Shown here: one piece after another, positions 1-64,000 of the stretch
How positions within the stretch are numbered: position 1 is the stretch's first letter
Layout: each line of letters starts with the position of its first letter
Origin: Geobacillus thermoleovorans
Lineage (GTDB): Bacteria > Bacillota > Bacilli > Bacillales > Anoxybacillaceae
Length of the DNA: 64,000 nucleotides
Reading direction: 5' to 3'
Assembly (NCBI RefSeq): GCF_001610955.1
Contig: NZ_CP014335.1
Coordinates: forward strand, 2,365,001 to 2,429,000
Translations under genes and position numbers: made by a program
Notes under the pieces: generated by a model
What the model was told of the DNA's origin: nothing
What the model saw: the letters and a program-made list of their open reading frames with translations, nothing else
Database searches by the model: none

Positions 1-16
1 ACAGCTTTTTTTGTGC

Positions 17-940
17 TTACGCTGCTTTGCTTCTTTCTCCTCGTCCTCGACGCGCGCGCCGCCCCCCGGAGAAATGCCGCGCAAGCAAGGAAGAAGCGAG
101 CCGTGCAGCCAAATTGAATAAAAGAACGGCCACCATCAACACAGCCGCCGATTTGGCCGCGATCAGCTTCGCGTCTGGGACAATGCCTTCCGAATTCAAT
201 TTCCAAATATGCACCGTCAGCGTTTCGGCCGGCCGGAACACGTTCAGCGGGTTGGCCTGGCTGCCCCAATCCGCATCCCAACGAAGCATCGGAGTCGTCA
301 GCCCAGCGGTATAAATGAAAACAGCCGCTTCGCCGAAAATGCGCCCAGCCGATAAAATGACGCCGGTGACAATTTGCGGGATGGCGGCCGGAAGCACCGC
401 TTTGACCAACGTCTGCCAGCGCGTCGCTCCAAGGGCAAGACTCCCCTCTTTAATGTTGGCTGGAACATCCAAAATCGCCGTTTCGCAAATGCGCGTCAAT
501 CCAGGCAAATTGATGATCGTGACGGCTAACGCTCCGCCGAGCAGCGTATAGCCCCAACCCGTCAAGGTGACAAACGCCAACAATCCAAACAACCCGACGA
601 CAATCGACGGCAATGATGCCATCGTTTCCAAGCAAAGGCGAATGAACCCGACGATCCGCCCTTGTTTGGCGTATTCGGCCAAATAAATTCCAGCTCCCAA
701 CGAAAGCGGAACCGACAAAAGCAATGTCACAACCAACATATAAAATGAATTGATGAGCTGCGGACCAATGCCGCCGCCCGCTTGCGTATTGCTCGGCCGT
801 CCGAACAGAAACTCAGGTTGCCAAAACCCCGCTCCTTTCGACAACACAACGGCAAAAAAGAACATGAGCAACCCGATGACTGCAGCAGCCACCGCATAGA
901 AAATGCCTGTCCAAACTTTATCGATCATTCGCGCTGTCAT
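17..940 (-). CDS. pstA: Phosphate ABC transporter permease PstA
   Basis: Second membrane permease of the high-affinity phosphate ABC importer; with PstC it forms the channel through which PstS-delivered phosphate enters the cytoplasm. The 307-residue protein has an N-terminal membrane helix (about residues 12-35), then the binding-protein-dependent transport domain with five more hydrophobic segments and the EAA-type loop near residue 165-195 (pattern E-G-S-L-A-L-G-A-T). The ATG has a good AAAGGAG site seven bases upstream. It follows pstC after one base, so the two are cotranscribed; the ATPase PstB should lie just outside the window. The C-terminus is Arg-rich. PstA rather than PstC is judged from length and position as second permease. 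Confidence 0.95.
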   Translation of the reverse strand: MTARMIDKVWTGIFYAVAAAVIGLLMFFFAVVLSKGAGFWQPEFLFGRPSNTQAGGGIGPQLINSFYMLVVTLLLSVPLSLGAGIYLAEYAKQGRIVGFIRLCLETMASLPSIVVGLFGLLAFVTLTGWGYTLLGGALAVTIINLPGLTRICETAILDVPANIKEGSLALGATRWQTLVKAVLPAAIPQIVTGVILSAGRIFGEAAVFIYTAGLTTPMLRWDADWGSQANPLNVFRPAETLTVHIWKLNSEGIVPDAKLIAAKSAAVLMVAVLLFNLAARLASSLLARHFSGGRRARRGRGERSKAA

Positions 941-941
941 C

Positions 942-1838
942 TTATCGCTCCTTTCTCGGGCCGACCAAACGGATCACGGCAATGAAGAAAAACGAGATCA
1001 AGAGCAAAATGAGCGCCAATGTCCATAACGCGTTGTTCCATGGTGTTCCGTTGATCGTATTTGCCATATCCATCGTCAATACACTTGTTAACGTCGCCGT
1101 CGGGCTGTCAAGGCCTGAAGGCAGCTTAATCGTATTGCCGATCACCATCTGCACAGCAAGCGCCTCGCCAAACGCCCGCGCCAAGCCGAGAACGACGCCG
1201 GTGGCAATCCCGGCTTTCGCCGCCGGAACGATGACGCGGGAAATCGCCTGCCAACGCGTAGAGCCAAGCCCGTATGATGCTTCCATATACGTCATCGGGA
1301 CATTGGCCAAGGCGTCGGCCGCAATGCTGGTGATGGTCGGCAAAATCATCATACTAAGGACGATGATCCCCGCCAACAGACTAAAGCCGGAGCCTCCGAA
1401 CCATTCGCGCAAGAGCGGAACGAGAATCGTCACCCCAAGCCAGCCATACACCACCGACGGAATGCCGACAAGCAGCTCCAGCACCGGCTTGAGCAACGAA
1501 ACGAACCATTTGGGAGCGATAAAGTTCATGAAAATCGCCAACGCCAACGCGATCGGCGCACTGATCAACAAAGCGCCAAGCGAGACGAGCATCGAGCCAA
1601 CAATAAAAATGAGCGCCCCATACTTCGGCGGCGTGCCGTTTGGATCCCATTGCATCGAAAGCAACATGTCGGAAAGCGAAAGACCGCTGTCCGTAAAGGA
1701 CTGAATTCCCTTTACCGCCAAAAAGATGATCATCGTCACCGTAATCAGAACGATCAGCCAGCCGCAGATGACCGCAAACGTGCGGCCGATGTACTCTTCA
1801 AGCCAGCGATTCCGCCGTTTCGTATGCATTTGTTGCAT
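942..1838 (-). CDS. pstC: Phosphate ABC transporter permease PstC
   Basis: First permease subunit of the Pst phosphate importer, in the cytoplasmic membrane. The 298-residue protein shows a basic N-terminus, a first helix at about residues 20-45, a loop, and a cluster of hydrophobic helices with the conserved E-A-S-Y-G-L-G-S-T-R-W loop near residue 185 that docks on the ATPase. The ATG at 1838 has a GGAGGG site eight bases upstream; a second in-frame ATG three codons later is less well placed. It lies 56 bases downstream of pstS, separated by a strong hairpin, and touches pstA. PhoPR control through the box upstream of pstS is inferred. Confidence 0.95.
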   Translation of the reverse strand: MQQMHTKRRNRWLEEYIGRTFAVICGWLIVLITVTMIIFLAVKGIQSFTDSGLSLSDMLLSMQWDPNGTPPKYGALIFIVGSMLVSLGALLISAPIALALAIFMNFIAPKWFVSLLKPVLELLVGIPSVVYGWLGVTILVPLLREWFGGSGFSLLAGIIVLSMMILPTITSIAADALANVPMTYMEASYGLGSTRWQAISRVIVPAAKAGIATGVVLGLARAFGEALAVQMVIGNTIKLPSGLDSPTATLTSVLTMDMANTINGTPWNNALWTLALILLLISFFFIAVIRLVGPRKER

Positions 1839-1859
1839 GGCTTCATCCCTCCATTGTCA

Positions 1860-1884
1860 AAGGCCGGCCTAACGAGCCGGCCTT
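1860..1884 (-). terminator. Hairpin between pstS and pstC
   Basis: A 9-bp perfect stem (AAGGCCGGC with GCCGGCCTT, seven-base loop) sits in the pstS-pstC gap. It has no proper U-tract, so it probably acts as a partial terminator or a 3' stabiliser of pstS mRNA. This fits the general need for far more binding protein than permease, but that role is inferred. Confidence 0.55.
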
Positions 1885-1894
1885 CCGCCCTTCT

Positions 1895-2785
1895 CTACTC
1901 CAATTCCGTCATCGGGATATACCCCATCTTTTTAACGGTCGGCGCAAATTCTTCGCTCTTGACAAAGTCGATAAACGCTCGCACTTCTTCCTTCGCTTCC
2001 CCTTTGGTAATCATGTATTCATACGACCAAAACGGGTACTTTTCCGTGCGGATGTTTTCCACCGTCGGTTCCGCGCCGTCAATTTTGACCGTTTTCAAGT
2101 TTTTCTTTTCCCCAATTAAATACGACATGGCTACATAGCTGACAGCGCCCGGCGTCGAGCTGATCGCCTGTTCGACCGCTCCGTTCGAATCTTGCACCGT
2201 ACCGATGGAATCATCGATTTTTACGCCTTTCATGATCGTTTTCTCAAATGTCGCCCGCGTACCCGATGACGCCGGACGGTTGATCACGTGAATGGCTTCA
2301 TCTGGTCCGCCGACTTCTTTCCAGTTTTTAATCTTTCCGCTGAAAATATCTTGAATTTGCTTCGTCGTTAAATTATCGACCTTCACATCGTCGTTGACCA
2401 CAATCGCAAAGGCGATGCCGGCCACTTTATGGTCAACAAGCTCTGACGCTTTCGATTTGTCGTCCAGCTTCTCCGCCGCCGGCACATCCGAGTTGCCGAT
2501 TTGCACGGCGCCGGCTGCCACTTGGTTGACGCCCGTACCGCTGCCGCCGCCTTGAACGGTGATCGATACGTCCGGATACTTTTCCATAAACGCGTTTGCC
2601 GCTTCCTCTGCCAGCGGCTGAAGCGCTGTAGATCCCGCTAGTGCAATGGTGCCGGAGTAGGTTTCTTCTTTCTTTGCCGTTCCTTCATTGCCGCCCGCGT
2701 TGTTCTTTTCAGTCTGCCCGCAGCCGGCCAAAACGCCGGTCATCAACAAGGCGGCCAATCCCAATTTGACTCGTTTGCTCCACAT
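1895..2785 (-). CDS. pstS: Phosphate-binding lipoprotein PstS
   Basis: Extracellular solute-binding lipoprotein that captures phosphate and hands it to PstC-PstA. The 296-residue protein begins with a lipoprotein signal: basic start, hydrophobic stretch, and an L-A-G-C lipobox with Cys22 as the lipidated residue, followed by a Gly/Asn/Lys linker. The mature part has the PstS phosphate-loop pattern A-G-S-T-A-L near residue 51, the G-G-G-S-G-T-G motif near 81, and P-A-S-S-G-T near 172. First gene of the operon pstS-pstC-pstA; a PhoP box lies 60-100 bases upstream of the start. A purine-rich GGGGGG site precedes the ATG. Confidence 0.96.
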   Translation of the reverse strand: MWSKRVKLGLAALLMTGVLAGCGQTEKNNAGGNEGTAKKEETYSGTIALAGSTALQPLAEEAANAFMEKYPDVSITVQGGGSGTGVNQVAAGAVQIGNSDVPAAEKLDDKSKASELVDHKVAGIAFAIVVNDDVKVDNLTTKQIQDIFSGKIKNWKEVGGPDEAIHVINRPASSGTRATFEKTIMKGVKIDDSIGTVQDSNGAVEQAISSTPGAVSYVAMSYLIGEKKNLKTVKIDGAEPTVENIRTEKYPFWSYEYMITKGEAKEEVRAFIDFVKSEEFAPTVKKMGYIPMTELE

Positions 2786-2831
2786 TCAGAAATCCCCCCG
2801 TTTTGTTTTCGTACTTTCAACGTACAAGACC

Positions 2832-2885
2832 ATTGTAGCGAGACATTGTTAGGCCCTTATAAAGCAGTTGTTAAGTTTCTGTAAA
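2832..2885 (-). promoter_or_regulatory. PhoP (Pho) box and promoter of the pst operon
   Basis: Reading the minus strand, four hexamers TTTACA, TTAACA, TTTATA and CTAACA begin exactly 11 bases apart (2885, 2874, 2863, 2852), each separated by five bases. This is the Bacillus PhoP consensus TT(A/C/T)A(C/T)A with one mismatch in the last. Nine bases further is TACAAT (2832-2837), a good -10 element. No matching -35 is present, as expected for a PhoP-activated promoter. Direct sequence evidence; regulation by PhoP~P under phosphate starvation is inferred from the family. Confidence 0.85.
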
Positions 2886-3024
2886 GACAAAAAACAGGAA
2901 TATTTTCAAAAAGCCGTCAAGCGAGCCTTGAAGGCAAAGAAGAACGGTGATGCCGTTTTTCAAATTGGAGACATTCTTTTGTTGAAGTGTTTTCCTCATG
3001 AACTCAACGACCTTGCTAAGGAAG

Positions 3025-3053
3025 ACATATTTTCGCTGGACAAGCATACATAT
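3025..3053 (+). promoter_or_regulatory. Sigma-E-type promoter of yqfZ
   Basis: ACATATT (3025-3031), a 13-base spacer, then CATACATAT (3045-3053). Both elements fit the sporulation sigma-E consensus (-35 KMATATT-like, -10 CATACAnT). The predicted start of transcription is about 25 bases before the yqfZ ATG. This would place yqfZ in the mother-cell regulon. Confidence 0.65.
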
Positions 3054-3084
3054 GAAATAGATATACGCATGCGGAGGAAGCGTC

Positions 3085-3399
3085 ATGAAAAAATTCATTT
3101 TTCTCCTGCTTCTCTTTCTTTCCAGTTATATCGTTTACCGCGACCTTGTCATCGGAACGCTTCACCCTTCATCTGAAACAGCGGCAGCCGTTGTCCAGTC
3201 GAAACAGGCGGCCATCCCGTACCGGACGGTGACCATTCGCCCTGGCGATACGTTGTTGTCCATCATCGAGAAAGAACTCAACGGTCCATTGCCCGTTCCG
3301 CTCGAGCAGCTGATCCGTGATTTTGAACGGTTAAATCCAGGCGAACATGCGCAAACATTAAAAATCGGGAAAACTTATAAAGTGCCGATCTATCGCTAA
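3085..3399 (+). CDS. yqfZ: Membrane-anchored LysM-domain protein YqfZ
   Basis: Small LysM protein, matching B. subtilis YqfZ in size (104 residues) and in position next to ispG. Residues 4-20 form a signal-anchor helix; residues about 47-104 form one LysM fold, starting at a typical R-P-G-D-T-L pattern and ending in the usual G-K-T-Y-K-V-P. LysM domains bind peptidoglycan, so the protein is probably tethered to the membrane and faces the wall or spore cortex. The ATG has a GGAGGA site. A sigma-E-like promoter just upstream suggests expression in the mother cell during sporulation. Its exact role is unknown to me. Confidence 0.85.
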   Translation: MKKFIFLLLLFLSSYIVYRDLVIGTLHPSSETAAAVVQSKQAAIPYRTVTIRPGDTLLSIIEKELNGPLPVPLEQLIRDFERLNPGEHAQTLKIGKTYKVPIYR

Positions 3400-3411
3400 C
3401 CGGCGAATCGC

Positions 3412-3441
3412 TTGTCAAACGGCGGATGGCACTGTTACAAT
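3412..3441 (+). promoter_or_regulatory. Sigma-A promoter of ispG
   Basis: TTGTCA (3412-3417), an 18-base spacer, and TACAAT (3436-3441) lie 40 bases before the ispG GTG start. This gives ispG a vegetative promoter separate from the sporulation promoter of yqfZ. Confidence 0.6.
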
Positions 3442-3481
3442 AATGCAGAAAGCGACTTGAATGTTAAAGGAGCGAATTCCC

Positions 3482-4606
3482 GTGGGTGAAATCATCCATC
3501 GTTCAAAGACTCGGCCGGTCCGCGTCGGTCCGCTGACAATCGGCGGCAGCAACGAAGTCATCATTCAAAGCATGACGACGACAAAAACGCACGATGTCGA
3601 AGCGACGGTGGCGCAAATCCACCGCCTCGAGGAAGCGGGGTGCCAAATCGTCCGCGTCGCCTGCCCGGACGAGCGGGCGGCTGAGGCCATACCGGAAATC
3701 AAAAAGCGAATCAACATCCCGCTTGTCGCCGACATCCACTTTGACTATAAATTGGCGCTGAAAGCGATCGAAGGCGGCGTCGATAAAATCCGCATCAATC
3801 CAGGCAACATCGGGCGCCGCGAAAAAGTCGAAGCGGTCGTGAAAGCGGCGAAAGAGCGCGGCGTACCGATTCGCATCGGCGTCAACGCCGGATCGCTGGA
3901 AAAACGCATTTTAGAAAAATATGGATATCCAACAGCCGACGGCATGGTTGAGAGCGCCTTATATCATATCCGCGTTTTAGAAGAACTTGATTTTCACGAT
4001 ATTATCGTTTCGTTAAAGGCGTCCGACGTACGCCTCGCCATTGAAGCGTACGAAAAAGCGGCGCGCACGTTCGACTACCCGCTCCATGTCGGCATCACCG
4101 AAGCGGGAACGCTTTTTTCCGGCACGATCAAAAGCGCGGTTGGACTCGGCGCCATTTTAAGCAAAGGCATCGGCAATACGATCCGCGTTTCGTTAAGCGC
4201 CGACCCGGTTGAAGAGGTAAAAGTGGCGCGCGAAATTTTAAAAACGTTCGGACTCGCTTCCAATGCGGCGACGCTCATTTCCTGCCCGACGTGCGGGCGG
4301 ATTGAGATCGATTTGATTCGCATCGCCAACGAAATCGAAGACTATATCGCCAAAATTCAAGCGCCGATCAAAGTCGCTGTGCTCGGATGCGCCGTCAATG
4401 GACCAGGGGAAGCACGGGAAGCCGACATCGGCATTGCCGGCGCCCGTGGCGAAGGCTTGTTGTTCCGCCACGGCAAAATCGTCCGAAAAGTACCCGAAGA
4501 GCAAATGGTGGAAGAGCTGAAAAAAGAAATCGACAAGCTGGCGGAAGAATACTTTGCAAAGCAAAAGGAAAACAAAGCCGCTCTGAAAGGCAGCGCCGCC
4601 CAATGA
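3482..4606 (+). CDS. ispG: 4-hydroxy-3-methylbut-2-enyl diphosphate synthase (IspG/GcpE)
   Basis: Penultimate enzyme of the MEP isoprenoid pathway; a 4Fe-4S protein that reduces MEcPP to HMBPP. From the GTG start the protein has 374 residues. A TIM-barrel N-terminal domain precedes the iron-sulfur domain, where Cys268 and Cys271 (S-C-P-T-C-G), Cys303 and Glu310 (G-C-A-V-N-G-P-G-E) are the expected cluster ligands. GTG at 3482 is preferred over the ATG at 3461 because AAAGGAG lies nine bases before it and the family starts at G-E-I-x-H-R. The next enzyme, IspH, is encoded 8 kb away in this window. Confidence 0.96.
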
Positions 4607-4631
4607 GCGGAAGGTTCCTGCACAACGAGAA

Positions 4632-4665
4632 AGGGCGTCCCCGCTTGGGGACACCCTCGCTTTTT
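4632..4665 (+). terminator. Terminator of ispG
   Basis: Stem of AGGG-GTCCCC against GGGGAC-CCCT with one internal mismatch, followed on the plus strand by TCGCTTTTT. It reaches the stop codon of the convergent yqfX. Confidence 0.75.
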
Positions 4666-5011
4666 ACGTATAAAACGGCATAATAAACAGGCGGACGAGA
4701 ATAGCGATGACGCCGATGCCGATGGCCCACGCACCGAGCGTCTCTGCGCCGCGCCGGCGCGCGATAAACCCGACAATAATGCCGGCCGCCCCTAACAAAA
4801 TCGGCCAAATAAACAAGGCGATGATGGACAGGGCCAAAGCGAGCCAGCCGAGCCCGGCGCCGTCCGCGCGTTCTTCGTCCCGTTCGTCGCCGCGGCGAAT
4901 CGGTTCAGCGACTTCCGCCGCTGTTTCTTCCATAAAATTGCGTTCTGGTTCCTCTTTTCCGATCGATTGCACGTAACTTCCGTTATACGTGCGCTCGCGG
5001 TCGTCTGCCAT
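4664..5011 (-). CDS. yqfX: Conserved membrane protein YqfX
   Basis: Protein of unknown function, 115 residues from the ATG at 5011 (GAGGGAAG site upstream); the longer upstream start at 5044 has no ribosome site. The first half is strongly charged (many D, E and R). The second half has two hydrophobic helices, about residues 55-77 and 84-108, joined by a short A-R-R-R loop. Size, topology and position between ispG and the yqfW nucleotidase match B. subtilis YqfX. It converges on ispG and is divergent from yqfW. No catalytic motif is visible. Confidence 0.8.
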   Translation of the reverse strand: MADDRERTYNGSYVQSIGKEEPERNFMEETAAEVAEPIRRGDERDEERADGAGLGWLALALSIIALFIWPILLGAAGIIVGFIARRRGAETLGAWAIGIGVIAILVRLFIMPFYT

Positions 5012-5108
5012 ATGCTTCCCTCGCTTTCCTAAAGTAAGAAGCATTATTAGTATGAGAAACCGGCGTTATTTTATCAGTGTGAATATTTTCTAACAGGAGG
5101 ATGAAGCG

Positions 5109-5675
5109 GTGAAAAAACGGCTTGGCATCGACATTGACGGCACGGTGACATGTCCGAGCACGTTCATTCCGTATTTAAACGAAGCATTCGGCAAAGAGCT
5201 CGCATTAAACGACATTACGCAATACAATTTGGCGCCGTTATACGGCGTGGCGGAGGAAGAAATGGACCGCTGGCTTGAGGAAAACGAAGCGGATATTTAT
5301 GAAAGGGCTCCGCTTGCCCGCTATGCGCTTGAGGTGATTGACAGCTGGAAAGACAAATACGAGCTGTATTACATCAGCGCCCGTGGCCGCCATTTGTACG
5401 ATCTCACCGAGCGCTGGTTCCGGCGGCACGGCGTCCATTACCACCATATTGATCTGATTGGGTCGCACGACAAAATCGCCGCCGTCCGCCAATATAAGCT
5501 GTCGGCCTTCTTTGAAGACAAGTACGATAATGCCTGCGAAATCGCCGAAACATGCGGCATTCCCGTCATTTTGTTTGACACTCCGTACAACCAAGGCCCG
5601 CTCCCCGAAAACGTCATCCGCGTCAATAACTGGCTTGAAGCAAAGCGAGAAATCGAACAGCGCCTCCGGCCATAA
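5109..5675 (+). CDS. yqfW: Putative HAD-family nucleotidase YqfW
   Basis: HAD-superfamily hydrolase resembling 5'(3')-deoxyribonucleotidases; 188 residues, cytoplasmic. The catalytic nucleophile motif is G-I-D-I-D-G-T (residues 5-11), followed by a small helical cap. Motif II is the Ser in Y-I-S-A-R near residue 80, and the acidic motif IV is F-F-E-D-K-Y-D-N near residue 137. The GTG start is chosen because of an AGGAGG site eight bases before it. The substrate is not proven; nucleoside monophosphates are the family expectation. It converges on zur across a shared terminator. Confidence 0.82.
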   Translation: MKKRLGIDIDGTVTCPSTFIPYLNEAFGKELALNDITQYNLAPLYGVAEEEMDRWLEENEADIYERAPLARYALEVIDSWKDKYELYYISARGRHLYDLTERWFRRHGVHYHHIDLIGSHDKIAAVRQYKLSAFFEDKYDNACEIAETCGIPVILFDTPYNQGPLPENVIRVNNWLEAKREIEQRLRP

Positions 5676-5678
5676 ACA

Positions 5679-5722
5679 AGGGGCTGATCCAAAACGCGAA
5701 TGCGTTTTGGGATCAGCCCCTC
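5679..5722. terminator. Bidirectional terminator between yqfW and zur
   Basis: Near-perfect 43-base palindrome: AGGGGCTGATCC plus AAAACGC pairs with GCGTTTT plus GGATCAGCCCCT around a four-base loop, with one extra base. It overlaps the last codons of zur (the TGA lies in the stem). On the minus strand it is followed by TTGTTTA, so it suits zur best. Confidence 0.8.
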
Positions 5723-6132
5723 TGTTGACATTGCGGACATGTGCCGTAAATTTCAAACTTATGGTCCGTGATCTCATACCCATCGAGCTGCGCCGCAAGC
5801 CCATCCATCGGACAAGCGTCAATCTTCTTCGTTTTTCCGCACTGGATGCAAATGAAATGATGGTGGTGGCGGCGGGCGCCGCAGGCAAAACGGAAATGTT
5901 TCTCCCCGGAAAGCTCGGTCATTTCCAAAATGCCAAGCAGCGCAAAGAGCGACAAATTGCGGTACACGGTATCAACGCTCAAGCCCGGATAGACGGGACG
6001 GAGCGCTTCAAGCACGTCTTTGGCCGTCAAGTATTTGTCGCTTTCGGCAAACAACTCAAGCATTTGTCTCCGTTTTTCCGTATATTTAAATCCTTTCTCT
6101 TTCATCAACTGCAACGCTTCATCGATATTCAT
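5713..6132 (-). CDS. zur: Zinc uptake regulator Zur (Fur family)
   Basis: Zinc-sensing repressor of the Fur family (YqfV/Zur), 139 residues from the ATG at 6132. That ATG overlaps the znuB stop by four bases and has an AGGGGGCGG site; the extension to 6153 is ignored. The winged helix covers residues 1-80 (recognition region S-V-D-T-V-Y-R-N-L). The metal part has the HHHH cluster near residue 90, the C-I-Q-C pair and the C-terminal C-P-Q-C pair, which form the structural zinc site. Last gene of znuC-znuB-zur; a Zur operator upstream of znuC implies autoregulation. Zur is preferred over Fur or PerR because of the zinc-transporter operon. Confidence 0.93.
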   Translation of the reverse strand: MNIDEALQLMKEKGFKYTEKRRQMLELFAESDKYLTAKDVLEALRPVYPGLSVDTVYRNLSLFALLGILEMTELSGEKHFRFACGARRHHHHFICIQCGKTKKIDACPMDGLAAQLDGYEITDHKFEIYGTCPQCQQRG

Positions 6133-6962
6133 CGCTGCCGCCCCCTTTTCCATCCGAGTGCGAAAAGCAAAATGACAACCGCTGCGATGACGATCGTTCC
6201 ACCCGGCGCCCAGTCTAGCTCATACGCCGCCCAAAGCCCGGCGATGACGGCCAGCTCCCCGAACAAAATCGAAAGCCCGATCATCTGTTTAAAACTTTTG
6301 GCGATGCGGATGCTCGCCGCCACCGGCAGCGTCATGAGCGACGAGATGAGGAGCACGCCGACGATGCGCATCGATGCAGCAATGACGAGCGCAACAAGCA
6401 CAATAAACAAAAAATGGATCAATGTGGTGCGAACGCCGGAGACACGGGCGTATTCCTCGTCAAAGGAAAGAAGAAACAGCTCTTTGTAAAACGTCAAAAT
6501 CACTATCGCGGCAGCTGCGGCGACAGCAAACGCTGTCCAAACGTCAGCACGGCTGACGGCGCTGACGCTGCCGAATAAATACGAAAACAAATCGGTCGTA
6601 AACCCGTTGGCCATCGAAATGAAAATGACGCTCAAGCCAAGACCGGACGACAACACGATTGGAATCGCAAGCTCTTCATAATGCCGATACACAGCGCGCA
6701 GCTTTTCGATAAACAGCGACCCGACGACGGAAAACCCCATTCCGATGTAAAGCGGGTTCCAGCTCGCGGCCGCCGGCGCCGATGAACTGAGCAAGAGCCC
6801 GGCGGCAATGCCCGCAAGCGTCACATGACTCAATGCATCAGCGATGAGCGACAGCCGCCGAACGACAATAAAAACGCCGAGCAATGGCGCCGTAAAACCG
6901 GTCAAAACGCCGGCAACAAACGCATTGCGCAAAAATTCGTATTGCCAAATGGCTTCCCACAC
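6129..6962 (-). CDS. znuB: Zinc ABC transporter permease ZnuB
   Basis: Membrane permease of a metal ABC importer of the ABC-3 family, 277 residues with eight or nine hydrophobic helices and the typical V-L-L-I-S-S-L-M-T-L-P segment near residue 200. The start is GTG at 6962 with a GGAGG site eight bases upstream. It sits between znuC and zur, with a four-base overlap into zur, so it should import zinc. Manganese import is a family alternative that the Zur context argues against. The substrate-binding lipoprotein gene (znuA) is not in this operon and must be elsewhere. Confidence 0.93.
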   Translation of the reverse strand: MWEAIWQYEFLRNAFVAGVLTGFTAPLLGVFIVVRRLSLIADALSHVTLAGIAAGLLLSSSAPAAASWNPLYIGMGFSVVGSLFIEKLRAVYRHYEELAIPIVLSSGLGLSVIFISMANGFTTDLFSYLFGSVSAVSRADVWTAFAVAAAAAIVILTFYKELFLLSFDEEYARVSGVRTTLIHFLFIVLVALVIAASMRIVGVLLISSLMTLPVAASIRIAKSFKQMIGLSILFGELAVIAGLWAAYELDWAPGGTIVIAAVVILLFALGWKRGRQR

Positions 6963-6987
6963 GTGTCATTCCTCCACCGTCACCGTT

Positions 6988-7755
6988 TCATTCCGCTCGT
7001 TCATGCTCGTGAGAGAGAACGTGGAGCGGATGGCCATAAAACTGCGAAATCGCCTCGTTGCCAAGATGTTCGAACTCTTCCGCCTTTCCATGGAAATAGA
7101 GGCGCTTGTTCAAACAGGCGATATCGGTCACCCGGTCCGTGATCGTCCCGATGTCATGCGTCACTAAGATAAGCGTTAAGCCGCGGCGGTTCAAGTCGCC
7201 GAGCAGTTCGTAAAATTCATGCACATGGCGCGCATCCACGCCGACCGTCGGCTCGTCTAAAATGAGCAAATCCGGCTTGCTCGCCAGTGCGCGGGCGATA
7301 AATACCCGTTGTTGCTGGCCGCCGGACAGCTCCGCGATATTGCGCTTTGCCAGGCCGCTCAACCCAACGGCCGCGAGCGCCGCTTCGACCGCACGGCGGT
7401 CTTCGTGTGTCAGCGGCCGAAATAAGCCGCGTTTGGCCGCCAACCCACTCGCCGCCACTTCCTCAACCGTCGCCGGAAAGCTGCGGTTGAAGCTGTTCGC
7501 TTTTTGCGACACGAAACCGATTCGATGCCATTCGCGAAACGATTCAATCGGCTCGCCGAACAAAAAAATGCGGCCGCTGTTCGGTTTTAACAAGCCGAGC
7601 ACACATTTGAGCAGCGTCGATTTTCCCGAGCCGTTCGGGCCGACCAATCCTAAAAATGCCCCTTTCGGCACCGTTAAACTAACATGCTCAAGCACGTTCT
7701 CGTTTTCATAGCGGAACGACACATCCTCAATTTGCACAACAAGCCCATTTTCCAT
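6988..7755 (-). CDS. znuC: Zinc ABC transporter ATP-binding protein ZnuC
   Basis: ATPase subunit of the zinc importer, 255 residues. Walker A is G-P-N-G-S-G-K-S-T near residue 40; the signature is L-S-G-G-Q-Q-Q-R near 143; Walker B is L-L-I-L-D-E-P near 160; the switch His is in L-V-T-H-D near 198. First gene of znuC-znuB-zur, 25 bases ahead of znuB. The ATG at 7755 has a GGGAG site. The Zur operator lies 18-38 bases upstream. In B. subtilis the transporter genes and zur are separate, whereas here they are joined, as in Listeria zurAMR. Confidence 0.93.
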   Translation of the reverse strand: MENGLVVQIEDVSFRYENENVLEHVSLTVPKGAFLGLVGPNGSGKSTLLKCVLGLLKPNSGRIFLFGEPIESFREWHRIGFVSQKANSFNRSFPATVEEVAASGLAAKRGLFRPLTHEDRRAVEAALAAVGLSGLAKRNIAELSGGQQQRVFIARALASKPDLLILDEPTVGVDARHVHEFYELLGDLNRRGLTLILVTHDIGTITDRVTDIACLNKRLYFHGKAEEFEHLGNEAISQFYGHPLHVLSHEHERAE

Positions 7756-7772
7756 GGCGGTTCTCCCTTGCT

Positions 7773-7793
7773 AATTCAGAATCATTCCGATTT
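7773..7793 (-). promoter_or_regulatory. Zur operator of znuC-znuB-zur
   Basis: On the minus strand AAATCGGAAT-G-ATTCTGAATT. Against the Bacillus 10-1-10 Zur consensus (AAATCGTAAT-N-ATTACGATTT) the left half matches 9 of 10 and the right half 7 of 10. It lies 18 bases before the znuC ATG, where bound repressor would block the promoter (a possible TTGCAT -35 lies upstream). Confidence 0.8.
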
Positions 7794-7837
7794 GCTTCAC
7801 TATGCAAGTATACCCCACCATCCGCGTTTTGTAAACC

Positions 7838-8719
7838 TCAATGAATCGCTGATTTAAAGCGGGCGCCGCGCACTTCATGCGTCGGCATAATGGTGATGAA
7901 CGCATCCGGGTCGATTTCATTGACGATCGATTTTAGTTTTGTCACTTCCAAGCGCGTGACGACTGCATAAATGATTTCCTTTTGCTCGTCCGTATATCCG
8001 CCTTTGCCGAGCAATTTCGTCGTCCCGCGGCCGAGCCGGTGCAAAATGGCGTCGGAAATTTCCTCATAATGATCGGTCACAATAAAGGCCGCCCGCGTCT
8101 CGTCAAGCCCTTCAATGACCGCATCGATCGTTTTTGAGGCGATGTAGTACGTCATCACCGAATACATGGCTGGCTCGAGGCCAAACACAAACGCCGCCCA
8201 GCCAAAAATAAAAACGTTGACAAACATGACAAACTCGCCGACCGAAAACGGGATTCTTTTCGTCATCAAAATCCCCAAAATTTCCGTCCCATCGAGCGAT
8301 CCGCCATGACGGATGACCAATCCGACGCCAAGACCGAGCGACAACCCGCCAAAAACGGTGGCTAAAATCGGCTCGGTCGTCAGCGGGGAAAGATGGTGAA
8401 ACAGCCGTTCGGTGACGCCGAGGATCACGACGCCTAAAATCGTTGACAGCATGAACGTTTTTCCGATTTGCTTGTAGCCGAAATACATGAACGGGGCGTT
8501 TAAGAGGATGACGAGCGTGGCGAAATTGAACAGCCGCCATTCGTCCGGAGTCAAGTAGTCCAGAATCAGCGATATGCCAATGATGCCGCCGTCGATCATT
8601 TTGTTCGGAACGAGCAGCCGCTCGATGGCAAACGCCGCCAAAGAGGCGCCGATGGCGATCATCAACACCCGATACAACACATGGCCTAGCGGTTCTTTTT
8701 TATGCTGTTTTGACGCCAA
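7838..8719 (-). CDS. yqfU: YitT/DUF161-family membrane protein YqfU
   Basis: Polytopic membrane protein of unknown function, 293 residues. Five or six hydrophobic helices fill residues 15-195, with the family G-G-S-L-D-G-T-E-I motif near residue 139. A soluble C-terminal DUF2179 domain (about residues 205-290) ends in a region with the pattern D-P-D-A-F-I. The start is TTG at 8719 behind AAAGGGTGG. Position next to zur and yqfT matches B. subtilis yqfU. Several paralogues exist in Bacillaceae, so the assignment to YqfU rests on location. Confidence 0.85.
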
Positions 8720-8814
8720 ACTACCACCCTTTCCCTTTTTGTTTTTTCTATTATACCATACACGCCTTTTCCATTCACGTCATATGATGGAACAGAAGCA
8801 AGGAGGCGGCTGCG

Positions 8815-9075
8815 ATGAACATTTACCAACAGCTTGTCAAGCAAAAATTAAAAACGATCACCCCGGAAGAACTCGTTGCGTACAGCCGAGAGTACGGCTT
8901 GCCCATCACGACAAGCCAAGCGAAACAAATTCTTCATCTCGCCCGGACGAACGACATTAACGTCTTTGACCCCGAGGAGCGGAAAAAATGGGTGCGAGAG
9001 TTAGCGAAAATCACCTCGCCGGACATCGCTCGAAAAGCGAACGAGCTATTTTTGAAATTCGTGCAAAAAAAATAA
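8815..9075 (+). CDS. yqfT: Small conserved protein YqfT (DUF2624)
   Basis: 86-residue soluble helical protein of unknown function, found only in Bacillaceae as far as I know. The sequence is a series of short amphipathic helices rich in K, Q and E; the N-terminus N-I-Y-Q-Q-L-V-K-Q-K-L and the S-Q-A-K-Q-I-L-H-L segment are typical of DUF2624. The ATG has an AAGGAGG site nine bases before it. Transcribed divergently from yqfU and convergent with nfo. Confidence 0.8.
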   Translation: MNIYQQLVKQKLKTITPEELVAYSREYGLPITTSQAKQILHLARTNDINVFDPEERKKWVRELAKITSPDIARKANELFLKFVQKK

Positions 9076-9094
9076 AAGGGCGCATAGCCCTTTT
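9066..9094. terminator. Terminator between yqfT and nfo
   Basis: AAAAGGGC pairs with GCCCTTTT around a five-base loop. On the minus strand it is followed by ATTTTTTTT, a strong terminator for nfo; on the plus strand it ends yqfT less efficiently. The eight-base A run belongs to the last lysine codons of yqfT. Confidence 0.85.
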
Positions 9095-9095
9095 C

Positions 9096-9995
9096 TCATT
9101 CCGCCCCAGCGTTGATTTTTTCAAGCAACTGGTCATCGAACGACTGCGCCCGCAGCATGGCGATTTCGTGCTTGTACGGTGGTTTTTTGTTGTGTTTGTC
9201 CTCGCCCACGTATGGGGTTTCTAAAATTTTCGGAATATCCTCAAGCTGCGGGTGATGGACGATATAGTTGAGCGCAGCAAACCCGATATGGCCGAAACCG
9301 ATGTTTTCATGGCGGTCTTTCCGGCTGCCGCGCGGGTTTTTGCTGTCGTTGATGTGCAGTACTTTCAGCCGCCCGAGACCGATGATCCGGTCAAACTCCT
9401 CAAGGACGCCGTCAAAATCGTTGACGATGTCATAGCCGGCGTCATGCGTATGGCATGTATCAAAGCAAACGGACAGCTTATCATTATAGGTGACGCCGTC
9501 GATAATGTACGCGAGCTCCTCAAACGTCCGCCCGCATTCCGACCCTTTGCCGGCCATCGTTTCTAGGGCGATTTGCACGTTCTGTTCGCGCGTCAACACT
9601 TCATTCAGTCCACGAATAATTTGGCGAAGTCCGGCTTCCACCCCTGCGCCGACGTGAGCGCCTGGATGGAGCACAAGCTGTTTGGCTCCAATGGCTTCCG
9701 TCCGCTCGATTTCCGCGCGCAAAAAGTCGACGCCCAGCGAAAACGTATCGAGATTGGTCGTATTGCCGATATTGATGATATACGGGGCGTGGACGACAAT
9801 CTCTTCGATGCCGTGCGCTTGCATATGCTGGCGCCCGGCTTCGATGTTGAGCTCTTCAATCGACTTGCGCTTTGTGTTTTGCGGCGCCCCGGTGTAAATC
9901 ATAAACGTGTTCGCTCCGTAGGAGGCCGCTTCCTCGCTGGCGGCCAGCAGCATTTTCTTTCCGCTCATGGAAACATGTGAACCGATTTTTAACAT
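9096..9995 (-). CDS. nfo: Endonuclease IV (AP endonuclease)
   Basis: Zinc-dependent AP endonuclease of base-excision repair (YqfS); cleaves 5' of abasic sites. The 299-residue protein is a single AP-endonuclease-2 TIM barrel. Family motifs are visible: I-G-S-H-V-S at residues 4-9, C-F-D-T-C-H-T-H-D near 176, and L-H-I-N-D-S-K-N near 213 with the following G-x-R-x-D-R-H-E-N-I-G, which supply the His, Asp and Glu zinc ligands. The start has a GGGAGAAG site. It lies 41 bases downstream of cshB. In B. subtilis nfo is expressed in the forespore, but no such promoter was identified here. Confidence 0.95.
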
Positions 9996-10036
9996 GTTCT
10001 TCTCTCCCTTTTCTTTGCGTTAAAGGCGGACGGCTA

Positions 10037-11347
10037 TTATGATTTTTTGAAGCGGCCAAGCCGCTTTTTCTTCTTCTCCAGCTCCGCGCGCAACTTTTTT
10101 TTGTAGCCCGGCTTCACCTGCTTCGTTTTTTTCAGTTTGGCGAAAAGCAGCGCCAGTTCGTCATCCTTTTCGCCCGCCCGCTTGCTCCGCCGGTTCCACG
10201 GCGGCAGCTCCTTCCATTCGCCGCGCACGAAATCACGGTGGACAAACGAAATTCCCATTTTTTCCAACCGAGCAATCGCATCTTGGTCAGACGGCTCGTA
10301 AATCGTCGCCGCAATGCCGCTATAGCCAGCGCGCGCCGTCCGTCCGGCCCGGTGAATATAAAACTGCAGATCATCAGGCAACTCGTAGTTGATGACATGA
10401 CTGACGCCTTCAATATCGATGCCGCGCGCCGCCAAATCGGTCGCGACGACATATTGAAACTCCAAATCGCGGATAAGATTCATCATCTTTCTCCGCTCGC
10501 GCGGCGTCAAATCGCCGTGCAGCACGCCGACTTTCAACCCTTGCTCAGCGAGACGGTCGGCGACCTCGTCAGCCATTTTCCTTGTGTTGACAAATACGAT
10601 GGCCAAATACGGGTTGTAGCTGAGGAGCACATCACGGAGCAGTTTTGTTTTCTCGCGTCCACGCAGCGGGATGAGCACATGTTCGATGTTTTCGTTCGCC
10701 GTCCGCTTCGGGTCGACGTGGACAAAGGTCGGGTTTTCCATATATTTTTTCAAAAACGGCTTCAGCTTTTCCGGAATCGTCGCTGAAAAGACGAGCATTT
10801 GCAAGTCTTTCGGCATCCGGGCGGCGATTTGGTCGACATCAGTGATAAAGCCCATATCGAGCATCAAGTCAGCTTCATCGACGACAAGGATGTGGGCCGT
10901 ATGCACATCAAGCGCCTGCTCGCGAATGAAATCGTTGATGCGCCCCGGCGTGCCGATGACAATATGCGGCTGCACGTTGAGCTTTTCGAGCGCTTTTTGC
11001 TTATCCGTCCCGCCGATCAAGCAACGGGCGACGATCATCCGATCTTTCGGGCAAAACTTCGTAATTTTCAGCGTTTCGTGATAAATTTGCGTCGCTAACT
11101 CGCGCGTCGGCGCCGTGATGACGGCTTGCACTTCGGCGCGTTCCGGCTTGATTTTTTCAATGATCGGCAATAAGTACGCATGTGTTTTTCCCGTTCCGGT
11201 TTGCGATTGGCCGACCATGCTTTCGCCGCGCAGCGCCCCCGGAATGATGCGCTCTTGAATTTCCGTCGGTTTATAAAAACGAAGCGTCTTGATCGCTTCG
11301 ATGATAAACGGCTGAAATGAAAAACGAGTGAACTGCGTTTCTGTCAT
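10037..11347 (-). CDS. cshB: DEAD-box RNA helicase CshB
   Basis: ATP-dependent RNA helicase (YqfR/CshB), 436 residues, implicated in cold adaptation and ribosome or mRNA metabolism. Start is ATG at 11347 with a GGGAG site; a 50-residue upstream extension lacks family similarity. Motifs in order: Q motif before P-T-E-I-Q, Walker A Q-T-G-T-G-K-T, P-T-R-E-L, D-E-A-D, S-A-T, then T-D-L-A-A-R-G-I-D and H-R-A-G-R-T-A-R in the second domain. The C-terminus is a Lys/Arg-rich tail, probably binding RNA. Next to nfo, as in B. subtilis. Confidence 0.95.
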   Translation of the reverse strand: MTETQFTRFSFQPFIIEAIKTLRFYKPTEIQERIIPGALRGESMVGQSQTGTGKTHAYLLPIIEKIKPERAEVQAVITAPTRELATQIYHETLKITKFCPKDRMIVARCLIGGTDKQKALEKLNVQPHIVIGTPGRINDFIREQALDVHTAHILVVDEADLMLDMGFITDVDQIAARMPKDLQMLVFSATIPEKLKPFLKKYMENPTFVHVDPKRTANENIEHVLIPLRGREKTKLLRDVLLSYNPYLAIVFVNTRKMADEVADRLAEQGLKVGVLHGDLTPRERRKMMNLIRDLEFQYVVATDLAARGIDIEGVSHVINYELPDDLQFYIHRAGRTARAGYSGIAATIYEPSDQDAIARLEKMGISFVHRDFVRGEWKELPPWNRRSKRAGEKDDELALLFAKLKKTKQVKPGYKKKLRAELEKKKKRLGRFKKS

Positions 11348-11744
11348 CAAGCACCACTCCCTTCTATGAAATAAATGCAACTGGAAGGTTTCCCATCTCG
11401 TTGGCCCAAAAGCGTGCCATCTATTTTTCCGACTGTCGGCGGCAAGCTTTGACGCGACGGAAGACGGAACAACCAACCGTTTCACAAATCCATGCATCGG
11501 TCTGGAAGCGGTATGGTTCGATCACCCGACAGTCGATCAAATACTGGCTGGCTCCATAAAAAAGCGTAAACGTGAACATTTTAAATGGCATATGGGCACC
11601 GCTTCGTCCGCTTCATCATTATAGCGAATCGCTGCCCCCTGCCGCAACTAAAGACGATCCTGCAACAAACCTTTCCCGCCTTGCCCGCATATTGTAGAAA
11701 GGAGGACATTCGTTCATCCGCACGACCGAAAGGAGGAAGCTGCT
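11348..11744. other. Intergenic region between cshB and yqfQ
   Basis: A 397-base gap between divergent genes. It contains the cshB ribosome site at the left end, a 57-codon minus-strand open frame (11421-11591, listed separately), and two AAAGGAGG sequences near 11698 and 11730. Only the second is correctly placed for yqfQ. No clear sigma-A promoter or structured RNA was recognised. Confidence 0.5.
11421..11591 (-). CDS. Possible small Cys-rich protein, 56 residues
   Basis: Open frame from ATG at 11591 to TAG at 11421. The product starts M-P-F-K-M-F-T-F, is hydrophobic and aromatic at the N-terminus, holds four cysteines (residues 21, 36, 41, 51) and ends basic. I do not recognise it. Against it: there is no good ribosome-binding site and third-position GC is neutral (about 53%). 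For it: it fills an otherwise empty gap and has protein-like composition. It could be a chance frame. Confidence 0.3.
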   Translation of the reverse strand: MPFKMFTFTLFYGASQYLIDCRVIEPYRFQTDAWICETVGCSVFRRVKACRRQSEK

Positions 11745-12275
11745 ATGAGATACAGTCGGCCCCCGATGATGCCTTCTCCGTTTGCCGGAAGGCCGCCATC
11801 CCCGTTCGCCCGCATGCCGGCGCCGCCTTTTGGCCCCAGCGGCCCCGGCGGCTTCTTGGCCCGCTTGTTTTCGCGCGGGCAGCCGCCGGCTGCTGCATCG
11901 TCTCCGTGGGGGCTGCCGTTGCTGTCCAACGCCGCTAACACCGCCGCATCCAACACGGGCGGCGGCTTGGTTGGCATGTTAAACAACGTGCAAAAAATGC
12001 TTGGCATCGCACAAAACGTCATGCCGATGGTGCAACAGTATGGACCGCTCATCCGCAATCTTCCGGCGATGATCCGCATTTTCCGCGAGTTGAAACCGGC
12101 CGATGAAGGGGAAGGCGAAACAACGTCGGAAAGCGCACCGGCCAACGAAACGAAACAAAAGCCGGCCGCCAAGGCGCCAAAAAAACGCTCCGTTCCGCAG
12201 GCAAAGCGCGAAGAGCCGCAAGAAAAAGAAGCACCGGCCGCCCCGAAGCCTTCCAAGCCGAAACTGTATATCTAG
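11745..12275 (+). CDS. yqfQ: YqfQ/VrrA-family low-complexity protein
   Basis: 176-residue protein of the YqfQ/VrrA family, function unknown. Residues 1-55 are rich in Pro, Gly and Phe (repeated P-x-P-F patterns). Residues 65-120 are a conserved predicted helical region with G-M-L-N-N-V-Q-K-M-L. The tail is Ala/Lys/Pro/Glu low complexity. No membrane segment is evident. The ATG has an ideal AAAGGAGG site. Position between cshB and ispH matches B. subtilis yqfQ. The family member in B. anthracis carries a variable tandem repeat; here the N-terminal repeats are only imperfect. Confidence 0.82.
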   Translation: MRYSRPPMMPSPFAGRPPSPFARMPAPPFGPSGPGGFLARLFSRGQPPAAASSPWGLPLLSNAANTAASNTGGGLVGMLNNVQKMLGIAQNVMPMVQQYGPLIRNLPAMIRIFRELKPADEGEGETTSESAPANETKQKPAAKAPKKRSVPQAKREEPQEKEAPAAPKPSKPKLYI

Positions 12276-12284
12276 TTTCTTTCC

Positions 12285-12320
12285 CCGCCCTAGCGCACCC
12301 GCTGTTTAGGGCGGTTATTC
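12285..12320 (+). terminator. Terminator of yqfQ
   Basis: CCGCCCTA pairs with TAGGGCGG around a 14-base loop, followed by TTATTCTTT. It separates yqfQ from ispH. Confidence 0.6.
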
Positions 12321-12396
12321 TTTGTCTTCTCCCCGGTGCTCCGATATAATGGAAGGTGAACAACCGCCGCACAACCGGCGGCAGGGAGGGAATATG

Positions 12397-13347
12397 ATGG
12401 AAGTGATTAAAATTACCCCGCGCGGGTATTGCTACGGGGTGGTCGATGCAATGGTCATCGCCCGCAACGCGGCGTTGGACCCATCTTTGCCGCGTCCGAT
12501 TTACATTCTCGGCATGATCGTCCATAATAAGCACGTCACGGACGCGTTTGCCGAAGAAGGCATCATCACGCTCGATGGAGAAAATCGTTTGGAAATTTTG
12601 GAAAAAATCAACCAGGGCACCGTCATTTTCACCGCCCACGGCGTCTCACCGGAAGTAAAAAAACGAGCGCTCGAAAAGGGACTTGTCACGATTGATGCGA
12701 CATGCCCCGATGTGACAAAAACGCATCGGCTCATCGAACAAAAGCTCGCCGATGGCTACGATATTATCTATATCGGCAAAAAAGGACATCCGGAACCGGA
12801 AGGAGCGGTCGGCATCAATCCGGAAAGAATCCATCTTGTGGAAACCATTGATGATGTCGAACGGCTGTCCATTCACAATGAGCGCATCATGGTGACGAAC
12901 CAAACGACGATGAGCCAATGGGACGTCGCCGACATCATGGCGAAAGTGAAAGAAAAATACCCGCACGTGGAAATGCATAAAGAAATTTGCCTGGCCACCC
13001 AGCTTCGACAAGAGGCGGTCGCTGAGCAGGCGAAGGAAGCCGATGTGACGATCGTCGTCGGCGACCCGCGCAGCAACAACTCGAACCGCCTCGCCCAAGT
13101 ATCGGAAGAGATCGCCGGCACGAAGGCGTATCGCGTCGCTGATGTGACGGAAATCGACATCAACTGGATTAAAGATGCGAAAAAAGTCGCTGTCACCGCC
13201 GGCGCTTCCACCCCGACGCCGATTACGAAAGAAGTGATCGACTTTTTGGAGCAGTTTGACCCGAACGACCCATCGACATGGAAGAGGGAACGGAAAGTGC
13301 CGCTGCAAAAAATCTTGCCGAAAGTGAAAACAAAGAAAGAAGAGTGA
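12397..13347 (+). CDS. ispH: 4-hydroxy-3-methylbut-2-enyl diphosphate reductase (IspH/LytB)
   Basis: Last enzyme of the MEP pathway; reduces HMBPP to IPP and DMAPP using an oxygen-sensitive iron-sulfur cluster. The product has 316 residues from the ATG at 12397 (GGGAGGG six bases upstream; the ATG at 12394 is too close). Cluster ligands are Cys12 (R-G-Y-C-Y-G), the Cys in D-A-T-C-P-D-V and the Cys in E-I-C-L-A-T. The family S-N-N-S-N-R substrate loop is present near residue 230. Monocistronic between two terminators. It acts after IspG, encoded at 3.5 kb. Confidence 0.96.
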
Positions 13348-13369
13348 CGGTTGTTTCATCCATAAAGAG

Positions 13370-13417
13370 AGGCTGTCTTGGACAAACGGTTGAACCGCTC
13401 ATCCAGGACAGCCTTTT
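13370..13417. terminator. Bidirectional terminator between ispH and yqfO
   Basis: AGGCTGTC-TTGGA pairs with TCCAG-GACAGCCT (one mismatch, 19-base loop), followed on the plus strand by TTTTT. The convergent yqfO ends 12 bases further on. Confidence 0.8.
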
Positions 13418-13428
13418 TCGTTGGCCGT

Positions 13429-14550
13429 TCATACGAACTGAAACGGATCAGTATGGACGCTGGAAGCAACCACTTCTGCCTCCCATTGACGTTTCGAGAG
13501 CTCAGTGATTAAGTATCGGGCTACGCCTTCTTTCATGATTTTTTCTACATTATGTCCCGGATCAATGATGTGAAGGCCGAGCGCTTGGGCGTCATGGGCG
13601 GTGTGGTAATACACATCCCCTGTCACGTATACGTCCGCCCCGGCCGATGCGGCGGCAGCGACAAACTTATTCCCATCCCCGCCAAGCACCGCGACCGTTT
13701 GCACAAGATCATCCAGCCGGCCAACGACGCGCACCGCCGGAACGGAAAACGCCGTTTTCACCTGCTCGGCAAAAGCGCCAAGCGTCACCGGCTGCGGCAG
13801 CCGGCCAATGCGCCCGAGCCCGAAGCGGCGGCCTTCATTGTCAAGCGGATAGATATCATAGGCCACTTCCTCATACGGATGAACAGCCAGCATCGCCTGA
13901 ATCGCTTCCCGTTCAAGAGAGGCCGGCACGATCGTTTCGATGCGCACTTCCTCAACTTCCTCGAGCCGCCCTTGCTCGCCGATGAACGGCCGCGCCCCTT
14001 CGTGCGGCAAAAACGTGCCGACGCCGCGGCTGTTGAACGTGCAATGGCTGTAGCGGCCGATATGCCCGGCGCCGGCATCGCCTAAGGCCTTCCGCACCAC
14101 CTCAGCATGCGTCACCGGCACATAAACAACGAGCTTTTTCAACGGTTCGGTATACGTCGGCACAAGCACAGCCGTATCGTTTAAGCCGAGCGCCTCGGCA
14201 AGCCAATCGTTCAGACCGCCATCGGCCACATCCAAATTCGTATGGGCGGCGTACACCGCAATGTCATGCTTGATGCACGCGGCGATCATCCGCCCGTGCC
14301 CATCATCAGTCAGCAATTGCTTCAGCGGGCGGTACAGCGGCGGGTGGTGGGCGATGATTAAATCCACTTGCTGATCGATCGCTTCGACAACGACATCTTC
14401 GAGCACATCAAGAGCGATCATCACTTTTTTGACCGGCTTGTTTAGCGTCCCGATTTGCAGACCGATCCGATCCCCTTCCATCGCCAACTGTTTCGGAGCA
14501 AGCTGCTCAAGAAGCTGAATGATTTCATAGCCGTACGGAACGCGGCTCAT
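13429..14550 (-). CDS. yqfO: NIF3-like dinuclear-metal protein YqfO
   Basis: NIF3/DUF34 family protein, 373 residues, often named GTP cyclohydrolase I type 2 homologue, although the true reaction is unsettled. The family fold is split by an inserted PII-like domain (about residues 130-235), as in B. subtilis YqfO. Metal ligands are visible in I-I-A-H-H-P near residue 66 and in the C-terminal H-x-x-x-D/E region (Y-Y-H-T-A-H-D). It starts four bases inside the end of trmK, so the two are translationally coupled. Reports on YqfO homologues link them to glucose-dependent regulation, which I cannot judge here. Confidence 0.9.
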   Translation of the reverse strand: MSRVPYGYEIIQLLEQLAPKQLAMEGDRIGLQIGTLNKPVKKVMIALDVLEDVVVEAIDQQVDLIIAHHPPLYRPLKQLLTDDGHGRMIAACIKHDIAVYAAHTNLDVADGGLNDWLAEALGLNDTAVLVPTYTEPLKKLVVYVPVTHAEVVRKALGDAGAGHIGRYSHCTFNSRGVGTFLPHEGARPFIGEQGRLEEVEEVRIETIVPASLEREAIQAMLAVHPYEEVAYDIYPLDNEGRRFGLGRIGRLPQPVTLGAFAEQVKTAFSVPAVRVVGRLDDLVQTVAVLGGDGNKFVAAAASAGADVYVTGDVYYHTAHDAQALGLHIIDPGHNVEKIMKEGVARYLITELSKRQWEAEVVASSVHTDPFQFV

Positions 14551-15251
14551 AACAACGCCTCCTCCACCAATTGAACTTTTCTCTCCAGTTCACGCTTTTT
14601 CCGCTCAGCCGCTTCACTTTGCCCTTTGGCCGTCAAATCAGCGATGATCCGTTTCCAATTTTCAATCTCGCGCTTCCACTTTTCGCGGAACACCTCGCTG
14701 TTTTCCCGGCGCAAAAACGGTCCAAGGAGCAGCTCCGCCTCAAGATGTCGGTAAGGCCGTCGGGGGGCGCCAGGCTCGGCGACGAGTACTTCATAAATTT
14801 GCCCATCTTCTTTCAAAATGCGCTCAGCCACGAGCTCCCACCCATGATCAAGAAGCCAACGGCGAACAAGTTCCGCACCGATGTTCGGTTGCAAAATGAG
14901 CCGTTTGACACCGGCAAGCTTTTCCTTTCCGTCGCCCAAAATGCGGGCGATAAGCGCCCCACCCATGCCGGCGATCGTGATGCAGTCCGCCTCCCCCGGG
15001 GCAAGGACCGAAAGCCCATCCCCTTTGCGCACGGAAATGAGATGAGAAAGCCCGGACTTCTCGACTTGCTGCTGCGCTAGGCGGAACGGTCCGTCCGCCA
15101 CCTCGCCGGCAATGGCTTTTGATGCGCAGCCGTGCAAGCAGGCATAGCAAGGCAAATACGCATGATCCGACCCGATGTCAGCAAGCACCGCCCCTTTTGG
15201 AATGAATGAGGCGACCGTTTCCAGCCGTTTCGACAGGCGAAATTCGTTCAT
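14547..15251 (-). CDS. trmK: tRNA (adenine-N1)-methyltransferase TrmK
   Basis: SAM-dependent enzyme (YqfN/TrmK) that methylates N1 of A22 in tRNA; 234 residues from the ATG at 15251. The start follows the family (M-N-E-x-x-L-S-K-R-L), although the ribosome site is weak; longer starts read Arg/Cys-rich sequence with no similarity. The Rossmann SAM loop is V-L-A-D-I-G-S-D-H-A-Y near residue 25, the active-site pattern I-A-G-M-G-G near 92. The C-terminus is a coiled coil rich in E, K and R. Overlaps yqfO by four bases. Confidence 0.92.
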   Translation of the reverse strand: MNEFRLSKRLETVASFIPKGAVLADIGSDHAYLPCYACLHGCASKAIAGEVADGPFRLAQQQVEKSGLSHLISVRKGDGLSVLAPGEADCITIAGMGGALIARILGDGKEKLAGVKRLILQPNIGAELVRRWLLDHGWELVAERILKEDGQIYEVLVAEPGAPRRPYRHLEAELLLGPFLRRENSEVFREKWKREIENWKRIIADLTAKGQSEAAERKKRELERKVQLVEEALL

Positions 15252-15348
15252 AGCACCGCAATGGCAACCAACCTTCCGCCACCTGCAGCGCGAAGGCGGT
15301 TCGCCTTCCCCTCCTTTCCTCTCCAACACCGCGCGCCTCTATTGTACT

Positions 15349-15386
15349 AAACAAAACATCCCCTTGCCAAAAAGCAAAGGGATGTT
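15349..15386 (-). terminator. Terminator of cccA
   Basis: Minus-strand hairpin AACATCCC-TTTGC against GGCAAG-GGGATGTT with a five-base loop, followed by TTGTTT. It lies just after the cccA stop codon. Confidence 0.8.
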
Positions 15387-15395
15387 CACCATCCA

Positions 15396-15758
15396 TTATT
15401 TTAAACCGGCGAGCCATTTCGCCATGGCATCGGCTTTATCCGCCGGCACAAGCCCTGGCGGCATGTTGCCGCGCCCGTGTTGGATGACGTCTTTAATTTG
15501 GTCCATCGACAGCCGTTGCCCGACCCCTTTCAACGATGGACCGACGCCGCCTTCATAGTTTTGGCCGTGGCAGCTAGAACACGTTTGTTGGTAAAACTGT
15601 TCCGGATTGAATTCAGCCGTTTGTTCCGTTTTTTCGCCGCCTTTTTTCTCTTCGGCCATTTCCTTCGCATCGCCTAGCCCTTTAAACGACAAGACGAACG
15701 TCAGCACAATCCCGAATGCCATGATGATGAAAAACGGGATGAGCGGATTGCGGTTCAT
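15396..15758 (-). CDS. cccA: Membrane-anchored cytochrome c550 (CccA)
   Basis: Small c-type cytochrome of the respiratory chain, 120 residues from the ATG at 15758 with a perfect GGGAGGT site. Residues 7-27 are an uncleaved N-terminal membrane anchor; a charged linker rich in E and K follows. The haem domain carries C-S-S-C-H near residue 63 (covalent haem, His ligand) and the axial Met in G-N-M-P-P-G near 98. The haem domain should sit on the outer face of the membrane. In Bacillus it passes electrons to a terminal oxidase. Close to sigA, as in B. subtilis. Confidence 0.93.
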   Translation of the reverse strand: MNRNPLIPFFIIMAFGIVLTFVLSFKGLGDAKEMAEEKKGGEKTEQTAEFNPEQFYQQTCSSCHGQNYEGGVGPSLKGVGQRLSMDQIKDVIQHGRGNMPPGLVPADKADAMAKWLAGLK

Positions 15759-15866
15759 CTCTTTTACCTCCCTTATGTATAATGAAGAACGCTGCAAACA
15801 ATTTTATTTTACTGTAAATAATGGACAAGGAAAAGCCCTAAGTTGCCGAAAAGGCAACAACACGCC

Positions 15867-16382
15867 TCAGCGCCACCAGATGGCGGCGGTTACAAGCAAC
15901 ACCCCGCTGACAGCGGCGAGCGAAAAGTAGCGAAGGTGAAGCAGGCGGCCGACAACAAACCAGAGAACACAGTTTCCGAGCACGACAGCTACTAGCGCAC
16001 CCGTTTGCCTGGGAAAATACCGATCAACCTCAAGAATGGATGCCATAAGCAAAATCCAGGCGCTTCCGATGAGCGGAAAGTGAAGGAGCTCTCGCTTGTT
16101 CCGCCACCGCCAACAAAAGAACAAGCAGGCAGCCAAAAATAGGGCGAAAAGGAGCGTTTGCAAAACGAATGACAATTCAGTAAAATAAATGACAAGAGCA
16201 GCGGCTGGAAGCAATAAACAGAGACCAGCGGCGAGCGAGCTGCGCCACCGTCGTCCGTGCGAACGGGCGTCTCCTTCCGTGTACAACGCGAGCAAATAGT
16301 CGCAATAATGTTCCGGCAGAAGGCGCGAACGTTTCCAATATTCGATTTCTTGGATGATCGTTTCCCGTCGTTGCCGATTCAT
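15867..16382 (-). CDS. Conserved membrane protein of unknown function
   Basis: 171 residues, start ATG at 16382 with GGAAAGGTGG. A basic N-terminal helix (residues 1-40, with R-R-E-T-I-I-Q-E-I and Y-W-K-R-S-R-L-L-P) is followed by about five hydrophobic segments from residue 48 to the end, closing on a basic Arg. I do not recognise a named family. The N-terminal helix resembles cytoplasmic extensions of small Bacillaceae membrane proteins. It lies between sigA and cccA; its own transcription probably begins in the short gap after the sigA terminator. A weak hairpin follows at 15842-15858. Confidence 0.75.
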   Translation of the reverse strand: MNRQRRETIIQEIEYWKRSRLLPEHYCDYLLALYTEGDARSHGRRWRSSLAAGLCLLLPAAALVIYFTELSFVLQTLLFALFLAACLFFCWRWRNKRELLHFPLIGSAWILLMASILEVDRYFPRQTGALVAVVLGNCVLWFVVGRLLHLRYFSLAAVSGVLLVTAAIWWR

Positions 16383-16403
16383 AGATAGACCACCTTTCCC
16401 ATA

Positions 16404-16443
16404 AAGAAAGAAAAAATAGTTTACTTCCGAAGAAGTAAACTAT
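16404..16443 (-). terminator. Terminator of the dnaG-sigA operon
   Basis: ATAGTTTACTT pairs with AAGTAAACTAT (11 bp) around a short loop, followed by TTTTTTCTTTC on the minus strand; 13 bases after the sigA stop. A textbook intrinsic terminator. Confidence 0.92.
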
Positions 16444-16455
16444 CGAACAAACCGG

Positions 16456-17583
16456 TCACTCTAAAAAGTCTTTCAGCCGTTTGCTGCGGCTTGGATGACG
16501 CAGCTTGCGCAACGCTTTGGCTTCAATTTGACGGATGCGTTCGCGCGTCACGCCGAACACTTTGCCGACTTCTTCGAGCGTCCGCGTCCGTCCGTCGTCA
16601 AGCCCGAAGCGGAGACGCAGCACATTTTCCTCGCGATCCGTCAGCGTATCAAGCACATCTTCGAGCTGCTCTTTCAACAGCTCGTAAGCAGCGTGCTCGG
16701 ATGGCGATGTCGCGTCTTGGTCTTCGATGAAATCGCCAAGATGCGAGTCATCTTCCTCGCCGATCGGCGTCTCGAGCGACACCGGTTCTTGAGCGATTTT
16801 CAAAATTTCCCGCACTTTTTCCGGTGTCAAATCCATTTCCTCGGCGATTTCTTCCGGCGTTGGTTCGCGCCCGAGGTCTTGGAGCAATTGCCGTTGGACG
16901 CGGATCAGTTTATTGATCGTTTCGACCATATGAACCGGGATGCGGATCGTCCGCGCCTGATCGGCGATCGCCCTTGTGATGGCTTGGCGGATCCACCAGG
17001 TCGCGTACGTGCTGAACTTGTAGCCTTTCCGATAGTCAAACTTTTCGACCGCCTTGATCAGCCCCATGTTCCCTTCTTGAATCAAATCAAGAAAGAGCAT
17101 GCCGCGGCCGACATACCGTTTGGCGATGCTGACGACGAGGCGGAGGTTCGCTTCCGTCAGCCGGCGTTTCGCTTCTTCATCGCCTTGCTCGATCCGTTTC
17201 GCCAGCTCGATTTCTTCTTCCGCCGACAACAGCGGCACGCGGCCGATCTCCTTCAAGTACATGCGCACCGGGTCATTGATTTTGACGCCGGGAGGAACGG
17301 ACAAGTCATTTAAGTCGAATTCTTCCTCTTTGGCCAAGTCGTCGATGTCCGGATCGGCTTCAAGGTCGGATTCGCTGATCACTTCAATGCCCTGCTCAGC
17401 GAGGTATTCATAATACTCATCCATCTGGTCGGAGTCCAAATCAAAGCCAGACAACCGCTCAGCGATTTCCTCATAGGTGAGGATCCCCCGCTTTTTGCCG
17501 AGCTCAGCGAGTTGCTCTTTCACTTGTTCAAGCGATTCGCCGGCAGCTTCAGCCTGCTTTGATTGGGCTGGTTTTTCAGCCAT
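16456..17583 (-). CDS. sigA: Primary sigma factor SigA (RpoD)
   Basis: Housekeeping sigma-70 factor, 375 residues, which directs RNA polymerase to vegetative promoters. A short acidic region 1.1 (residues 1-100) is followed by region 1.2-2.4, with [10 protein letters not shown] (core binding, -10 melting) near residue 200. Region 3 follows, and region 4.2 contains the helix-turn-helix [10 protein letters not shown] near 345 for -35 recognition. The start has an AGGAGG site. It lies 34 bases downstream of dnaG in the macromolecular-synthesis operon, which here lacks rpsU; rpsU is at 30 kb. Confidence 0.97.
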
Positions 17584-17617
17584 TTCATTACCTCCTTTAA
17601 AAACTCATACCACCATG

Positions 17618-19414
17618 CTATGAAGAAGATAACATTTTTTTCATCTCAATCATCTCTTTCGCGATGCGGGCGGCCGTCAAAAAGTCTTTTCTTCGCTCCG
17701 CTTCCGTCTTTTCTTGCTCTTTTTCCTTTAGCATTAACCATTTCGGGTGATTCAACACATGCCGGATGCAATCGGCAAGCTCCCGATCGGAAACGTCGTC
17801 TGCGACCAACAAAAGCGACAGCTCGCTCGCCAGCGTCCGCAACTCGCCGGGAAGCCGAGACATGAGCGCGCTGGGGTCGGCTTCATGCCCCTCTTCGTAA
17901 AAGGCGTAAATGTAAGCAGCCAACGCCCGATGCTCTTCGATATTAAATCGGCCGCCGACCTTCTCCTGAACGATGAACGCCACATCGCGGCTCCGCATCA
18001 TATGGGCAAGCAGCAACCGCTCGGCATTTTGAAAGGCCGGAAGCAATTTTTTCGTCAATGCCGGCCGGACCGGTTTTCCGCCGTCATTCACCTGCGGCTT
18101 TGGCTGTTCCGGCTTGGAGCGGGACAACTGTTCGTAAAGCGCGGAGAGCGACAACGAAAACTCATCCGCAAGCTGGCGCATATAATAATCTTTTTCCACC
18201 GGGCTCGACAGCTTGCTGATTTCTCGGAGCGCTTCCTCGATATAACGGAGCCGGTCGCCTTCTTCCTGCAAATTTTTTCCCCGCCGCAAACGATCCATTT
18301 TAAACGCCATGAGCGGCCGGGCGGCGGCGATCTCTTCGGCAAAACGGTCGGCGCCGCAAGTGCGTATATATTCATCTGGATCCAGCCCGTCCGGGAGCAA
18401 CGCTACCTTCACGCGGCACCCGAACGCGCTCAATTGTTCGGCGGCGCGCCAGGCGGCTTCCGTTCCGGCGCTGTCGCCGTCATAGCAAATCGTGACCGTT
18501 TCCGCATGGCGGCGCAAAATGCGTGCCTGCTCCTCGGTCAGCGACGTTCCCATCGTTGCCACCACATAGTCAACGCCGGCCTGCACGGCAGAGATGACAT
18601 CGGCAAACCCTTCAACGAGCAGCGCCTCTTGACGCTTGCGGATTGACACGCGCGCCTCGTGAAAAAAATACAAAAGCGTGCCTTTGCGGAAAATCGGCGT
18701 TTCTGGGCTGTTCATGTACTTTGGTTGCCCGTCGCCGAGCAGACGGCCGGAAAAACCAACCGTCTCGCCGCGATGATCATGGATCGGAAACATAATCCGA
18801 TTCCGGAAGCGGTCGACGTATCGCCCGTCTTCTTTTTTCACCAACAAGCCCGCCTTTTCCATCAACACCAACGGAAACGAACGGCTCTCCAGCAACCTGA
18901 CGGCGGCATCAGGAACATCCGGCGCATAGCCGATTTCAAATCGGTCGATCGTTTCTTTTGTCCACCCGCGCACCTGCAAATAATCGAGCGCGGCTTGTCC
19001 TTCTTTTGTATGGACAAGCAAATGATGGTAAAATCGTTTCAACAACGTGTGTGCTTCGACCATCGCCTTCGCCTCGTCGGCCCGGCTGCCATCACTCCCG
19101 CGGCTGTCCAGCTCATAGGCGGACAAATCGATCCCTGCTTTGGCCGCAAGACGTTTCGCCGCTTCCACAAACGGAATGCCTTCGATATCCATTAAAAACG
19201 TAAAGGCATTCCCCCCTGCCCCGCAGCCGAAGCAGTGGAAAATTTGCTTTTCTGGGGAAACGGAAAACGATGGCGTCTTTTCTCCATGAAACGGGCATAA
19301 GCCAAAATAGTTGCGGCCTTGCTTTTTCAACTGGACGTATTCGCCAATGACGTCAACGATGTCAACGCCGCGGCGGATGGCTTCAATCGTTTCCTCGGGA
19401 ATGCGATGTCCCAT
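17618..19414 (-). CDS. dnaG: DNA primase DnaG
   Basis: Synthesises RNA primers at the replication fork; 598 residues. The N-terminal zinc-ribbon has C-P-F-H near residue 41 and C-F-G-C-G near 61. The RNA-polymerase/Toprim core spans about 110-430, with the acidic motif C-Y-D-G-D-S-A-G near 310 for metal binding. The C-terminal helicase-binding domain (about 450-598) contacts DnaB-type helicase. The ATG has only a weak GGGG site eight bases upstream and is overlapped by the end of a small upstream reading frame, which suggests translational coupling. First confirmed gene of dnaG-sigA. Confidence 0.96.
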   Translation of the reverse strand: MGHRIPEETIEAIRRGVDIVDVIGEYVQLKKQGRNYFGLCPFHGEKTPSFSVSPEKQIFHCFGCGAGGNAFTFLMDIEGIPFVEAAKRLAAKAGIDLSAYELDSRGSDGSRADEAKAMVEAHTLLKRFYHHLLVHTKEGQAALDYLQVRGWTKETIDRFEIGYAPDVPDAAVRLLESRSFPLVLMEKAGLLVKKEDGRYVDRFRNRIMFPIHDHRGETVGFSGRLLGDGQPKYMNSPETPIFRKGTLLYFFHEARVSIRKRQEALLVEGFADVISAVQAGVDYVVATMGTSLTEEQARILRRHAETVTICYDGDSAGTEAAWRAAEQLSAFGCRVKVALLPDGLDPDEYIRTCGADRFAEEIAAARPLMAFKMDRLRRGKNLQEEGDRLRYIEEALREISKLSSPVEKDYYMRQLADEFSLSLSALYEQLSRSKPEQPKPQVNDGGKPVRPALTKKLLPAFQNAERLLLAHMMRSRDVAFIVQEKVGGRFNIEEHRALAAYIYAFYEEGHEADPSALMSRLPGELRTLASELSLLLVADDVSDRELADCIRHVLNHPKWLMLKEKEQEKTEAERRKDFLTAARIAKEMIEMKKMLSSS

Positions 19415-19589
19415 ACGAACAACCCCGTATCGTATTTATTCTCGGCAGCAAGCCGATTTTCCTTTCCATTTCGACAAATTTTTTCAAAACGTTCGTTTCG
19501 CCCCCTTGCCCGTAAAGTCGGCTGGCTTGATCATCCGCTTCCCGCCCCTCAGCCCGCCGTCTGGACAAAGATTCATCAGAGCGGTGCAT
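19383..19589 (-). CDS. Possible small leader reading frame overlapping dnaG
   Basis: 68-codon frame from ATG at 19589 to a stop 32 bases inside dnaG. The product is hydrophilic (many R, E, S) and starts M-H-R-S-D-E-S-L. A TATAAT lies 22-27 bases before it, and a GCATCT-TCG-AGATGC hairpin covers its start codon. The ribosome site is poor. dnaG itself has a weak site, so reading through this frame could feed dnaG translation. I do not recognise a protein family, and it may be a chance frame. Confidence 0.3.
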   Translation of the reverse strand: MHRSDESLSRRRAEGREADDQASRLYGQGGETNVLKKFVEMERKIGLLPRINTIRGCSYGTSHSRGND

Positions 19590-19610
19590 CTCGAAGATGC
19601 GCTTCGGTAT

Positions 19611-19616
19611 ATTATA
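19611..19616 (-). promoter_or_regulatory. Candidate -10 element of the dnaG-sigA operon
   Basis: A perfect TATAAT on the minus strand, about 197 bases upstream of dnaG. No good TTGACA lies 17 bases further upstream, so the call rests on the -10 and on its position. Further candidates, such as TAGAAT near 19710, exist in the same gap. Confidence 0.45.
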
Positions 19617-19899
19617 TTTCAGCAAGAAAAAGAAAATTTCACTTTTTTCTTGATGATCTTATGCAGCAGATGACCGCGCTCTCAAAGCAAGGGTTGCTTT
19701 ACACCCCCTATTATTCTACACCATCGCAAAAAAATCCTGCTTTTTTGCCGAATGATTGACAACTTTGTCGAAAATCTTTTTTTCGTTCTTCTTGACAAGC
19801 GGCTATAAATAGTTTACTCGTCTCATGGCCGCTCTAAACCTATATAGGTCATTTTTCTCGCAATTTTTTATTATAATATAAGTGGCGGCAATATGCCAT

Positions 19900-19934
19900 A
19901 AGAAAACGCACGACTCCAATCAAGAAATCGTGCG
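19900..19934 (-). terminator. Terminator of ppsR
   Basis: CGCACGA pairs with TCGTGCG around a 14-base loop, followed by TTTTCTT on the minus strand, 12 bases after the ppsR stop. It closes the rpsU-to-ppsR run of genes. Confidence 0.75.
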
Positions 19935-19946
19935 GATGAGGCGAAG

Positions 19947-20747
19947 CTAGCGCTTCAACTTTTTCATAATGATGCTCGCCGTCTCTTCGACCGCCTTGTT
20001 CGTCACATCGATGACGTCGCAGCCGATTTTTTTCACGACTTCATCAAAATAAGCGAGCTCCTCTTTGATTCGATCCATATTGGCGTAAATCGCCTGGTCG
20101 TTCAGGCCGAGCGATTTCAGCCGCTCGCGGCGGATCGAAAGCAGTTTATCCGGACTGATTTTCAAGCCGAAGCATTTCCCCGGACCGACTCGAAACAGCT
20201 GCTCCGGCGGCTCGACCTCTGGAACGATCGGCACATTCGCCACTTTCAGCCGCTTATGCGCCAAATATTGCGACAGCGGTGTTTTCGATGTGCGCGATAC
20301 GCCGATGAGCACGATATCGGCGCGCAAAATGCCGCGCGGGTCGCGCCCGTCATCGTATTTGACGGCAAATTCGATCGCTTCAATCTTTTTGAAGTAATCT
20401 TCGTCAAGTACGCGCACTTGACCCGGCTCATATCTTGGCGTCAGCTGGAACAAATGGCTCATCTTTTCAATGAGCGGACCGATGATATCGTATGCGACGA
20501 CCCCTTCGCGCGCCGCTTCGGCGAGCAAGAATTCCCGCATCTCCGGAACGACGAGCGTAAACGCGATAATGGCGCGGTTCATTTTCGCTAAAGCGACGAC
20601 TTCAGCCAATGTCGTTTTATCTTCCACATACGGGACGCGTTTCACTTGAATCGGCGAGGCGTGAAACTGGCTGGCCGCCGCTTTGACGACAAGCTCGGCC
20701 GTTTCCCCGCCGGAATCGGATACGACGTAAACAAGGCGCTGGTTCAT
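19947..20747 (-). CDS. yqfL: Pyruvate,phosphate dikinase regulatory protein-like PpsR (YqfL)
   Basis: Bifunctional serine/threonine kinase-phosphorylase of the DUF299 family, 266 residues, expected to switch pyruvate,phosphate dikinase or PEP synthase by ADP-dependent phosphorylation. The P-loop-like motif G-V-S-R-T-S-K-T lies near residue 150; the N-terminal V-S-D-S-G-G-E-T motif is typical. It follows ccpN by 22 bases, as in B. subtilis, where YqfL modulates CcpN-dependent repression of gluconeogenic genes. The ATG has an AGGAG site. Confidence 0.92.
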
Positions 20748-20769
20748 TCTTCTCCTCCTTTGTTTGGAT

Positions 20770-21393
20770 TTAGTCCTCTTTGGCTAGCGACACGAATGCT
20801 TTCGTTATATTCGTTTTCGTAATACGGCCGATCACTTCATATCCTTTCTCCGTTTTGCGCACGACCGGCATGGCATCGATCTGTTTTTCAATCAGCTGTT
20901 CAGCCACGTCAATGAGCGGGTCGTCCTTGTAGCAAACGGCGATGTTCGGCATCCGCGTCATAATAATATTGACCGGGATCGCCGTCAGTTCCTGCTTGCC
21001 GAGGCTTGCGCGCAACAAATCTTTGCGCGACAAAACGCCCGCAAGCAACGACTCGTCATCGACGACAAACAGCGTGCCGACGTCCTCTAGAAACATTGTG
21101 ACGATCGCATCATAGACGCTCACATTCTCATTGACGACAACCGGAATCGATTGGTAATCCTCGACTTTCATCTTTTTCATTTTATCGGCGAACAGCTGCT
21201 TGCCGGTTTTTCCCGTATAGAAATAGCCGACGCGCGGCCGTGCTTCCAAGTAGCCAGCCATCGTCAAGATGGCCAAATCCGGCCGCAGCGTCGCCCTCGT
21301 TAAGTTCAGTTTCTCAGCGATGCTTTCTCCGGTGATCGGCCCGTAGTCTTTCACAATTTGCAAAATCTGCTCTTGGCGTTTATTTAGTTCGAT
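20770..21393 (-). CDS. ccpN: Gluconeogenesis repressor CcpN (HTH plus CBS domains)
   Basis: Transcriptional repressor (YqzB/CcpN) of gapB and pckA on glycolytic carbon. A winged helix covers about residues 5-60 (T-R-A-T-L-R-P-D-L recognition helix); two CBS domains follow (about 75-205), thought to sense nucleotides. The family N-terminus [10 protein letters not shown] is in frame back to an ATC at 21393, but no ATG, GTG or TTG lies there. The first ordinary start is a TTG at 21363, inside the DNA-binding domain and without a ribosome site. A strong AAGGTGGTGA site sits at the right distance for ACG (21396) or ATC (21393). See findings. Gene identity is firm, the start is not. Confidence 0.85.
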
Positions 21394-21446
21394 CGTCGTT
21401 CACCACCTTGCCAAAAAAGGTCCCACACGCTATCACTCTCATTTAT

Positions 21447-21475
21447 ATTATACTACACGCCCCATTCACAATGAA
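21447..21475 (-). promoter_or_regulatory. Promoter upstream of ccpN
   Basis: TATAAT at 21447-21452 on the minus strand with a weak TTCATT 17 bases upstream; the -35 overlaps the last codons of recO. It gives ccpN-ppsR its own start in the gap where glyQS stands in B. subtilis. Confidence 0.55.
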
Positions 21476-22254
21476 AATGATGCTCCTTGCCCTCCGTCGG
21501 GGCTGAGCTTGTCTTTCAGTTCACCGATTTGCTGCAAAAAACGCTTCGTCTTCAGCGACAGGCCGGCATATTCATCATAATAGGCGGACAATACGGCGCC
21601 CAGCTCCATCTTTGTGCTTTCTTTCACCGATATGGATCCAAGCCGAGCAAGATCGATATGAAAAAAGAGGCGCAACAGCCGGACGGAAGCCGAAGAGAGC
21701 GGGAACCGATGGGGATCGGACGCCTCGCAGCGATGGCAAAGGAAGCCCGCCTCCTTGACGGAAAACGAGAAGCGCCCCTCCGTCGCCCCGCAGCGGGCAC
21801 AACGGTCCAGCACCGGCGGAATGCCAAGCACTGCAAGCATTTTCATTTCGTAAATGAACGTCAAAATCTCTAAATCGCGGCCTTCGCTCATATATTGTAG
21901 TGTCTGCAAAAGAAGCTCAAACAAGTACGGATTGCGCTTTTGCTCTTCCGTGCTTTTGTCGGTGAGCTCTACAATATACACCGCATAGGCGGCGGCAAAC
22001 AAATCTTCGCGCAGCGCCCGCATCGAGTCGATGAGCTCTCCCTGGTGAAGAACGCCGACGCCGCGGCTGCGGCGGATGACATAATGGCCGTATGAGAGCG
22101 GCTGCGTAACAGCAGAAAGGCGGCTGCTTGGCTTTTTCGCTCCCCTTGCCATCGCAGCCACCTTTCCCCATTCTCGGGTAAACAATGTAACAATTTTATT
22201 TGTTTCGCCATAATCGACCGTCCGCATAACGATCGCTTCACACGTTTCGAACAT
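21466..22254 (-). CDS. recO: DNA repair protein RecO
   Basis: Recombination mediator that helps load RecA at gaps; 262 residues from the ATG at 22254 (GGTGGTGAT site). Longer starts read the neighbouring yqzL in another frame. An OB-fold occupies residues 1-80 (family start M-x-x-x-E-A-I-V-x-x-x-x-D-Y-G-E). The helical C-terminal domain carries a zinc finger with C-A-R-C near residue 150 and C-H-R-C near 172. Follows yqzL and era, as in B. subtilis. Confidence 0.93.
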
Positions 22255-22285
22255 CCCATCACCACCGCTTCTACCAACAACGATG

Positions 22286-22429
22286 CTACGAGATCGGCTG
22301 GTCGATTTCTTTCTGTTCAGCGTTTTGCTCTTCACCGCCAAACTGTTGCTCTCGTTCCAACTCTTTAAATAGGAGGTACGTGTCGATATTGCCTGTTTGG
22401 CTAAACAACTTCCACGTAAACTCAAGCAT
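22286..22429 (-). CDS. yqzL: Small protein YqzL, 47 residues
   Basis: Short gene between era and recO. ATG at 22429 with AAAGAGGTGT seven bases upstream, TAG at 22286. The product begins [15 protein letters not shown] and has an acidic, Gln-rich tail; this start and the length match B. subtilis YqzL. Function unknown; conservation of sequence and place argues that it is real. The gap to recO is 31 bases, so they are cotranscribed. Confidence 0.88.
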
Positions 22430-22530
22430 GGAATGACACCTCTTTCCGCCTGCAGGCATTGCGTATTGGTGGTTTACCTATAGGTTGGCTCAGGCAAAAA
22501 CGGTTTATGTCGCGTAAAATTTTCTAACCG

Positions 22531-23911
<1,381 letters not shown>

Positions 23912-23953
23912 TCAAAATGTAACAGAAAAATTCGAATTTTCTCTCTCATTCGT

Positions 23954-24307
23954 TTAGCGAAGATGCGGCCAAAACAGCAAAATGCCGATCACAACCGCAA
24001 ATCCGGCCGCCGCGAGCACCGCCGCGGCAGCGATGTCTTTCGCCGCTTTCGCCAACGGATGAAACTCACCCGTCGCCAAATCGACGGCGCGCTCAATAGC
24101 CGTGTTGACAAGCTCAAGCGCAATGACCGTGCCGACCGCCATGAGCAGCACGATCCACTCCCAGCGCGACAGCCCAACGACCCACCCGGCGGCAAAGACG
24201 ACAACAGCGGCCGCCAAGTGGAAGCGCAAATGAGCTTCCTCTTTCACCGCCGCCTTCATTCCCGCCCACGCCCAAGCAAACCGGTCTCGCTCTCGTTTGC
24301 CGCGCAT
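23954..24307 (-). CDS. dgkA: Undecaprenol/diacylglycerol kinase DgkA
   Basis: Small integral-membrane lipid kinase, 117 residues with three predicted helices (about 29-48, 52-72, 92-115). The family signature E-L-V-N-T-A-I-E-R lies near residue 66 and the charged start has the expected F-A-W-A-G. In Gram-positive bacteria this family phosphorylates undecaprenol for wall synthesis rather than diacylglycerol. The ATG shares a base with the end of ybeY, so translation is coupled. Confidence 0.93.
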   Translation of the reverse strand: MRGKRERDRFAWAWAGMKAAVKEEAHLRFHLAAAVVVFAAGWVVGLSRWEWIVLLMAVGTVIALELVNTAIERAVDLATGEFHPLAKAAKDIAAAAVLAAAGFAVVIGILLFWPHLR

Positions 24308-24777
24308 TATCTTGTCAACCCGAACCTCGCCAAGATGTCTTCCTGCTTGGCGAACATGACGCGCTCTTCCTCTTCTGTCCCATGATCGTAACCAAGCAGG
24401 TGCAAGAAACCGTGCACAGCCAAAAACCCGAGCTCGCGCATGAACGAATGTCCATAGGCTGCCGCCTGCTCTTTTGCCTTCGGAATCGAAATGACGATAT
24501 CGCCGAGCACCGGCGGCATATCAGCGCCGACGATGTGAACCTCTTCTTCCCCTTCCTCCTCAAGAGCAAACGAAAGCACATCGGTCGGCGCATCTTTGCC
24601 GCGATAGTCGCGATTCATCGCGCGGATGCGTTCGTTGTCCACAAATGTGACGCTCACCTCCGCCCCGTCCGGCACGTTTTCAAGGGCCGCCGCCTCGGCG
24701 AGCAGCCGCTCGATCGTCTCGATTTGCTCAGCGGTCACCTCGTTCGTTTCATCTAGAAAATCAATGTGAATGGTCAT
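24307..24777 (-). CDS. ybeY: Endoribonuclease YbeY (rRNA maturation)
   Basis: Zinc-dependent single-strand endoribonuclease for 16S rRNA 3'-end processing and 70S quality control; 156 residues from the ATG at 24777. That start overlaps the pgpH stop by four bases; the frame upstream to 24897 is unrelated. The family motif H-G-F-L-H-L-L-G-Y-D-H lies near residue 124, providing three His zinc ligands, preceded by the T-D-V-L-S-F strand. Confidence 0.96.
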   Translation of the reverse strand: MTIHIDFLDETNEVTAEQIETIERLLAEAAALENVPDGAEVSVTFVDNERIRAMNRDYRGKDAPTDVLSFALEEEGEEEVHIVGADMPPVLGDIVISIPKAKEQAAAYGHSFMRELGFLAVHGFLHLLGYDHGTEEEERVMFAKQEDILARFGLTR

Positions 24778-26876
24778 GCATGCTTCACCTTTTCCTTTCG
24801 TACTTCTGGGTATTCGATGCGCGAATGGAAGACGCCGTTTAAAGTCTCGCAAAGCGAACGGGCGACGAGTTCCAACTCCTTCAGCGTAATGTCGCACTCG
24901 TTCAGCTGGTTGTCCTGCAAGCGATCAGCGATGATCGACCGGACGATCTTCTCGATTTTTTCCTGCGACGGGTTGGATAGCGAGCGAACAGCCGCTTCGA
25001 CGCTGTCGGCGATGTTGATGACCGCCGCTTCTTTCGTCTGCGGCTTCGGCCCGGGATAACGAAACTCCGCTTCCGAGACAAACTCGGTTTGCTCGCGCGC
25101 CTTATGATAAAAATACTTCAGCAGCGTCGTGCCGTGGTGCTGTTCGGCGATGTCGATGATCTCCTTCGGCAGCCGGTGCTTGCGCAGCAAAGCGACGCCG
25201 TCGGCGACATGGGCGATAATAATATTTTTGCTCAACTGCGGCGACAAATGGTCATGCGGATTGCCGCCTATTTGATTTTCGATGAAATAGCGCGGCCGCT
25301 TCGTCTTGCCGATGTCATGGTAGTAGCAGGCGACGCGCGCCAGCAAGCCGTCGGCGCCGATCGCCTCGCACGCCGCTTCGGCCAAATTGGCGACCATAAT
25401 GCTATGATGGTACGTCCCCGGCGCTTCAGTGAGCAACTTGCGCAAGAGCGGATGGTTCGGATTGGACAGTTCAATGAGCCGAAGCGGCGACAAAATGCCA
25501 AACGCCGCCTCCAACACCGGCAAGAGACCGATCGTCAAAATGGCAGAAAAAACCCCTGAGGCCGCCGCCATCAGCACCAACAAGCCGATTTCCGTCGGCG
25601 AATAGCGGCCGTTTTTTAACAGCAACAGCGAAAAAAGCGAAACGATATTGACCGCGGCGACAAACACGCCGGCCCGCCAAATGTTCGCTTTCGCCAGCTC
25701 CTTTGGCAGACAAAACGTCCCGGCCAAGCCGCCGGCAAGAAAGTAAACAATCAACGACACCGACACCGCGCCGGCCGTTCCAATTTCCTCATTGAACAGC
25801 AAACTGCCGCACACTGCTCCGATGATGGTCGTCATCATCGCGAGCCGCTCTCCGAGCAAAATGCGGACGAGCATCGGCCCGAACGCCGCCGGCACAAGGT
25901 AACCGATGGAAACAGCGCCGCTAGATGGCAGAAGGCGAATGAGCGCCATTGTCGTCATCATCAACGTAAAAATGGCTGTATAAAGCGACAGCTTTTCATT
26001 CGTCGTTTCCGTCCGAAAATAGTAAATGAGCGGAGCAAGCAGCAACAAAACGAACACCAAAAGCCCAGCGGCGGTCCAAGACGGACGCCCGCTCTCAAGC
26101 AAGCCGACCAGCTCGAGCCGGCGGTAAACATCATTCGTGATAAACTGTCCTTCCTCGACGATCACTTGCCCTTGCAAAATTTTCACCGGCTTCACTTCAT
26201 CCATCGCCTGCCGCCGTTTTTCTTCCGTCGCCGCCCGATCGTAGACGACGTTCGGAATGACCGCCTGTCGGCAAAGCTTCGCGACCGCCTCGCGAAGCGG
26301 CGGCGACAGCGCAGCGTATTCAAGCTCTTTGGCCGCTTCCGCCCGCGCCGTGTCAAGTTCCGCTTGGGAAATGCGCTCGCTCATGACGGCATGCACCGCG
26401 GTCAAGGCGGCTTCCTTCGCCGTCTTGAGCTCCTCCGGCGAGGCGGCAAGCAGCCGTTGCCATTCAGCGGCAGACAGATAGGCAAGCCATTCCGGCGGCA
26501 GCCGTTCCTCAAGTTTGGCGATCATATCGCCGAGCGGGCGGTCCGGCTCCGCCTCGCGCTGCACGCTTTCAATCGCGGCAAACAGCGAGGAAAGAAGGTC
26601 GACCCGGTTTTCGGCATATTCTTTTTTTAACGTATAGACATCCGCTACTTTCGCCGCCGCCTCTTCTTTCAGCTTGGCGGTCGCCTCTTTGTCCTCGACC
26701 GTCACCGGCGAACGGATCGTTTCCTTCGCGACGTCAAACAGGCGCAGCTCATACTGGCGCGGCTTCACTTGCCAATACAAAACGGCAAACAACAGAACAG
26801 CCAAAAGCAAAAACAGCCAAAAGCGGACAAAGCGGACTGTTTTTGTCCGCTCAAGAAAAAAACGAAACCTTCCCAC
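24774..26876 (-). CDS. pgpH: Cyclic-di-AMP phosphodiesterase PgpH (7TM-HD)
   Basis: Membrane HD-domain phosphodiesterase (YqfF/PgpH), 700 residues, which degrades c-di-AMP. It has a first helix at about residues 17-35, an extracellular 7TMR-HDED domain (about 45-270), seven helices (about 275-460) and a cytoplasmic HD domain with T-Y-H-H-S and Y-Y-H-D-I-G-K motifs near residue 515-560. The GTG at 26876 is chosen because GAGGGG stands seven bases before it and the frame upstream overlaps phoH. Couples to ybeY by a four-base overlap. Confidence 0.93.
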   Translation of the reverse strand: MGRFRFFLERTKTVRFVRFWLFLLLAVLLFAVLYWQVKPRQYELRLFDVAKETIRSPVTVEDKEATAKLKEEAAAKVADVYTLKKEYAENRVDLLSSLFAAIESVQREAEPDRPLGDMIAKLEERLPPEWLAYLSAAEWQRLLAASPEELKTAKEAALTAVHAVMSERISQAELDTARAEAAKELEYAALSPPLREAVAKLCRQAVIPNVVYDRAATEEKRRQAMDEVKPVKILQGQVIVEEGQFITNDVYRRLELVGLLESGRPSWTAAGLLVFVLLLLAPLIYYFRTETTNEKLSLYTAIFTLMMTTMALIRLLPSSGAVSIGYLVPAAFGPMLVRILLGERLAMMTTIIGAVCGSLLFNEEIGTAGAVSVSLIVYFLAGGLAGTFCLPKELAKANIWRAGVFVAAVNIVSLFSLLLLKNGRYSPTEIGLLVLMAAASGVFSAILTIGLLPVLEAAFGILSPLRLIELSNPNHPLLRKLLTEAPGTYHHSIMVANLAEAACEAIGADGLLARVACYYHDIGKTKRPRYFIENQIGGNPHDHLSPQLSKNIIIAHVADGVALLRKHRLPKEIIDIAEQHHGTTLLKYFYHKAREQTEFVSEAEFRYPGPKPQTKEAAVINIADSVEAAVRSLSNPSQEKIEKIVRSIIADRLQDNQLNECDITLKELELVARSLCETLNGVFHSRIEYPEVRKEKVKHA

Positions 26877-26925
26877 CGGTTTTCCCCTCGCTTTGCAAGA
26901 AAAGACCGATCCCGTCGCTCTCGTT

Positions 26926-27888
26926 CTATAAGCCCGCCTCATCATAGGCGTCAATAATTTTCGCGACGAGCGGATGGCGAACGACATCCGACTGTTCCAA
27001 AAACACAAAGGCGATGCCGCCAATGGAGGCCAAAATGCGCTTGGCGACCGAAAGCCCCGATTCGACGCCCTTCGGCAAGTCGACTTGGGAAATATCGCCG
27101 GTAATGACCATCTTCGAGCCGAAGCCGAGCCGGGTCAAAAACATTTTCATTTGCGCTGGCGTCGTATTTTGCGCCTCGTCAAGAATGACGAACGCATCCT
27201 CCAGCGTCCGGCCGCGCATATAGGCGAGTGGGGCGATTTCAATCGTGCCGCGCTCAATCAACCGCTGCGTATACTCCGCTCCCAACACATCGTTTAAGGC
27301 ATCATACAGCGGGCGCAAATACGGGTCAACCTTCTCTTTTAAGTCGCCTGGCAAAAAGCCGAGGCTTTCTCCAGCCTCAACGGCCGGACGAGTCAAAATG
27401 ATGCGCTTGACGCTGCCGTTTTTTAACGCCTTGACCGCCATGACGACCGCCAAATACGTTTTTCCGGTGCCGGCTGGGCCGATGCCGAACGTCAAGTCAT
27501 ACTGTTCAATTGCTGCAACATAATAGCGCTGGCCCAACGTTTTGACGCGGATCGGCTTCCCTTTGGCGTTTTTTGTAATCTCCTCGTCGTACAGTTGAAC
27601 AAGGCCGTCAAGCGCTCCTTTTTTTGCAAGCTGAATGGCGTAAAGAACGTCGCGCTCGCTGACCGCCGCCCCTTTGCGAATGACGATCAATAAATGGCGA
27701 AGCAATTCATCAACGAGCTGAACTTGCTGCGGCGTGCCGGAGACGTTGACCGTTTCCCCGCGCGTCACAATCGACACGCCGAGCTCTTCCTCGATCCGCT
27801 TTAAATGGATGTCATGGACGCCAAAGAGCGCCGCCGCTTCCTGCGGGTTTCGCACATGTTGGCTGATCGTAACGAACTGCTCTGACAT
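26926..27888 (-). CDS. phoH: PhoH-family ATPase
   Basis: P-loop ATPase of the PhoH type (YqfE/PhoH), 320 residues, cytoplasmic. N-terminal KH-like region (residues 20-80), then Walker A G-P-A-G-T-G-K-T near residue 126 and Walker B with D-E-A-Q-N near 228. PhoH proteins are linked to RNA metabolism and often sit next to ybeY, as here. The ATG at 27888 has AAGGAG seven bases upstream; a TTG two codons earlier is too near the site. It begins two bases after the yqfD stop. Confidence 0.93.
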   Translation of the reverse strand: MSEQFVTISQHVRNPQEAAALFGVHDIHLKRIEEELGVSIVTRGETVNVSGTPQQVQLVDELLRHLLIVIRKGAAVSERDVLYAIQLAKKGALDGLVQLYDEEITKNAKGKPIRVKTLGQRYYVAAIEQYDLTFGIGPAGTGKTYLAVVMAVKALKNGSVKRIILTRPAVEAGESLGFLPGDLKEKVDPYLRPLYDALNDVLGAEYTQRLIERGTIEIAPLAYMRGRTLEDAFVILDEAQNTTPAQMKMFLTRLGFGSKMVITGDISQVDLPKGVESGLSVAKRILASIGGIAFVFLEQSDVVRHPLVAKIIDAYDEAGL

Positions 27889-27890
27889 TC

Positions 27891-29078
27891 TCAATCTCCT
27901 TGGACGATGGGTTGTGGTACAGCAATATTTTCGATGACTTCGTAATGCAATTCTACCCTTACTTTACCATTCTCTTTCGCCTGATGCAAAACTTTTTCGC
28001 TGCGAATGGCCGCCTCCTCCGGCAATTTCGCCCGCAGCTCGCGGCGGGCGATCTCTTTCGCTTCCGCGAACGCTTCTTCCCACGTGTAGCGCCGCTTCAC
28101 TTCTTCCGCCTCGCGGATCGTGATGCGCTCGTAATAGAGCGGCAAGTCCCATTTCCAAAAACGAAACGGCCGTTTTTCTGTCTCAACGATGGTATGGGCA
28201 AACACCGGCTTCTTCCATCCCCAAACAGGAATCAAAAGGCGCCCGATTCCGACATAATGCCGTTCGGTGAACTTGCCGGTCAACACATGAAACGTCGTCT
28301 CAAGCGGCAGGACGACCGTAGACTTGTACCATGTTTCGCCAAACACTTTCCCTGACGCCGGCACAAACTTCGTCCTCCCTTCAGCGCCGATAATGCCAGA
28401 AACAAGCAGCTGGCCTTTTTGCACATAGTCGTTGACGGAAACGAGCGGTTGTCCCTCTTCAACGAACAAATCAGCGATGACCGCCTCTTTTTTTGCCACG
28501 AGATGACGCGGCGGAATCGGTTTTTTCGGCTCCGGAATCTCTTTTTCAACGACGCGGAAGTGAAGCGACGTCCCTTTCCACTCAACGCCGACCCACGTGA
28601 TGTCCGGAACGCGTTCCGTCAGCTTTTTTTGCAGCGTCTCCGGGTCATCAAGCAGAAACTGAAATACGCCGCGCTCGACTCCCATTCGCTTTAACTCGCG
28701 GGCGATTTGATGCTCCGTCTCTGGAGCCGCCCCTTTGATTTCGATCTTCCAAACGATGTTCGAAAGCAAAAACACAATCGCTATAAAAAGGAGCAAGCCG
28801 AGCCAAAACCCGCTGTTCCGCCAGGCCTGCCGCCAAAAAAACGGCAGCCCGGTTCTCCCGACAAACGAAAGTTTGCATTCGCTTTGCCGGGCGACATGGC
28901 GCAGCCGTTTCACGTCGCTGAGCTTAATGAAAAACGTCGCGGTATCCGCGCTATGCTTTTTCACGTTCCAGACGGCAATCCCTTGGCGGACGCAGGCGTT
29001 GATCAACCGTTCGATCCCTTTCCCTCTCGCTTTGACCCGCACGCTGCCGGCGAGTGTGTCGACCCATTCGTTTTTCAT
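27891..29078 (-). CDS. yqfD: Sporulation protein YqfD
   Basis: Membrane protein of the YqfD sporulation family, 395 residues. A soluble N-terminal part of about 90 residues precedes one helix (about 92-110, W-L-G-L-L-L-F-I-A-I-V-F), and a large extracytoplasmic domain follows, rich in beta strands and W-G-W-K patterns. In B. subtilis it belongs to the sigma-E regulon. It follows yqfC after 15 bases with a GGAGG site. The biochemical role is unknown. Confidence 0.9.
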   Translation of the reverse strand: MKNEWVDTLAGSVRVKARGKGIERLINACVRQGIAVWNVKKHSADTATFFIKLSDVKRLRHVARQSECKLSFVGRTGLPFFWRQAWRNSGFWLGLLLFIAIVFLLSNIVWKIEIKGAAPETEHQIARELKRMGVERGVFQFLLDDPETLQKKLTERVPDITWVGVEWKGTSLHFRVVEKEIPEPKKPIPPRHLVAKKEAVIADLFVEEGQPLVSVNDYVQKGQLLVSGIIGAEGRTKFVPASGKVFGETWYKSTVVLPLETTFHVLTGKFTERHYVGIGRLLIPVWGWKKPVFAHTIVETEKRPFRFWKWDLPLYYERITIREAEEVKRRYTWEEAFAEAKEIARRELRAKLPEEAAIRSEKVLHQAKENGKVRVELHYEVIENIAVPQPIVQGD

Positions 29079-29093
29079 CTCCGTTCCTCCTCG

Positions 29094-29378
29094 CTATTCA
29101 TCTATATAAACGACTTGGCTGATTTTTCCTTCCAACAAAATTTCTTCCGGCAAAATCGTTTTAATCACAAACTGTTCGCCGCGGACAACGAGCTGTCCGT
29201 TCCGCAGCAAAAGGCGGAGCTCTTTATCGCTGAACGCGAGCAGCCCGCGGTGGTTTTCAATGTAAATATGTATGTGCCCAACCATCGTAATGCGGGGCAG
29301 ATCCATCATAATGTCGGCGGGAAGTTCAAGCTTTTCCGCCATCCACCGCTTCATCTGCTGGCGCCATTTTTTCACCAT
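29094..29378 (-). CDS. yqfC: Sporulation protein YqfC
   Basis: 94-residue protein of the YqfC family, present in spore formers, function unknown. The N-terminus is basic, and the body is alternating hydrophobic beta strands (L-P-R-I-T-M-V-G-H-I-H-I-Y-I-E-N). Start ATG at 29378: its ribosome site AAGGGGG is part of a long hairpin directly upstream (separate entry). Cotranscribed with yqfD. The yqeZ and floA genes that stand upstream of it in B. subtilis are missing. Confidence 0.88.
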   Translation of the reverse strand: MVKKWRQQMKRWMAEKLELPADIMMDLPRITMVGHIHIYIENHRGLLAFSDKELRLLLRNGQLVVRGEQFVIKTILPEEILLEGKISQVVYIDE

Positions 29379-29427
29379 CAAAAAGAACCCCCTTTCATCT
29401 CATATGTATGAGACAAAAGGGGGTTCT
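29379..29427 (-). promoter_or_regulatory. Composite hairpin at the yqfC start: terminator, masked ribosome site and sigma-E-like -10
   Basis: On the minus strand AGAACCCCCTTT pairs with AAAGGGGGTTCT (12 bp), then two mismatches, then a six-pair inner stem with a four-base loop (18 pairs in all, 29384-29427). TTTTTG (29384-29379) and the yqfC ATG follow at once. The 3' arm is the ribosome site of yqfC. The loop side holds CATACATAT (29410-29402), identical to the sigma-E -10 found before yqfZ and comER. The -35 match is poor (GCTAGAA at 13 bases). Confidence 0.65.
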
Positions 29428-29479
29428 AGCACCGCTTTTCAAAAACAACGGGCCTGCCTGCCGGCAAGGCCCATTGCAT

Positions 29480-29926
29480 TTATGACAGCTGTTGTTGGAC
29501 AAGTTTGTTGACGAGCGAACCATCCGCTCTTCCTTTCACTTTCGGCATGATCGCGCCCATCACTTTTCCCATATCCGCTTTCGAAGAGGCGCCGACTTCC
29601 TTGATCGTCTGCTCGATCAATTCGCGCAGCTCGTCCTCTGTCAGCGGCGTTGGCATATACGATTGAACAATTTCAATTTCGGTTTTCACTTTTTCGACAA
29701 GATCTGAACGGCCAGCGTTTTCAAATTCTTGGAGGGAGTCTTTACGCTGTTTCAGTTCGCGAGAAAGAACCGTCAGCTCTTCGTCTTCCGAGAGCGGGCT
29801 TTTGCCGAGCTTGATCGCTTCGTTTTGCAGCGCCGCTTTCAGCATCCGGAGAACAGACAGTTTTTCTTTCTCCTTGTTTTTCATCGCCTGCTTCATATCG
29901 TCATTCAAACGATCGAGAAGACTCAC
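29480..29926 (-). CDS. yqeY: GatB/YqeY-domain protein YqeY
   Basis: 148-residue helical protein of the YqeY family, related to the tail domain of the GatB subunit of tRNA-dependent amidotransferase, suggesting a tRNA-linked role that is not proven. An N-terminal helical bundle (residues 1-95) and a C-terminal GatB-tail-like domain (M-G-K-V-M-G near 120) are visible. It lies 29 bases downstream of rpsU, an arrangement conserved across Firmicutes. Confidence 0.93.
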
Positions 29927-29955
29927 CGATTATACACCCTCTTTAATGCATGCTC

Positions 29956-30129
29956 TTAGTGCTTGCGCTTTCTAGCCGCCTCAGATTTTTTCTTCCGTCT
30001 GACGCTTGGCTTTTCATAAAATTCGCGCTTTCTCACTTCTTGCAAAGTGCCCGTTTTCGAAACGGCACGCTTGAAGCGACGAAGAGCGTCGTCGATCGAC
30101 TCATTTTTGCGAACGATCGTTTTGGACAT
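29956..30129 (-). CDS. rpsU: 30S ribosomal protein S21
   Basis: Small basic ribosomal protein, 57 residues from the ATG at 30129 (GGAGGGAGGG site). Starts [11 protein letters not shown] and ends in a run of K and R ([14 protein letters not shown]). Binds the 16S platform near the anti-Shine-Dalgarno region. First gene of rpsU-yqeY with a strong sigma-A promoter. It is not next to dnaG, unlike the E. coli macromolecular-synthesis operon. Confidence 0.96.
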
Positions 30130-30177
30130 CCTGCTTCCCTCCCTCCGAACAACAACCATTGCATATTGTACTTGTCA

Positions 30178-30207
30178 ATTATAATACATGCTGACAGAAA
30201 AGGTCAA
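30178..30207 (-). promoter_or_regulatory. Sigma-A promoter of rpsU
   Basis: Minus strand TTGACC (30207-30202), 18-base spacer, TATAAT (30183-30178); about 50 bases before the rpsU ATG. Confidence 0.75.
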
Positions 30208-30208
30208 T

Positions 30209-30239
30209 AAAAAAAAGCAGCGGCGGCCTGCTGGCCGCC
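30209..30239 (-). terminator. GC-rich hairpin with U-tract upstream of rpsU promoter
   Basis: Minus strand GGCGGCC-AGCA-GGCCGCC, five bases, then eight T. The U-tract is a few bases removed from the stem, so strength is uncertain. Its position suits termination of minus-strand transcripts that run past deoC through yqeW, just before the rpsU promoter. On the plus strand it would be a leader hairpin before yqeW. Confidence 0.4.
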
Positions 30240-30313
30240 TCTTCCCCGCGCTGAAAAAACGGTCATCACCCGCGGACAAGGCCCATACATATAGGGTGAA
30301 AGGGGAGTCGCCC

Positions 30314-31249
30314 ATGGGGTCGTTTCTGATGCTGTTTGCCATTTACACCGCTTTGTTTCTTCTTGGCATGTTTATGATGAAAGCTGGGCTTTACACGTTG
30401 TCCGGCCATCGGTTAAAACGGTGGCTCATGCGCTTTACCGCCACGCCGCTGCAAGGATTTGCCGCCGGTTTGGCGACGACCGCTCTCCTGCAAAGCAGCT
30501 CAGCGGTGATGGTGATGACGGTCGGCCTTGTCGCCGCCGGCTACTTGTCGTTCCGCCAATCGATCGGCATCATTTTAGGCAGCAACATCGGCTCGACGGT
30601 CACGACCGAGCTGATGACGCTTGATATCGGCGATGGCGCCATCCCACTTCTTGTCAGCGGCGCGCTGCTTGTTTTTTTCGGCCGCCATCGCCTTGTTCTC
30701 GGCATCGGCATGACCACTGTCGGCCTCGCCGCTGTGCTGTTTGCCATGGACGGCTTTGGCAGCCTCGCTAAACCGCTTGCCGCCTATCCGTTCGTTGATG
30801 CATGGCTTAAAGAAACGAACCGATCCGTCGCTGTCGGCCTTCTTGTCGGCATCGTCCTCACCGCTCTCGTTCATTCGAGCGCGGCAACGATCGGCATCGC
30901 CATGGGATTTTTAAACGAACAGCTGTTGACGCTGTCCGCGGCGATTGCTCTGTTGCTTGGCGCCAACATCGGTACGTGCATCACCGGGCTTTTGGCTTCG
31001 ATCGGCTCCAGCAAAGAGGCCCAGCTGACCGCCTACACCCATCTATGGCTGAACGTCGTCGGTGCCGCTTTGTTCGCCTTTTGGACCGAGCCGCTCGCCA
31101 GTTTTGCCGCCAGGCTCAGCCCAGCGCCTGATGTGCAGCTCGCTCATGTGAGCGTCTTGTTCAACGTCATTTGCTCAGTGGCTGCTCTTCCATTTGTCGG
31201 CGCCATCGAAAAGGTCATTCTGTTTTTGCATGACCGAAACCGGGCTTAG
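30314..31249 (+). CDS. yqeW: Na+/phosphate symporter-family protein YqeW
   Basis: Polytopic membrane protein of the Na/Pi cotransporter (NptA) family, 311 residues, eight or so helices. The duplicated core is clear: Q-S-S-S-A near residue 62 and H-S-S-A-A near 194, each followed by a G-x-N-I-G motif (G-S-N-I-G-S-T and G-A-N-I-G-T-C). The C-terminal PhoU-like domain of longer relatives is absent. ATG at 30314 with AAAGGGGAG. It overlaps the convergent deoC by four bases with no terminator between. Phosphate as substrate is inferred. Confidence 0.88.
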
Positions 31250-31917
31250 TAGTCAGCGCGGCCCGTCCCGCCGGTGACGATCGCCACCCCAGAGCTTGTG
31301 CCGATGCGCGTCGCGCCGGCGTTGATCATCGCCTCAGCGGTTTTCCAGTCACGGACGCCGCCTGATGCTTTGACGCCTGCTCTGTCGCCGACCGTTTTCC
31401 GCATCAGCGCCACATCCTCCACCGTCGCACCTCCGCCGGAAAACCCGGTCGACGTTTTCACATAATCAGCGCCGGCTTTCACTGCGAGCTGGCAGGCGCG
31501 CACTTTTTCCTCATCGGTCAAAAGCGCCGTTTCAACGATCACTTTGACAAGCGCCCTGCCAGCCGCCGCTTCGACAACCGCACGAATGTCGCGCTCGACA
31601 AGCTCGTCTTGCCCGCTTTTTAACGCGCCGATGTTGATCACCATGTCGACTTCGCGAGCGCCGTTTTCGATGGCGTTCGTTGTTTCAAACGCCTTTGTTT
31701 CCGGCGTCGTTGCCCCAAGTGGAAAGCCGATGACCGTGCAGACGCGGACATCCGTGCCGGAAAGCTCGCGCGCCGCCGTTTTCACCCACGTTGGGTTGAC
31801 GCACACGGCAGCAAAGCCGTATTGCTTTGCTTCCGTGCACAGTTGCACGATTTGTTGTTCTGTCGCTTCCGGTTTGAGCAGCGTATGATCGATCATTTTC
31901 GCGATATTCATCGTCAT
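31246..31917 (-). CDS. deoC: Deoxyribose-phosphate aldolase
   Basis: Class I aldolase cleaving 2-deoxyribose-5-phosphate to glyceraldehyde-3-phosphate and acetaldehyde in deoxynucleoside catabolism; 223 residues from the ATG at 31917 (AAAGGGG site). TIM barrel with the Schiff-base Lys in Y-V-K-T-S-T-G-F near residue 152 and the proton-relay Lys in V-K-A-S-G-G near 181. Unlike B. subtilis, where deoC sits with nupC and pdp, it lies alone behind mtaB. A strong terminator separates it from mtaB, so it needs its own promoter. Confidence 0.96.
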
Positions 31918-32030
31918 TCGGAGAAACCCCTTTCTGCCATTTCCGTCAAGATGGAAAGTCTGACGTCTACCATCATACCATGCTCCCTCGACAAAAACTA
32001 GCCATCCGTATTGTCTCCGGAAAAAGACAG

Positions 32031-32056
32031 AAAAAACCCAGCAACTAGGCTGGGTT
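32031..32056 (-). terminator. Terminator of the heat-shock/mtaB operon
   Basis: AACCCAGC pairs with GCTGGGTT around a six-base loop, then TTTTTT on the minus strand. The stem starts within the mtaB stop codon. Confidence 0.92.
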
Positions 32057-33404
32057 ATGAGCTCCATTTGACCGAACGGGCCATTTCATCCGGCACAACG
32101 CGGACGAACTCTCCTTCATTGTACGGATAGCCGGCTTTCGTAATCTTCACTTTGACAAGTTCACCGACCATTTCCTCGGTTGCCGGGAAGCGGACTTTCA
32201 AATAGTTGTCTGTATAGCCGACGTACAAATCCGGCCGCTCTTTGTCGCGCTCTTCCGGAATGACTTCGAGCACTTGCCCTTCAAACCGGGAGGCGTACTC
32301 TTTCGCCAATTGGTCGGACAGAGCGATCAAGCGGCGGACGCGGTCATGCTTCGTTTCTTCATCGATTTGGTTCGGCATGCGCGCCGCCGGCGTGCCGGTC
32401 CGCTTCGAATAAGGAAAGACATGCAGTTCGGAAAACCGTTGTTCACGAATAAAGTTGTACGTCTCCATAAATTCGTCTTCCGTCTCGCCTGGGAAGCCGA
32501 CGATGACGTCAGAAGTCACCGCCAGCTCTGGAAACACTTCGCGCAGCCGGGCGAGCCGCTCCGCGTAAAATTCCACCGTATATTTGCGGCGCATCCGCTT
32601 GAGCACCGTATTCGACCCAGACTGGAGCGGAATGTGCAAATGGCGGACGATTTTCTCCGACCGCTTCAGCACATCAATCACTTCATCGGTGATTTGGCTC
32701 GCCTCAATCGACGAAATGCGGAGCCGCTTCAGCCCCGGCACTTGCTCGTCCAAATCGCGCAACAAGGACGCAAAGTTATAGTCTTTCAGATCGGTGCCAT
32801 AGCCGCCTGTATGAATGCCGGTCAGAACGATTTCTTTATAGCCGGCGGCGACGAGCTGGCGCGCCTGGCGAATGATTTCCTGCGGATCGCGCGAGCGCAT
32901 TAAGCCGCGCGCCCACGGGATGATGCAAAACGTGCAGAAGTTGTTGCACCCTTCTTGGATCTTAAGCGACGCCCGCGTCCGATCAGTGAATTCCGGCACA
33001 TCCATCTCCTCAAAAACGCGCGTTTTCATAATGTTGTGAACAGCGTTGATCGGCTGGCGCTCGCGCTGGAATTGCTCGATGTAATCCAAAATTTTATGCC
33101 GGTCTTGCGTGCCGATGACAATATCAACGCCCGGAATGGCCATGACCTCAGCCGGCGATGTTTGCGCATAGCAGCCGGTCACGCAGACGACGGCGTCCGG
33201 ATTGCGGCGCACCGCACGACGGATGACTTGACGGCTCTTTTTATCGCCGGTGTTCGTCACCGTGCACGTGTTGATCACATACACATCCGCACGGCTTTCA
33301 AACTCTTTTCGCTCGTAGCCGGCTTTTTTAAACAGCTGCCAAATCGCTTCGGTTTCGTAATGATTGACTTTGCAGCCTAGTGTATGAAAAGCCACTGTCG
33401 GCAT
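32055..33404 (-). CDS. mtaB: tRNA t6A37 methylthiotransferase MtaB
   Basis: Radical-SAM enzyme (YqeV/MtaB) that converts t6A37 to ms2t6A37 in tRNA; 449 residues. The N-terminal UPF0004 domain has cluster cysteines in T-L-G-C-K-V-N near residue 11, T-C-T-V-T near 47, and G-C-Y-A near 81. The radical-SAM motif C-N-N-F-C-T-F-C lies near 153; a TRAM domain closes the protein. The ATG at 33404 has AGGTGA six bases before it; a GTG three codons earlier is less likely. Last gene of the dnaJ-prmA-rsmE-mtaB run. Confidence 0.95.
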
Positions 33405-33480
33405 CTTGTTCACCTCACTCTGCCCCCCGCTTAGGGATCAGCGGGACCGAACTTTTATAAGAAACAGCCAATGTTGCTCA

Positions 33481-34257
33481 CTAAGCGCGCTCCGCTTCGC
33501 CGTTCGGCGCGCGCAGCTCCCATTCATAAGAGGCGGCGGAAAGCAAATAGAGCGGAGCTGTTTCGGTCCGCAAAATGCGCGGCCCAAGGCTGCACGGCGA
33601 AAAGCCGTGCTGCCGAAGCTGTTCTGCTTCTTCCGGACTGAACCCGCCTTCTGGCCCGAAAACAGCCAGCAACGCGCCGCCCGGACGGAGGCGGGAAAGA
33701 AGCGCCGGAAGCGCGGCATGCCGGGCGTTTCGCGCCTCTTTTTCGTAGGCAAACAGCCGAACATCGACCGTTTGGCCAAAGGAGAGGAGCTCGACAAACG
33801 AAAGCGGCGCCCGCACGTCCGGCACCACCGTTCGTTCAGCCTGCTCAGCCGCTTCTTTCGCGATTTTTTTCCATCGCTCGACTTTTTTCTCCGCCTTTTT
33901 CGCGTCCCATTTCACGACCGACCGGGCGGCTTCGAACGGAAGAAAGCCGGCGGCGCCGAGCTCTGTTCCTTTTTGGATGACGAGCTCCCACTTTTCGCCT
34001 TTCGGCAGCCCTTGGGCGATGTAGATGCGCACCGGCAGCTCGCTTCGCTCCTCTTTCCATTGTACAATACGGGCTTGCACATGCTCATTGGCAATTTGTT
34101 CAATTTCACACACCGCCGTGCGCCCGTCTGGAAAGACGCAAATGATCCCGTCCCCCGGCTTCATGCGCATGACGCGGGCGATATGATGGGCATCATCGCC
34201 GCTGATCGCGACGATCCCGCCTTGTTGCGCCTGGCCGGAAACGAAATAGCGCTGCAC
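33481..34257 (-). CDS. rsmE: 16S rRNA m3U1498 methyltransferase RsmE
   Basis: SPOUT-class enzyme (YqeU) methylating U1498 of 16S rRNA. A PUA-like N-terminal domain (residues 1-70) and a knotted SPOUT domain with F-G-P-E-G-G-F-S near residue 195 and the L-G-x-R-I-L-R-x-E-T-A-P SAM-site motif near 222. The start is probably GTG at 34257 (258 residues), because AGAAGGG is six bases before it and the family starts M-Q-R-Y-F; the ATG at 34263 touches the ribosome site. Follows prmA by about 17 bases. Confidence 0.93.
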   Translation of the reverse strand: MQRYFVSGQAQQGGIVAISGDDAHHIARVMRMKPGDGIICVFPDGRTAVCEIEQIANEHVQARIVQWKEERSELPVRIYIAQGLPKGEKWELVIQKGTELGAAGFLPFEAARSVVKWDAKKAEKKVERWKKIAKEAAEQAERTVVPDVRAPLSFVELLSFGQTVDVRLFAYEKEARNARHAALPALLSRLRPGGALLAVFGPEGGFSPEEAEQLRQHGFSPCSLGPRILRTETAPLYLLSAASYEWELRAPNGEAERA

Positions 34258-34274
34258 AGCCATCCCTTCTTTGC

Positions 34275-35213
34275 TTACGGTTTCAGGGCGACAACCGCCA
34301 CCCAGTCTTCCATCACGTTGATTTCCTCAATGGCAAAGCCGGCGGCAAGCAACCCGTCTTTGACGTCCTGCTTTTTCGCCTGAATGATGCCAGACGTGAT
34401 GAAGCGGCCGCCTGGCTTTAACAACCGGTAGGCGTCACCAGTAAAGCGCAAAATGATTTCCGCTAAAATATTGGCGACGATCACATCAGCCGGTTCCTCG
34501 ATATGGTCGAGCAAATTGTTTTGTGAGACCGTTACGACATGCTGCACCTTATTGAGCTTCACGTTCAGCCGCGCGCTGTCGACCGCCACCGGGTCCAAAT
34601 CGAGCGCCCGCACCGACTGAGCGCCAAGCATCGCTGCGGCGATGCTTAAAATGCCGGAGCCGGTGCCGACGTCAATGACATGATCGCCGGGGCGCACATA
34701 CTTTTCGAGCGCCTGCAGACACATGACCGTTGTCGGGTGCGTGCCAGTCCCAAACGCCATGCCCGGATCCATTTCGATGATCAGCTCATCACTAGACGCC
34801 GGCTCGTACGTTTCCCACGTCGGCACGATCGTAAACTTTTCGGACACTTTCACCGGGTGATAATGCTTTTTCCACGCCGTTGCCCATTCCTCTTCGTTTA
34901 CTTCGCTCAATGTAATTTTATTTTTGCCAAGGTCGATATCATACAGCCATAAATTGTTAATCGCCTGCTTAATTTGTTCGACCGTTTCGCCAAGAAAACT
35001 GTTGACCGGCAAATATGCCTTAATGATCACCCCTTCTTCCGGATAGTCGTCCGGGTTGAGCTCGACGATCTCGCTGTACCAGTCGTCCCGTTCTTTGACC
35101 AAATCGTATGGGTCTTCGATGACGACGCCGCCGGCGCCCGCTTCATGCAAAATGTTCGAAATCGCCTCGACCGCCTCATGCGTCGTATGAATGCTGATTT
35201 CTGACCATTTCAT
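34275..35213 (-). CDS. prmA: Ribosomal protein L11 methyltransferase PrmA
   Basis: Trimethylates ribosomal protein L11; 312 residues. An N-terminal substrate-recognition domain (residues 1-60, M-K-W-S-E-I-S) is followed by a linker and a Rossmann SAM domain with I-D-V-G-T-G-S-G-I near residue 178 and the N-I-L-A-E-I motif near 248. An AAAGGAG inside the dnaJ stop region serves as ribosome site. Sits between dnaJ and rsmE, a conserved link of chaperone and ribosome-modification genes. Confidence 0.95.
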
Positions 35214-35218
35214 CGCGC

Positions 35219-36367
35219 TTACGCTTCTCCTTTAAACGCCTTTTTGACTTTCTCAAAAAAACGGCCGTGCGGCCCGTCGTGCATCGTGTCTCCGCCGAGC
35301 CGTTCAAACTCGCGCAGCAGCTGCTTTTGCTTTTCGGTCAGCTTCGTCGGCGTCACAACGCGGACAATGACGTGCTGATCGCCTTGGCCGTAGCCCCGTA
35401 CGTTCGGCACCCCTTTTCCCTTCAAGCGGAAGCGCGTGCCCGTTTGCGTGCCGGCCGGGATTTTCAGCTTCACATGGCCATGGAGCGTCGGCACTTCGAT
35501 CTCATCGCCGAGCGCGGCCTGGGCGAACGACAACGGCACTTCGCAATAAATATCGTCGCCGTCGCGTTTGAAAAACTCATGTGGTTCGACTCGGAAGATG
35601 ATGTACAAATCGCCCGGGGGCCCGCCATTGACCCCTGGCTCCCCTTGGCCGGCGACGCGCAGCTGCTGGCCGTCGTCGACGCCGGCTGGAATTTTGACGT
35701 GAATTTTTTTCCGCCGTTTGACGCGTCCCGTGCCGCCGCACGTTGGGCATTTCTCCGGAATGTACCGGCCCGTGCCACCGCAGACGGGGCATGTCCGGCG
35801 GTTGACGATGCGGCCAAATGGCGTCGCTTGTTCGCTTGTCACTTGCCCGCTGCCGTGGCAATGCGGACAAGACGTCGGGCTTGTGCCCGGTTTCGCTCCG
35901 CTGCCCTGGCACGTGTCGCACGTCTCTTCCCGCGGAATTTCAATTTCCGTTTCTTTTCCGAACGCCGCTTCTTCAAACGTAAGCGTCATCATATACTCGA
36001 CATCCGCGCCTTTGCGCGGACCGCTCGCCCGCCTGCGCGGACCGGCGCCGAAAAACGTTTCAAAAATATCTTCAAAACCGCCAAAGCCGCTAAAGCCGCC
36101 GAAATCAAACCCTCCGCCTTGGAATCCGCCGCCGCCAAACGTTTCGTTCGGGTCGGCATGGCCAAAGCGGTCGTAGCGGGCCCGCTTTTCATCATCGCTT
36201 AACACTTCGTACGCCTCTTTAATTTCCTTAAACTTCTCCGCGGCGTCCGGGGCTTTGTTCACATCTGGATGATACTGCTTCGAAAGCTTTCGATACGCTT
36301 TTTTGATCTCGTCTTTCGTCGCGTTTTTGCTGACGCCGAGAATCTCGTAATAATCGCGCTTCGCCAT
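35219..36367 (-). CDS. dnaJ: Chaperone DnaJ (Hsp40)
   Basis: Co-chaperone of DnaK, 382 residues. J domain 1-70 with H-P-D near residue 33; Gly/Phe-rich linker about 75-115; zinc region with four C-x-x-C-x-G-x-G repeats (C-D-T-C, C-P-H-C, C-P-V-C, C-P-T-C) about 145-210; C-terminal substrate-binding domains follow. 129 bases separate it from dnaK, including a strong hairpin. Good ribosome site before the ATG. Confidence 0.97.
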
Positions 36368-36447
36368 CGTTGATCATCCACTCCCGATTCACTCACATAA
36401 ATTTAATTTTATCATTTCCCTCTGCGGCAAGGCAATATGTCAATGCT

Positions 36448-36488
36448 AGAAAAAAAGTCAAAGCCAAGGCAGGCCTGACTTTGACTTT
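36448..36488 (-). terminator. Hairpin between dnaK and dnaJ
   Basis: AAAGTCAAAG pairs with CTTTGACTTT around a 15-base loop that can itself fold (AGGCCTG), followed by TTTTT on the minus strand. It looks like a partial terminator that lowers dnaJ relative to dnaK, since no promoter was seen before dnaJ. Confidence 0.75.
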
Positions 36489-36496
36489 CGGTTGCA

Positions 36497-38326
<1,830 letters not shown>

Positions 38327-38343
38327 TCACCCTCCGTTTCCGT

Positions 38344-38985
38344 TTATTGGCTTACTTTGACCATGGCGGGCCGCAGCACGCGGTCTTTCAGCTTATAACC
38401 TTTTTGCAGCTCCTCAACAACCGTGTTCGGCTCATAGCCTTCCGCTTCCGCCTGCATGACGGCTTGGTGCAAATAAGGGTCAAACGGCTTTCCGACCGCC
38501 TCGATCGCCTCGACGCCTTCTTTCTTCAAGGCGTCAACAAGCGACCGGTACACCATTTCCATCCCTTGCAAAATCGATTTCGCCTGTTCGTTGTCCGTCT
38601 CTATTTTCAACGCGCGTTCAAAGTTGTCAAGCACCGGAAGCAAATCGCTCGCCAAGCTTTGGGCGCGGTATTTTTCAGCCGCTTCCATCTCCTGGCGCGT
38701 CCGGCGGCGGAAGTTTTCAAAATCGGCGTACAGGCGGAGATACCGGTGTTCCATCTCTGAAAGCTTCGCTTCCAATTCGGCGATCTGCGCCTTGGCCGCC
38801 GCCAACTCCTCGGCCGTTGGCGCTTTTTCCGCCGGCTCCGCCGCTTCCTCCCCACCGGCCTCTTCAAGCGGAACGCCGCCTGATTCCCCCTCGGGCTGCG
38901 GGGCGGCTTCTTCCTCGATCGGTTGCTCCCGCTCCGGCTCATCGTATGTAGCTTGTTCCATCACTTGTTTTTCTCCTTGCTCCAT
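38344..38985 (-). CDS. grpE: Nucleotide-exchange factor GrpE
   Basis: Releases ADP from DnaK; 213 residues from the ATG at 38985 (GGAGGTGA five bases upstream). Residues 1-65 are disordered and rich in E, P and A; a long coiled coil covers about 65-130 ([12 protein letters not shown]); the beta domain ends in the conserved V-L-R-P-A-M-V-K-V. The acidic N-terminal tail is somewhat long. Cotranscribed with hrcA, 98 bases away. Confidence 0.96.
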
Positions 38986-39083
38986 CGCTTTCACCTCCCT
39001 GCCGGGGCTCTTCCCTTTTATGTATCAATGGCCACAAGGAAAGGATGGATGCGCGATCCATCCGTTATCCAATATGGCCATTC

Positions 39084-40118
39084 TTATTGACTTTGATACC
39101 ATTTCGCGAGCGCGGCCGACAAATCGGAAGCGACACGGTTTAAGACAGTGATGACGCGCGAGTATTCCATGCGCGTTGGACCAAGAATCGCGATCGCCCC
39201 GAGCGGCTCATCGCCGACCGAATACGTCGCTGTAATCAAGCTGCAGTTTTCCATGCCGCGCAGTTCGTTTTCATGCCCGATCGAAACCCGCACTCCTTTT
39301 TGGGTTTGCTTGCGGAGCAGGCGATAAATGTCTTTTTCCTGCTCAATGATGTCCAGAAGCGGGCGCACTTTTTGGATGTCGCTGAACTCCGGCTGGTTGA
39401 GCATATTCGCCTTGCCGGCGAAAAACACTTTTTCTTCTTCAGGGGCATCGAGCGTCTCAATGAGCGTATTGAGCACGCTGTCGTAGTTGCGGATGTGCCG
39501 GCGCAATACGTCGGCCACTTCCGTCTCCATTTTTTCTTTCAAATCAATGAGCGGAACGCCGTTCAACCGCTCGTTGAAAATGTTGACCATTTTTTCGAGG
39601 TCGCCTGCGTCCATCGATGACGGAATCGTCACGACCCGGTTTTCAACATGGCCGGTGTCCGTCACGACGATGGCGACGGCTGTCTGTTCGTTGAGCGGAA
39701 CGATTTGCATCCGCTTCAGTTTGCTTTCTTTAAACGTCGGCCCGAGCGCGATGGATGTATAGTTCGTCAGCTCGGATAAAATTTGCGCCGACTTTTGCAT
39801 CAGTTTTTCCAGCTCATAGATGCGCTCGGCAAACACGGAGCGGATTTTTTGAATGTCCGCCCTTGTCAGCCGCTGCGGCGGCAGCAAATGGTCGACGTAG
39901 TAGCGGTACCCTTTTTCCGACGGCACACGGCCGGAAGAAATGTGCGTTTTTTCAATATAGCCGAGCTCCTCCAAATCCGCCATCTCATTGCGGATCGTCG
40001 CCGAGCTGAACGCGATTTGATGCTTTTTCGATAACGTCCGCGAACCGACCGGCTGCCCAGAACGAATGAAATCGTCGATAATCACCTGCAAAATCAGCAG
40101 TTGGCGGTCCGTTAGCAC
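39084..40118 (-). CDS. hrcA: Heat-inducible repressor HrcA
   Basis: Repressor of class I heat-shock genes that binds CIRCE and needs GroEL for activity; 344 residues. A winged helix covers residues 1-75 ([13 protein letters not shown]); GAF-like and dimer domains follow. GTG at 40118 is the start: AGAGGTGA stands five bases before it and the family begins M-L-T-x-R-Q-L-L. The start codon region carries GTGCTAAC, a CIRCE half-site. First gene of the operon, autoregulated. Confidence 0.95.
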
Positions 40119-40132
40119 GTGTCTCACCTCTG

Positions 40133-40159
40133 TTAGCACTCGAACAATTCGAGTGCTAA
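40133..40159 (-). promoter_or_regulatory. CIRCE operator of the hrcA operon
   Basis: Perfect TTAGCACTC-N9-GAGTGCTAA, the HrcA binding site, 15 bases before the hrcA start and just downstream of its -10 element, so it lies in the 5' leader. Confidence 0.98.
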
Positions 40160-40169
40160 ATCTACTACT

Positions 40170-40198
40170 AGGGTAGCAAATCGCCCGGCAAATGTCAA
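40170..40198 (-). promoter_or_regulatory. Sigma-A promoter of hrcA-grpE-dnaK-dnaJ
   Basis: Minus strand TTGACA (40198-40193), 17-base spacer, TACCCT (40175-40170). The weak -10 next to CIRCE is usual for these operons. The -35 starts four bases after the hemW stop. Confidence 0.75.
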
Positions 40199-40201
40199 TG
40201 T

Positions 40202-41341
40202 TTACATTTCGCCGAGGAACGCGGCAAACACTTCATTGCCGAGCAGCTTGCCTCGTTTGGTCAAGCGGATGTGAGTCTCCGTTTCCTCGAGGCGTCCGTT
40301 TTCGATTTCCCGGCGGATCGCCGCGCCAAATATGTCGTGGAGGTCGCGGCCGAACTTTTGCCGAAAGCAGGCTTTGGACACCCCTTCCGTTTTGCGCAGC
40401 CCTAAAAACATTTCCTCTTCCATCTGCTCGCGAGTGGTCAAGCGGCGCACGTCGCGGTGCGGCCATTGGCCGCGTTCGATCGCGCTGATGTAATGCCGGA
40501 TGGGACCGATATTCGCCCGCCGCACCCCGTGGATATAGCTGTGCGCCCCAGCGCCGATGCCGTAGTACTCCTCGTTGTTCCAGTACGTCAAGTTGTGCCG
40601 GCTTTCAAATCCCGGCAAAGCATAGTTGCTGATTTCGTATTGCCGATAGCCAGCGGCAGCCATCTGCTCCATCGCTGCTTCGTACATCTCGGCTTCCATC
40701 TCTTCGCCCGGTAGACGGAGCCGCCCTTTCCGCCATTCGTTATAAAAAATCGTCCTTGGCTCCAAAATGAGGGAATAAGCAGAAAGATGCGGCACATGAA
40801 GCGAAAACGCCGCTTCTAAATCGGCCGTAAACTGCTCAAGCGTCTGCCCCGGCAAACCGTACATTACATCAATGCTGATGTTCTGAAACCCGACTTCTCT
40901 GGCCAACGCTACAGCCCGTATGACGTCGCCTCGCCGGTGCGTGCGGCCGATCGTTTGCAGAAGCTGATCGTCAAATGTCTGCACCCCCAGGCTCAGCCGA
41001 TTCACTCCGGCATCGCGCAAAATAGCGAGCTTTTCTTTCGTCAAGCCGTCCGGGTTGGCTTCGACGGTAAATTCGGCCGTTTGCGGGTCAAACTGAAAAT
41101 GGCGGTGGATGCTCGCAAGCAAACAGCCGAGCTGCGCCGGCTCAAGCACCGTCGGCGTGCCGCCGCCGATAAACAGCGTCTTGAGTTGGCTGCCAAATTC
41201 CGCCGCCGTCCACACCATTTCTTTGTCCATCGCCCGCAAATAGTCGTCAATCGGCTGGCCGGCGGCGAATACTTTGTTAAAATCGCAATAATGGCAAATA
41301 TGGGCGCAAAATGGAATATGAAAATACGCTGAAACGGCCAT
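40202..41341 (-). CDS. hemW: Haem chaperone HemW (radical SAM, HemN-like)
   Basis: Radical-SAM protein of the HemW/YqeR type, 379 residues. The cluster motif is C-x-x-x-C-x-x-C in F-C-A-H-I-C-H-Y-C near residue 11; G-G-G-T-P-T near 60. The C-terminal HemN-like domain is present. HemW inserts haem into respiratory enzymes and is often misnamed oxygen-independent coproporphyrinogen oxidase; the shorter length and motif favour HemW. The ATG has GGAGGAGG. It lies between lepA and hrcA, as in B. subtilis. Confidence 0.93.
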
Positions 41342-41382
41342 CGGTCCTCCTCCTTTCAGCCGGCGGCGCCGCAGGAAACAAA

Positions 41383-41411
41383 CAAGGCTATCCCCAACGG
41401 AGACAGCCTTG
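41383..41411 (-). terminator. Hairpin between lepA and hemW
   Basis: CAAGGCTGTC pairs with GATAGCCTTG (one wobble) around a nine-base loop, then TTTGTTT on the minus strand. It starts six bases after the lepA stop codon; read-through is needed for hemW unless it has its own promoter. Confidence 0.7.
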
Positions 41412-41415
41412 CTCG

Positions 41416-43245
41416 TTATTTTTTCTGGTCGTCGATTTTCAAGACGGCCATAAACGCTTCTTGCGGCACTTCGACCGACCCGATTTGTTTCATCCGCTTC
41501 TTTCCTTCTTTTTGCTTCTCAAGCAGCTTCCGCTTCCGCGACACGTCGCCGCCGTAACATTTTGCGAGCACGTTTTTGCGCAACGCTTTGATTGTCGAAC
41601 GGGCGATGACCTTGTTGCCGATCGCCGCCTGCACCGGCACTTCAAATTGCTGGCGTGGAATCAAATCTTTCAGCTTTTCAACGATCGCTTTGCCGCGCTC
41701 GTACGCAGAGTCGCGGTGAACGATAAACGATAAGGCATCGATTTTTTCGCCGTTTAGCAAAATATCCATCTTGACGAGATTGGACGGCCGGTAGCCGATC
41801 AATTCGTAGTCGAATGACGCGTACCCTTTTGTGTTCGACTTTAAAGCGTCGAAAAAGTCGTAGACGATCTCGGAGAGCGGAATATCGTAAATAAGCATGA
41901 CGCGCTTTTCATCCAAATATTGCATATCGACAAACGTGCCGCGCTTTCCTTGACACAGCTCCATCACCGGACCGACATAGTCGTTTGGCACCATGATCGT
42001 CGCTTTCACATACGGTTCTTCAATGCGGTCGATTTTTTGCGGGTCGGGCATGTTCGTCGGGTTGTCGACGTCAACTTCCGTTCCGTCGGTCAAATGCACC
42101 TTGTAAACGACGCTCGGCGCGGTCGTGATCAAATCGATATGAAATTCGCGCTCGAGCCGCTCTTGGATGATTTCCATATGAAGCAAGCCGAGAAATCCAC
42201 AGCGGAAGCCGAACCCAAGCGCCTGCGACGTTTCCGGCTCAAAGTGGAGCGCCGCATCGTTCAATTGCAGCTTCTCGAGCGCCTCGCGCAAATCGTTGTA
42301 GCGCGCCGTATCGATCGGATACATCCCGCAAAACACCATCGGATTGAGCTTCCGATAGCCCGGGAGCGGTTCAGCTGCCGGCCGTTCGGCATCGGTGATC
42401 GTATCGCCGACGCGCGTATCTTTCACGTTTTTAATCGAGGCGGTCAAATAGCCGACATCACCGACCGTCAATTCGTCGACGACTTTTTGCTTCGGCGTGA
42501 ACACGCCGACTTCCGTCACTTCAAACTCCTTGCCGGTCGACATCATTTTAATGCGCTGCCCTGGCTTCACCGTTCCGTCGACGACGCGGACATAGGCGAC
42601 GACGCCGCGGTACGGGTCATAAAGGGAATCAAAAATGAGCGCCTTCAGCGGCGCATCCGGATCACCCGAGGGAGCCGGAATTTTTTCGACGATTTTTTCC
42701 AAAATTTCTTCGATGCCGATGCCGACTTTGGCCGAAGCAAGCACCGCGTCAGAGGCGTCCAAACCGATGACATCCTCAATTTCTTGACGCACCCGCTCCG
42801 GTTCAGCGCTTGGCAAATCGATTTTGTTAATGACCGGCAAAATTTCTAAATTGTTGTCGATCGCCAAATACACGTTGGCGAGCGTCTGCGCTTCAATGCC
42901 TTGCGCCGCATCGACGACCAAAATCGCCCCTTCGCAAGCGGCCAAGCTGCGCGACACTTCGTACGTAAAGTCGACGTGGCCCGGCGTGTCGATCAAATGG
43001 AAAATATACTCTTCGCCATTTTTCGCTTTATATGTCAACTGAACCGCATTCAATTTAATCGTGATGCCGCGCTCGCGCTCAAGCTCCATCGTATCGAGCG
43101 TCTGCTCGCGCAATTCACGCTCCGACAGCGCCCCCGTCTTTTCCAAAATGCGGTCCGCCAGCGTCGATTTTCCGTGGTCAATGTGAGCAATAATCGAAAA
43201 ATTGCGGATCCGTTCCTGCCGTTTCAACCGTTCTTCCCGGTTCAT
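41416..43245 (-). CDS. lepA: Elongation factor 4 (LepA)
   Basis: Ribosome-binding GTPase that back-translocates or remodels ribosomes; 609 residues. G1 is A-H-I-D-H-G-K-S-T near residue 20, G3 D-T-P-G-H near 86, G4 N-K-I-D near 140. The C-terminal LepA-specific domain ends in a Lys-rich tail ([12 protein letters not shown]). The ATG lies 43 bases after a good sigma-A promoter. Confidence 0.97.
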
Positions 43246-43287
43246 CGTCTCTCACTCCTGCTTCTTCGCAAAACTACACTAGCTTTG

Positions 43288-43316
43288 ATTATAGCAACAG
43301 CGCGAAGAAGATTCAA
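43288..43316 (-). promoter_or_regulatory. Sigma-A promoter of lepA
   Basis: Minus strand TTGAAT (43316-43311), 17-base spacer, TATAAT (43293-43288). Confidence 0.75.
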
Positions 43317-43445
43317 TGATGAACGAAAAGCCAAGCCGCCGTTCGGGCTTTCCGGAAAGACGCGAAACGGCCAGAGCCGCGCCAAGAAAACAATCGACAA
43401 TATGGAAAGCGCAGCACTTTGTGCTCCAGCCGGCGGACGGCGTCC

Positions 43446-43472
43446 AAAAGAAAAAGCCGCCATTGTGACGGC
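43446..43472 (-). terminator. Terminator of gpr-spoIIP-yqxA
   Basis: GCCGTC pairs with GGCGGC (one wobble) around a five-base loop, followed by TTTTTCTTTT on the minus strand, 30 bases after the yqxA stop. Confidence 0.75.
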
Positions 43473-43502
43473 ACGTTCCTGTTTCGTCCGCACATGAACG
43501 GG

Positions 43503-43841
43503 CTAGTCCAACACCCGGCCGACGAGCGAAAACAGCATTTCCATGAGCGCGGTGACGGCATCGGCAAAAAGTTGGCCGAGCCTAGAGAACAAGTTGAACG
43601 TTTTCAGCTCGCGAATCGTTTCTTGCTTTTCTCCTAAATCTCCAGCAACGACCGGCCGGCCAAACACCGCCGCTTCCACCTCACCATTTTCCCTTTTTTT
43701 CATATCGATGACGGATGGAAACGACGGATCGGCATAACCGCGCATCCGTTCCATGCCGCGATGCGCCTCTTGCATGCCAAACAACACGCCGAAAAAAAGA
43801 AGAAAGATCGCTAGAGTAAAGCGGATGAACCATCGTGCCAT
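43503..43841 (-). CDS. yqxA: YqxA family protein (DUF3679)
   Basis: 112-residue protein with one N-terminal membrane helix (about residues 7-24, F-T-L-A-I-F-L-L-F-F-G-V-L-F-G) and a soluble remainder, function unknown. Same length and place as B. subtilis YqxA, downstream of spoIIP. The 12-base gap to spoIIP suggests joint transcription in the mother cell. Confidence 0.85.
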   Translation of the reverse strand: MARWFIRFTLAIFLLFFGVLFGMQEAHRGMERMRGYADPSFPSVIDMKKRENGEVEAAVFGRPVVAGDLGEKQETIRELKTFNLFSRLGQLFADAVTALMEMLFSLVGRVLD

Positions 43842-43853
43842 AGTGACGCTCCT

Positions 43854-45053
43854 TTACTTTTTCTCCGCCGGAGCCGGCGCTTCGACTTTTTCCGCCTGCC
43901 AATAATAGTCGCTGAATACGTCAGCGAGCGCCGACACGGAACGAAACAACTCCGTAAACGTATTGTCAACACCGCCGACTTCAATTAAAATCGCGTTTTC
44001 CGATAAATCTTGATTAAACTTGCCGTTCGTCCCGGCTCCTTTTTTCTCGATCACCCCGCGGCTCAACCCTGGATATTTCTTTTGCAGCAACTGATGCAAC
44101 GCGGTAGCCAGCTGCAAGTTTTTCTCGTATGTCGCGTTTTCTCCGCCAATAATGAATGCGACACGCGCATAATCAACGCCGTTGATCGTAGCCGTCGTAT
44201 ATTTCCGCCGCCGCGAATCGCGATGGATATCGATGAAGTAGTGCAAGTCACGATTTTGCTTCATTGCTGCGACCACTGTTTGGCGGGACATATCATACGA
44301 TTGGGAGTATTTCATCCCTTTCTTTAACAATTCGCTGACAATGTCGATTTTGCTCACTTCAGCCCCGATGCCGCGCTTTTCCAGTTCTTCCGCTAACTTT
44401 TCCCCCACTTTTGTGATGTTGACCGTCGGGTGAAACGCCAAATCCGGGTCAGTGACCCCTTTGAGCGCCGGCAAAAACGACTCATGCGTATGGGTATTGT
44501 AAATGTAGACCACTTTTTTCCCTCCGGTCGTCTGCGATGGCGGGGGAACCGGTTTTTCATCTTCGTTCTTGTTTGCTTGTTCGAGTTCATCGACCGAGGC
44601 TTGCCGTTCCGCAAGCATCGCCTCAAGCGGCGGCGCTGATTCGTATGGCATGTTCGTATAATCCGTTCCTTCACCAGCGATGAGAATTTTGCTGTCATAA
44701 AGGGCAAAGCCCGGCAGCTCGCTGCCAAGCAGGCTGCGCGGGTCATCGGGATTGATGCTCGTCGCCAGGCGGAACAATAGCGATGAGTAATTCGTCTGCC
44801 GCCGATCTTTCGGCAGCAGCTGCGCAAAATATCGATTTTCCAAGGCGAACAGACGAATGAACGTCTCTTCCGGAAAATGGGCCGCCATATCGTTCAGCGA
44901 TGATGACGACGGACGGTATTCCGGCCGCAGCGATGTGAGCGCTCCGACAAGCATAAACATCATCATGCAGCCAAGGATGATGAGCATCAACAGTTTCTTT
45001 ATGCTGGCTCCTGGAATCGCGATCATGACGTTTGGGGAGCGCCATCGTTTCAT
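43854..45053 (-). CDS. spoIIP: Stage II sporulation protein P
   Basis: Peptidoglycan amidase and endopeptidase of the SpoIIDMP engulfment machine; 399 residues. One membrane anchor at about residues 18-42; the enzymatic domain lies outside. Catalytic-region motifs N-T-H-T-H-E-S near residue 185 and F-I-D-I-H-R-D-S near 275 hold the zinc-binding His and Glu. The last part has I-L-I-E-V-G-G-V-D-N. A sigma-E-like promoter precedes it, as expected for mother-cell expression. It sits between gpr and yqxA. Confidence 0.95.
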   Translation of the reverse strand: MKRWRSPNVMIAIPGASIKKLLMLIILGCMMMFMLVGALTSLRPEYRPSSSSLNDMAAHFPEETFIRLFALENRYFAQLLPKDRRQTNYSSLLFRLATSINPDDPRSLLGSELPGFALYDSKILIAGEGTDYTNMPYESAPPLEAMLAERQASVDELEQANKNEDEKPVPPPSQTTGGKKVVYIYNTHTHESFLPALKGVTDPDLAFHPTVNITKVGEKLAEELEKRGIGAEVSKIDIVSELLKKGMKYSQSYDMSRQTVVAAMKQNRDLHYFIDIHRDSRRRKYTTATINGVDYARVAFIIGGENATYEKNLQLATALHQLLQKKYPGLSRGVIEKKGAGTNGKFNQDLSENAILIEVGGVDNTFTELFRSVSALADVFSDYYWQAEKVEAPAPAEKK

Positions 45054-45087
45054 ATTCCCACCCTTTCCCGGCTTGTCTCCTCAGTTT

Positions 45088-45115
45088 AACGTATGGCCAA
45101 GCGGGAAAAGATAGA
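45088..45115 (-). promoter_or_regulatory. Candidate sigma-E promoter of spoIIP
   Basis: Minus strand CATACGTT (45095-45088) resembles a sigma-E -10; the region 14 bases upstream (TTCTATC) matches the -35 only partly. The call rests on the -10 and on the known sigma-E control of spoIIP in B. subtilis. Confidence 0.45.
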
Positions 45116-45127
45116 ACTGTTTTTTGT

Positions 45128-46246
45128 TTAATGGGTGTAGGAGCCGACATTGCCTTGGTCGACTTGCCGATGCAGCGCCGCATTCAAGCCGCCGGCTAAT
45201 AAGTTGGCCATATCGCCGATAAACGAATCGATCTCTTTTGGAGTCACCATCAAATTATGCCCGAGCGGGGCGAGCACTTCATAGATGAGACGCCGCTTTT
45301 CTTCATCGCCAAGCGTGCCGACCATGCCAAGAAACGTCGACCGTTCTTGCGGCGACGGCATGTCTTGTTCCGTCAATTTTCGTTTGCGCCCAAACGTCCA
45401 GCCCGCCGGAGCGAGCGCGCTTGACGGCCGTTTCCCTTCGCGCATTTCGCGGCCGAAGTGCTTCAAAATGAAATCGATCGTGTCGCTCGTGATGGAGACC
45501 GCATCGACAACCGTCGGAACGCCGATCGAAATGACCGGAATGCCAAGCGTTTCATAGCTTAACTCTTTCCGCTTGTTGCCGACCCCGGAGCCAGGATGGA
45601 TGCCGGTGTCAGAAATTTGAATCGTCGCGTTGACCCGTTCGATCGAGCGGGCAGCCAAGGCGTCAATCACAATGACAAAATCCGGCTTTGTTTTCCGGAC
45701 GACGCCGTCGATAATGTCGCTTGTTTCAATCCCGGTCGTCCCCATCACCCCCGGAGCAAGGGCGCTCACCGGCCGGAAGCCTTCCTCGACGCTTTCCGGC
45801 TGCAGCTGGAACAAATGACGGGTGACAAGCACGTTTTCCACCGTGAGCGGCCCGAGCGCGTCCGGGGTGACGTTTTGGTTGCCGAGCCCGACGATCAAGC
45901 AGCTCGCTTGATCGGGAATGCGGAGCCGCTTGAAAAAGGCGCTGAGCTGCTCGGAAAAAATGCGCTGCACGTTTTGCTGCAGCTCGGTGTTTTGTTCGCG
46001 GATGCCTTGCGCTTCAATCGTCACGTAGTGGCCTGGCTTTTTGCCGATCGAGGCCGCTCCTTGTTCCGTGACATGCACATGCGACAGCTTGACGCCGTTG
46101 ATCTCCTCGTCATGAATGATGACCCCCTCAATCGGCGCGGCGCTTTCTTGTTTTTGCTGCAAGCGCTCCTCGAGTGCGATCTCATGCGCTTCGATCGCTA
46201 AATCCGTGCGCACCGAGTACTGGCGTAAATCGAGCGGCTGTTCCAT
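45128..46246 (-). CDS. gpr: Germination protease GPR
   Basis: Aspartate-type protease (family A25) that degrades small acid-soluble spore proteins at germination; 372 residues from the ATG at 46246, which has GGGGAGG six bases upstream. Made as a zymogen in the forespore. The N-terminal R-T-D-L-A-x-E, near residue 12, is the autoprocessing site and mimics the SASP cleavage site. Conserved D-A-L-A-A-R near 200 and the G-V-G-N-K-R region follow. The start at 46261 is too close to its own site. A sigma-F/G-type promoter precedes it. Confidence 0.95.
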
Positions 46247-46277
46247 GTCGTTCCTCCCCATTTCTGCCGTTTTCTTT

Positions 46278-46308
46278 TATTGTCGCCGCAATCAGGCCCG
46301 GTCATTCA
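46278..46308 (-). promoter_or_regulatory. Sigma-F/sigma-G promoter of gpr
   Basis: Minus strand TGAATG (46308-46303), 15-base spacer, GGCGACAATA (46287-46278). The -10 fits the sigma-F pattern GGnnAnAnT exactly. The start of transcription would be about 25 bases before the gpr ATG. Confidence 0.65.
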
Positions 46309-46339
46309 TGTTTCGTAAAGGATTTTCGCTTGAACACTC

Positions 46340-46368
46340 TTGCATAATCCAAACACGTTTGATAGAAT
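46340..46368 (+). promoter_or_regulatory. Sigma-A promoter of rpsT
   Basis: TTGCAT (46340-46345), 17-base spacer, TAGAAT (46363-46368). It stands back to back with the gpr promoter. Confidence 0.75.
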
Positions 46369-46382
46369 AACACTTGTTCTTC

Positions 46383-46398
46383 CTGTTGTTCACAACAG
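46383..46398 (+). promoter_or_regulatory. Leader hairpin of rpsT
   Basis: CTGTTGT pairs with ACAACAG around a two-base loop (realistically five pairs and a larger loop) in the short 5' leader, about 30 bases before the start. It might serve autoregulation or stabilise the mRNA; no S20-binding site is recognised. Confidence 0.4.
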
Positions 46399-46429
46399 AA
46401 AGTAGGAATGGTAACGGAGGTGAACGAAC

Positions 46430-46699
46430 GTGGCTAACATCAAATCAGCGATCAAACGCGCGAAAACGAGCGAAAAGCGCCGGGCTCACAACGCCTCGAT
46501 GAAATCGGCCATGCGTACGGCGATCAAAAAATTTGAAGCGCTTGTTGAATTGAAAGACGTGGAAAAAGCGCGCGAGGCATTCATTATTGCGTCGAAAAAA
46601 TTAGACAAAGCTGCAAGCAAAGGCCTTATCCATAAAAACGCCGCCAGCCGGCAAAAATCGCGCTTAGCGAAAAAATTGAACAGCATCCAAGCTTCCTAA
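46430..46699 (+). CDS. rpsT: 30S ribosomal protein S20
   Basis: Primary 16S-binding protein, 89 residues, rich in K and A, three-helix bundle. Starts [12 protein letters not shown] with a GTG codon behind GGAGGTGA; the family motif N-x-S-x-K-S-x-x-R-T lies near residue 22. Monocistronic, with its own promoter and a perfect terminator. It runs opposite to the surrounding genes gpr and holA. Confidence 0.97.
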
Positions 46700-46701
46700 T
46701 C

Positions 46702-46731
46702 AAAAACGACCTGGCGCCAGGTCGTTTTTTT
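46702..46731 (+). terminator. Terminator of rpsT
   Basis: Perfect palindrome AAAACGACCTGG-CGCCAGGTCGTTTT followed by TTTTG; a strong intrinsic terminator. Confidence 0.95.
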
Positions 46732-46771
46732 GTTTTTCTTTATGTTCACGGCAAACGGCCGGGCGATCGCT

Positions 46772-47818
46772 TCACCGCCGGCCGTGACGCCCCGCTTGCG
46801 CCGGGCGGGTGCCCCACCGCATCAGAAGCAGCTCAACGGCCAACCGGCGATCGACCGCTCCGCTTTTCACCTCGTAATCGGCGTCAGCGAGCTCGTTGAT
46901 CGCCTCAGCAAGCTCTCCGTCAGCGAAGTGGGCCGCTTGAGCAAGAGCGAGCTTGACGCGGAACGGGTGCACCTTGAGCGCCGCAGCAATTTGCGCCTGC
47001 CCGTAGCCTAAGGAGGCAAGCCATTTCACTTGCGAAAGCAAGCGGAAATGGGCGGCGAGCAGCGCCAAAATTTTGATCGGCTCTTCATTGTTTTCAAGCA
47101 GATCATAAAACGTCTGCAACGCTGCTGGAATGTCGCGCTTCGCCACTTGCTCGACAAGCACAAATACGTTTTCTTCCGGCGTGCGGGCGACAAGCCGCTC
47201 AACCGCCGCCGCCTCGATGGTTCCGCCCGATCCGGCAAACAGGGCCAATTTATCGATTTCATTCGCCAAGGCGGAAAGCTGCGTCCCGGCCCGCCGCAAC
47301 AGGACATCAATCGCCTCGTCGCTTGCTTGCGCCCCTTGGCTCTCGATGCGGCGCCGCACCCAGGCACGCAGCTCCGCTTCGGCGAGCGGGGCGGCGATGA
47401 CGACTTCGCTTTGCTCTTTGGCGAGCTTCGTAATTTTTTTTCGCTCATCAAGCTTCTCGTACGGCGCGAAAAAGACGACGATCGAAAACGGCGACGGCGC
47501 CTTCAAGTACGCCTCCAGCTTCGCCAAATCATGTTCGATCTCCTTCTCTTTTTCAGACGTAAAAAAATATGGATGCTTGATGAGAATGACACGCCGCTCG
47601 CCGAAAAACGGCGCCGTCTCGGCCTCCTCAAGCGCCGCCTCGATCGGCGTTTCCTCGCAGTCGTACACAGCCAAGTTCCACTCCCGCTCCTCCGGGCCAA
47701 GCGCTGCGTTCACCAATCGCTCATACGTTTCCATTAATAAAAACGGCTCATTGCCGTATAATAAATAAAGAGGAGAAAAACGCCGTTTTTCAATGTTTCC
47801 CCATACGCGTTCCAACAT
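46772..47818 (-). CDS. holA: DNA polymerase III subunit delta (HolA)
   Basis: Clamp-loader delta subunit (YqeN) that opens the sliding clamp; 347 residues from the ATG at 47818. Three-domain architecture: a RecA-like domain (residues 1-140, with L-L-Y-G-N-E near 20), a helical middle and a C-terminal collar (from about 210, with L-A-A-H-F-R-L-L near 255). The C-terminus is basic. The ribosome site (GGAGACGG) is fair. It follows comEC at a distance, as in B. subtilis. Confidence 0.93.
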   Translation of the reverse strand: MLERVWGNIEKRRFSPLYLLYGNEPFLLMETYERLVNAALGPEEREWNLAVYDCEETPIEAALEEAETAPFFGERRVILIKHPYFFTSEKEKEIEHDLAKLEAYLKAPSPFSIVVFFAPYEKLDERKKITKLAKEQSEVVIAAPLAEAELRAWVRRRIESQGAQASDEAIDVLLRRAGTQLSALANEIDKLALFAGSGGTIEAAAVERLVARTPEENVFVLVEQVAKRDIPAALQTFYDLLENNEEPIKILALLAAHFRLLSQVKWLASLGYGQAQIAAALKVHPFRVKLALAQAAHFADGELAEAINELADADYEVKSGAVDRRLAVELLLMRWGTRPAQAGRHGRR

Positions 47819-47884
47819 GTTCCCGTCTCCATTCCCTAGCAAACGTCTCTGCTAGAAAAGATACACCGTTTTTCGTCATTTTAC

Positions 47885-47920
47885 AAGGGAACCGGCTGCC
47901 GAAAAAACCGGTTCCCCTTT
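47885..47920. terminator. Strong hairpin upstream of holA
   Basis: AAGGGAACCGG pairs with CCGGTTCCCCTT (11 bp) around 12 bases. On the plus strand TTATAT follows, on the minus strand TTGTAAAA; neither is a perfect U-tract. It may stop transcripts from either side in this gap. Confidence 0.55.
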
Positions 47921-47936
47921 ATATAAACGCCAGCCT

Positions 47937-47955
47937 ATAAGTCCTAGGACCTTAT
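47937..47955. repeat. Near-perfect palindrome upstream of yqzM
   Basis: ATAAG, then GA-flanked CCTAGG core, then CTTAT: the 10-base centre GTCCTAGGAC is an exact palindrome, and the ATAAG/CTTAT arms match with one base offset. It resembles a dimeric repressor site, but no regulator is known for it. Confidence 0.35.
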
Positions 47956-48102
47956 TGGCCAGCGGGTTATTTTTATGTTTTCCCGGCTGTTTGAAAGTAT
48001 TTGTGTCAACTGTTGTCAAGGAAGGAAAAGAAGCGAGCGGCGGTAGATTTTTCACGCGTTTTCGTCTATACTAAAAATGATTGAACGAGGAGGGGGAAAA
48101 CG

Positions 48103-48237
48103 ATGAACGTATTTGAAAAGGAAGTGCAAAGCCAACGAAATGACGCCGTCGATTCCGCCGTCGGATTCATCGTGTCGTTCGGCTTTTTCGCTACCATGTT
48201 CATCATCGCCACATTGATCGAATTTTTCGGTCGATAA
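48103..48237 (+). CDS. yqzM: Small membrane protein YqzM, 44 residues
   Basis: Short gene between comEC and holA, as in B. subtilis. ATG at 48103 behind GAGGAGGGGG; TAA at 48235. The charged N-terminus M-N-V-F-E-K-E-V is followed by one helix (about residues 20-42, G-F-I-V-S-F-G-F-F-A-T-M-F-I-I-A-T) and a final G-R. Function unknown. Its own terminator follows; a TATACT at 48067 could be the -10. Confidence 0.85.
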   Translation: MNVFEKEVQSQRNDAVDSAVGFIVSFGFFATMFIIATLIEFFGR

Positions 48238-48268
48238 GGATTGCTTACATAAGCAATCCTTATTTTTT
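48235..48268 (+). terminator. Terminator of yqzM
   Basis: AAGGATTGCTT pairs with AAGCAATCCTT (11 bp, four-base loop) and is followed by ATTTTTT. It begins in the stop codon. Confidence 0.93.
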
Positions 48269-48307
48269 GTTTTGGCTGAAACGTTCCGTTTTTTTGTGCA
48301 CTACATC

Positions 48308-50557
48308 TTATGGTTTCATCCCCTGAAAGGTTCCACCGTTTTCGTCATACACATAGCAAATGGCCCCGTTTTCATCCGTCCGCCAAATGATCGCCCGTTG
48401 TTGCCGAAGCCGCATAAGCACCTCGGGGGACGGATGCCCGTAGCGATTGTAGCGGCCGACGGAAATGATGGCCGCTCGCGGCTTGACCGTCCGCAAAAAC
48501 GGCTCTGTTGTCGACGTTTTGCTGCCGTGGTGGGCGACTTTCAATACATCGGCGCGCAGCTCTGGATAAGCGCGGATGAGCGCCTGTTCCGCCTCTTCCT
48601 CGATATCCGCAGCAAACAGCCATGTCAAGCGGCCGAGGCGGGCGAGCAATACAAGCGAGCCGTTATTATCCTCATTGTTTCCCGCCTCCGGGTGCAATAC
48701 GGAAAACGCGGCATCCCCCACCTTCCACCGATCCCCCCGCACGCTGGCGGCCACCGGCACGGAAAACGGGCGCGCCATCGCCTTGACGGCCGGCAGCGCT
48801 CCTGGGCTTGTGACAATCTTCTTAACGCGCACGGCTGCCATCACCTCGGGAGCAGACCCGATATGGTCGGCATCATCGTGCGTCAAAATCAGCTGATCAA
48901 GCGTCCTCACCCCTTGGGCTTTTAAAAACGGCACGACAACGTCGCGGCCGACAGAAAACGGACGCGACCGCTTGCGCCACGGTTCGCGCGCCCATTCCGG
49001 CGTCCCGCCCGTGTCAATGAGATAGACTGCTTTGCGATGCGGAAGCTCAATATAAATGCAGTCTCCTTGTCCAACATCCAATATCGTTACTTCTCCCTTT
49101 GGATTCATATACGGAGAAGCCATATGCAGCGCCGTCGCCGCCGCCACCGCTGTCAATCCGCGGATCAGGCGGCCGCGTTCCCAATCCAAAAACGCCGCCG
49201 CGATGGCTGTCAGATAACCAGCTAAGCACCACGGCCCCGGACGGCCGAGCACAAGCATAAACGAGTAATCGACCGAGAAAAAATGGACAACCGCATCCGT
49301 CAGCTCAATGAGACGGCTAAACAGCCAAATGAGCGGAGAAAAGGGAAAAACTGCGGATAGAAAAGCGAGTGGCAAGATGACAAATGAATACCAAGGGACA
49401 AAGAAGACATTGAGTCCTACGCTCCAAACAGAAACTTCATAAAAATGGTAAAGCAAAACCGGCAGCGCGGCAAGCTGAGCGGCGAGCGCGGTCTGAAACA
49501 AGTTTTGGAGCATCGAACGAGCAGAGGCGAGCACCGATACATGGGCGAGAAGGGCAAACGTGACAAGAAACGATAGTTGAAAACCGACATCCCAAACCAT
49601 ATAGGGGTCAAAGACGAGCAGGGCAAGCGCTGTCCAACTCAACGCATCCAGCGGATGGATCCTTCCTTTTTTCCACTGGATGGCCAACACAATCATCCCG
49701 GTCGCACAAGCGCGCAGCACCGACGGCGAAGCGCCGGCGAGCACCGCATACATAGGCAAGAAAACGAGCAAAGCAAGCACGGCCGCTTCGCGCGTCACAA
49801 ACCGAATGGCAGCGGCCAACGCAGCACTGACAAGCAGGGTGACATGGCCGCCGGAAATGGCCAACAAATGGATGATCCCGAGCTGCTGGTAACCGCTAAT
49901 CACTTCCTCGTCCAACGAGCGGCGTTCGCCATAAATGAGCGCAGCGGCGATGCCGGCCGCTTCCGGCGGAAACCGGGCTTCAATGCGGCGGACGCCAGCC
50001 TCGCGAATGGCTTCAAGCCGTTCGATGATGGCGGGACGGACGCGCACGCAAGCAGAAAGATCGATCGCCTCAGGGAGAAAGAGCCAATGAATGCGGTGGC
50101 GGCGCAAATAACGGCGGTAATCAAACGCATACGGATTGCCAGCTGGCATGGGGCGCTCGAGCGTTCCCTTTAGCCGGCACACGACCCCAGGCATGAGGTG
50201 CGCACGCAGCGCTTCTTTTTCCGCAGCCGTCCGAATGATGTAACGGAGCTGCACCCGCTCCTTGCCAGCTTGCACCGCCGCCTGCAATCGATCGCCGTCG
50301 ATCGCCGGCGCGGCGGAAAAACGAACGGAAAGCGAATGACGGCCGCCGGAAAGGGAAGTTTTGTTATGATGGTCAACGATGAGAAAATAGACAAAAAAGA
50401 AGAGAGCTGCAACGAGAGCAGGAAGGAAACAGTGCGGCCGGCGGATGAAAAGAAGAAGGAGATACACAACGAGGAGAAGACAGGCGGTTTGGGACGGCGA
50501 GGCCGCCGCGACGGCCAAAAGCGCCGCCGCGGCGGGATAGACGGCTTGTCCTTTCAT
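48308..50557 (-). CDS. comEC: DNA-uptake channel protein ComEC
   Basis: Membrane channel for single-stranded DNA entry during transformation; 749 residues. Several N-terminal helices, a DUF4131 outer domain (about 40-180), the Competence membrane domain (about 200-470), and a C-terminal metallo-beta-lactamase-like nuclease domain with T-H-D-D-A-D-H near residue 565 that may degrade the non-entering strand. The ATG overlaps the comEB stop by four bases. All motifs appear intact, so the gene looks functional. Confidence 0.95.
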   Translation of the reverse strand: MKGQAVYPAAAALLAVAAASPSQTACLLLVVYLLLLFIRRPHCFLPALVAALFFFVYFLIVDHHNKTSLSGGRHSLSVRFSAAPAIDGDRLQAAVQAGKERVQLRYIIRTAAEKEALRAHLMPGVVCRLKGTLERPMPAGNPYAFDYRRYLRRHRIHWLFLPEAIDLSACVRVRPAIIERLEAIREAGVRRIEARFPPEAAGIAAALIYGERRSLDEEVISGYQQLGIIHLLAISGGHVTLLVSAALAAAIRFVTREAAVLALLVFLPMYAVLAGASPSVLRACATGMIVLAIQWKKGRIHPLDALSWTALALLVFDPYMVWDVGFQLSFLVTFALLAHVSVLASARSMLQNLFQTALAAQLAALPVLLYHFYEVSVWSVGLNVFFVPWYSFVILPLAFLSAVFPFSPLIWLFSRLIELTDAVVHFFSVDYSFMLVLGRPGPWCLAGYLTAIAAAFLDWERGRLIRGLTAVAAATALHMASPYMNPKGEVTILDVGQGDCIYIELPHRKAVYLIDTGGTPEWAREPWRKRSRPFSVGRDVVVPFLKAQGVRTLDQLILTHDDADHIGSAPEVMAAVRVKKIVTSPGALPAVKAMARPFSVPVAASVRGDRWKVGDAAFSVLHPEAGNNEDNNGSLVLLARLGRLTWLFAADIEEEAEQALIRAYPELRADVLKVAHHGSKTSTTEPFLRTVKPRAAIISVGRYNRYGHPSPEVLMRLRQQRAIIWRTDENGAICYVYDENGGTFQGMKP

Positions 50558-51024
50558 GCTTCACCTCCGCCGCTGGCAAGAAAGGCAAACACATCCGTTT
50601 TCAGCGGCACTTGCACAAGCCGGACGCCAGCTTGAGCAAACAGCTCCAAGGCGTACGGGTGGTTTTTGTAGTCTTGGGCGTAATAGACAGCGCGAATGCC
50701 GCTTTGAATGATCGCCTTGCAACAATGCAAGCACGGAAAATGGGTGACATACATCTCGGCCCCCTCGGTCGGGACGCCGAACTTGGCGCATTGCAAAATG
50801 GCATTCATTTCCGCATGGATCGTCCGTACACAATGGCCGTCAATAACGTAGCACCCTTCATCGGTGCAATGGGCGCCCCCGGCGATCGAGCCGTTGTACC
50901 CGCCGGCGATGATGCGCTTATCGCGCACAATCGTCGCCCCGACGGCGAGCCTTGTGCACGTGCTGCGCAGCGCCAACAGATGGCTTTGCGCCATAAAGTA
51001 TTGATCCCATGTGATGCGTTCCAT
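50554..51024 (-). CDS. comEB: ComEB, dCMP deaminase-like protein
   Basis: Zinc deaminase of the dCMP deaminase type, 156 residues, second gene of the comE operon. Catalytic motif H-A-E-M-N near residue 70 and P-C-L-H-C-C near 97. It is thought dispensable for DNA uptake itself; in B. subtilis it has been linked to localising other competence proteins. The start has GGAGGG. Overlaps comEC. Confidence 0.93.
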   Translation of the reverse strand: MERITWDQYFMAQSHLLALRSTCTRLAVGATIVRDKRIIAGGYNGSIAGGAHCTDEGCYVIDGHCVRTIHAEMNAILQCAKFGVPTEGAEMYVTHFPCLHCCKAIIQSGIRAVYYAQDYKNHPYALELFAQAGVRLVQVPLKTDVFAFLASGGGEA

Positions 51025-51153
51025 TCTACGTCCCTCCGCTCGTTTCCATACTTTTAGTCTACCCGCCGCCGCCTGCCCCCGTCAACGCCGAAAAACGTCC
51101 GCAGCAGCCCTGATCCGCCCATAAACGAGAAGCATTGCGCTCCCCCGCCTCGT

Positions 51154-51777
51154 TTACGGCACAAGCAAATACGGTTTCAATTTCTCCAGCGTTTTTTCGC
51201 CAATTCCGGTTACATTCAACAAATCTTCCACCCGCTGGAACGGCCCGTGTTCTTCGCGATAGGCGATGATCGCTTTTGCCTTCGCCGGTCCGATGCCGGG
51301 AAGCTGCATCAACTCCTCTTCCGTCGCCGTATTGACCGCCACTTGCGGCCCGTCCCGAGCTCCATCGCTTGGAGACTTGCCGACGGCATCTGACGCTGGT
51401 GCGGCCTCGCCTTTTTTCGGCACGTAAATCATCATCTCATCGCGCACTTTTGCCGCCAGATTGATTTTCGTTTCATCCGCCTCGTCCGTCAATCCGCCGG
51501 CTAGGGCGATAACATCGCGAACGCGGGCGTCCGCCGCCACTTCGTACACTCCTGGCTTCGCGACCGCCCCTTTCACATCCACCACAGCGGTTTTGGGCGC
51601 CTCGTCCTTTTTTTCTTCCGGCCGGGCGGCATCCGTTTCAGCCGCCGCCGGCAAGACGACTTGCCCCTTTTCATCCGTCGGATGACGAAACACCCATAAC
51701 CCCGCCGCCGCAGCAAACAACAAGAACATCCCTACTTTCCCATACCGTTTGCCAAGCTCCTGCACATGCTCCCACAT
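51154..51777 (-). CDS. comEA: DNA receptor ComEA
   Basis: Membrane-anchored DNA-binding receptor for transformation, 207 residues. One helix at about residues 16-30, an acidic linker, an SLBB-like domain (about 62-115), then a flexible stretch and a C-terminal double helix-hairpin-helix DNA-binding domain (L-P-G-I-G-P-A-K-A and V-T-G-I-G-E-K-T-L). First gene of comEA-comEB-comEC. No ComK box was recognised in the 100-base gap to comER. Confidence 0.95.
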
Positions 51778-51802
51778 ACGATCCCATCCTTTCCATCTCC
51801 AG

Positions 51803-51832
51803 TCATAAACCGAGCCTTTTTCTCATACATAT
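51803..51832 (+). promoter_or_regulatory. Sigma-E-type promoter of comER
   Basis: TCATAAA (51803-51809), 14-base spacer, CATACATAT (51824-51832): both elements fit sigma-E (-35 [GT][AC]ATA[TA][TA], -10 CATACAnT). The start site would be about 40 bases before the comER ATG. Confidence 0.65.
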
Positions 51833-51879
51833 CGAAAAAGAGAGTTCCGGCAAACCAAAACCGGGAGGGGGGACAATGC

Positions 51880-52698
51880 ATGAACATCGGCGTTATCGGC
51901 ACGGGGAATATGGGCACCATCTTAATCGAAGCGTTCCTCGACTCCGGCGCCGTGAAAGCGGATCAGCTCGTCATAACGAACCGTACGCTTGCGAAAGCGT
52001 TCGCGATACAACGCACATATCCCGGCATCACGGTGGCTGCCAACGCGGCTGAAGTCGTCAAACAATCCAGTCTCGTTTTTTTATGCGTCAAGCCACTCGA
52101 CATCCATCCATTATTGCAGCAACTGGCCCCGCACTGGACAAGGGAGCATTGCCTTGTGTCGATCACAAGCCCGATCAGCGTAAAACAGCTTGAAGCAGCC
52201 GTCCCTTGCCAAGTCGTGCGCGCCATTCCGAGCATTGCAAACCGGGCGCTCTCCGGCAGCATCCTTGTCACCTTCGGATCACGCTGTTCGACCGCCTGCC
52301 GGCAAACGATCGATGATCTTCTCCGGCGCATCGCCTCGCCGGTGTACATCGACGAGGCCATCACCCGCGTCGCCTCCGACATCTCAAGCTGCGGCCCGGC
52401 GTTTTTCAGCTATTTGCTTCAGCGCTTCATCGACGCCGCAGCGGCCAAAACCGCCATCACGAAGGAACAGGCGACGATGCTGGCGACCGATATGATCATC
52501 GGTCTTGGGGAACTGCTCAAGCGGAATCTGTACACATTGCCAACGTTGCAGGAAAAAGTATGCGTCAAAGGCGGCATTACCGGGGAAGGAATCGCTGTGT
52601 TGGAACAACGAATGAACGGCGTCTTTGAAGAAGTGCTGGCGAAAACACATGAGAAGTTTAAAGAAGATGTGGAGAAGGTGAAGCAACAATTTTCATAG
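51880..52698 (+). CDS. comER: ComER, pyrroline-5-carboxylate reductase-like protein
   Basis: 272-residue NAD(P)-binding protein of the ProC family. The Rossmann motif is I-G-V-I-G-T-G-N-M-G at the very N-terminus; the C-terminal P5CR dimerisation domain has G-G-I-T-G-E-G near residue 230. The ATG at 51880 has GGGAGGGGG; a long upstream frame is untranslated. Divergent from comEA. ComER is not needed for DNA uptake; reports in Bacillus connect it to sporulation and biofilm formation. The sigma-E-like promoter found here fits that. Proline synthesis is a possible but unproven activity. Confidence 0.92.
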   Translation: MNIGVIGTGNMGTILIEAFLDSGAVKADQLVITNRTLAKAFAIQRTYPGITVAANAAEVVKQSSLVFLCVKPLDIHPLLQQLAPHWTREHCLVSITSPISVKQLEAAVPCQVVRAIPSIANRALSGSILVTFGSRCSTACRQTIDDLLRRIASPVYIDEAITRVASDISSCGPAFFSYLLQRFIDAAAAKTAITKEQATMLATDMIIGLGELLKRNLYTLPTLQEKVCVKGGITGEGIAVLEQRMNGVFEEVLAKTHEKFKEDVEKVKQQFS

Positions 52699-52778
52699 GT
52701 TTCATTCGACGCAGAAAGGGAAATTCCTGCTTTGTTTTGCAAAAAAGATATCCCTTGAACCTTCAGCTAGGAGATAAT

Positions 52779-52889
52779 GTTGCAATCCTCACCCAGCCTT
52801 TTGGCTGGGTGCAATCGATTATTAGCCCGGCATTTGCGAGGAGATATTGATGTTTCAATCCTCACCCATCCCTTTTGGATGGGTGCAAT
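52779..52889 (-). CRISPR. Two-repeat CRISPR-like array without cas genes
   Basis: Repeat A 52852-52889 (38 bases) and repeat B 52779-52815 (37 bases) flank a 36-base spacer (52816-52851). On the minus strand both begin ATTGCACCCA, form a hairpin with an AAAAG-type loop, and continue GGGTGAGGATTG; A ends GATTGAAAC, the usual CRISPR repeat 3' end, B ends GATTGCAAC. The stems differ by paired changes (CCCATCC/GGATGGG versus CCCAGCC/GGCTGGG). Repeat B, at the trailer end, is the degenerate one. AT-rich DNA lies on the leader side. Only two units and no cas genes in the window, so a structured non-CRISPR repeat remains possible. Confidence 0.5.
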
Positions 52890-53262
52890 ACAAAATGCCG
52901 ATGATATGTGCGGCAAGATAGAGGAAATATTCCTGAAATATATTCGGATTATGTAAATCATTGGGATGGCGTTGAGCCAATAAGAACCGTGCTGTTTCCA
53001 TTGCTGTTCGATACGATCCTCTTTGGGCTTGGCATGTCTTCTATTTCAAAATTCCCGTGGCGTATGAGCATAAACATCATTCATTTTCAATTCGACCCCC
53101 ATCAGACATTTTCTCTTAGGACATTTGCCTTATATTTATTTATTTCGACCAATATCTTCATAATCCTTCTAACTCACACATCTTTTTCAATTTCCCAGCC
53201 GTCAATCGCGTCGATCGCAACGTTTGGCCATACATTCCCCCCCTTCTTTTCCACATGCGCAT

Positions 53263-53290
53263 AAAAAAAGAGCCCCTCCGGCTCTTTTTT
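53263..53290. terminator. Bidirectional terminator after yqeM
   Basis: AAAAAAAGAGCC pairs with GGCTCTTTTTT around a five-base loop; U-tracts form on both strands. It ends the yqeG-to-yqeM operon from the right and any plus-strand transcript from the left. Confidence 0.92.
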
Positions 53291-53372
53291 CTTTCCCCAC
53301 TTTCAGTGATGTTCCATCAACCTCTTGCAACAGCATCTTTTTTGGCTGCTAAGGTCCCTCACCACACGCCCC

Positions 53373-54116
53373 TCACCGCTTTCGCGCGATGAAAAACAAC
53401 CGTTCCGCCGTCTCGGTCGGGGGCGCATTGGTGAAATCGGCGGTCACTTCGAGCACCTCAAAGCCAGCGGAATCGAGCCATCGCTCATAGACAGCGCGCT
53501 CGAACGTGCGCTGTTCATGCCATTCGTCATAGCGCTCATAAAGATCGCCGCGGCGGACGAAAAAGGTTAATTCATGCCCGACGCTGTGCGGCCAGTCAAG
53601 CGGATGGCACGTCCATATGTAGCTGAGGTCGTCATCCTGGTCCGCAAACACGGCGTCGCGGAACAGGACGTCCATTTTGTAGACCGAATGGACATCAAAC
53701 AAAAGCAGCCCGCCGCCGCCAAGGGCGCGGGAGACGGCGGCGAACGTCCGCTTCACATCCTCTTCATCCGTTAAATAGTTGAGAGCATCGCAAAACAGGA
53801 AGGCGCCATCGAGATCAGAAAACCCGTCGAGCTCCGCCATGTTTTGTTCGAAAAACGGCACCTCCACTCCCGCCGCTTCGGCTTTCGCCTGGGCGACGGC
53901 GAGCATATGTTCAGAGAGATCAACGCCGGATACTTGCCATCCGGCCTTGGCGAGGCGGATGGCAAGCTCTCCCGTCCCGCAGCCGATGTCAATGACCCGT
54001 CTCCCCGGCCGTTTGGTGTATTGGGCGAATGCCCGTTCCACAAACGATTGCCATGCATCATACGGCGCCTCGGCCATGAGCGCATCGTACCAATCGGCGA
54101 AACGAGCATAGGTCAT
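53373..54116 (-). CDS. yqeM: SAM-dependent methyltransferase YqeM
   Basis: Class I methyltransferase of unknown substrate, 247 residues from the ATG at 54116, which overlaps the rsfS stop by four bases; longer frames read rsfS in another phase. SAM motif V-I-D-I-G-C-G-T-G-E near residue 40 and the acidic strand V-D-L-S near 63; F-D-V-H-S near 140. Last gene of the ribosome-assembly operon, so an rRNA, tRNA or protein substrate is possible but not shown. Confidence 0.88.
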   Translation of the reverse strand: MTYARFADWYDALMAEAPYDAWQSFVERAFAQYTKRPGRRVIDIGCGTGELAIRLAKAGWQVSGVDLSEHMLAVAQAKAEAAGVEVPFFEQNMAELDGFSDLDGAFLFCDALNYLTDEEDVKRTFAAVSRALGGGGLLLFDVHSVYKMDVLFRDAVFADQDDDLSYIWTCHPLDWPHSVGHELTFFVRRGDLYERYDEWHEQRTFERAVYERWLDSAGFEVLEVTADFTNAPPTETAERLFFIARKR

Positions 54117-54469
54117 GGCTGCAGCACAGCCGCGACGTCTTCCGTCGGGGCGTCCCCCCAAAGCCGTTCGAGGTTGTAATACTCGCGCTCCTCTTTGGCA
54201 AAAACATGCACAACGATGTCGCCCAAATCGACAAGCACCCATTTCGCCTCCTGGAATCCTTCAACCCTCTTCACCGCTAAGCCGTGTTCTTCCGCTTGGT
54301 CTTGAATTTCGCGGGCGATGGCCTGCACTTGTTTGTCCGAATTGCCATGGCAAATGACAAAATAATCGGCGACAAGCGAAATGCCTTTCATGTTCAAGAC
54401 GACAATGTTTTCCGCCTTTTTATCATCCGCCGCGCGGACGACAAGCTGCAACGCCTCTTGTTCCGTCAC
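54113..54469 (-). CDS. rsfS: Ribosomal silencing factor RsfS
   Basis: Binds L14 of the 50S subunit and blocks subunit joining under starvation; 118 residues (YqeL/RsfS). Family motif G-x-S-x-x-A-D-Y-F-V-I-C near residue 30 and W-V-L-V-D-L-G-D-I-V-V-H-V-F near 77. Start GTG at 54469 overlaps the yqeK stop by four bases, so yqeK, rsfS and yqeM are translationally linked. Confidence 0.95.
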   Translation of the reverse strand: MTEQEALQLVVRAADDKKAENIVVLNMKGISLVADYFVICHGNSDKQVQAIAREIQDQAEEHGLAVKRVEGFQEAKWVLVDLGDIVVHVFAKEEREYYNLERLWGDAPTEDVAAVLQP

Positions 54470-55044
54470 CGTTTTGCTTCCCCCTTCACTTCACGCATGA
54501 GTGAATTGTACGCATGAATCGTATCTGGATAAATGAGCTGGCGCTTCTCAAGCAAAAACGCGATCGTATTTTTCACCGCCTGCAACAGCGCCCGGTTGAG
54601 GTCTTCTTCCGCCAAGCGCCGTACGTCGTCAACGCCCGGGAAGCGGCGCCCTGGTTCCATATAGTCGGCCAAATAAATAATTTTTTCAAGCACCGTCATT
54701 CCAGCCCTTCCCGACGTATGGTAGCGAATGGCATTCAGCACCTCTGGATCGTTGATGCCGACTTCTGTCTGCACCAAATAGGCGCCAACGGGCGCATGCC
54801 ATAGCTCACTGTTGTAAGTAAGCAAATCGTTGGGCATATTTTGCGCCAAAATGATTTGTTTCATTTCCTCGACCGGACGGAATTTGGCATAGTCGTGGAA
54901 AATCGCCGCCAGTTCCGCCTTTTTCGCGTCGGCGCCGTATTGCCTGGCGAGCTTAACAGCGGTCTCGACAACGCCAAGCGTATGCTCGTAGCGCTGCTCT
55001 GTCAGCTGTTGTTTCACGATCAGTAACGCCTGTTCTCGCTCCAT
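54466..55044 (-). CDS. yqeK: HD-domain hydrolase YqeK
   Basis: HD-domain metal phosphohydrolase, 192 residues from the ATG at 55044 (GAGGAGAAGGGG upstream). Metal ligands in Y-E-H-T near residue 20, F-H-D-Y near 50 and Y-H-T near 108, D near 127. Homologues hydrolyse diadenosine tetraphosphate symmetrically, which I take as the likely activity. Its start region lies inside the 3' end of nadD (92-base overlap), unusual for this gene pair. Followed by rsfS. Confidence 0.9.
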
Positions 55045-55603
55045 ATAGCCCCTTCTCCTCAATATAAAGTCTAACGCCTTCCGGCACAAGATAGCGAATC
55101 GTCTGCCCGTTCCGCACCCGCTCGCGGATGAGCGAGGAAGAAACGGCAAACTGCGGCGCCTCAACTTCGATGACCGGATACGGCGTTTCCATGGAAAACC
55201 CCGGCCGCTTGACGCCAACAAACGTCACCAACTCGATGAGCTCATCGATGCGGTGCCAATGGGGCAAATATTCGACCATATCGGCGCCGATGATGAAATA
55301 AAACTCGTCATTGGGATGCATCGCGACAAGCTGCCGGATCGTATCGTACGTATACGAAGGCCCTTCCCGCTCGAGTTCGATCGTCTCAATATGAAAGCGC
55401 GGATGGCCAGCCACTGCCAACTCGAGCATGCGCAGCCGGTCTTCGCTTTTGGTCACTTGTTCGTGCTGCTTATGGGGAGGAAGGCGGTTGGGCAGAAACC
55501 AAATTTCTGACAACTGAAGGGCGTCAAGCACTTCATTCGCCATGAGCAAATGACCGTAATGAGGCGGATCAAACGTGCCGCCGAAAATCCCGATTTTTCC
55601 CAT
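54953..55603 (-). CDS. nadD: Nicotinate-nucleotide adenylyltransferase NadD
   Basis: Adenylates nicotinate mononucleotide to deamido-NAD in NAD synthesis; 216 residues. Nucleotidyl-transferase motif [11 protein letters not shown] at residues 8-18 and the S-S-S-L-I-R signature near 155. The family domain ends at about residue 188 (Y-I-E-E-K-G-L-Y). The last 28 or so residues are Arg/Ala/Thr-rich, have no family match and are translated from the 5' end of yqeK in another frame, so the usual stop codon appears to have been lost. The ATG has a GGAAAG site. Confidence 0.94.
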
Positions 55604-55642
55604 CTTCTTTCCTCCCGCCGCCTGCCGTGGCTGCTCCCATTG

Positions 55643-55936
55643 TCAATCAGGCAGAACGATTTGTTTATGCTCCTTCGATTCTTTGTATAAGACGATCGTA
55701 TTGCCGATCACTTGCACGACTTCCGCCCCCGTTCCAGCCGCGAGCTGCTCGGCGACGGTGCAGCGGTCTTCTTCACAGTTTTGCAAAACGCTCACTTTCA
55801 ACAGCTCGCGCGCTTCGAGCGCCGCCGCAATTTGTTCGGTCATCGCTTCCGTCACGCCGCCTTTGCCGACTTGGAAAATCGGTTTCAAATGATGGGCTTG
55901 AGCGCGCAAAAACCGTTTTTGCTTTCCCGTTAGCAT
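55643..55936 (-). CDS. yhbY: CRM-domain RNA-binding protein YhbY (YqeI)
   Basis: 97-residue CRM-domain protein that associates with the maturing 50S subunit. Family start L-T-G-K-Q-K-R-F-L-R-A-Q-A-H and the G-K-G-G-V-T motif near residue 25, the RNA-binding G-x-x-G loop. The start has TAAGGAGGT. It lies between aroE and nadD in the ribosome-assembly operon. Confidence 0.93.
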   Translation of the reverse strand: MLTGKQKRFLRAQAHHLKPIFQVGKGGVTEAMTEQIAAALEARELLKVSVLQNCEEDRCTVAEQLAAGTGAEVVQVIGNTIVLYKESKEHKQIVLPD

Positions 55937-55939
55937 ATG

Positions 55940-56770
55940 TTACCTCCTTAACGCTTCGATGACAAGCTGTTTCATCCGGTTGACATCCGGCCATTGGCCG
56001 GTCCACTTTTCGAACGCTAGCGCCCCTTGGTATACGAGCATGCCGACGCCGTTTTGCACACGGGCGCCGCGGGCTTTCGCTTCTTTCAGCCATTTTGTTT
56101 CCAGTGGATTGTAAATAATATCGGAAACGATCACCCCTGGGCGCAGCCGTTCAAGAGAAAGCGGCTGCACCTCGACACGCGGATGCATGCCGACAGAAGT
56201 GGTATTGATAATAATATCGTATTCGTCAAGCCGCGTTTCCGCCTCGGCGAGTGAAAAATACGCCGAGCGGCCATCCTCCCCTTCGCGGACGAGCCGCTCC
56301 GCCTTTTCCACCGTCCGGTTGGTCATATCGATGCGCTTGGCTGCCGTCGACAGCAATGAAAAGTAAATGCCGCGTGCGCCGCCGCCGGCGCCGATCAGCA
56401 AAATCCGCTTGCCGTCCAAGGTGATGTTCATTTCCTCTTCCAACGCTTGGACATAACCGAGCCCGTCTGTATTATAGCCGACGAGCCGGCCGTCGTTGTT
56501 GATGATCGTATTGACCGCCCCGATGCGGCGCGCATGTTCGTCCACTTCGTCCAAAAACGGAATGACCGCCAGTTTGTGCGGAATCGTCACGTTCACCCCG
56601 GCGATGCCGAGCGCCCGCACGCCAGCAAGCGCCGCCCCGACTTGCCCCGGTTCGACGGAAAACAAATGATAGCGCGCCGGAATGCCCAAACGGGCGAATG
56701 CATCATTATGCATGAGCGGCGACAGCGAGTGCTCGACGGGAAACCCAATCAACCCGTATACCTTTTCCAC
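55940..56770 (-). CDS. aroE: Shikimate dehydrogenase
   Basis: NADPH-dependent reduction of 3-dehydroshikimate in aromatic amino-acid synthesis; 276 residues. Substrate motif G-F-P-V-E-H-S-L-S-P near residue 10, catalytic Lys and Asp in N-V-T-I-P-H-K near 60 and N-T-D-G near 98, NADP loop G-A-G-G-G-A near 126 followed by N-R-T. The start is GTG at 56770. Set in the ribosome-assembly operon between yqeH and yhbY, as in B. subtilis. Confidence 0.96.
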   Translation of the reverse strand: MEKVYGLIGFPVEHSLSPLMHNDAFARLGIPARYHLFSVEPGQVGAALAGVRALGIAGVNVTIPHKLAVIPFLDEVDEHARRIGAVNTIINNDGRLVGYNTDGLGYVQALEEEMNITLDGKRILLIGAGGGARGIYFSLLSTAAKRIDMTNRTVEKAERLVREGEDGRSAYFSLAEAETRLDEYDIIINTTSVGMHPRVEVQPLSLERLRPGVIVSDIIYNPLETKWLKEAKARGARVQNGVGMLVYQGALAFEKWTGQWPDVNRMKQLVIEALRR

Positions 56771-56792
56771 GTTTCTCCCCTCCCGCTTTCCA

Positions 56793-57908
56793 TTAAATCA
56801 ACGATTGACGGATAAATACGTCGACCCCTTTTGGAGCATGGACGACGAGCTGGGCACCCGGGTCGTTGCACGTCACCCAGCCGAGTCCGGAAAAAACGAT
56901 GTCCGTCTTCCGCTCTTTGACAGACAGCGAGCGCGGCACAAGCGGCGGAAATTCAGCGGCATAGCGTTTGTTTGGCGGCGACAGCAAATCGCCAAGCTGA
57001 TTGGCATAAAGGGAGTCGGCTTTTTCCAACTTCGTCCGATGAACCGTCAACTCATTGGCCATGTAGCAGACGAACGAGCGGCGCCCGCCTTTGATGTAAT
57101 CGAGGCGGGCCAAGCCTCCGAAAAAGAGCGTCTGCCCTTCGTTGAGCTGATAAACGCGCGGATGGATTTCCCGCTTCGGCGTAATGATCTTCAAATCGCG
57201 CGCATCAACAAAGTGCGCCATTTGGTGATGGTTGATGATCCCCGGCGTATCATACAGCGTCGCTCCACCCTCAAGCGGAATTTCGATCATATCGAGTGTC
57301 GTCCCCGGGAAATATGACGTGGTAATCACATTCCCTTTGCCGGTCGCCTCTTCAATGATCCGATTGATGAACGTCGACTTGCCGACATTCGTGCAGCCGA
57401 CGACGTAGACATCGCCGCCCTCACGGTAGCGATTGATCGCTTCCATCACCTTCGCCATGCCAATTCCTTTCGCTGCGCTGACAAGGCAGACGTCAACCGG
57501 ACGCAGCCCGAGCTCTTCCGCCATGCGGCGCATCCAGCGCAGCAGCTTCGGGTATTTGACCGACCTCGGCAATAAATCCGCCTTGTTGCCGACAAGCAAA
57601 ATCGGATTCTCGGCCGCAAACCGCGGCAAGCCAGGAATCCAGCTGCCGTTGAAATCGAAAATGTCAACGATGTTGACGACAAGCGCCTTCGATTCCCCGA
57701 TGCGGTGCAGCATGTTTAAAAAATCGCTGTCATCAAGCGGCACGTCTTGCACTTCGTTGTAATGTTTCAAGCGGAAGCAGCGCTGGCAAATGATTTCTTC
57801 CTCGTCTTTTTCGAGCACGCTTTTCGGCGCATAGCCCGCCTTTTTCGGATCGTCAAACTGAATGGCCGCTCCGCAGCCGATGCAACGCAGTTGTGGCTCC
57901 ACGATCAT
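56793..57908 (-). CDS. yqeH: Circularly permuted GTPase YqeH
   Basis: 30S-assembly GTPase with motif order G4-G5-G1-G2-G3; 371 residues from the ATG at 57908, which overlaps the yqeG stop by four bases. An N-terminal zinc finger (C-I-G-C-G near residue 9 and C-Q-R-C near 42), then G4 N-K-A-D near 107, G5 V-S-A-A-K near 145, G1 G-C-T-N-V-G-K-S-T near 172, G3 D-T-P-G near 222. The C-terminal domain probably binds RNA. Confidence 0.95.
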   Translation of the reverse strand: MIVEPQLRCIGCGAAIQFDDPKKAGYAPKSVLEKDEEEIICQRCFRLKHYNEVQDVPLDDSDFLNMLHRIGESKALVVNIVDIFDFNGSWIPGLPRFAAENPILLVGNKADLLPRSVKYPKLLRWMRRMAEELGLRPVDVCLVSAAKGIGMAKVMEAINRYREGGDVYVVGCTNVGKSTFINRIIEEATGKGNVITTSYFPGTTLDMIEIPLEGGATLYDTPGIINHHQMAHFVDARDLKIITPKREIHPRVYQLNEGQTLFFGGLARLDYIKGGRRSFVCYMANELTVHRTKLEKADSLYANQLGDLLSPPNKRYAAEFPPLVPRSLSVKERKTDIVFSGLGWVTCNDPGAQLVVHAPKGVDVFIRQSLI

Positions 57909-58420
57909 TCCTCCCAGTAAATCATCCCTTTTTTGCGCATCACCTTTAAAATTCTCCGCTCCATTTTTCGATTGAAACGCGTCCATAATCCGTCCGTCTG
58001 GGCGACCGGGACGACTAAAATCGTGTTCAGTCCGAGCCGGTTGCCCCCAAGCACATCAGTCAGCAACTGATCGCCGATGACGACGACTTCCTCTTTCTTA
58101 AGCTCCATCATCTTTAATGCCTGCAAAAACGCGCGTGTCAGCGGTTTGCGCGCTTCAAAGATGAACGGGATGCCAAGCGGCTCAGCAAACGACTGCACGC
58201 GTTGTTTATTATTATTCGATACGATGACGACCTTAATGCCCGCCTGCTTCATCGCATCAAACCATGCGGCCAGCTCCGGGGTGGCGCTCGGCCGATCCCA
58301 TTCAACGAGCGTATTGTCCAGATCGGTGATGATCCCTTTGACCCCTTTTTGTTTCAGCTCATCCGGAGTAATGTCGATCACACGCTTGGCAAACTGGCTT
58401 GGCAAAAAGTAGTGAAGCAT
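57905..58420 (-). CDS. yqeG: HAD-type phosphatase YqeG
   Basis: HAD IIIA phosphatase of unknown substrate, 171 residues from the ATG at 58420; the frame upstream to 58441 contains the ribosome site. Nucleophile motif D-L-D-N-T-L near residue 36, motif II V-S-N-N near 73, motif III Lys in A-R-K-P near 100, motif IV G-D-Q-L-L-T-D near 122. First gene of the yqeG-yqeH-aroE-yhbY-nadD-yqeK-rsfS-yqeM operon, with a strong sigma-A promoter. Confidence 0.93.
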   Translation of the reverse strand: MLHYFLPSQFAKRVIDITPDELKQKGVKGIITDLDNTLVEWDRPSATPELAAWFDAMKQAGIKVVIVSNNNKQRVQSFAEPLGIPFIFEARKPLTRAFLQALKMMELKKEEVVVIGDQLLTDVLGGNRLGLNTILVVPVAQTDGLWTRFNRKMERRILKVMRKKGMIYWEE

Positions 58421-58452
58421 GCCGGACACCCGCCTTTCCATTTGCTTTTCCC

Positions 58453-58481
58453 ATCATAGCGAATTTGATCGTTTGTTTCAA
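58453..58481 (-). promoter_or_regulatory. Sigma-A promoter of the yqeG operon
   Basis: Minus strand TTGAAA (58481-58476), 17-base spacer, TATGAT (58458-58453); each hexamer has five of six consensus bases. Confidence 0.8.
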
Positions 58482-58541
58482 AACAAAGTTTGCCAATGAT
58501 AAACAGAAAAAATTTTCGACAAATTTTGCATCTCTCCATCT

Positions 58542-58642
58542 TGTGGATAACTGTTGCCCACATTATACACAAGCTGGCCATCACACTTCCTACTCTTTAT
58601 AAACATGTTTTCCACATGTTATCCACCGCTTCCTGTGGATAA
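58542..58642 (+). promoter_or_regulatory. DnaA-box cluster upstream of sda
   Basis: Within about 100 bases: TGTGGATAA at 58542 and 58634 (perfect boxes, reversed), TTATACACA at 58563, TTTTCCACA at 58608 and TTATCCACC at 58619. A possible sda promoter follows (TTGTTC 58651-58656, 17 bases, TACATT 58674-58679). In B. subtilis DnaA activates sda, linking replication stress to a block of sporulation. The cluster fills most of the 327-base gap between yqeG and sda. Confidence 0.8.
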
Positions 58643-58747
58643 CAGAACGGTTGTTCTCTTTCACAAGTCATGGTACATTGTAAGTAACCTACCATTATAT
58701 GTATGACATGTTTGGCATATTCCATCCAAAAAAGGAGGACGCCCCCG

Positions 58748-58888
58748 ATGAAACATTTGTCCGACGAGCTGTTGATCGAGTCGTACTTCAAGGCGAAAGA
58801 ACTCAACCTCAGCCCGGAATTCATCGAGTTGATTGAAAAAGAAATCCAGCGCCGTTCATTGACCCACAAAATTAAGCTGTCCTCATAA
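58748..58888 (+). CDS. sda: Sporulation checkpoint protein Sda, 46 residues
   Basis: Antikinase that binds the sporulation histidine kinases KinA and KinB and stops phosphorelay signalling when DNA replication is disturbed. ATG at 58748 behind AAAGGAGG. The product is a helical hairpin, starting [13 protein letters not shown] and ending in H-K-I-K-L-S-S; the Ser-Ser tail is a likely proteolysis tag, as in B. subtilis. Upstream DnaA boxes indicate DnaA control. It converges on psd. Confidence 0.93.
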
Positions 58889-58891
58889 GCG

Positions 58892-58926
58892 AAGGCCTTC
58901 GGGCTTTTTTTGTTTCCGAAAGCCTT
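58892..58926 (+). terminator. Terminator of sda (bidirectional with psd)
   Basis: A small hairpin GGCC-TTCG-GGC followed by TTTTTTT ends sda. A larger fold AAGGC-TTCGG against CCGAA-GCCTT (one mismatch) spans it and reaches the psd stop codon. Confidence 0.7.
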
Positions 58927-59719
58927 AGCGCTCATGCGCCTCGCACCAATAGCCGAGCCGCTCGCCGACTTTGATCGGCATGGGCGCAACAATGCGCGGG
59001 TCAGGGGCGAAACTTCCGCGTTCAAACAGCAAGACGACCGTTGAACCGAACGAAAAATACGCCATCTCCTCCCCTTTCACGAGCTGCTCTCCCGTATGGG
59101 TCAACTCGATGCTGTTGACGAACATGGCGCCGATTTTGACGATCGCCATCCGCTTGCCGCCGGCTGTGACCTCGGTGATGAGGCGGTAATTTTTCTCGAG
59201 CGGCCGACGCCCATATTTTAAGCCAAGACGGTTGACCGGATACGACTTGCGGCCGAGCGCCCACTGCTTTTCGATCACTCCAGATATTGGGCTGTGGATG
59301 CGGTGATAATGACTCGGGCTTAAATACAGAATAAAAAAGAACCCGTTCACATACGGTTGTGCCGCTTCAACGCTGCCGAGCATTTCTGCAATGGAATACG
59401 GCTTTCCCTTGACGATCATTTCGCAGTTTTCTCGAATCGTGCCCATGTCTTCAATGACGGCGTCGACCGGGCTGACGACCGTATGCTCATCAGCGTCGAC
59501 CGGCCTCACCCCAGCCTTCAGCCGGCGGACGAACAGTTGCTGCAACGTCTTATAATTTTTTAAGCTTTTTTCCATTTCGTCTTGGTTAATATGATAAATT
59601 TTTGCATACGATGATATCAATAGCCCGCTGAGTCGCGATTTGGCAAACGAAGCGAGCAGCTTTGAAGAAAGCGAGTGATTGGTCAGCTCGATGAACAAAC
59701 GATAAAGCCATTTTCGCAA
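58925..59719 (-). CDS. psd: Phosphatidylserine decarboxylase
   Basis: Makes phosphatidylethanolamine from phosphatidylserine; pyruvoyl enzyme on the membrane, 264 residues from TTG at 59719. That start has GGAGGG seven bases before it and matches the family, while the frame upstream to 59779 runs into the promoter. The self-cleavage site is F-G-S-T near residue 232, where the Ser becomes pyruvoyl; the catalytic His region is L-S-P-S-H-Y-H-R near 140. Divergent from pssA, which supplies its substrate. Confidence 0.94.
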   Translation of the reverse strand: MRKWLYRLFIELTNHSLSSKLLASFAKSRLSGLLISSYAKIYHINQDEMEKSLKNYKTLQQLFVRRLKAGVRPVDADEHTVVSPVDAVIEDMGTIRENCEMIVKGKPYSIAEMLGSVEAAQPYVNGFFFILYLSPSHYHRIHSPISGVIEKQWALGRKSYPVNRLGLKYGRRPLEKNYRLITEVTAGGKRMAIVKIGAMFVNSIELTHTGEQLVKGEEMAYFSFGSTVVLLFERGSFAPDPRIVAPMPIKVGERLGYWCEAHER

Positions 59720-59783
59720 GCACGTTCCCTCCAGTAGCGCAACATCGCCATTCGTTACTACCTTCCATATTACCGCCAAAATG

Positions 59784-59791
59784 AGTATAAT
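59784..59791. promoter_or_regulatory. Overlapping divergent -10 elements of psd and pssA
   Basis: Plus strand TATAAT (59786-59791) for pssA and minus strand TATACT (59789-59784) for psd share four bases. The -35 regions are weak on both sides. Each -10 is in a sensible place relative to its gene. Confidence 0.5.
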
Positions 59792-59842
59792 GGTAGTAGA
59801 ATTTTCTTTTGGCGTTTTCTGTTGGAAAAGGAGTGGGGAAAC

Positions 59843-60382
59843 TTGTTCTTATCGGACTATTTAGATTATACGTTAAAAAAGCTGAAAGCAAACGTGGCAA
59901 ACATTTTGACGATGACAAACCTGTCGCTTGGCGGCTTTTCCGTCCTGGCTACGCTGAAAGGGCAGCTTCATATGAGCGTGCTGCTCGTTTTTTTAGCAGC
60001 GTTTGTCGATCGCTTTGACGGCGCTGTGGCGCGCAAGATGAACATTGAATCCGAACTTGGCAAGCAGCTCGATTCGATGAGCGACATCGTCTCCTTCGGC
60101 GTCGCTCCCGCCTTGCTGATGTACCAAGGCTTGTTCCATGAGTTCGGCGCGCCCGGCGCGGTATTCACCGTTTTGTACATCGCTTGCGGCGCCTTCCGCC
60201 TCGCTCGCTTCAACATCACAGAAAACAACGGCTACTTTGCGGGGCTGCCGATCACCGCCGCCGGGGTGCTGATGACGCTCGGCTATTTAGCCATCCCGTA
60301 CTTCCCGCCGCAATCGTTTATGTTTTTGGCGCTCATTTTATCGTTTTTAATGGTCGGCACGTTTAAACTGAAAAAAATATGA
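59843..60382 (+). CDS. pssA: Phosphatidylserine synthase (CDP-alcohol phosphatidyltransferase)
   Basis: Joins CDP-diacylglycerol and serine to phosphatidylserine; 179 residues, about six helices. The CDP-alcohol motif D-x2-D-G-x2-A-R-x8-G-x3-D-x3-D is complete near residues 56-82. TTG at 59843 is favoured by AAAGGAG about ten bases before it; a TTG at 59822 would add seven residues. Forms a divergent pair with psd. Serine synthase is preferred over phosphatidylglycerophosphate synthase because of this pairing. Confidence 0.9.
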   Translation: MFLSDYLDYTLKKLKANVANILTMTNLSLGGFSVLATLKGQLHMSVLLVFLAAFVDRFDGAVARKMNIESELGKQLDSMSDIVSFGVAPALLMYQGLFHEFGAPGAVFTVLYIACGAFRLARFNITENNGYFAGLPITAAGVLMTLGYLAIPYFPPQSFMFLALILSFLMVGTFKLKKI

Positions 60383-60557
60383 TGATCATCGGAGCTGCCC
60401 TTTCCGTCATCCTAAATGGAGCGGGCGGCTTTTTGCGTCTCATGTCACACCTTTTTCCCTTTTCAACCTCCTATATTCAGTATATGATAAATATGGTTTC
60501 TTCATAAAAACGCCCAATGGCGTAGATCGTTCGTATGGAAAAAGCGGGGGGATTCAT

Positions 60558-61349
60558 TTGGACAAAACATCGGTCATCGGCATCATCCTTGGTGTCATTG
60601 CCGTCGGGCTGGGCATGTACTTTAAGGGCGTTTCGCCTGCTGTATTGATCAATCCGGCCGCCATCCTCATCATTCTCGTCGGGACGGCGGCAGCGGTCGT
60701 CATCGCCTTTCCGACGCACGAAATTAAAAAAGTGCCAAAGCTTTTCAAAGTCATTTTCACGGAATCAACGACGCCGACGGTCGAACAACTGATTCCGCTG
60801 TTCGTCGATTGGGCGAATATCGCCCGCCGCGAAGGGCTGCTGGCGCTCGAGGCGAAATTGGACGACATTGACGACCCGTTTTTGCGCAACGGACTCAGCA
60901 TGGCAATCGATGGGCAAACGCAAGAGTTCATCCGGGATGTCATGACAGAGGAAATCGTCGCCATGGAAGAGCGCCACGAAGCGAATGCCGCGATTTTTTC
61001 CCAAGCAGGCACGTACGCGCCGACGCTCGGGGTGCTTGGGGCCGTCATCGGCCTGATTGCCGCCCTTGGCAATATGGAAAACATCGCCGAGCTCGGCAAG
61101 GCGATCAGCGCCGCTTTTGTCGCCACGATGCTCGGCATTTTCACCGGCTATGTGCTTTGGCATCCGTTTGCCAACAAACTGCGGCGGAAATCGAAGGAAG
61201 AGGCGCGCGTGCGCTACATCATGATTGAAGGGGTGCTGTCCATTTTGGAAGGACAAGCCCCGCGCATGATCGAACAAAAACTCGCCTCATACTTGCCGGA
61301 AAACGAGCGGCGCCAAGCGCTGGTGCAAGGGGAAACGGCCAATGGCTAA
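60558..61349 (+). CDS. motA: Flagellar motor stator protein MotA
   Basis: Proton-channel stator subunit, 263 residues, four membrane helices (about 5-22, 32-52, 150-170, 180-200) and a large cytoplasmic loop with the conserved R-R-E-G-L-L-A-L-E and the E/D torque residues. P-T-L-G-V-L-G-A-V-I-G precedes the last helices. Start TTG at 60558 behind GCGGGGGGA. Overlaps motB by eight bases. High similarity to B. subtilis MotA suggests proton rather than sodium coupling. No convincing sigma-D promoter was found upstream. Confidence 0.95.
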   Translation: MDKTSVIGIILGVIAVGLGMYFKGVSPAVLINPAAILIILVGTAAAVVIAFPTHEIKKVPKLFKVIFTESTTPTVEQLIPLFVDWANIARREGLLALEAKLDDIDDPFLRNGLSMAIDGQTQEFIRDVMTEEIVAMEERHEANAAIFSQAGTYAPTLGVLGAVIGLIAALGNMENIAELGKAISAAFVATMLGIFTGYVLWHPFANKLRRKSKEEARVRYIMIEGVLSILEGQAPRMIEQKLASYLPENERRQALVQGETANG

Positions 61350-62121
61350 GAAAAAAAAGAACAAGCATGACGACCATATGAGCGAGGCATGGCTGATTCC
61401 GTACGCGGATTTATTGACGCTATTGCTCGCCCTATTCATCGTCTTGTTTGCGAGCAGCCAAATCGACCAAAAGAAGTTTCAAGAAATTGCGCGCGCCTTT
61501 AGCACCGCCTTTGCCGGCGGAACGGGTGTTCTTGACTTTCAAAGCCCGATCGAGCCGATCACTCCACCGGCCCAAGACGAAGAAGGACGGCATCAAGCAA
61601 AGCAGCCTTCCCCAGCCGTAAACGGAAAGGAAAAAGAAGAATTAGGGCAAATCAAAGCGAAAATCGACAGCTACATCCACGACAACAAGCTGACGGGAAA
61701 ACTGCAGACTTCCTTGACGGACGAAGGGCTCGCGATTACCATTTTGGATGATATTTTATTCGACTCCGGCAGCGCCGAAGTGCGCATGAAAGACCGGCGT
61801 CTTGCGGCGGAAATCTCCGCTTTGCTCGTCATGAACCCGCCGCGCAATATCATCATCAGCGGCCATACGGACAACGTGCCGATCCATAATGAGAAATTTG
61901 CTTCCAACTGGGAGCTGAGCGTCATGCGCGCCGTCAATTTCATGAAAGTGCTGCTTGAAAACAAGCAACTCGATCCGCGCTATTTCAGCGCCAAAGGGTA
62001 TGGCGAATACAAGCCCATCGCCTCCAACGCCACCGCTGCCGGGCGGATGAAAAACCGGCGTGTCGAAATTTTAATTTTGCCGCGCACCGACGTCAATGAT
62101 TCGTCCACATCCACTCAGTGA
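61342..62121 (+). CDS. motB: Flagellar motor stator protein MotB
   Basis: Peptidoglycan-anchored stator subunit, 259 residues. A basic N-terminus, one helix (about 17-37) with the proton-binding Asp23 in P-Y-A-D-L-L-T-L-L, a linker rich in Q, E and P, and a C-terminal OmpA-like peptidoglycan-binding domain (about 120-245) with G-H-T-D-N-V-P and N-R-R-V-E-I motifs. Translated with motA through an eight-base overlap. Confidence 0.95.
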   Translation: MAKKKKNKHDDHMSEAWLIPYADLLTLLLALFIVLFASSQIDQKKFQEIARAFSTAFAGGTGVLDFQSPIEPITPPAQDEEGRHQAKQPSPAVNGKEKEELGQIKAKIDSYIHDNKLTGKLQTSLTDEGLAITILDDILFDSGSAEVRMKDRRLAAEISALLVMNPPRNIIISGHTDNVPIHNEKFASNWELSVMRAVNFMKVLLENKQLDPRYFSAKGYGEYKPIASNATAAGRMKNRRVEILILPRTDVNDSSTSTQ

Positions 62122-62152
62122 CCGCCGCGCCTTCAGCGGGCGGTTTTCTTTA
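62121..62152 (+). terminator. Terminator of motA-motB
   Basis: ACCGCC pairs with GGCGGT around 12 bases, followed by TTTCTTT, immediately at the motB stop codon. Confidence 0.65.
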
Positions 62153-62193
62153 GCCGTCGCTTTGCCAAAACTCTCTTTTCCATGTCCAAACAG

Positions 62194-62218
62194 AAAAACC
62201 GGCGGTTCGCCGGTTTTT
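62194..62218. terminator. Bidirectional terminator between motB and ytvI-like gene
   Basis: AAAAACCGGC pairs with GCCGGTTTTT around a five-base loop; U-tracts on both strands. Ends the minus-strand ytvI-like gene 36 bases after its stop. Confidence 0.88.
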
Positions 62219-62253
62219 CCTCCTTCGTCCGCAAAGACCTTTATTCGAAAAAA

Positions 62254-63279
62254 TCAAAGCTTGATCGTCCATTTAATGACTCCGGCTTTGGCAAGCGCCT
62301 CAACCAAAATGACAACGACCGGCCCGACGAACAACCCGATAAAGCCAAGCAGCTGAAACCCCAGATAGACGCTGACGAGCGCGGCGAGCGGGGAAATGCC
62401 CAAATTGGTGGAAAACACTTTCGGCTCAATGATCCGGCGCACGACGGTGATGACGACAAACAGCACGATGAGCCCGATGCCAAGCGTATTGTTGCCGTTC
62501 GCCATGCTGATGAGCCCCCACGGAACAAGCACGGAACCCGTTCCTAAAATCGGCAAAATATCAACGACGACGATGACCAGCGCCATCAACGCCGCATAGT
62601 CGACCCCCAACACGAAAAGGCCAGCCAGCGCGAGGAAAAACGTAATTAAACTAAGCAAAAACTGCGCTTTTAAAAAGCCGATCCCCGCTTTGCTCAGCTG
62701 GGCGACGACCATCCCAAGCCGCTGTTCGGTCCGTTCGGACAAATAGCGGCGCATGCCTTGCTTCAGCTGCGGCAAATCGAGGCAAATGAGAAACAGTGCG
62801 ATCAAATACACTAAAAAATGAATCAAAAACGCCGGAATGGCGGCAATATAATGGACGAGCGACTGCGTCAAGTTGGTCGCAAACGACAAAAGCATTTGCT
62901 CGACGGTATTGACGCCGCGTTCAAGCGAATCGATGATTTCCTGCGGAATGGAGCTGGAATACGACTGCCACGTTTGAATGAGGCGGTCGAGCACTTTCGT
63001 CGCTTCGTTTAGCACATAAGGCAGTTTTTGCGAGAGCGCCATCACTTGTTGCACAAAAATCACGACCAGAAAGTAAAGGGAAAGCCCCAGAATGATGATG
63101 AACAATGAAAAAATCGCCGTGACGGCGTGCGCGCGCTTCAGCTTATAGTTTTCTTGCAATCGGCGGATGGACGGCTCGAGCAAAAGCGCGGTCGCAAGTG
63201 CGAAAAGAAGAGGCACGCTGTATGGCACAAGCCATAGCCCCACAGCGAATAGCAACGCAATGATCATCCAACGTTTCAC
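62254..63279 (-). CDS. AI-2E-family membrane protein, YtvI-type
   Basis: 341-residue permease-like protein of the AI-2E transporter family (PF01594 by pattern): two N-terminal helices, a helix at about 55-80, a long amphipathic region (85-145), then five helices from about 150 to 335. The late segment D-I-L-P-I-L-G-T-G-S-V-L-V-P-W and the end P-V-V-V-I-L-V-E-A-L are typical. Length and sequence resemble sporulation protein YtvI, but the family has several paralogues and the neighbours do not settle it. Substrate unknown. Confidence 0.8.
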   Translation of the reverse strand: MKRWMIIALLFAVGLWLVPYSVPLLFALATALLLEPSIRRLQENYKLKRAHAVTAIFSLFIIILGLSLYFLVVIFVQQVMALSQKLPYVLNEATKVLDRLIQTWQSYSSSIPQEIIDSLERGVNTVEQMLLSFATNLTQSLVHYIAAIPAFLIHFLVYLIALFLICLDLPQLKQGMRRYLSERTEQRLGMVVAQLSKAGIGFLKAQFLLSLITFFLALAGLFVLGVDYAALMALVIVVVDILPILGTGSVLVPWGLISMANGNNTLGIGLIVLFVVITVVRRIIEPKVFSTNLGISPLAALVSVYLGFQLLGFIGLFVGPVVVILVEALAKAGVIKWTIKL

Positions 63280-63359
63280 GTTCGTCCCTCATTTTTCATA
63301 AAAATTTAGCCAAAAGATGGTTCATGTATAAATATAGCCGACAGCATGCGGACGGGCAA

Positions 63360-63971
63360 CTATTTCATGCGCTCGTTTTCATCTGCAGCGCGGCGTCGTC
63401 GTTGCCAAACGATGTAAATCGCCGCCACCGCCACCGCCGCTGCAATAGCCGGTCGGACGTATGGCGCCGCCATCTCGTCAATTTGCCGCCATCGTTGGCC
63501 AAGCTGCTCTCCCAACCAAATAAACAAGATGGACCATGGGATGATGGCCAACACCGTGTAAATCGTAAACGGCAACCACTTCATCCGCGCAATGCCGGCG
63601 GGGATCGAAATCGCATGGCGGACAACGGGGATAAACCGGGCGCTGAAAATGACGCCGGGGCCAAATTTCGCAAACCAGCGTTCCGCCACATCCAAATGTT
63701 TTTTCTGGATCAATACATATTTCCCATACTGATCTAGAAACGGCCGTCCGCCATAGTAGCCCATCCAATACAAAAACAACTGCGCCACCGTGCCGCCTAT
63801 TGTCCCAGCTGCCACGGCCCCAGCAAATGAGACATCCCCCCGCGCTACCAAATAACCGGCATAAGCCAACACGATCTCGCTGGGGATCACTTCCACCATC
63901 AAGGCGAGAGCGATGCCGACATAGCCTAAACTGGTCAAAAAGGAAAACATCGATTGAATGACTTCGTGCAC
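63360..63971 (-). CDS. DedA-family membrane protein
   Basis: 203 residues, DedA/SNARE-associated family; relatives act as lipid-carrier flippases or affect membrane potential. N-terminal re-entrant region with the acidic E-x-x-P-S-E near residue 29, the family F-x-R-F-x-P-x-x-R pattern (F-S-A-R-F-I-P-V-V-R-H) near 115, G-x-x-x-M near 127, and two further helices. The C-terminus is basic. The role in undecaprenyl-phosphate recycling shown for some Bacillus DedA proteins cannot be assigned here. The gene lies wholly in the window; upstream control is cut off. Confidence 0.88.
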   Translation of the reverse strand: MHEVIQSMFSFLTSLGYVGIALALMVEVIPSEIVLAYAGYLVARGDVSFAGAVAAGTIGGTVAQLFLYWMGYYGGRPFLDQYGKYVLIQKKHLDVAERWFAKFGPGVIFSARFIPVVRHAISIPAGIARMKWLPFTIYTVLAIIPWSILFIWLGEQLGQRWRQIDEMAAPYVRPAIAAAVAVAAIYIVWQRRRRAADENERMK

Positions 63972-64000
63972 CGTTTTTCCTCCTTGTCTTTCGCTTCCTT

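Follow-up and report, generated by a model that had tools for sequence, protein, structure and literature searches.

Features of the locus

The analysed window is a stretch of 64,000 nucleotides of the Geobacillus thermoleovorans genome (G000:C1:2365001-2429000). Between comER and a methyltransferase-like gene it holds, from left to right after comER, a trailer flank, repeat A, spacer 1, repeat B, spacer 2 (33-34 nt) and cas3 debris (Table 1). The right-hand neighbour was matched by many methyltransferase models, those listed all scoring under their cut-offs. Two repeats of 37 and 38 bases around a 36-base spacer had been described in the original prediction, and this arrangement was borne out at 52779-52889.

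Table 1. Features at the comER site (positions in the window)
Feature	Position	Strand	Remarks
comER, left neighbour, trailer side	51880..52698	+	NCBIfam NF005814, late competence protein ComER, 463 bits (cut-off 278); same neighbour in relatives
Repeat A (trailer-end)	52779-52815	minus	37 nt
Spacer 1	52816-52851	minus	36 nt; matches the cas1 3' end in relatives
Repeat B	52852-52889	minus	38 nt
Spacer 2	52890-52922	minus	33 nt inferred; far end cut by deletion joint; matches DNA just after cas2
cas3 fragment, about codons 569-611 of the G011 gene	52923..53051	minus	with stop or frameshift; 90-91% to G011, G010, G008 and G003
First cas3 codons and DNA upstream	53052..53171	minus	94% to G011 L050:10384-10500
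Methyltransferase-like gene, right neighbour	53376..54116	minus	same neighbour in relatives

Repeats A and B, read on the minus strand, each form a 9-pair stem with folding energies of -19.0 and -16.8 kcal/mol (z of -4.46 and -4.69, respectively), and this resembles the fold of an intact repeat from a relative. The paired stem change noticed earlier between the repeats was real, the pair being G-C in repeat A and T-A in repeat B, and the loop of repeat B is one base longer. Repeat A differs at two positions from the repeat of the relatives G011 and G010, and its left flank is like the trailer flank of G011. Because the form GTTTCAATCCTCACCCAGCCTTTTGGCTGGGTGCAAC is present in relatives' arrays at the same site, the repeat is not regarded as a chance repeat. 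It belongs, stem included, to the I-C repeat family, the cas type at the site having been assigned by NCBIfam. The spacer lengths, 36 nt and an inferred 33 nt, are usual: spacers in the arrays of four relatives (173 spacers) measure 33-42 nt, and those in the array of G025, from another genus, 33-36 nt. Rfam gave nothing at gathering scores in the window. The exact repeat pattern gave 13 single matches in GTDB contigs of various organisms, which were taken as chance.

Repeat, spacing, direction and synteny with the type I-C loci of relatives agree, and they support the earlier reading of the element as an orphan, degenerate CRISPR array. The AT-rich right flank was previously taken for a leader; this did not hold, as 52923-53051 is the cas3 fragment of Table 1. 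No leader was found beside the first repeat, and cas3 debris comes after spacer 2. Since the leader is absent, consistent with deletion, the element is claimed as a remnant and not as a working array. The statement that the window lacks cas genes proved correct for whole genes but not for fragments, as cas3 fragments adjoin the array.

The match to cas3 starts at 52923 or 52925, depending on the relative. Two joints were seen in the scar, one at about 52923 leading into cas3 and one at about 53052 leading to the cas3 start and the DNA upstream of it (the cas3 start lies at 10414 in the G011 locus L050). From this sequence comparison, two or more deletions would be needed to produce the scar, unless a single complex event did so. 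Judged by the gene order of G011, the leader, cas2, cas1, cas4, cas7, cas8c, cas5c and most of cas3 would have been lost. G000 was searched for Cas1 and for the Cas3 core, and neither search gave a cas gene. There was no Cas1, and the Cas3-core model gave nothing over its cut-off; five weak matches, one of them in the window at about 10325-10891, were taken as ordinary helicases. A promoter and terminator scan of 52600-53400 gave none, and the lack of a sigma-70-like promoter there leaves transcription possible.

The comER site in relatives

A type I-C locus lies between comER and the methyltransferase-like gene in four of the 14 genomes of the genus (G011, G010, G008 and G003). In these the gap holds arrays of the same repeat family together with cas DNA, the contig of G003 starting within the array. 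The G011 locus has 10 repeats and, by NCBIfam, Cas2, Cas1c, Cas4, Cas7/Csd2, Cas8c, Cas5c and Cas3 (core and HD); cas typing of G010, G008 and G003 refers to Cas1c only. Among 41 genomes of the family the Cas1c model scored over its cut-off in five, namely these four and G025. Some Cas1 was found in 10/14 genomes of the genus, so that several of them have other CRISPR types elsewhere. The array of G010 (L051) is broken by about 1.3 kb of other DNA and that of G008 (L052) by 0.4 kb. Spacers common across species were also seen (L050, L052, L055), one shared by G011 and G008 and one by G008 and G003.

Remnants of several kinds were observed at the comER site of the other genomes. G002 and G006 have one repeat, as does G001, near a contig end, and no repeat was seen in G009. 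Two degenerate repeats with a spacer are present in G004, G012 and G013. In G005 and G007 (L069, L068) a single degraded repeat runs into about 100 nt from the 5' part of cas3, and from these scars a deletion from the array into cas3 seems to have occurred in more than one lineage.

Spacers of the array match the cas locus of relatives

Spacer 1, read in the crRNA sense, matched the 3' end of cas1 without gaps and over its full length in all five relatives with the locus. Identities were 31 of 36 in G011, 30 in G010, 31 in G008, 31 in G003 and 32 in G025. The trinucleotide just 5' of the protospacer is TTC in 2/5 (G010 and G025) and CTC in 3/5 (G011, G008 and G003). G025 was added once the matches in the other four were on record, and it agreed for spacer 1 (32/36, TTC). 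TTC is listed as a type I-C PAM, with Geobacillus as the genus, in PMC8482600, and the PAM used here rests on that listing.

The full-length match also bears on the concern, raised in the original prediction, that the pattern is a 70-base tandem duplication unrelated to CRISPR. About a dozen bases ahead of repeat B do resemble those ahead of repeat A. This resemblance ends there, whereas cas1 matches spacer 1 along all 36 positions, and the same repeat family occurs in arrays at the site. The duplication was therefore rejected, its probability being practically negligible.

The spacer 2 region, 33-34 nt after repeat B, matched the DNA just after cas2, on the side towards the array, in three of the five loci (G011, G008 and G003), with 29/29 identical bases and one indel further on. 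No match was found in the loci of G010 or G025. At a length of 33 nt, the shortest in the relatives' arrays, spacer 2 ends where the cas3 match starts and has TTC beside its protospacer; both length and PAM depend on the position of the joint, and TTC is obtained only if the spacer is 33 nt. Both protospacers fall in the deleted part of the locus.

At E <= 0.01, the spacers here match the cognate cas locus in 2/2 cases. None of the 173 spacers (168 distinct) of four relatives matched the loci outside the arrays at E <= 0.01. Likewise, 0/18 spacers of G025 matched any of the five loci, and neither did the 173, which gives a total control of 0/191 spacers from the arrays of five relatives at E <= 0.01. 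With 4000 shuffled spacers the maximum was 31 bits, compared to 49.1 and 53.6 for the real ones. Random 36-mers drawn from window positions 1-51000 reached at least 45 bits in 12/2000 cases; the presumed reason is that genes at the right edge of this range are also present in the loci. The element is very probably what remains of the trailer end of a chromosomal type I-C locus, with cas-derived spacers. It is ordinary in kind as a CRISPR remnant and unusual in content, its sole spacers pointing at its own lost genes.

A foreign source of the spacers was also sought. The 261-base region gave no phage match at E <= 1. Plasmid matches at E <= 1 came from four records, of which those in Thermus and Deinococcus were repeat-like. 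The other two, from Shewanella, covered 35 nt including part of spacer 2 (E 0.8) and were taken as chance. No exact 22- or 21-base core of either spacer was found in IMG/VR. Within three mismatches, among 299 genomes of the order, spacer 1 occurred only in G000 and spacer 2 (29 bases) only in G000 and G008; this is a weak negative, as the sample held 5/14 genomes of the genus and the three-mismatch limit missed the cas1 of G008 itself for spacer 1.

Another fossil at the comER site

In three other species, G013 (L061), G012 (L065) and G004 (L067), two repeats with a spacer lie beside comER, and this second fossil is more decayed than the one described above. The two fossils are called separate because their spacers, repeats and joints differ. 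Compared to cas2 as single sequences, the spacers of the second fossil scored 19 (G013), 13 (G012) and 18 (G004); the G012 spacer has a deletion and scored best at another place. Shuffled versions of the G013 spacer reached 18, and the best control spacers 18.5 and 17.5. The apparent likeness of the single sequences to cas2 is weak, but it improves when the three are combined.

The G013 spacer could be aligned from repeat to repeat, without gaps, with G010, G003 and G008. A majority sequence was made by hand from G013, G012 and G004, with one tied column settled towards cas2. It scored 23 against G010 (29/35), 21 against G003, 19 against G008 and 15 against G011, and in G025 the score was 27 (31/35). 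None of 400 shuffles of the majority sequence reached 23, the maximum being 17.5. Its mismatches were transitions in 5/6, 7/7, 8/8 and 10/10 cases for G010, G003, G008 and G011, respectively. When the tied column was settled the other way, the scores were 25, 21, 19, 17 and 14, with a maximum of 18 for 400 shuffles and of 18.5 for the 191 control spacers. TTC lies beside the cas2 place of this spacer in 5/5 loci. For the piece that follows the second repeat in this fossil, no match was obtained (11-12.5). Three of four fossil spacers (3/3 without the unmatched piece) would then be cas-derived, compared to 0/191 in the relatives' arrays. Hypergeometric figures of 3e-6 and 8e-7 are descriptive only, as spacers of one locus are not independent.

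Proposed history of the scar and alternatives

The preferred explanation for the scar is that a type I-C system acquired spacers out of its own cas operon, the resulting autoimmunity then selecting cells with the operon deleted. This account as a whole is considered somewhat probable, a little better than even. Spacer 1 would have been taken from the cell's own cas1 while Cas1-Cas2 worked. Spacer addition needs Cas1-Cas2, so a cas1 gene was once in the cell. Spacer 2, the younger of the two because it is nearer the lost leader, would then have come from a protospacer on that same strand, about 370 nt away from the spacer 1 protospacer on its PAM side, as in primed adaptation. The crRNAs would have led Cascade-Cas3 to the cell's own cas operon. 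Survivors would have been cells without the operon, in which target and effector were removed at once and targeting ended for good. Same-strand spacers are described for primed adaptation of type I-E, while I-B and I-F use both strands (PMC10011333), and Cas3 of the type I-C system of P. aeruginosa is reported to delete on both sides (PMC11640852).

The causal step, from autoimmunity to loss, is one that we infer, and several observations stand against the account as a whole. The ancestor's own cas1 is gone, so a self origin is beyond a letter-by-letter check. Spacer 1 adjoins the trailer repeat, the place of the oldest spacers, and a self-directed spacer of that age would be expected to kill the cell, except after a collapse of the array or under weak interference. 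Furthermore, the scar needs at least two deletions, CTC is found beside the spacer 1 protospacer in 3/5 loci, and spacer 2 is unmatched in G010 and G025, its length and PAM depending on the joint. In the second fossil, the single-sequence scores are hardly above those of the best control spacers, and one piece is unmatched.

The main and serious rival is acquisition after interference had died. If an effector gene was lost first, an active Cas1-Cas2 could have taken nearby DNA without penalty while the locus later eroded, and the self spacers would be a by-product of the decay and not its cause. This course of events is considered unlikely on balance, at about one half the confidence given to autoimmunity. 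A review names this route (PMC6990116), self spacers accumulating once only Cas1 and Cas2 are left, and cas3 is the gene left in pieces here as well as in G005 and G007. The same-strand, PAM-side order of the spacers speaks against it, since it looks primed and priming needs Cascade and Cas3, though this is a single case. Alternatively, the array could have conferred immunity against a foreign I-C locus, its spacers coming from cas genes of a mobile element or of DNA taken up from another strain, with the cell's own locus lost later or for that reason. Every relative shows mismatches, so a foreign source is conceivable, and comEC, comEA and comER nearby are genes for DNA uptake, which is no proof of uptake. 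This alternative appears quite improbable: the region is without a phage match, IMG/VR held no exact spacer core, the plasmid matches were repeat-like or at chance level, and spacers of this origin would be self-directed in any case, the cell's own locus having belonged to the same family.

A regulatory role was likewise considered, in which a CreR-like mini-array tunes down its own cas operon. CreR and CreA are crRNA-like RNAs, CreR acting on the cas promoter (PMC12737573), and two degenerate repeats with complementarity to the own locus do resemble this arrangement. Here, in contrast, the DNA following cas2 and the cas1 3' end are matched, which lie at the opposite end of the operon from the promoter before cas3, and there is no operon left. 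The spacer 1 match is full-length and lies beside CTC or TTC, and no similar mini-array is kept beside the listed arrays of the relatives. Regulation of this kind is thus very improbable.

Returning to autoimmunity, spacers from the adaptation end of the operon (cas1, cas2 and the stretch after cas2) may mark a recurrent route of type I self-deletion, in which one deletion cures the autoimmunity and the scars keep the guilty spacers. This generalization is tentative and falls slightly short of an even chance.

Comparison to known systems

Orphan arrays with anti-cas spacers are a known kind, with a precedent in E. coli type I-F, found here in type I-C. Spacers of the orphan I-F CRISPR4 arrays of E. 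coli mostly match I-F cas genes of relatives, as related in two reviews (PMC8616872, PMC5972030) describing the work of Almendros et al. 2016. The reviews suggest anti-cas spacers as a cause of cas loss, and activity of the arrays against incoming I-F cas genes is reported as well. Both cases have a short array after cas loss with spacers matching the cognate cas genes of relatives. They differ in that the present array is of type I-C, its targets are cas1 and the stretch after cas2, its leader is lost, and the site has yielded a second such fossil. Whether the array still blocks incoming cas genes is doubtful here, because there is no leader and no sigma-70-like promoter was found. In Lactobacillus acidophilus NCFM, the cas genes are deleted and six genome-targeting spacers are left (PMC6990116). 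There, too, cas loss is read as escape from self-targeting with the array kept; the spacers of that strain target the genome, whereas the target here is the cas locus itself. Anti-cas spacers for type I-C were not stated in the titles or abstract openings found in a literature search.

The reason for frequent CRISPR loss is an open question, and the scar names a suspect, its remaining spacers being directed at the cas locus that has disappeared. As another fossil of similar appearance is present at the site, the idea can be tested by counting cas-directed spacers in scars and in living arrays. Geobacillus belongs to another phylum than E. coli. If true, the anti-cas case of E. coli I-F would be extended to type I-C and to a distant host.

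Similar repeats elsewhere

Elsewhere in the same genome, 21 nt at G000:C1:993085-993105 match the right half of repeat B (E 0.03). BLAST of window positions 50500-55500 against the DNA around G000:C1:993085 gave no match at E <= 0.01. On a plasmid of Thermus brockianus (L019), positions 4001-4109 hold weakly similar repeat DNA (71%, E 0.2), which adjoins annotated type I-C cas2 and cas1c. Similar repeat DNA occurs at eight places on a plasmid of Deinococcus proteolyticus (L020, 4001-4237). The best of these is without an annotated cas gene within 4 kb and is perhaps another orphan array.
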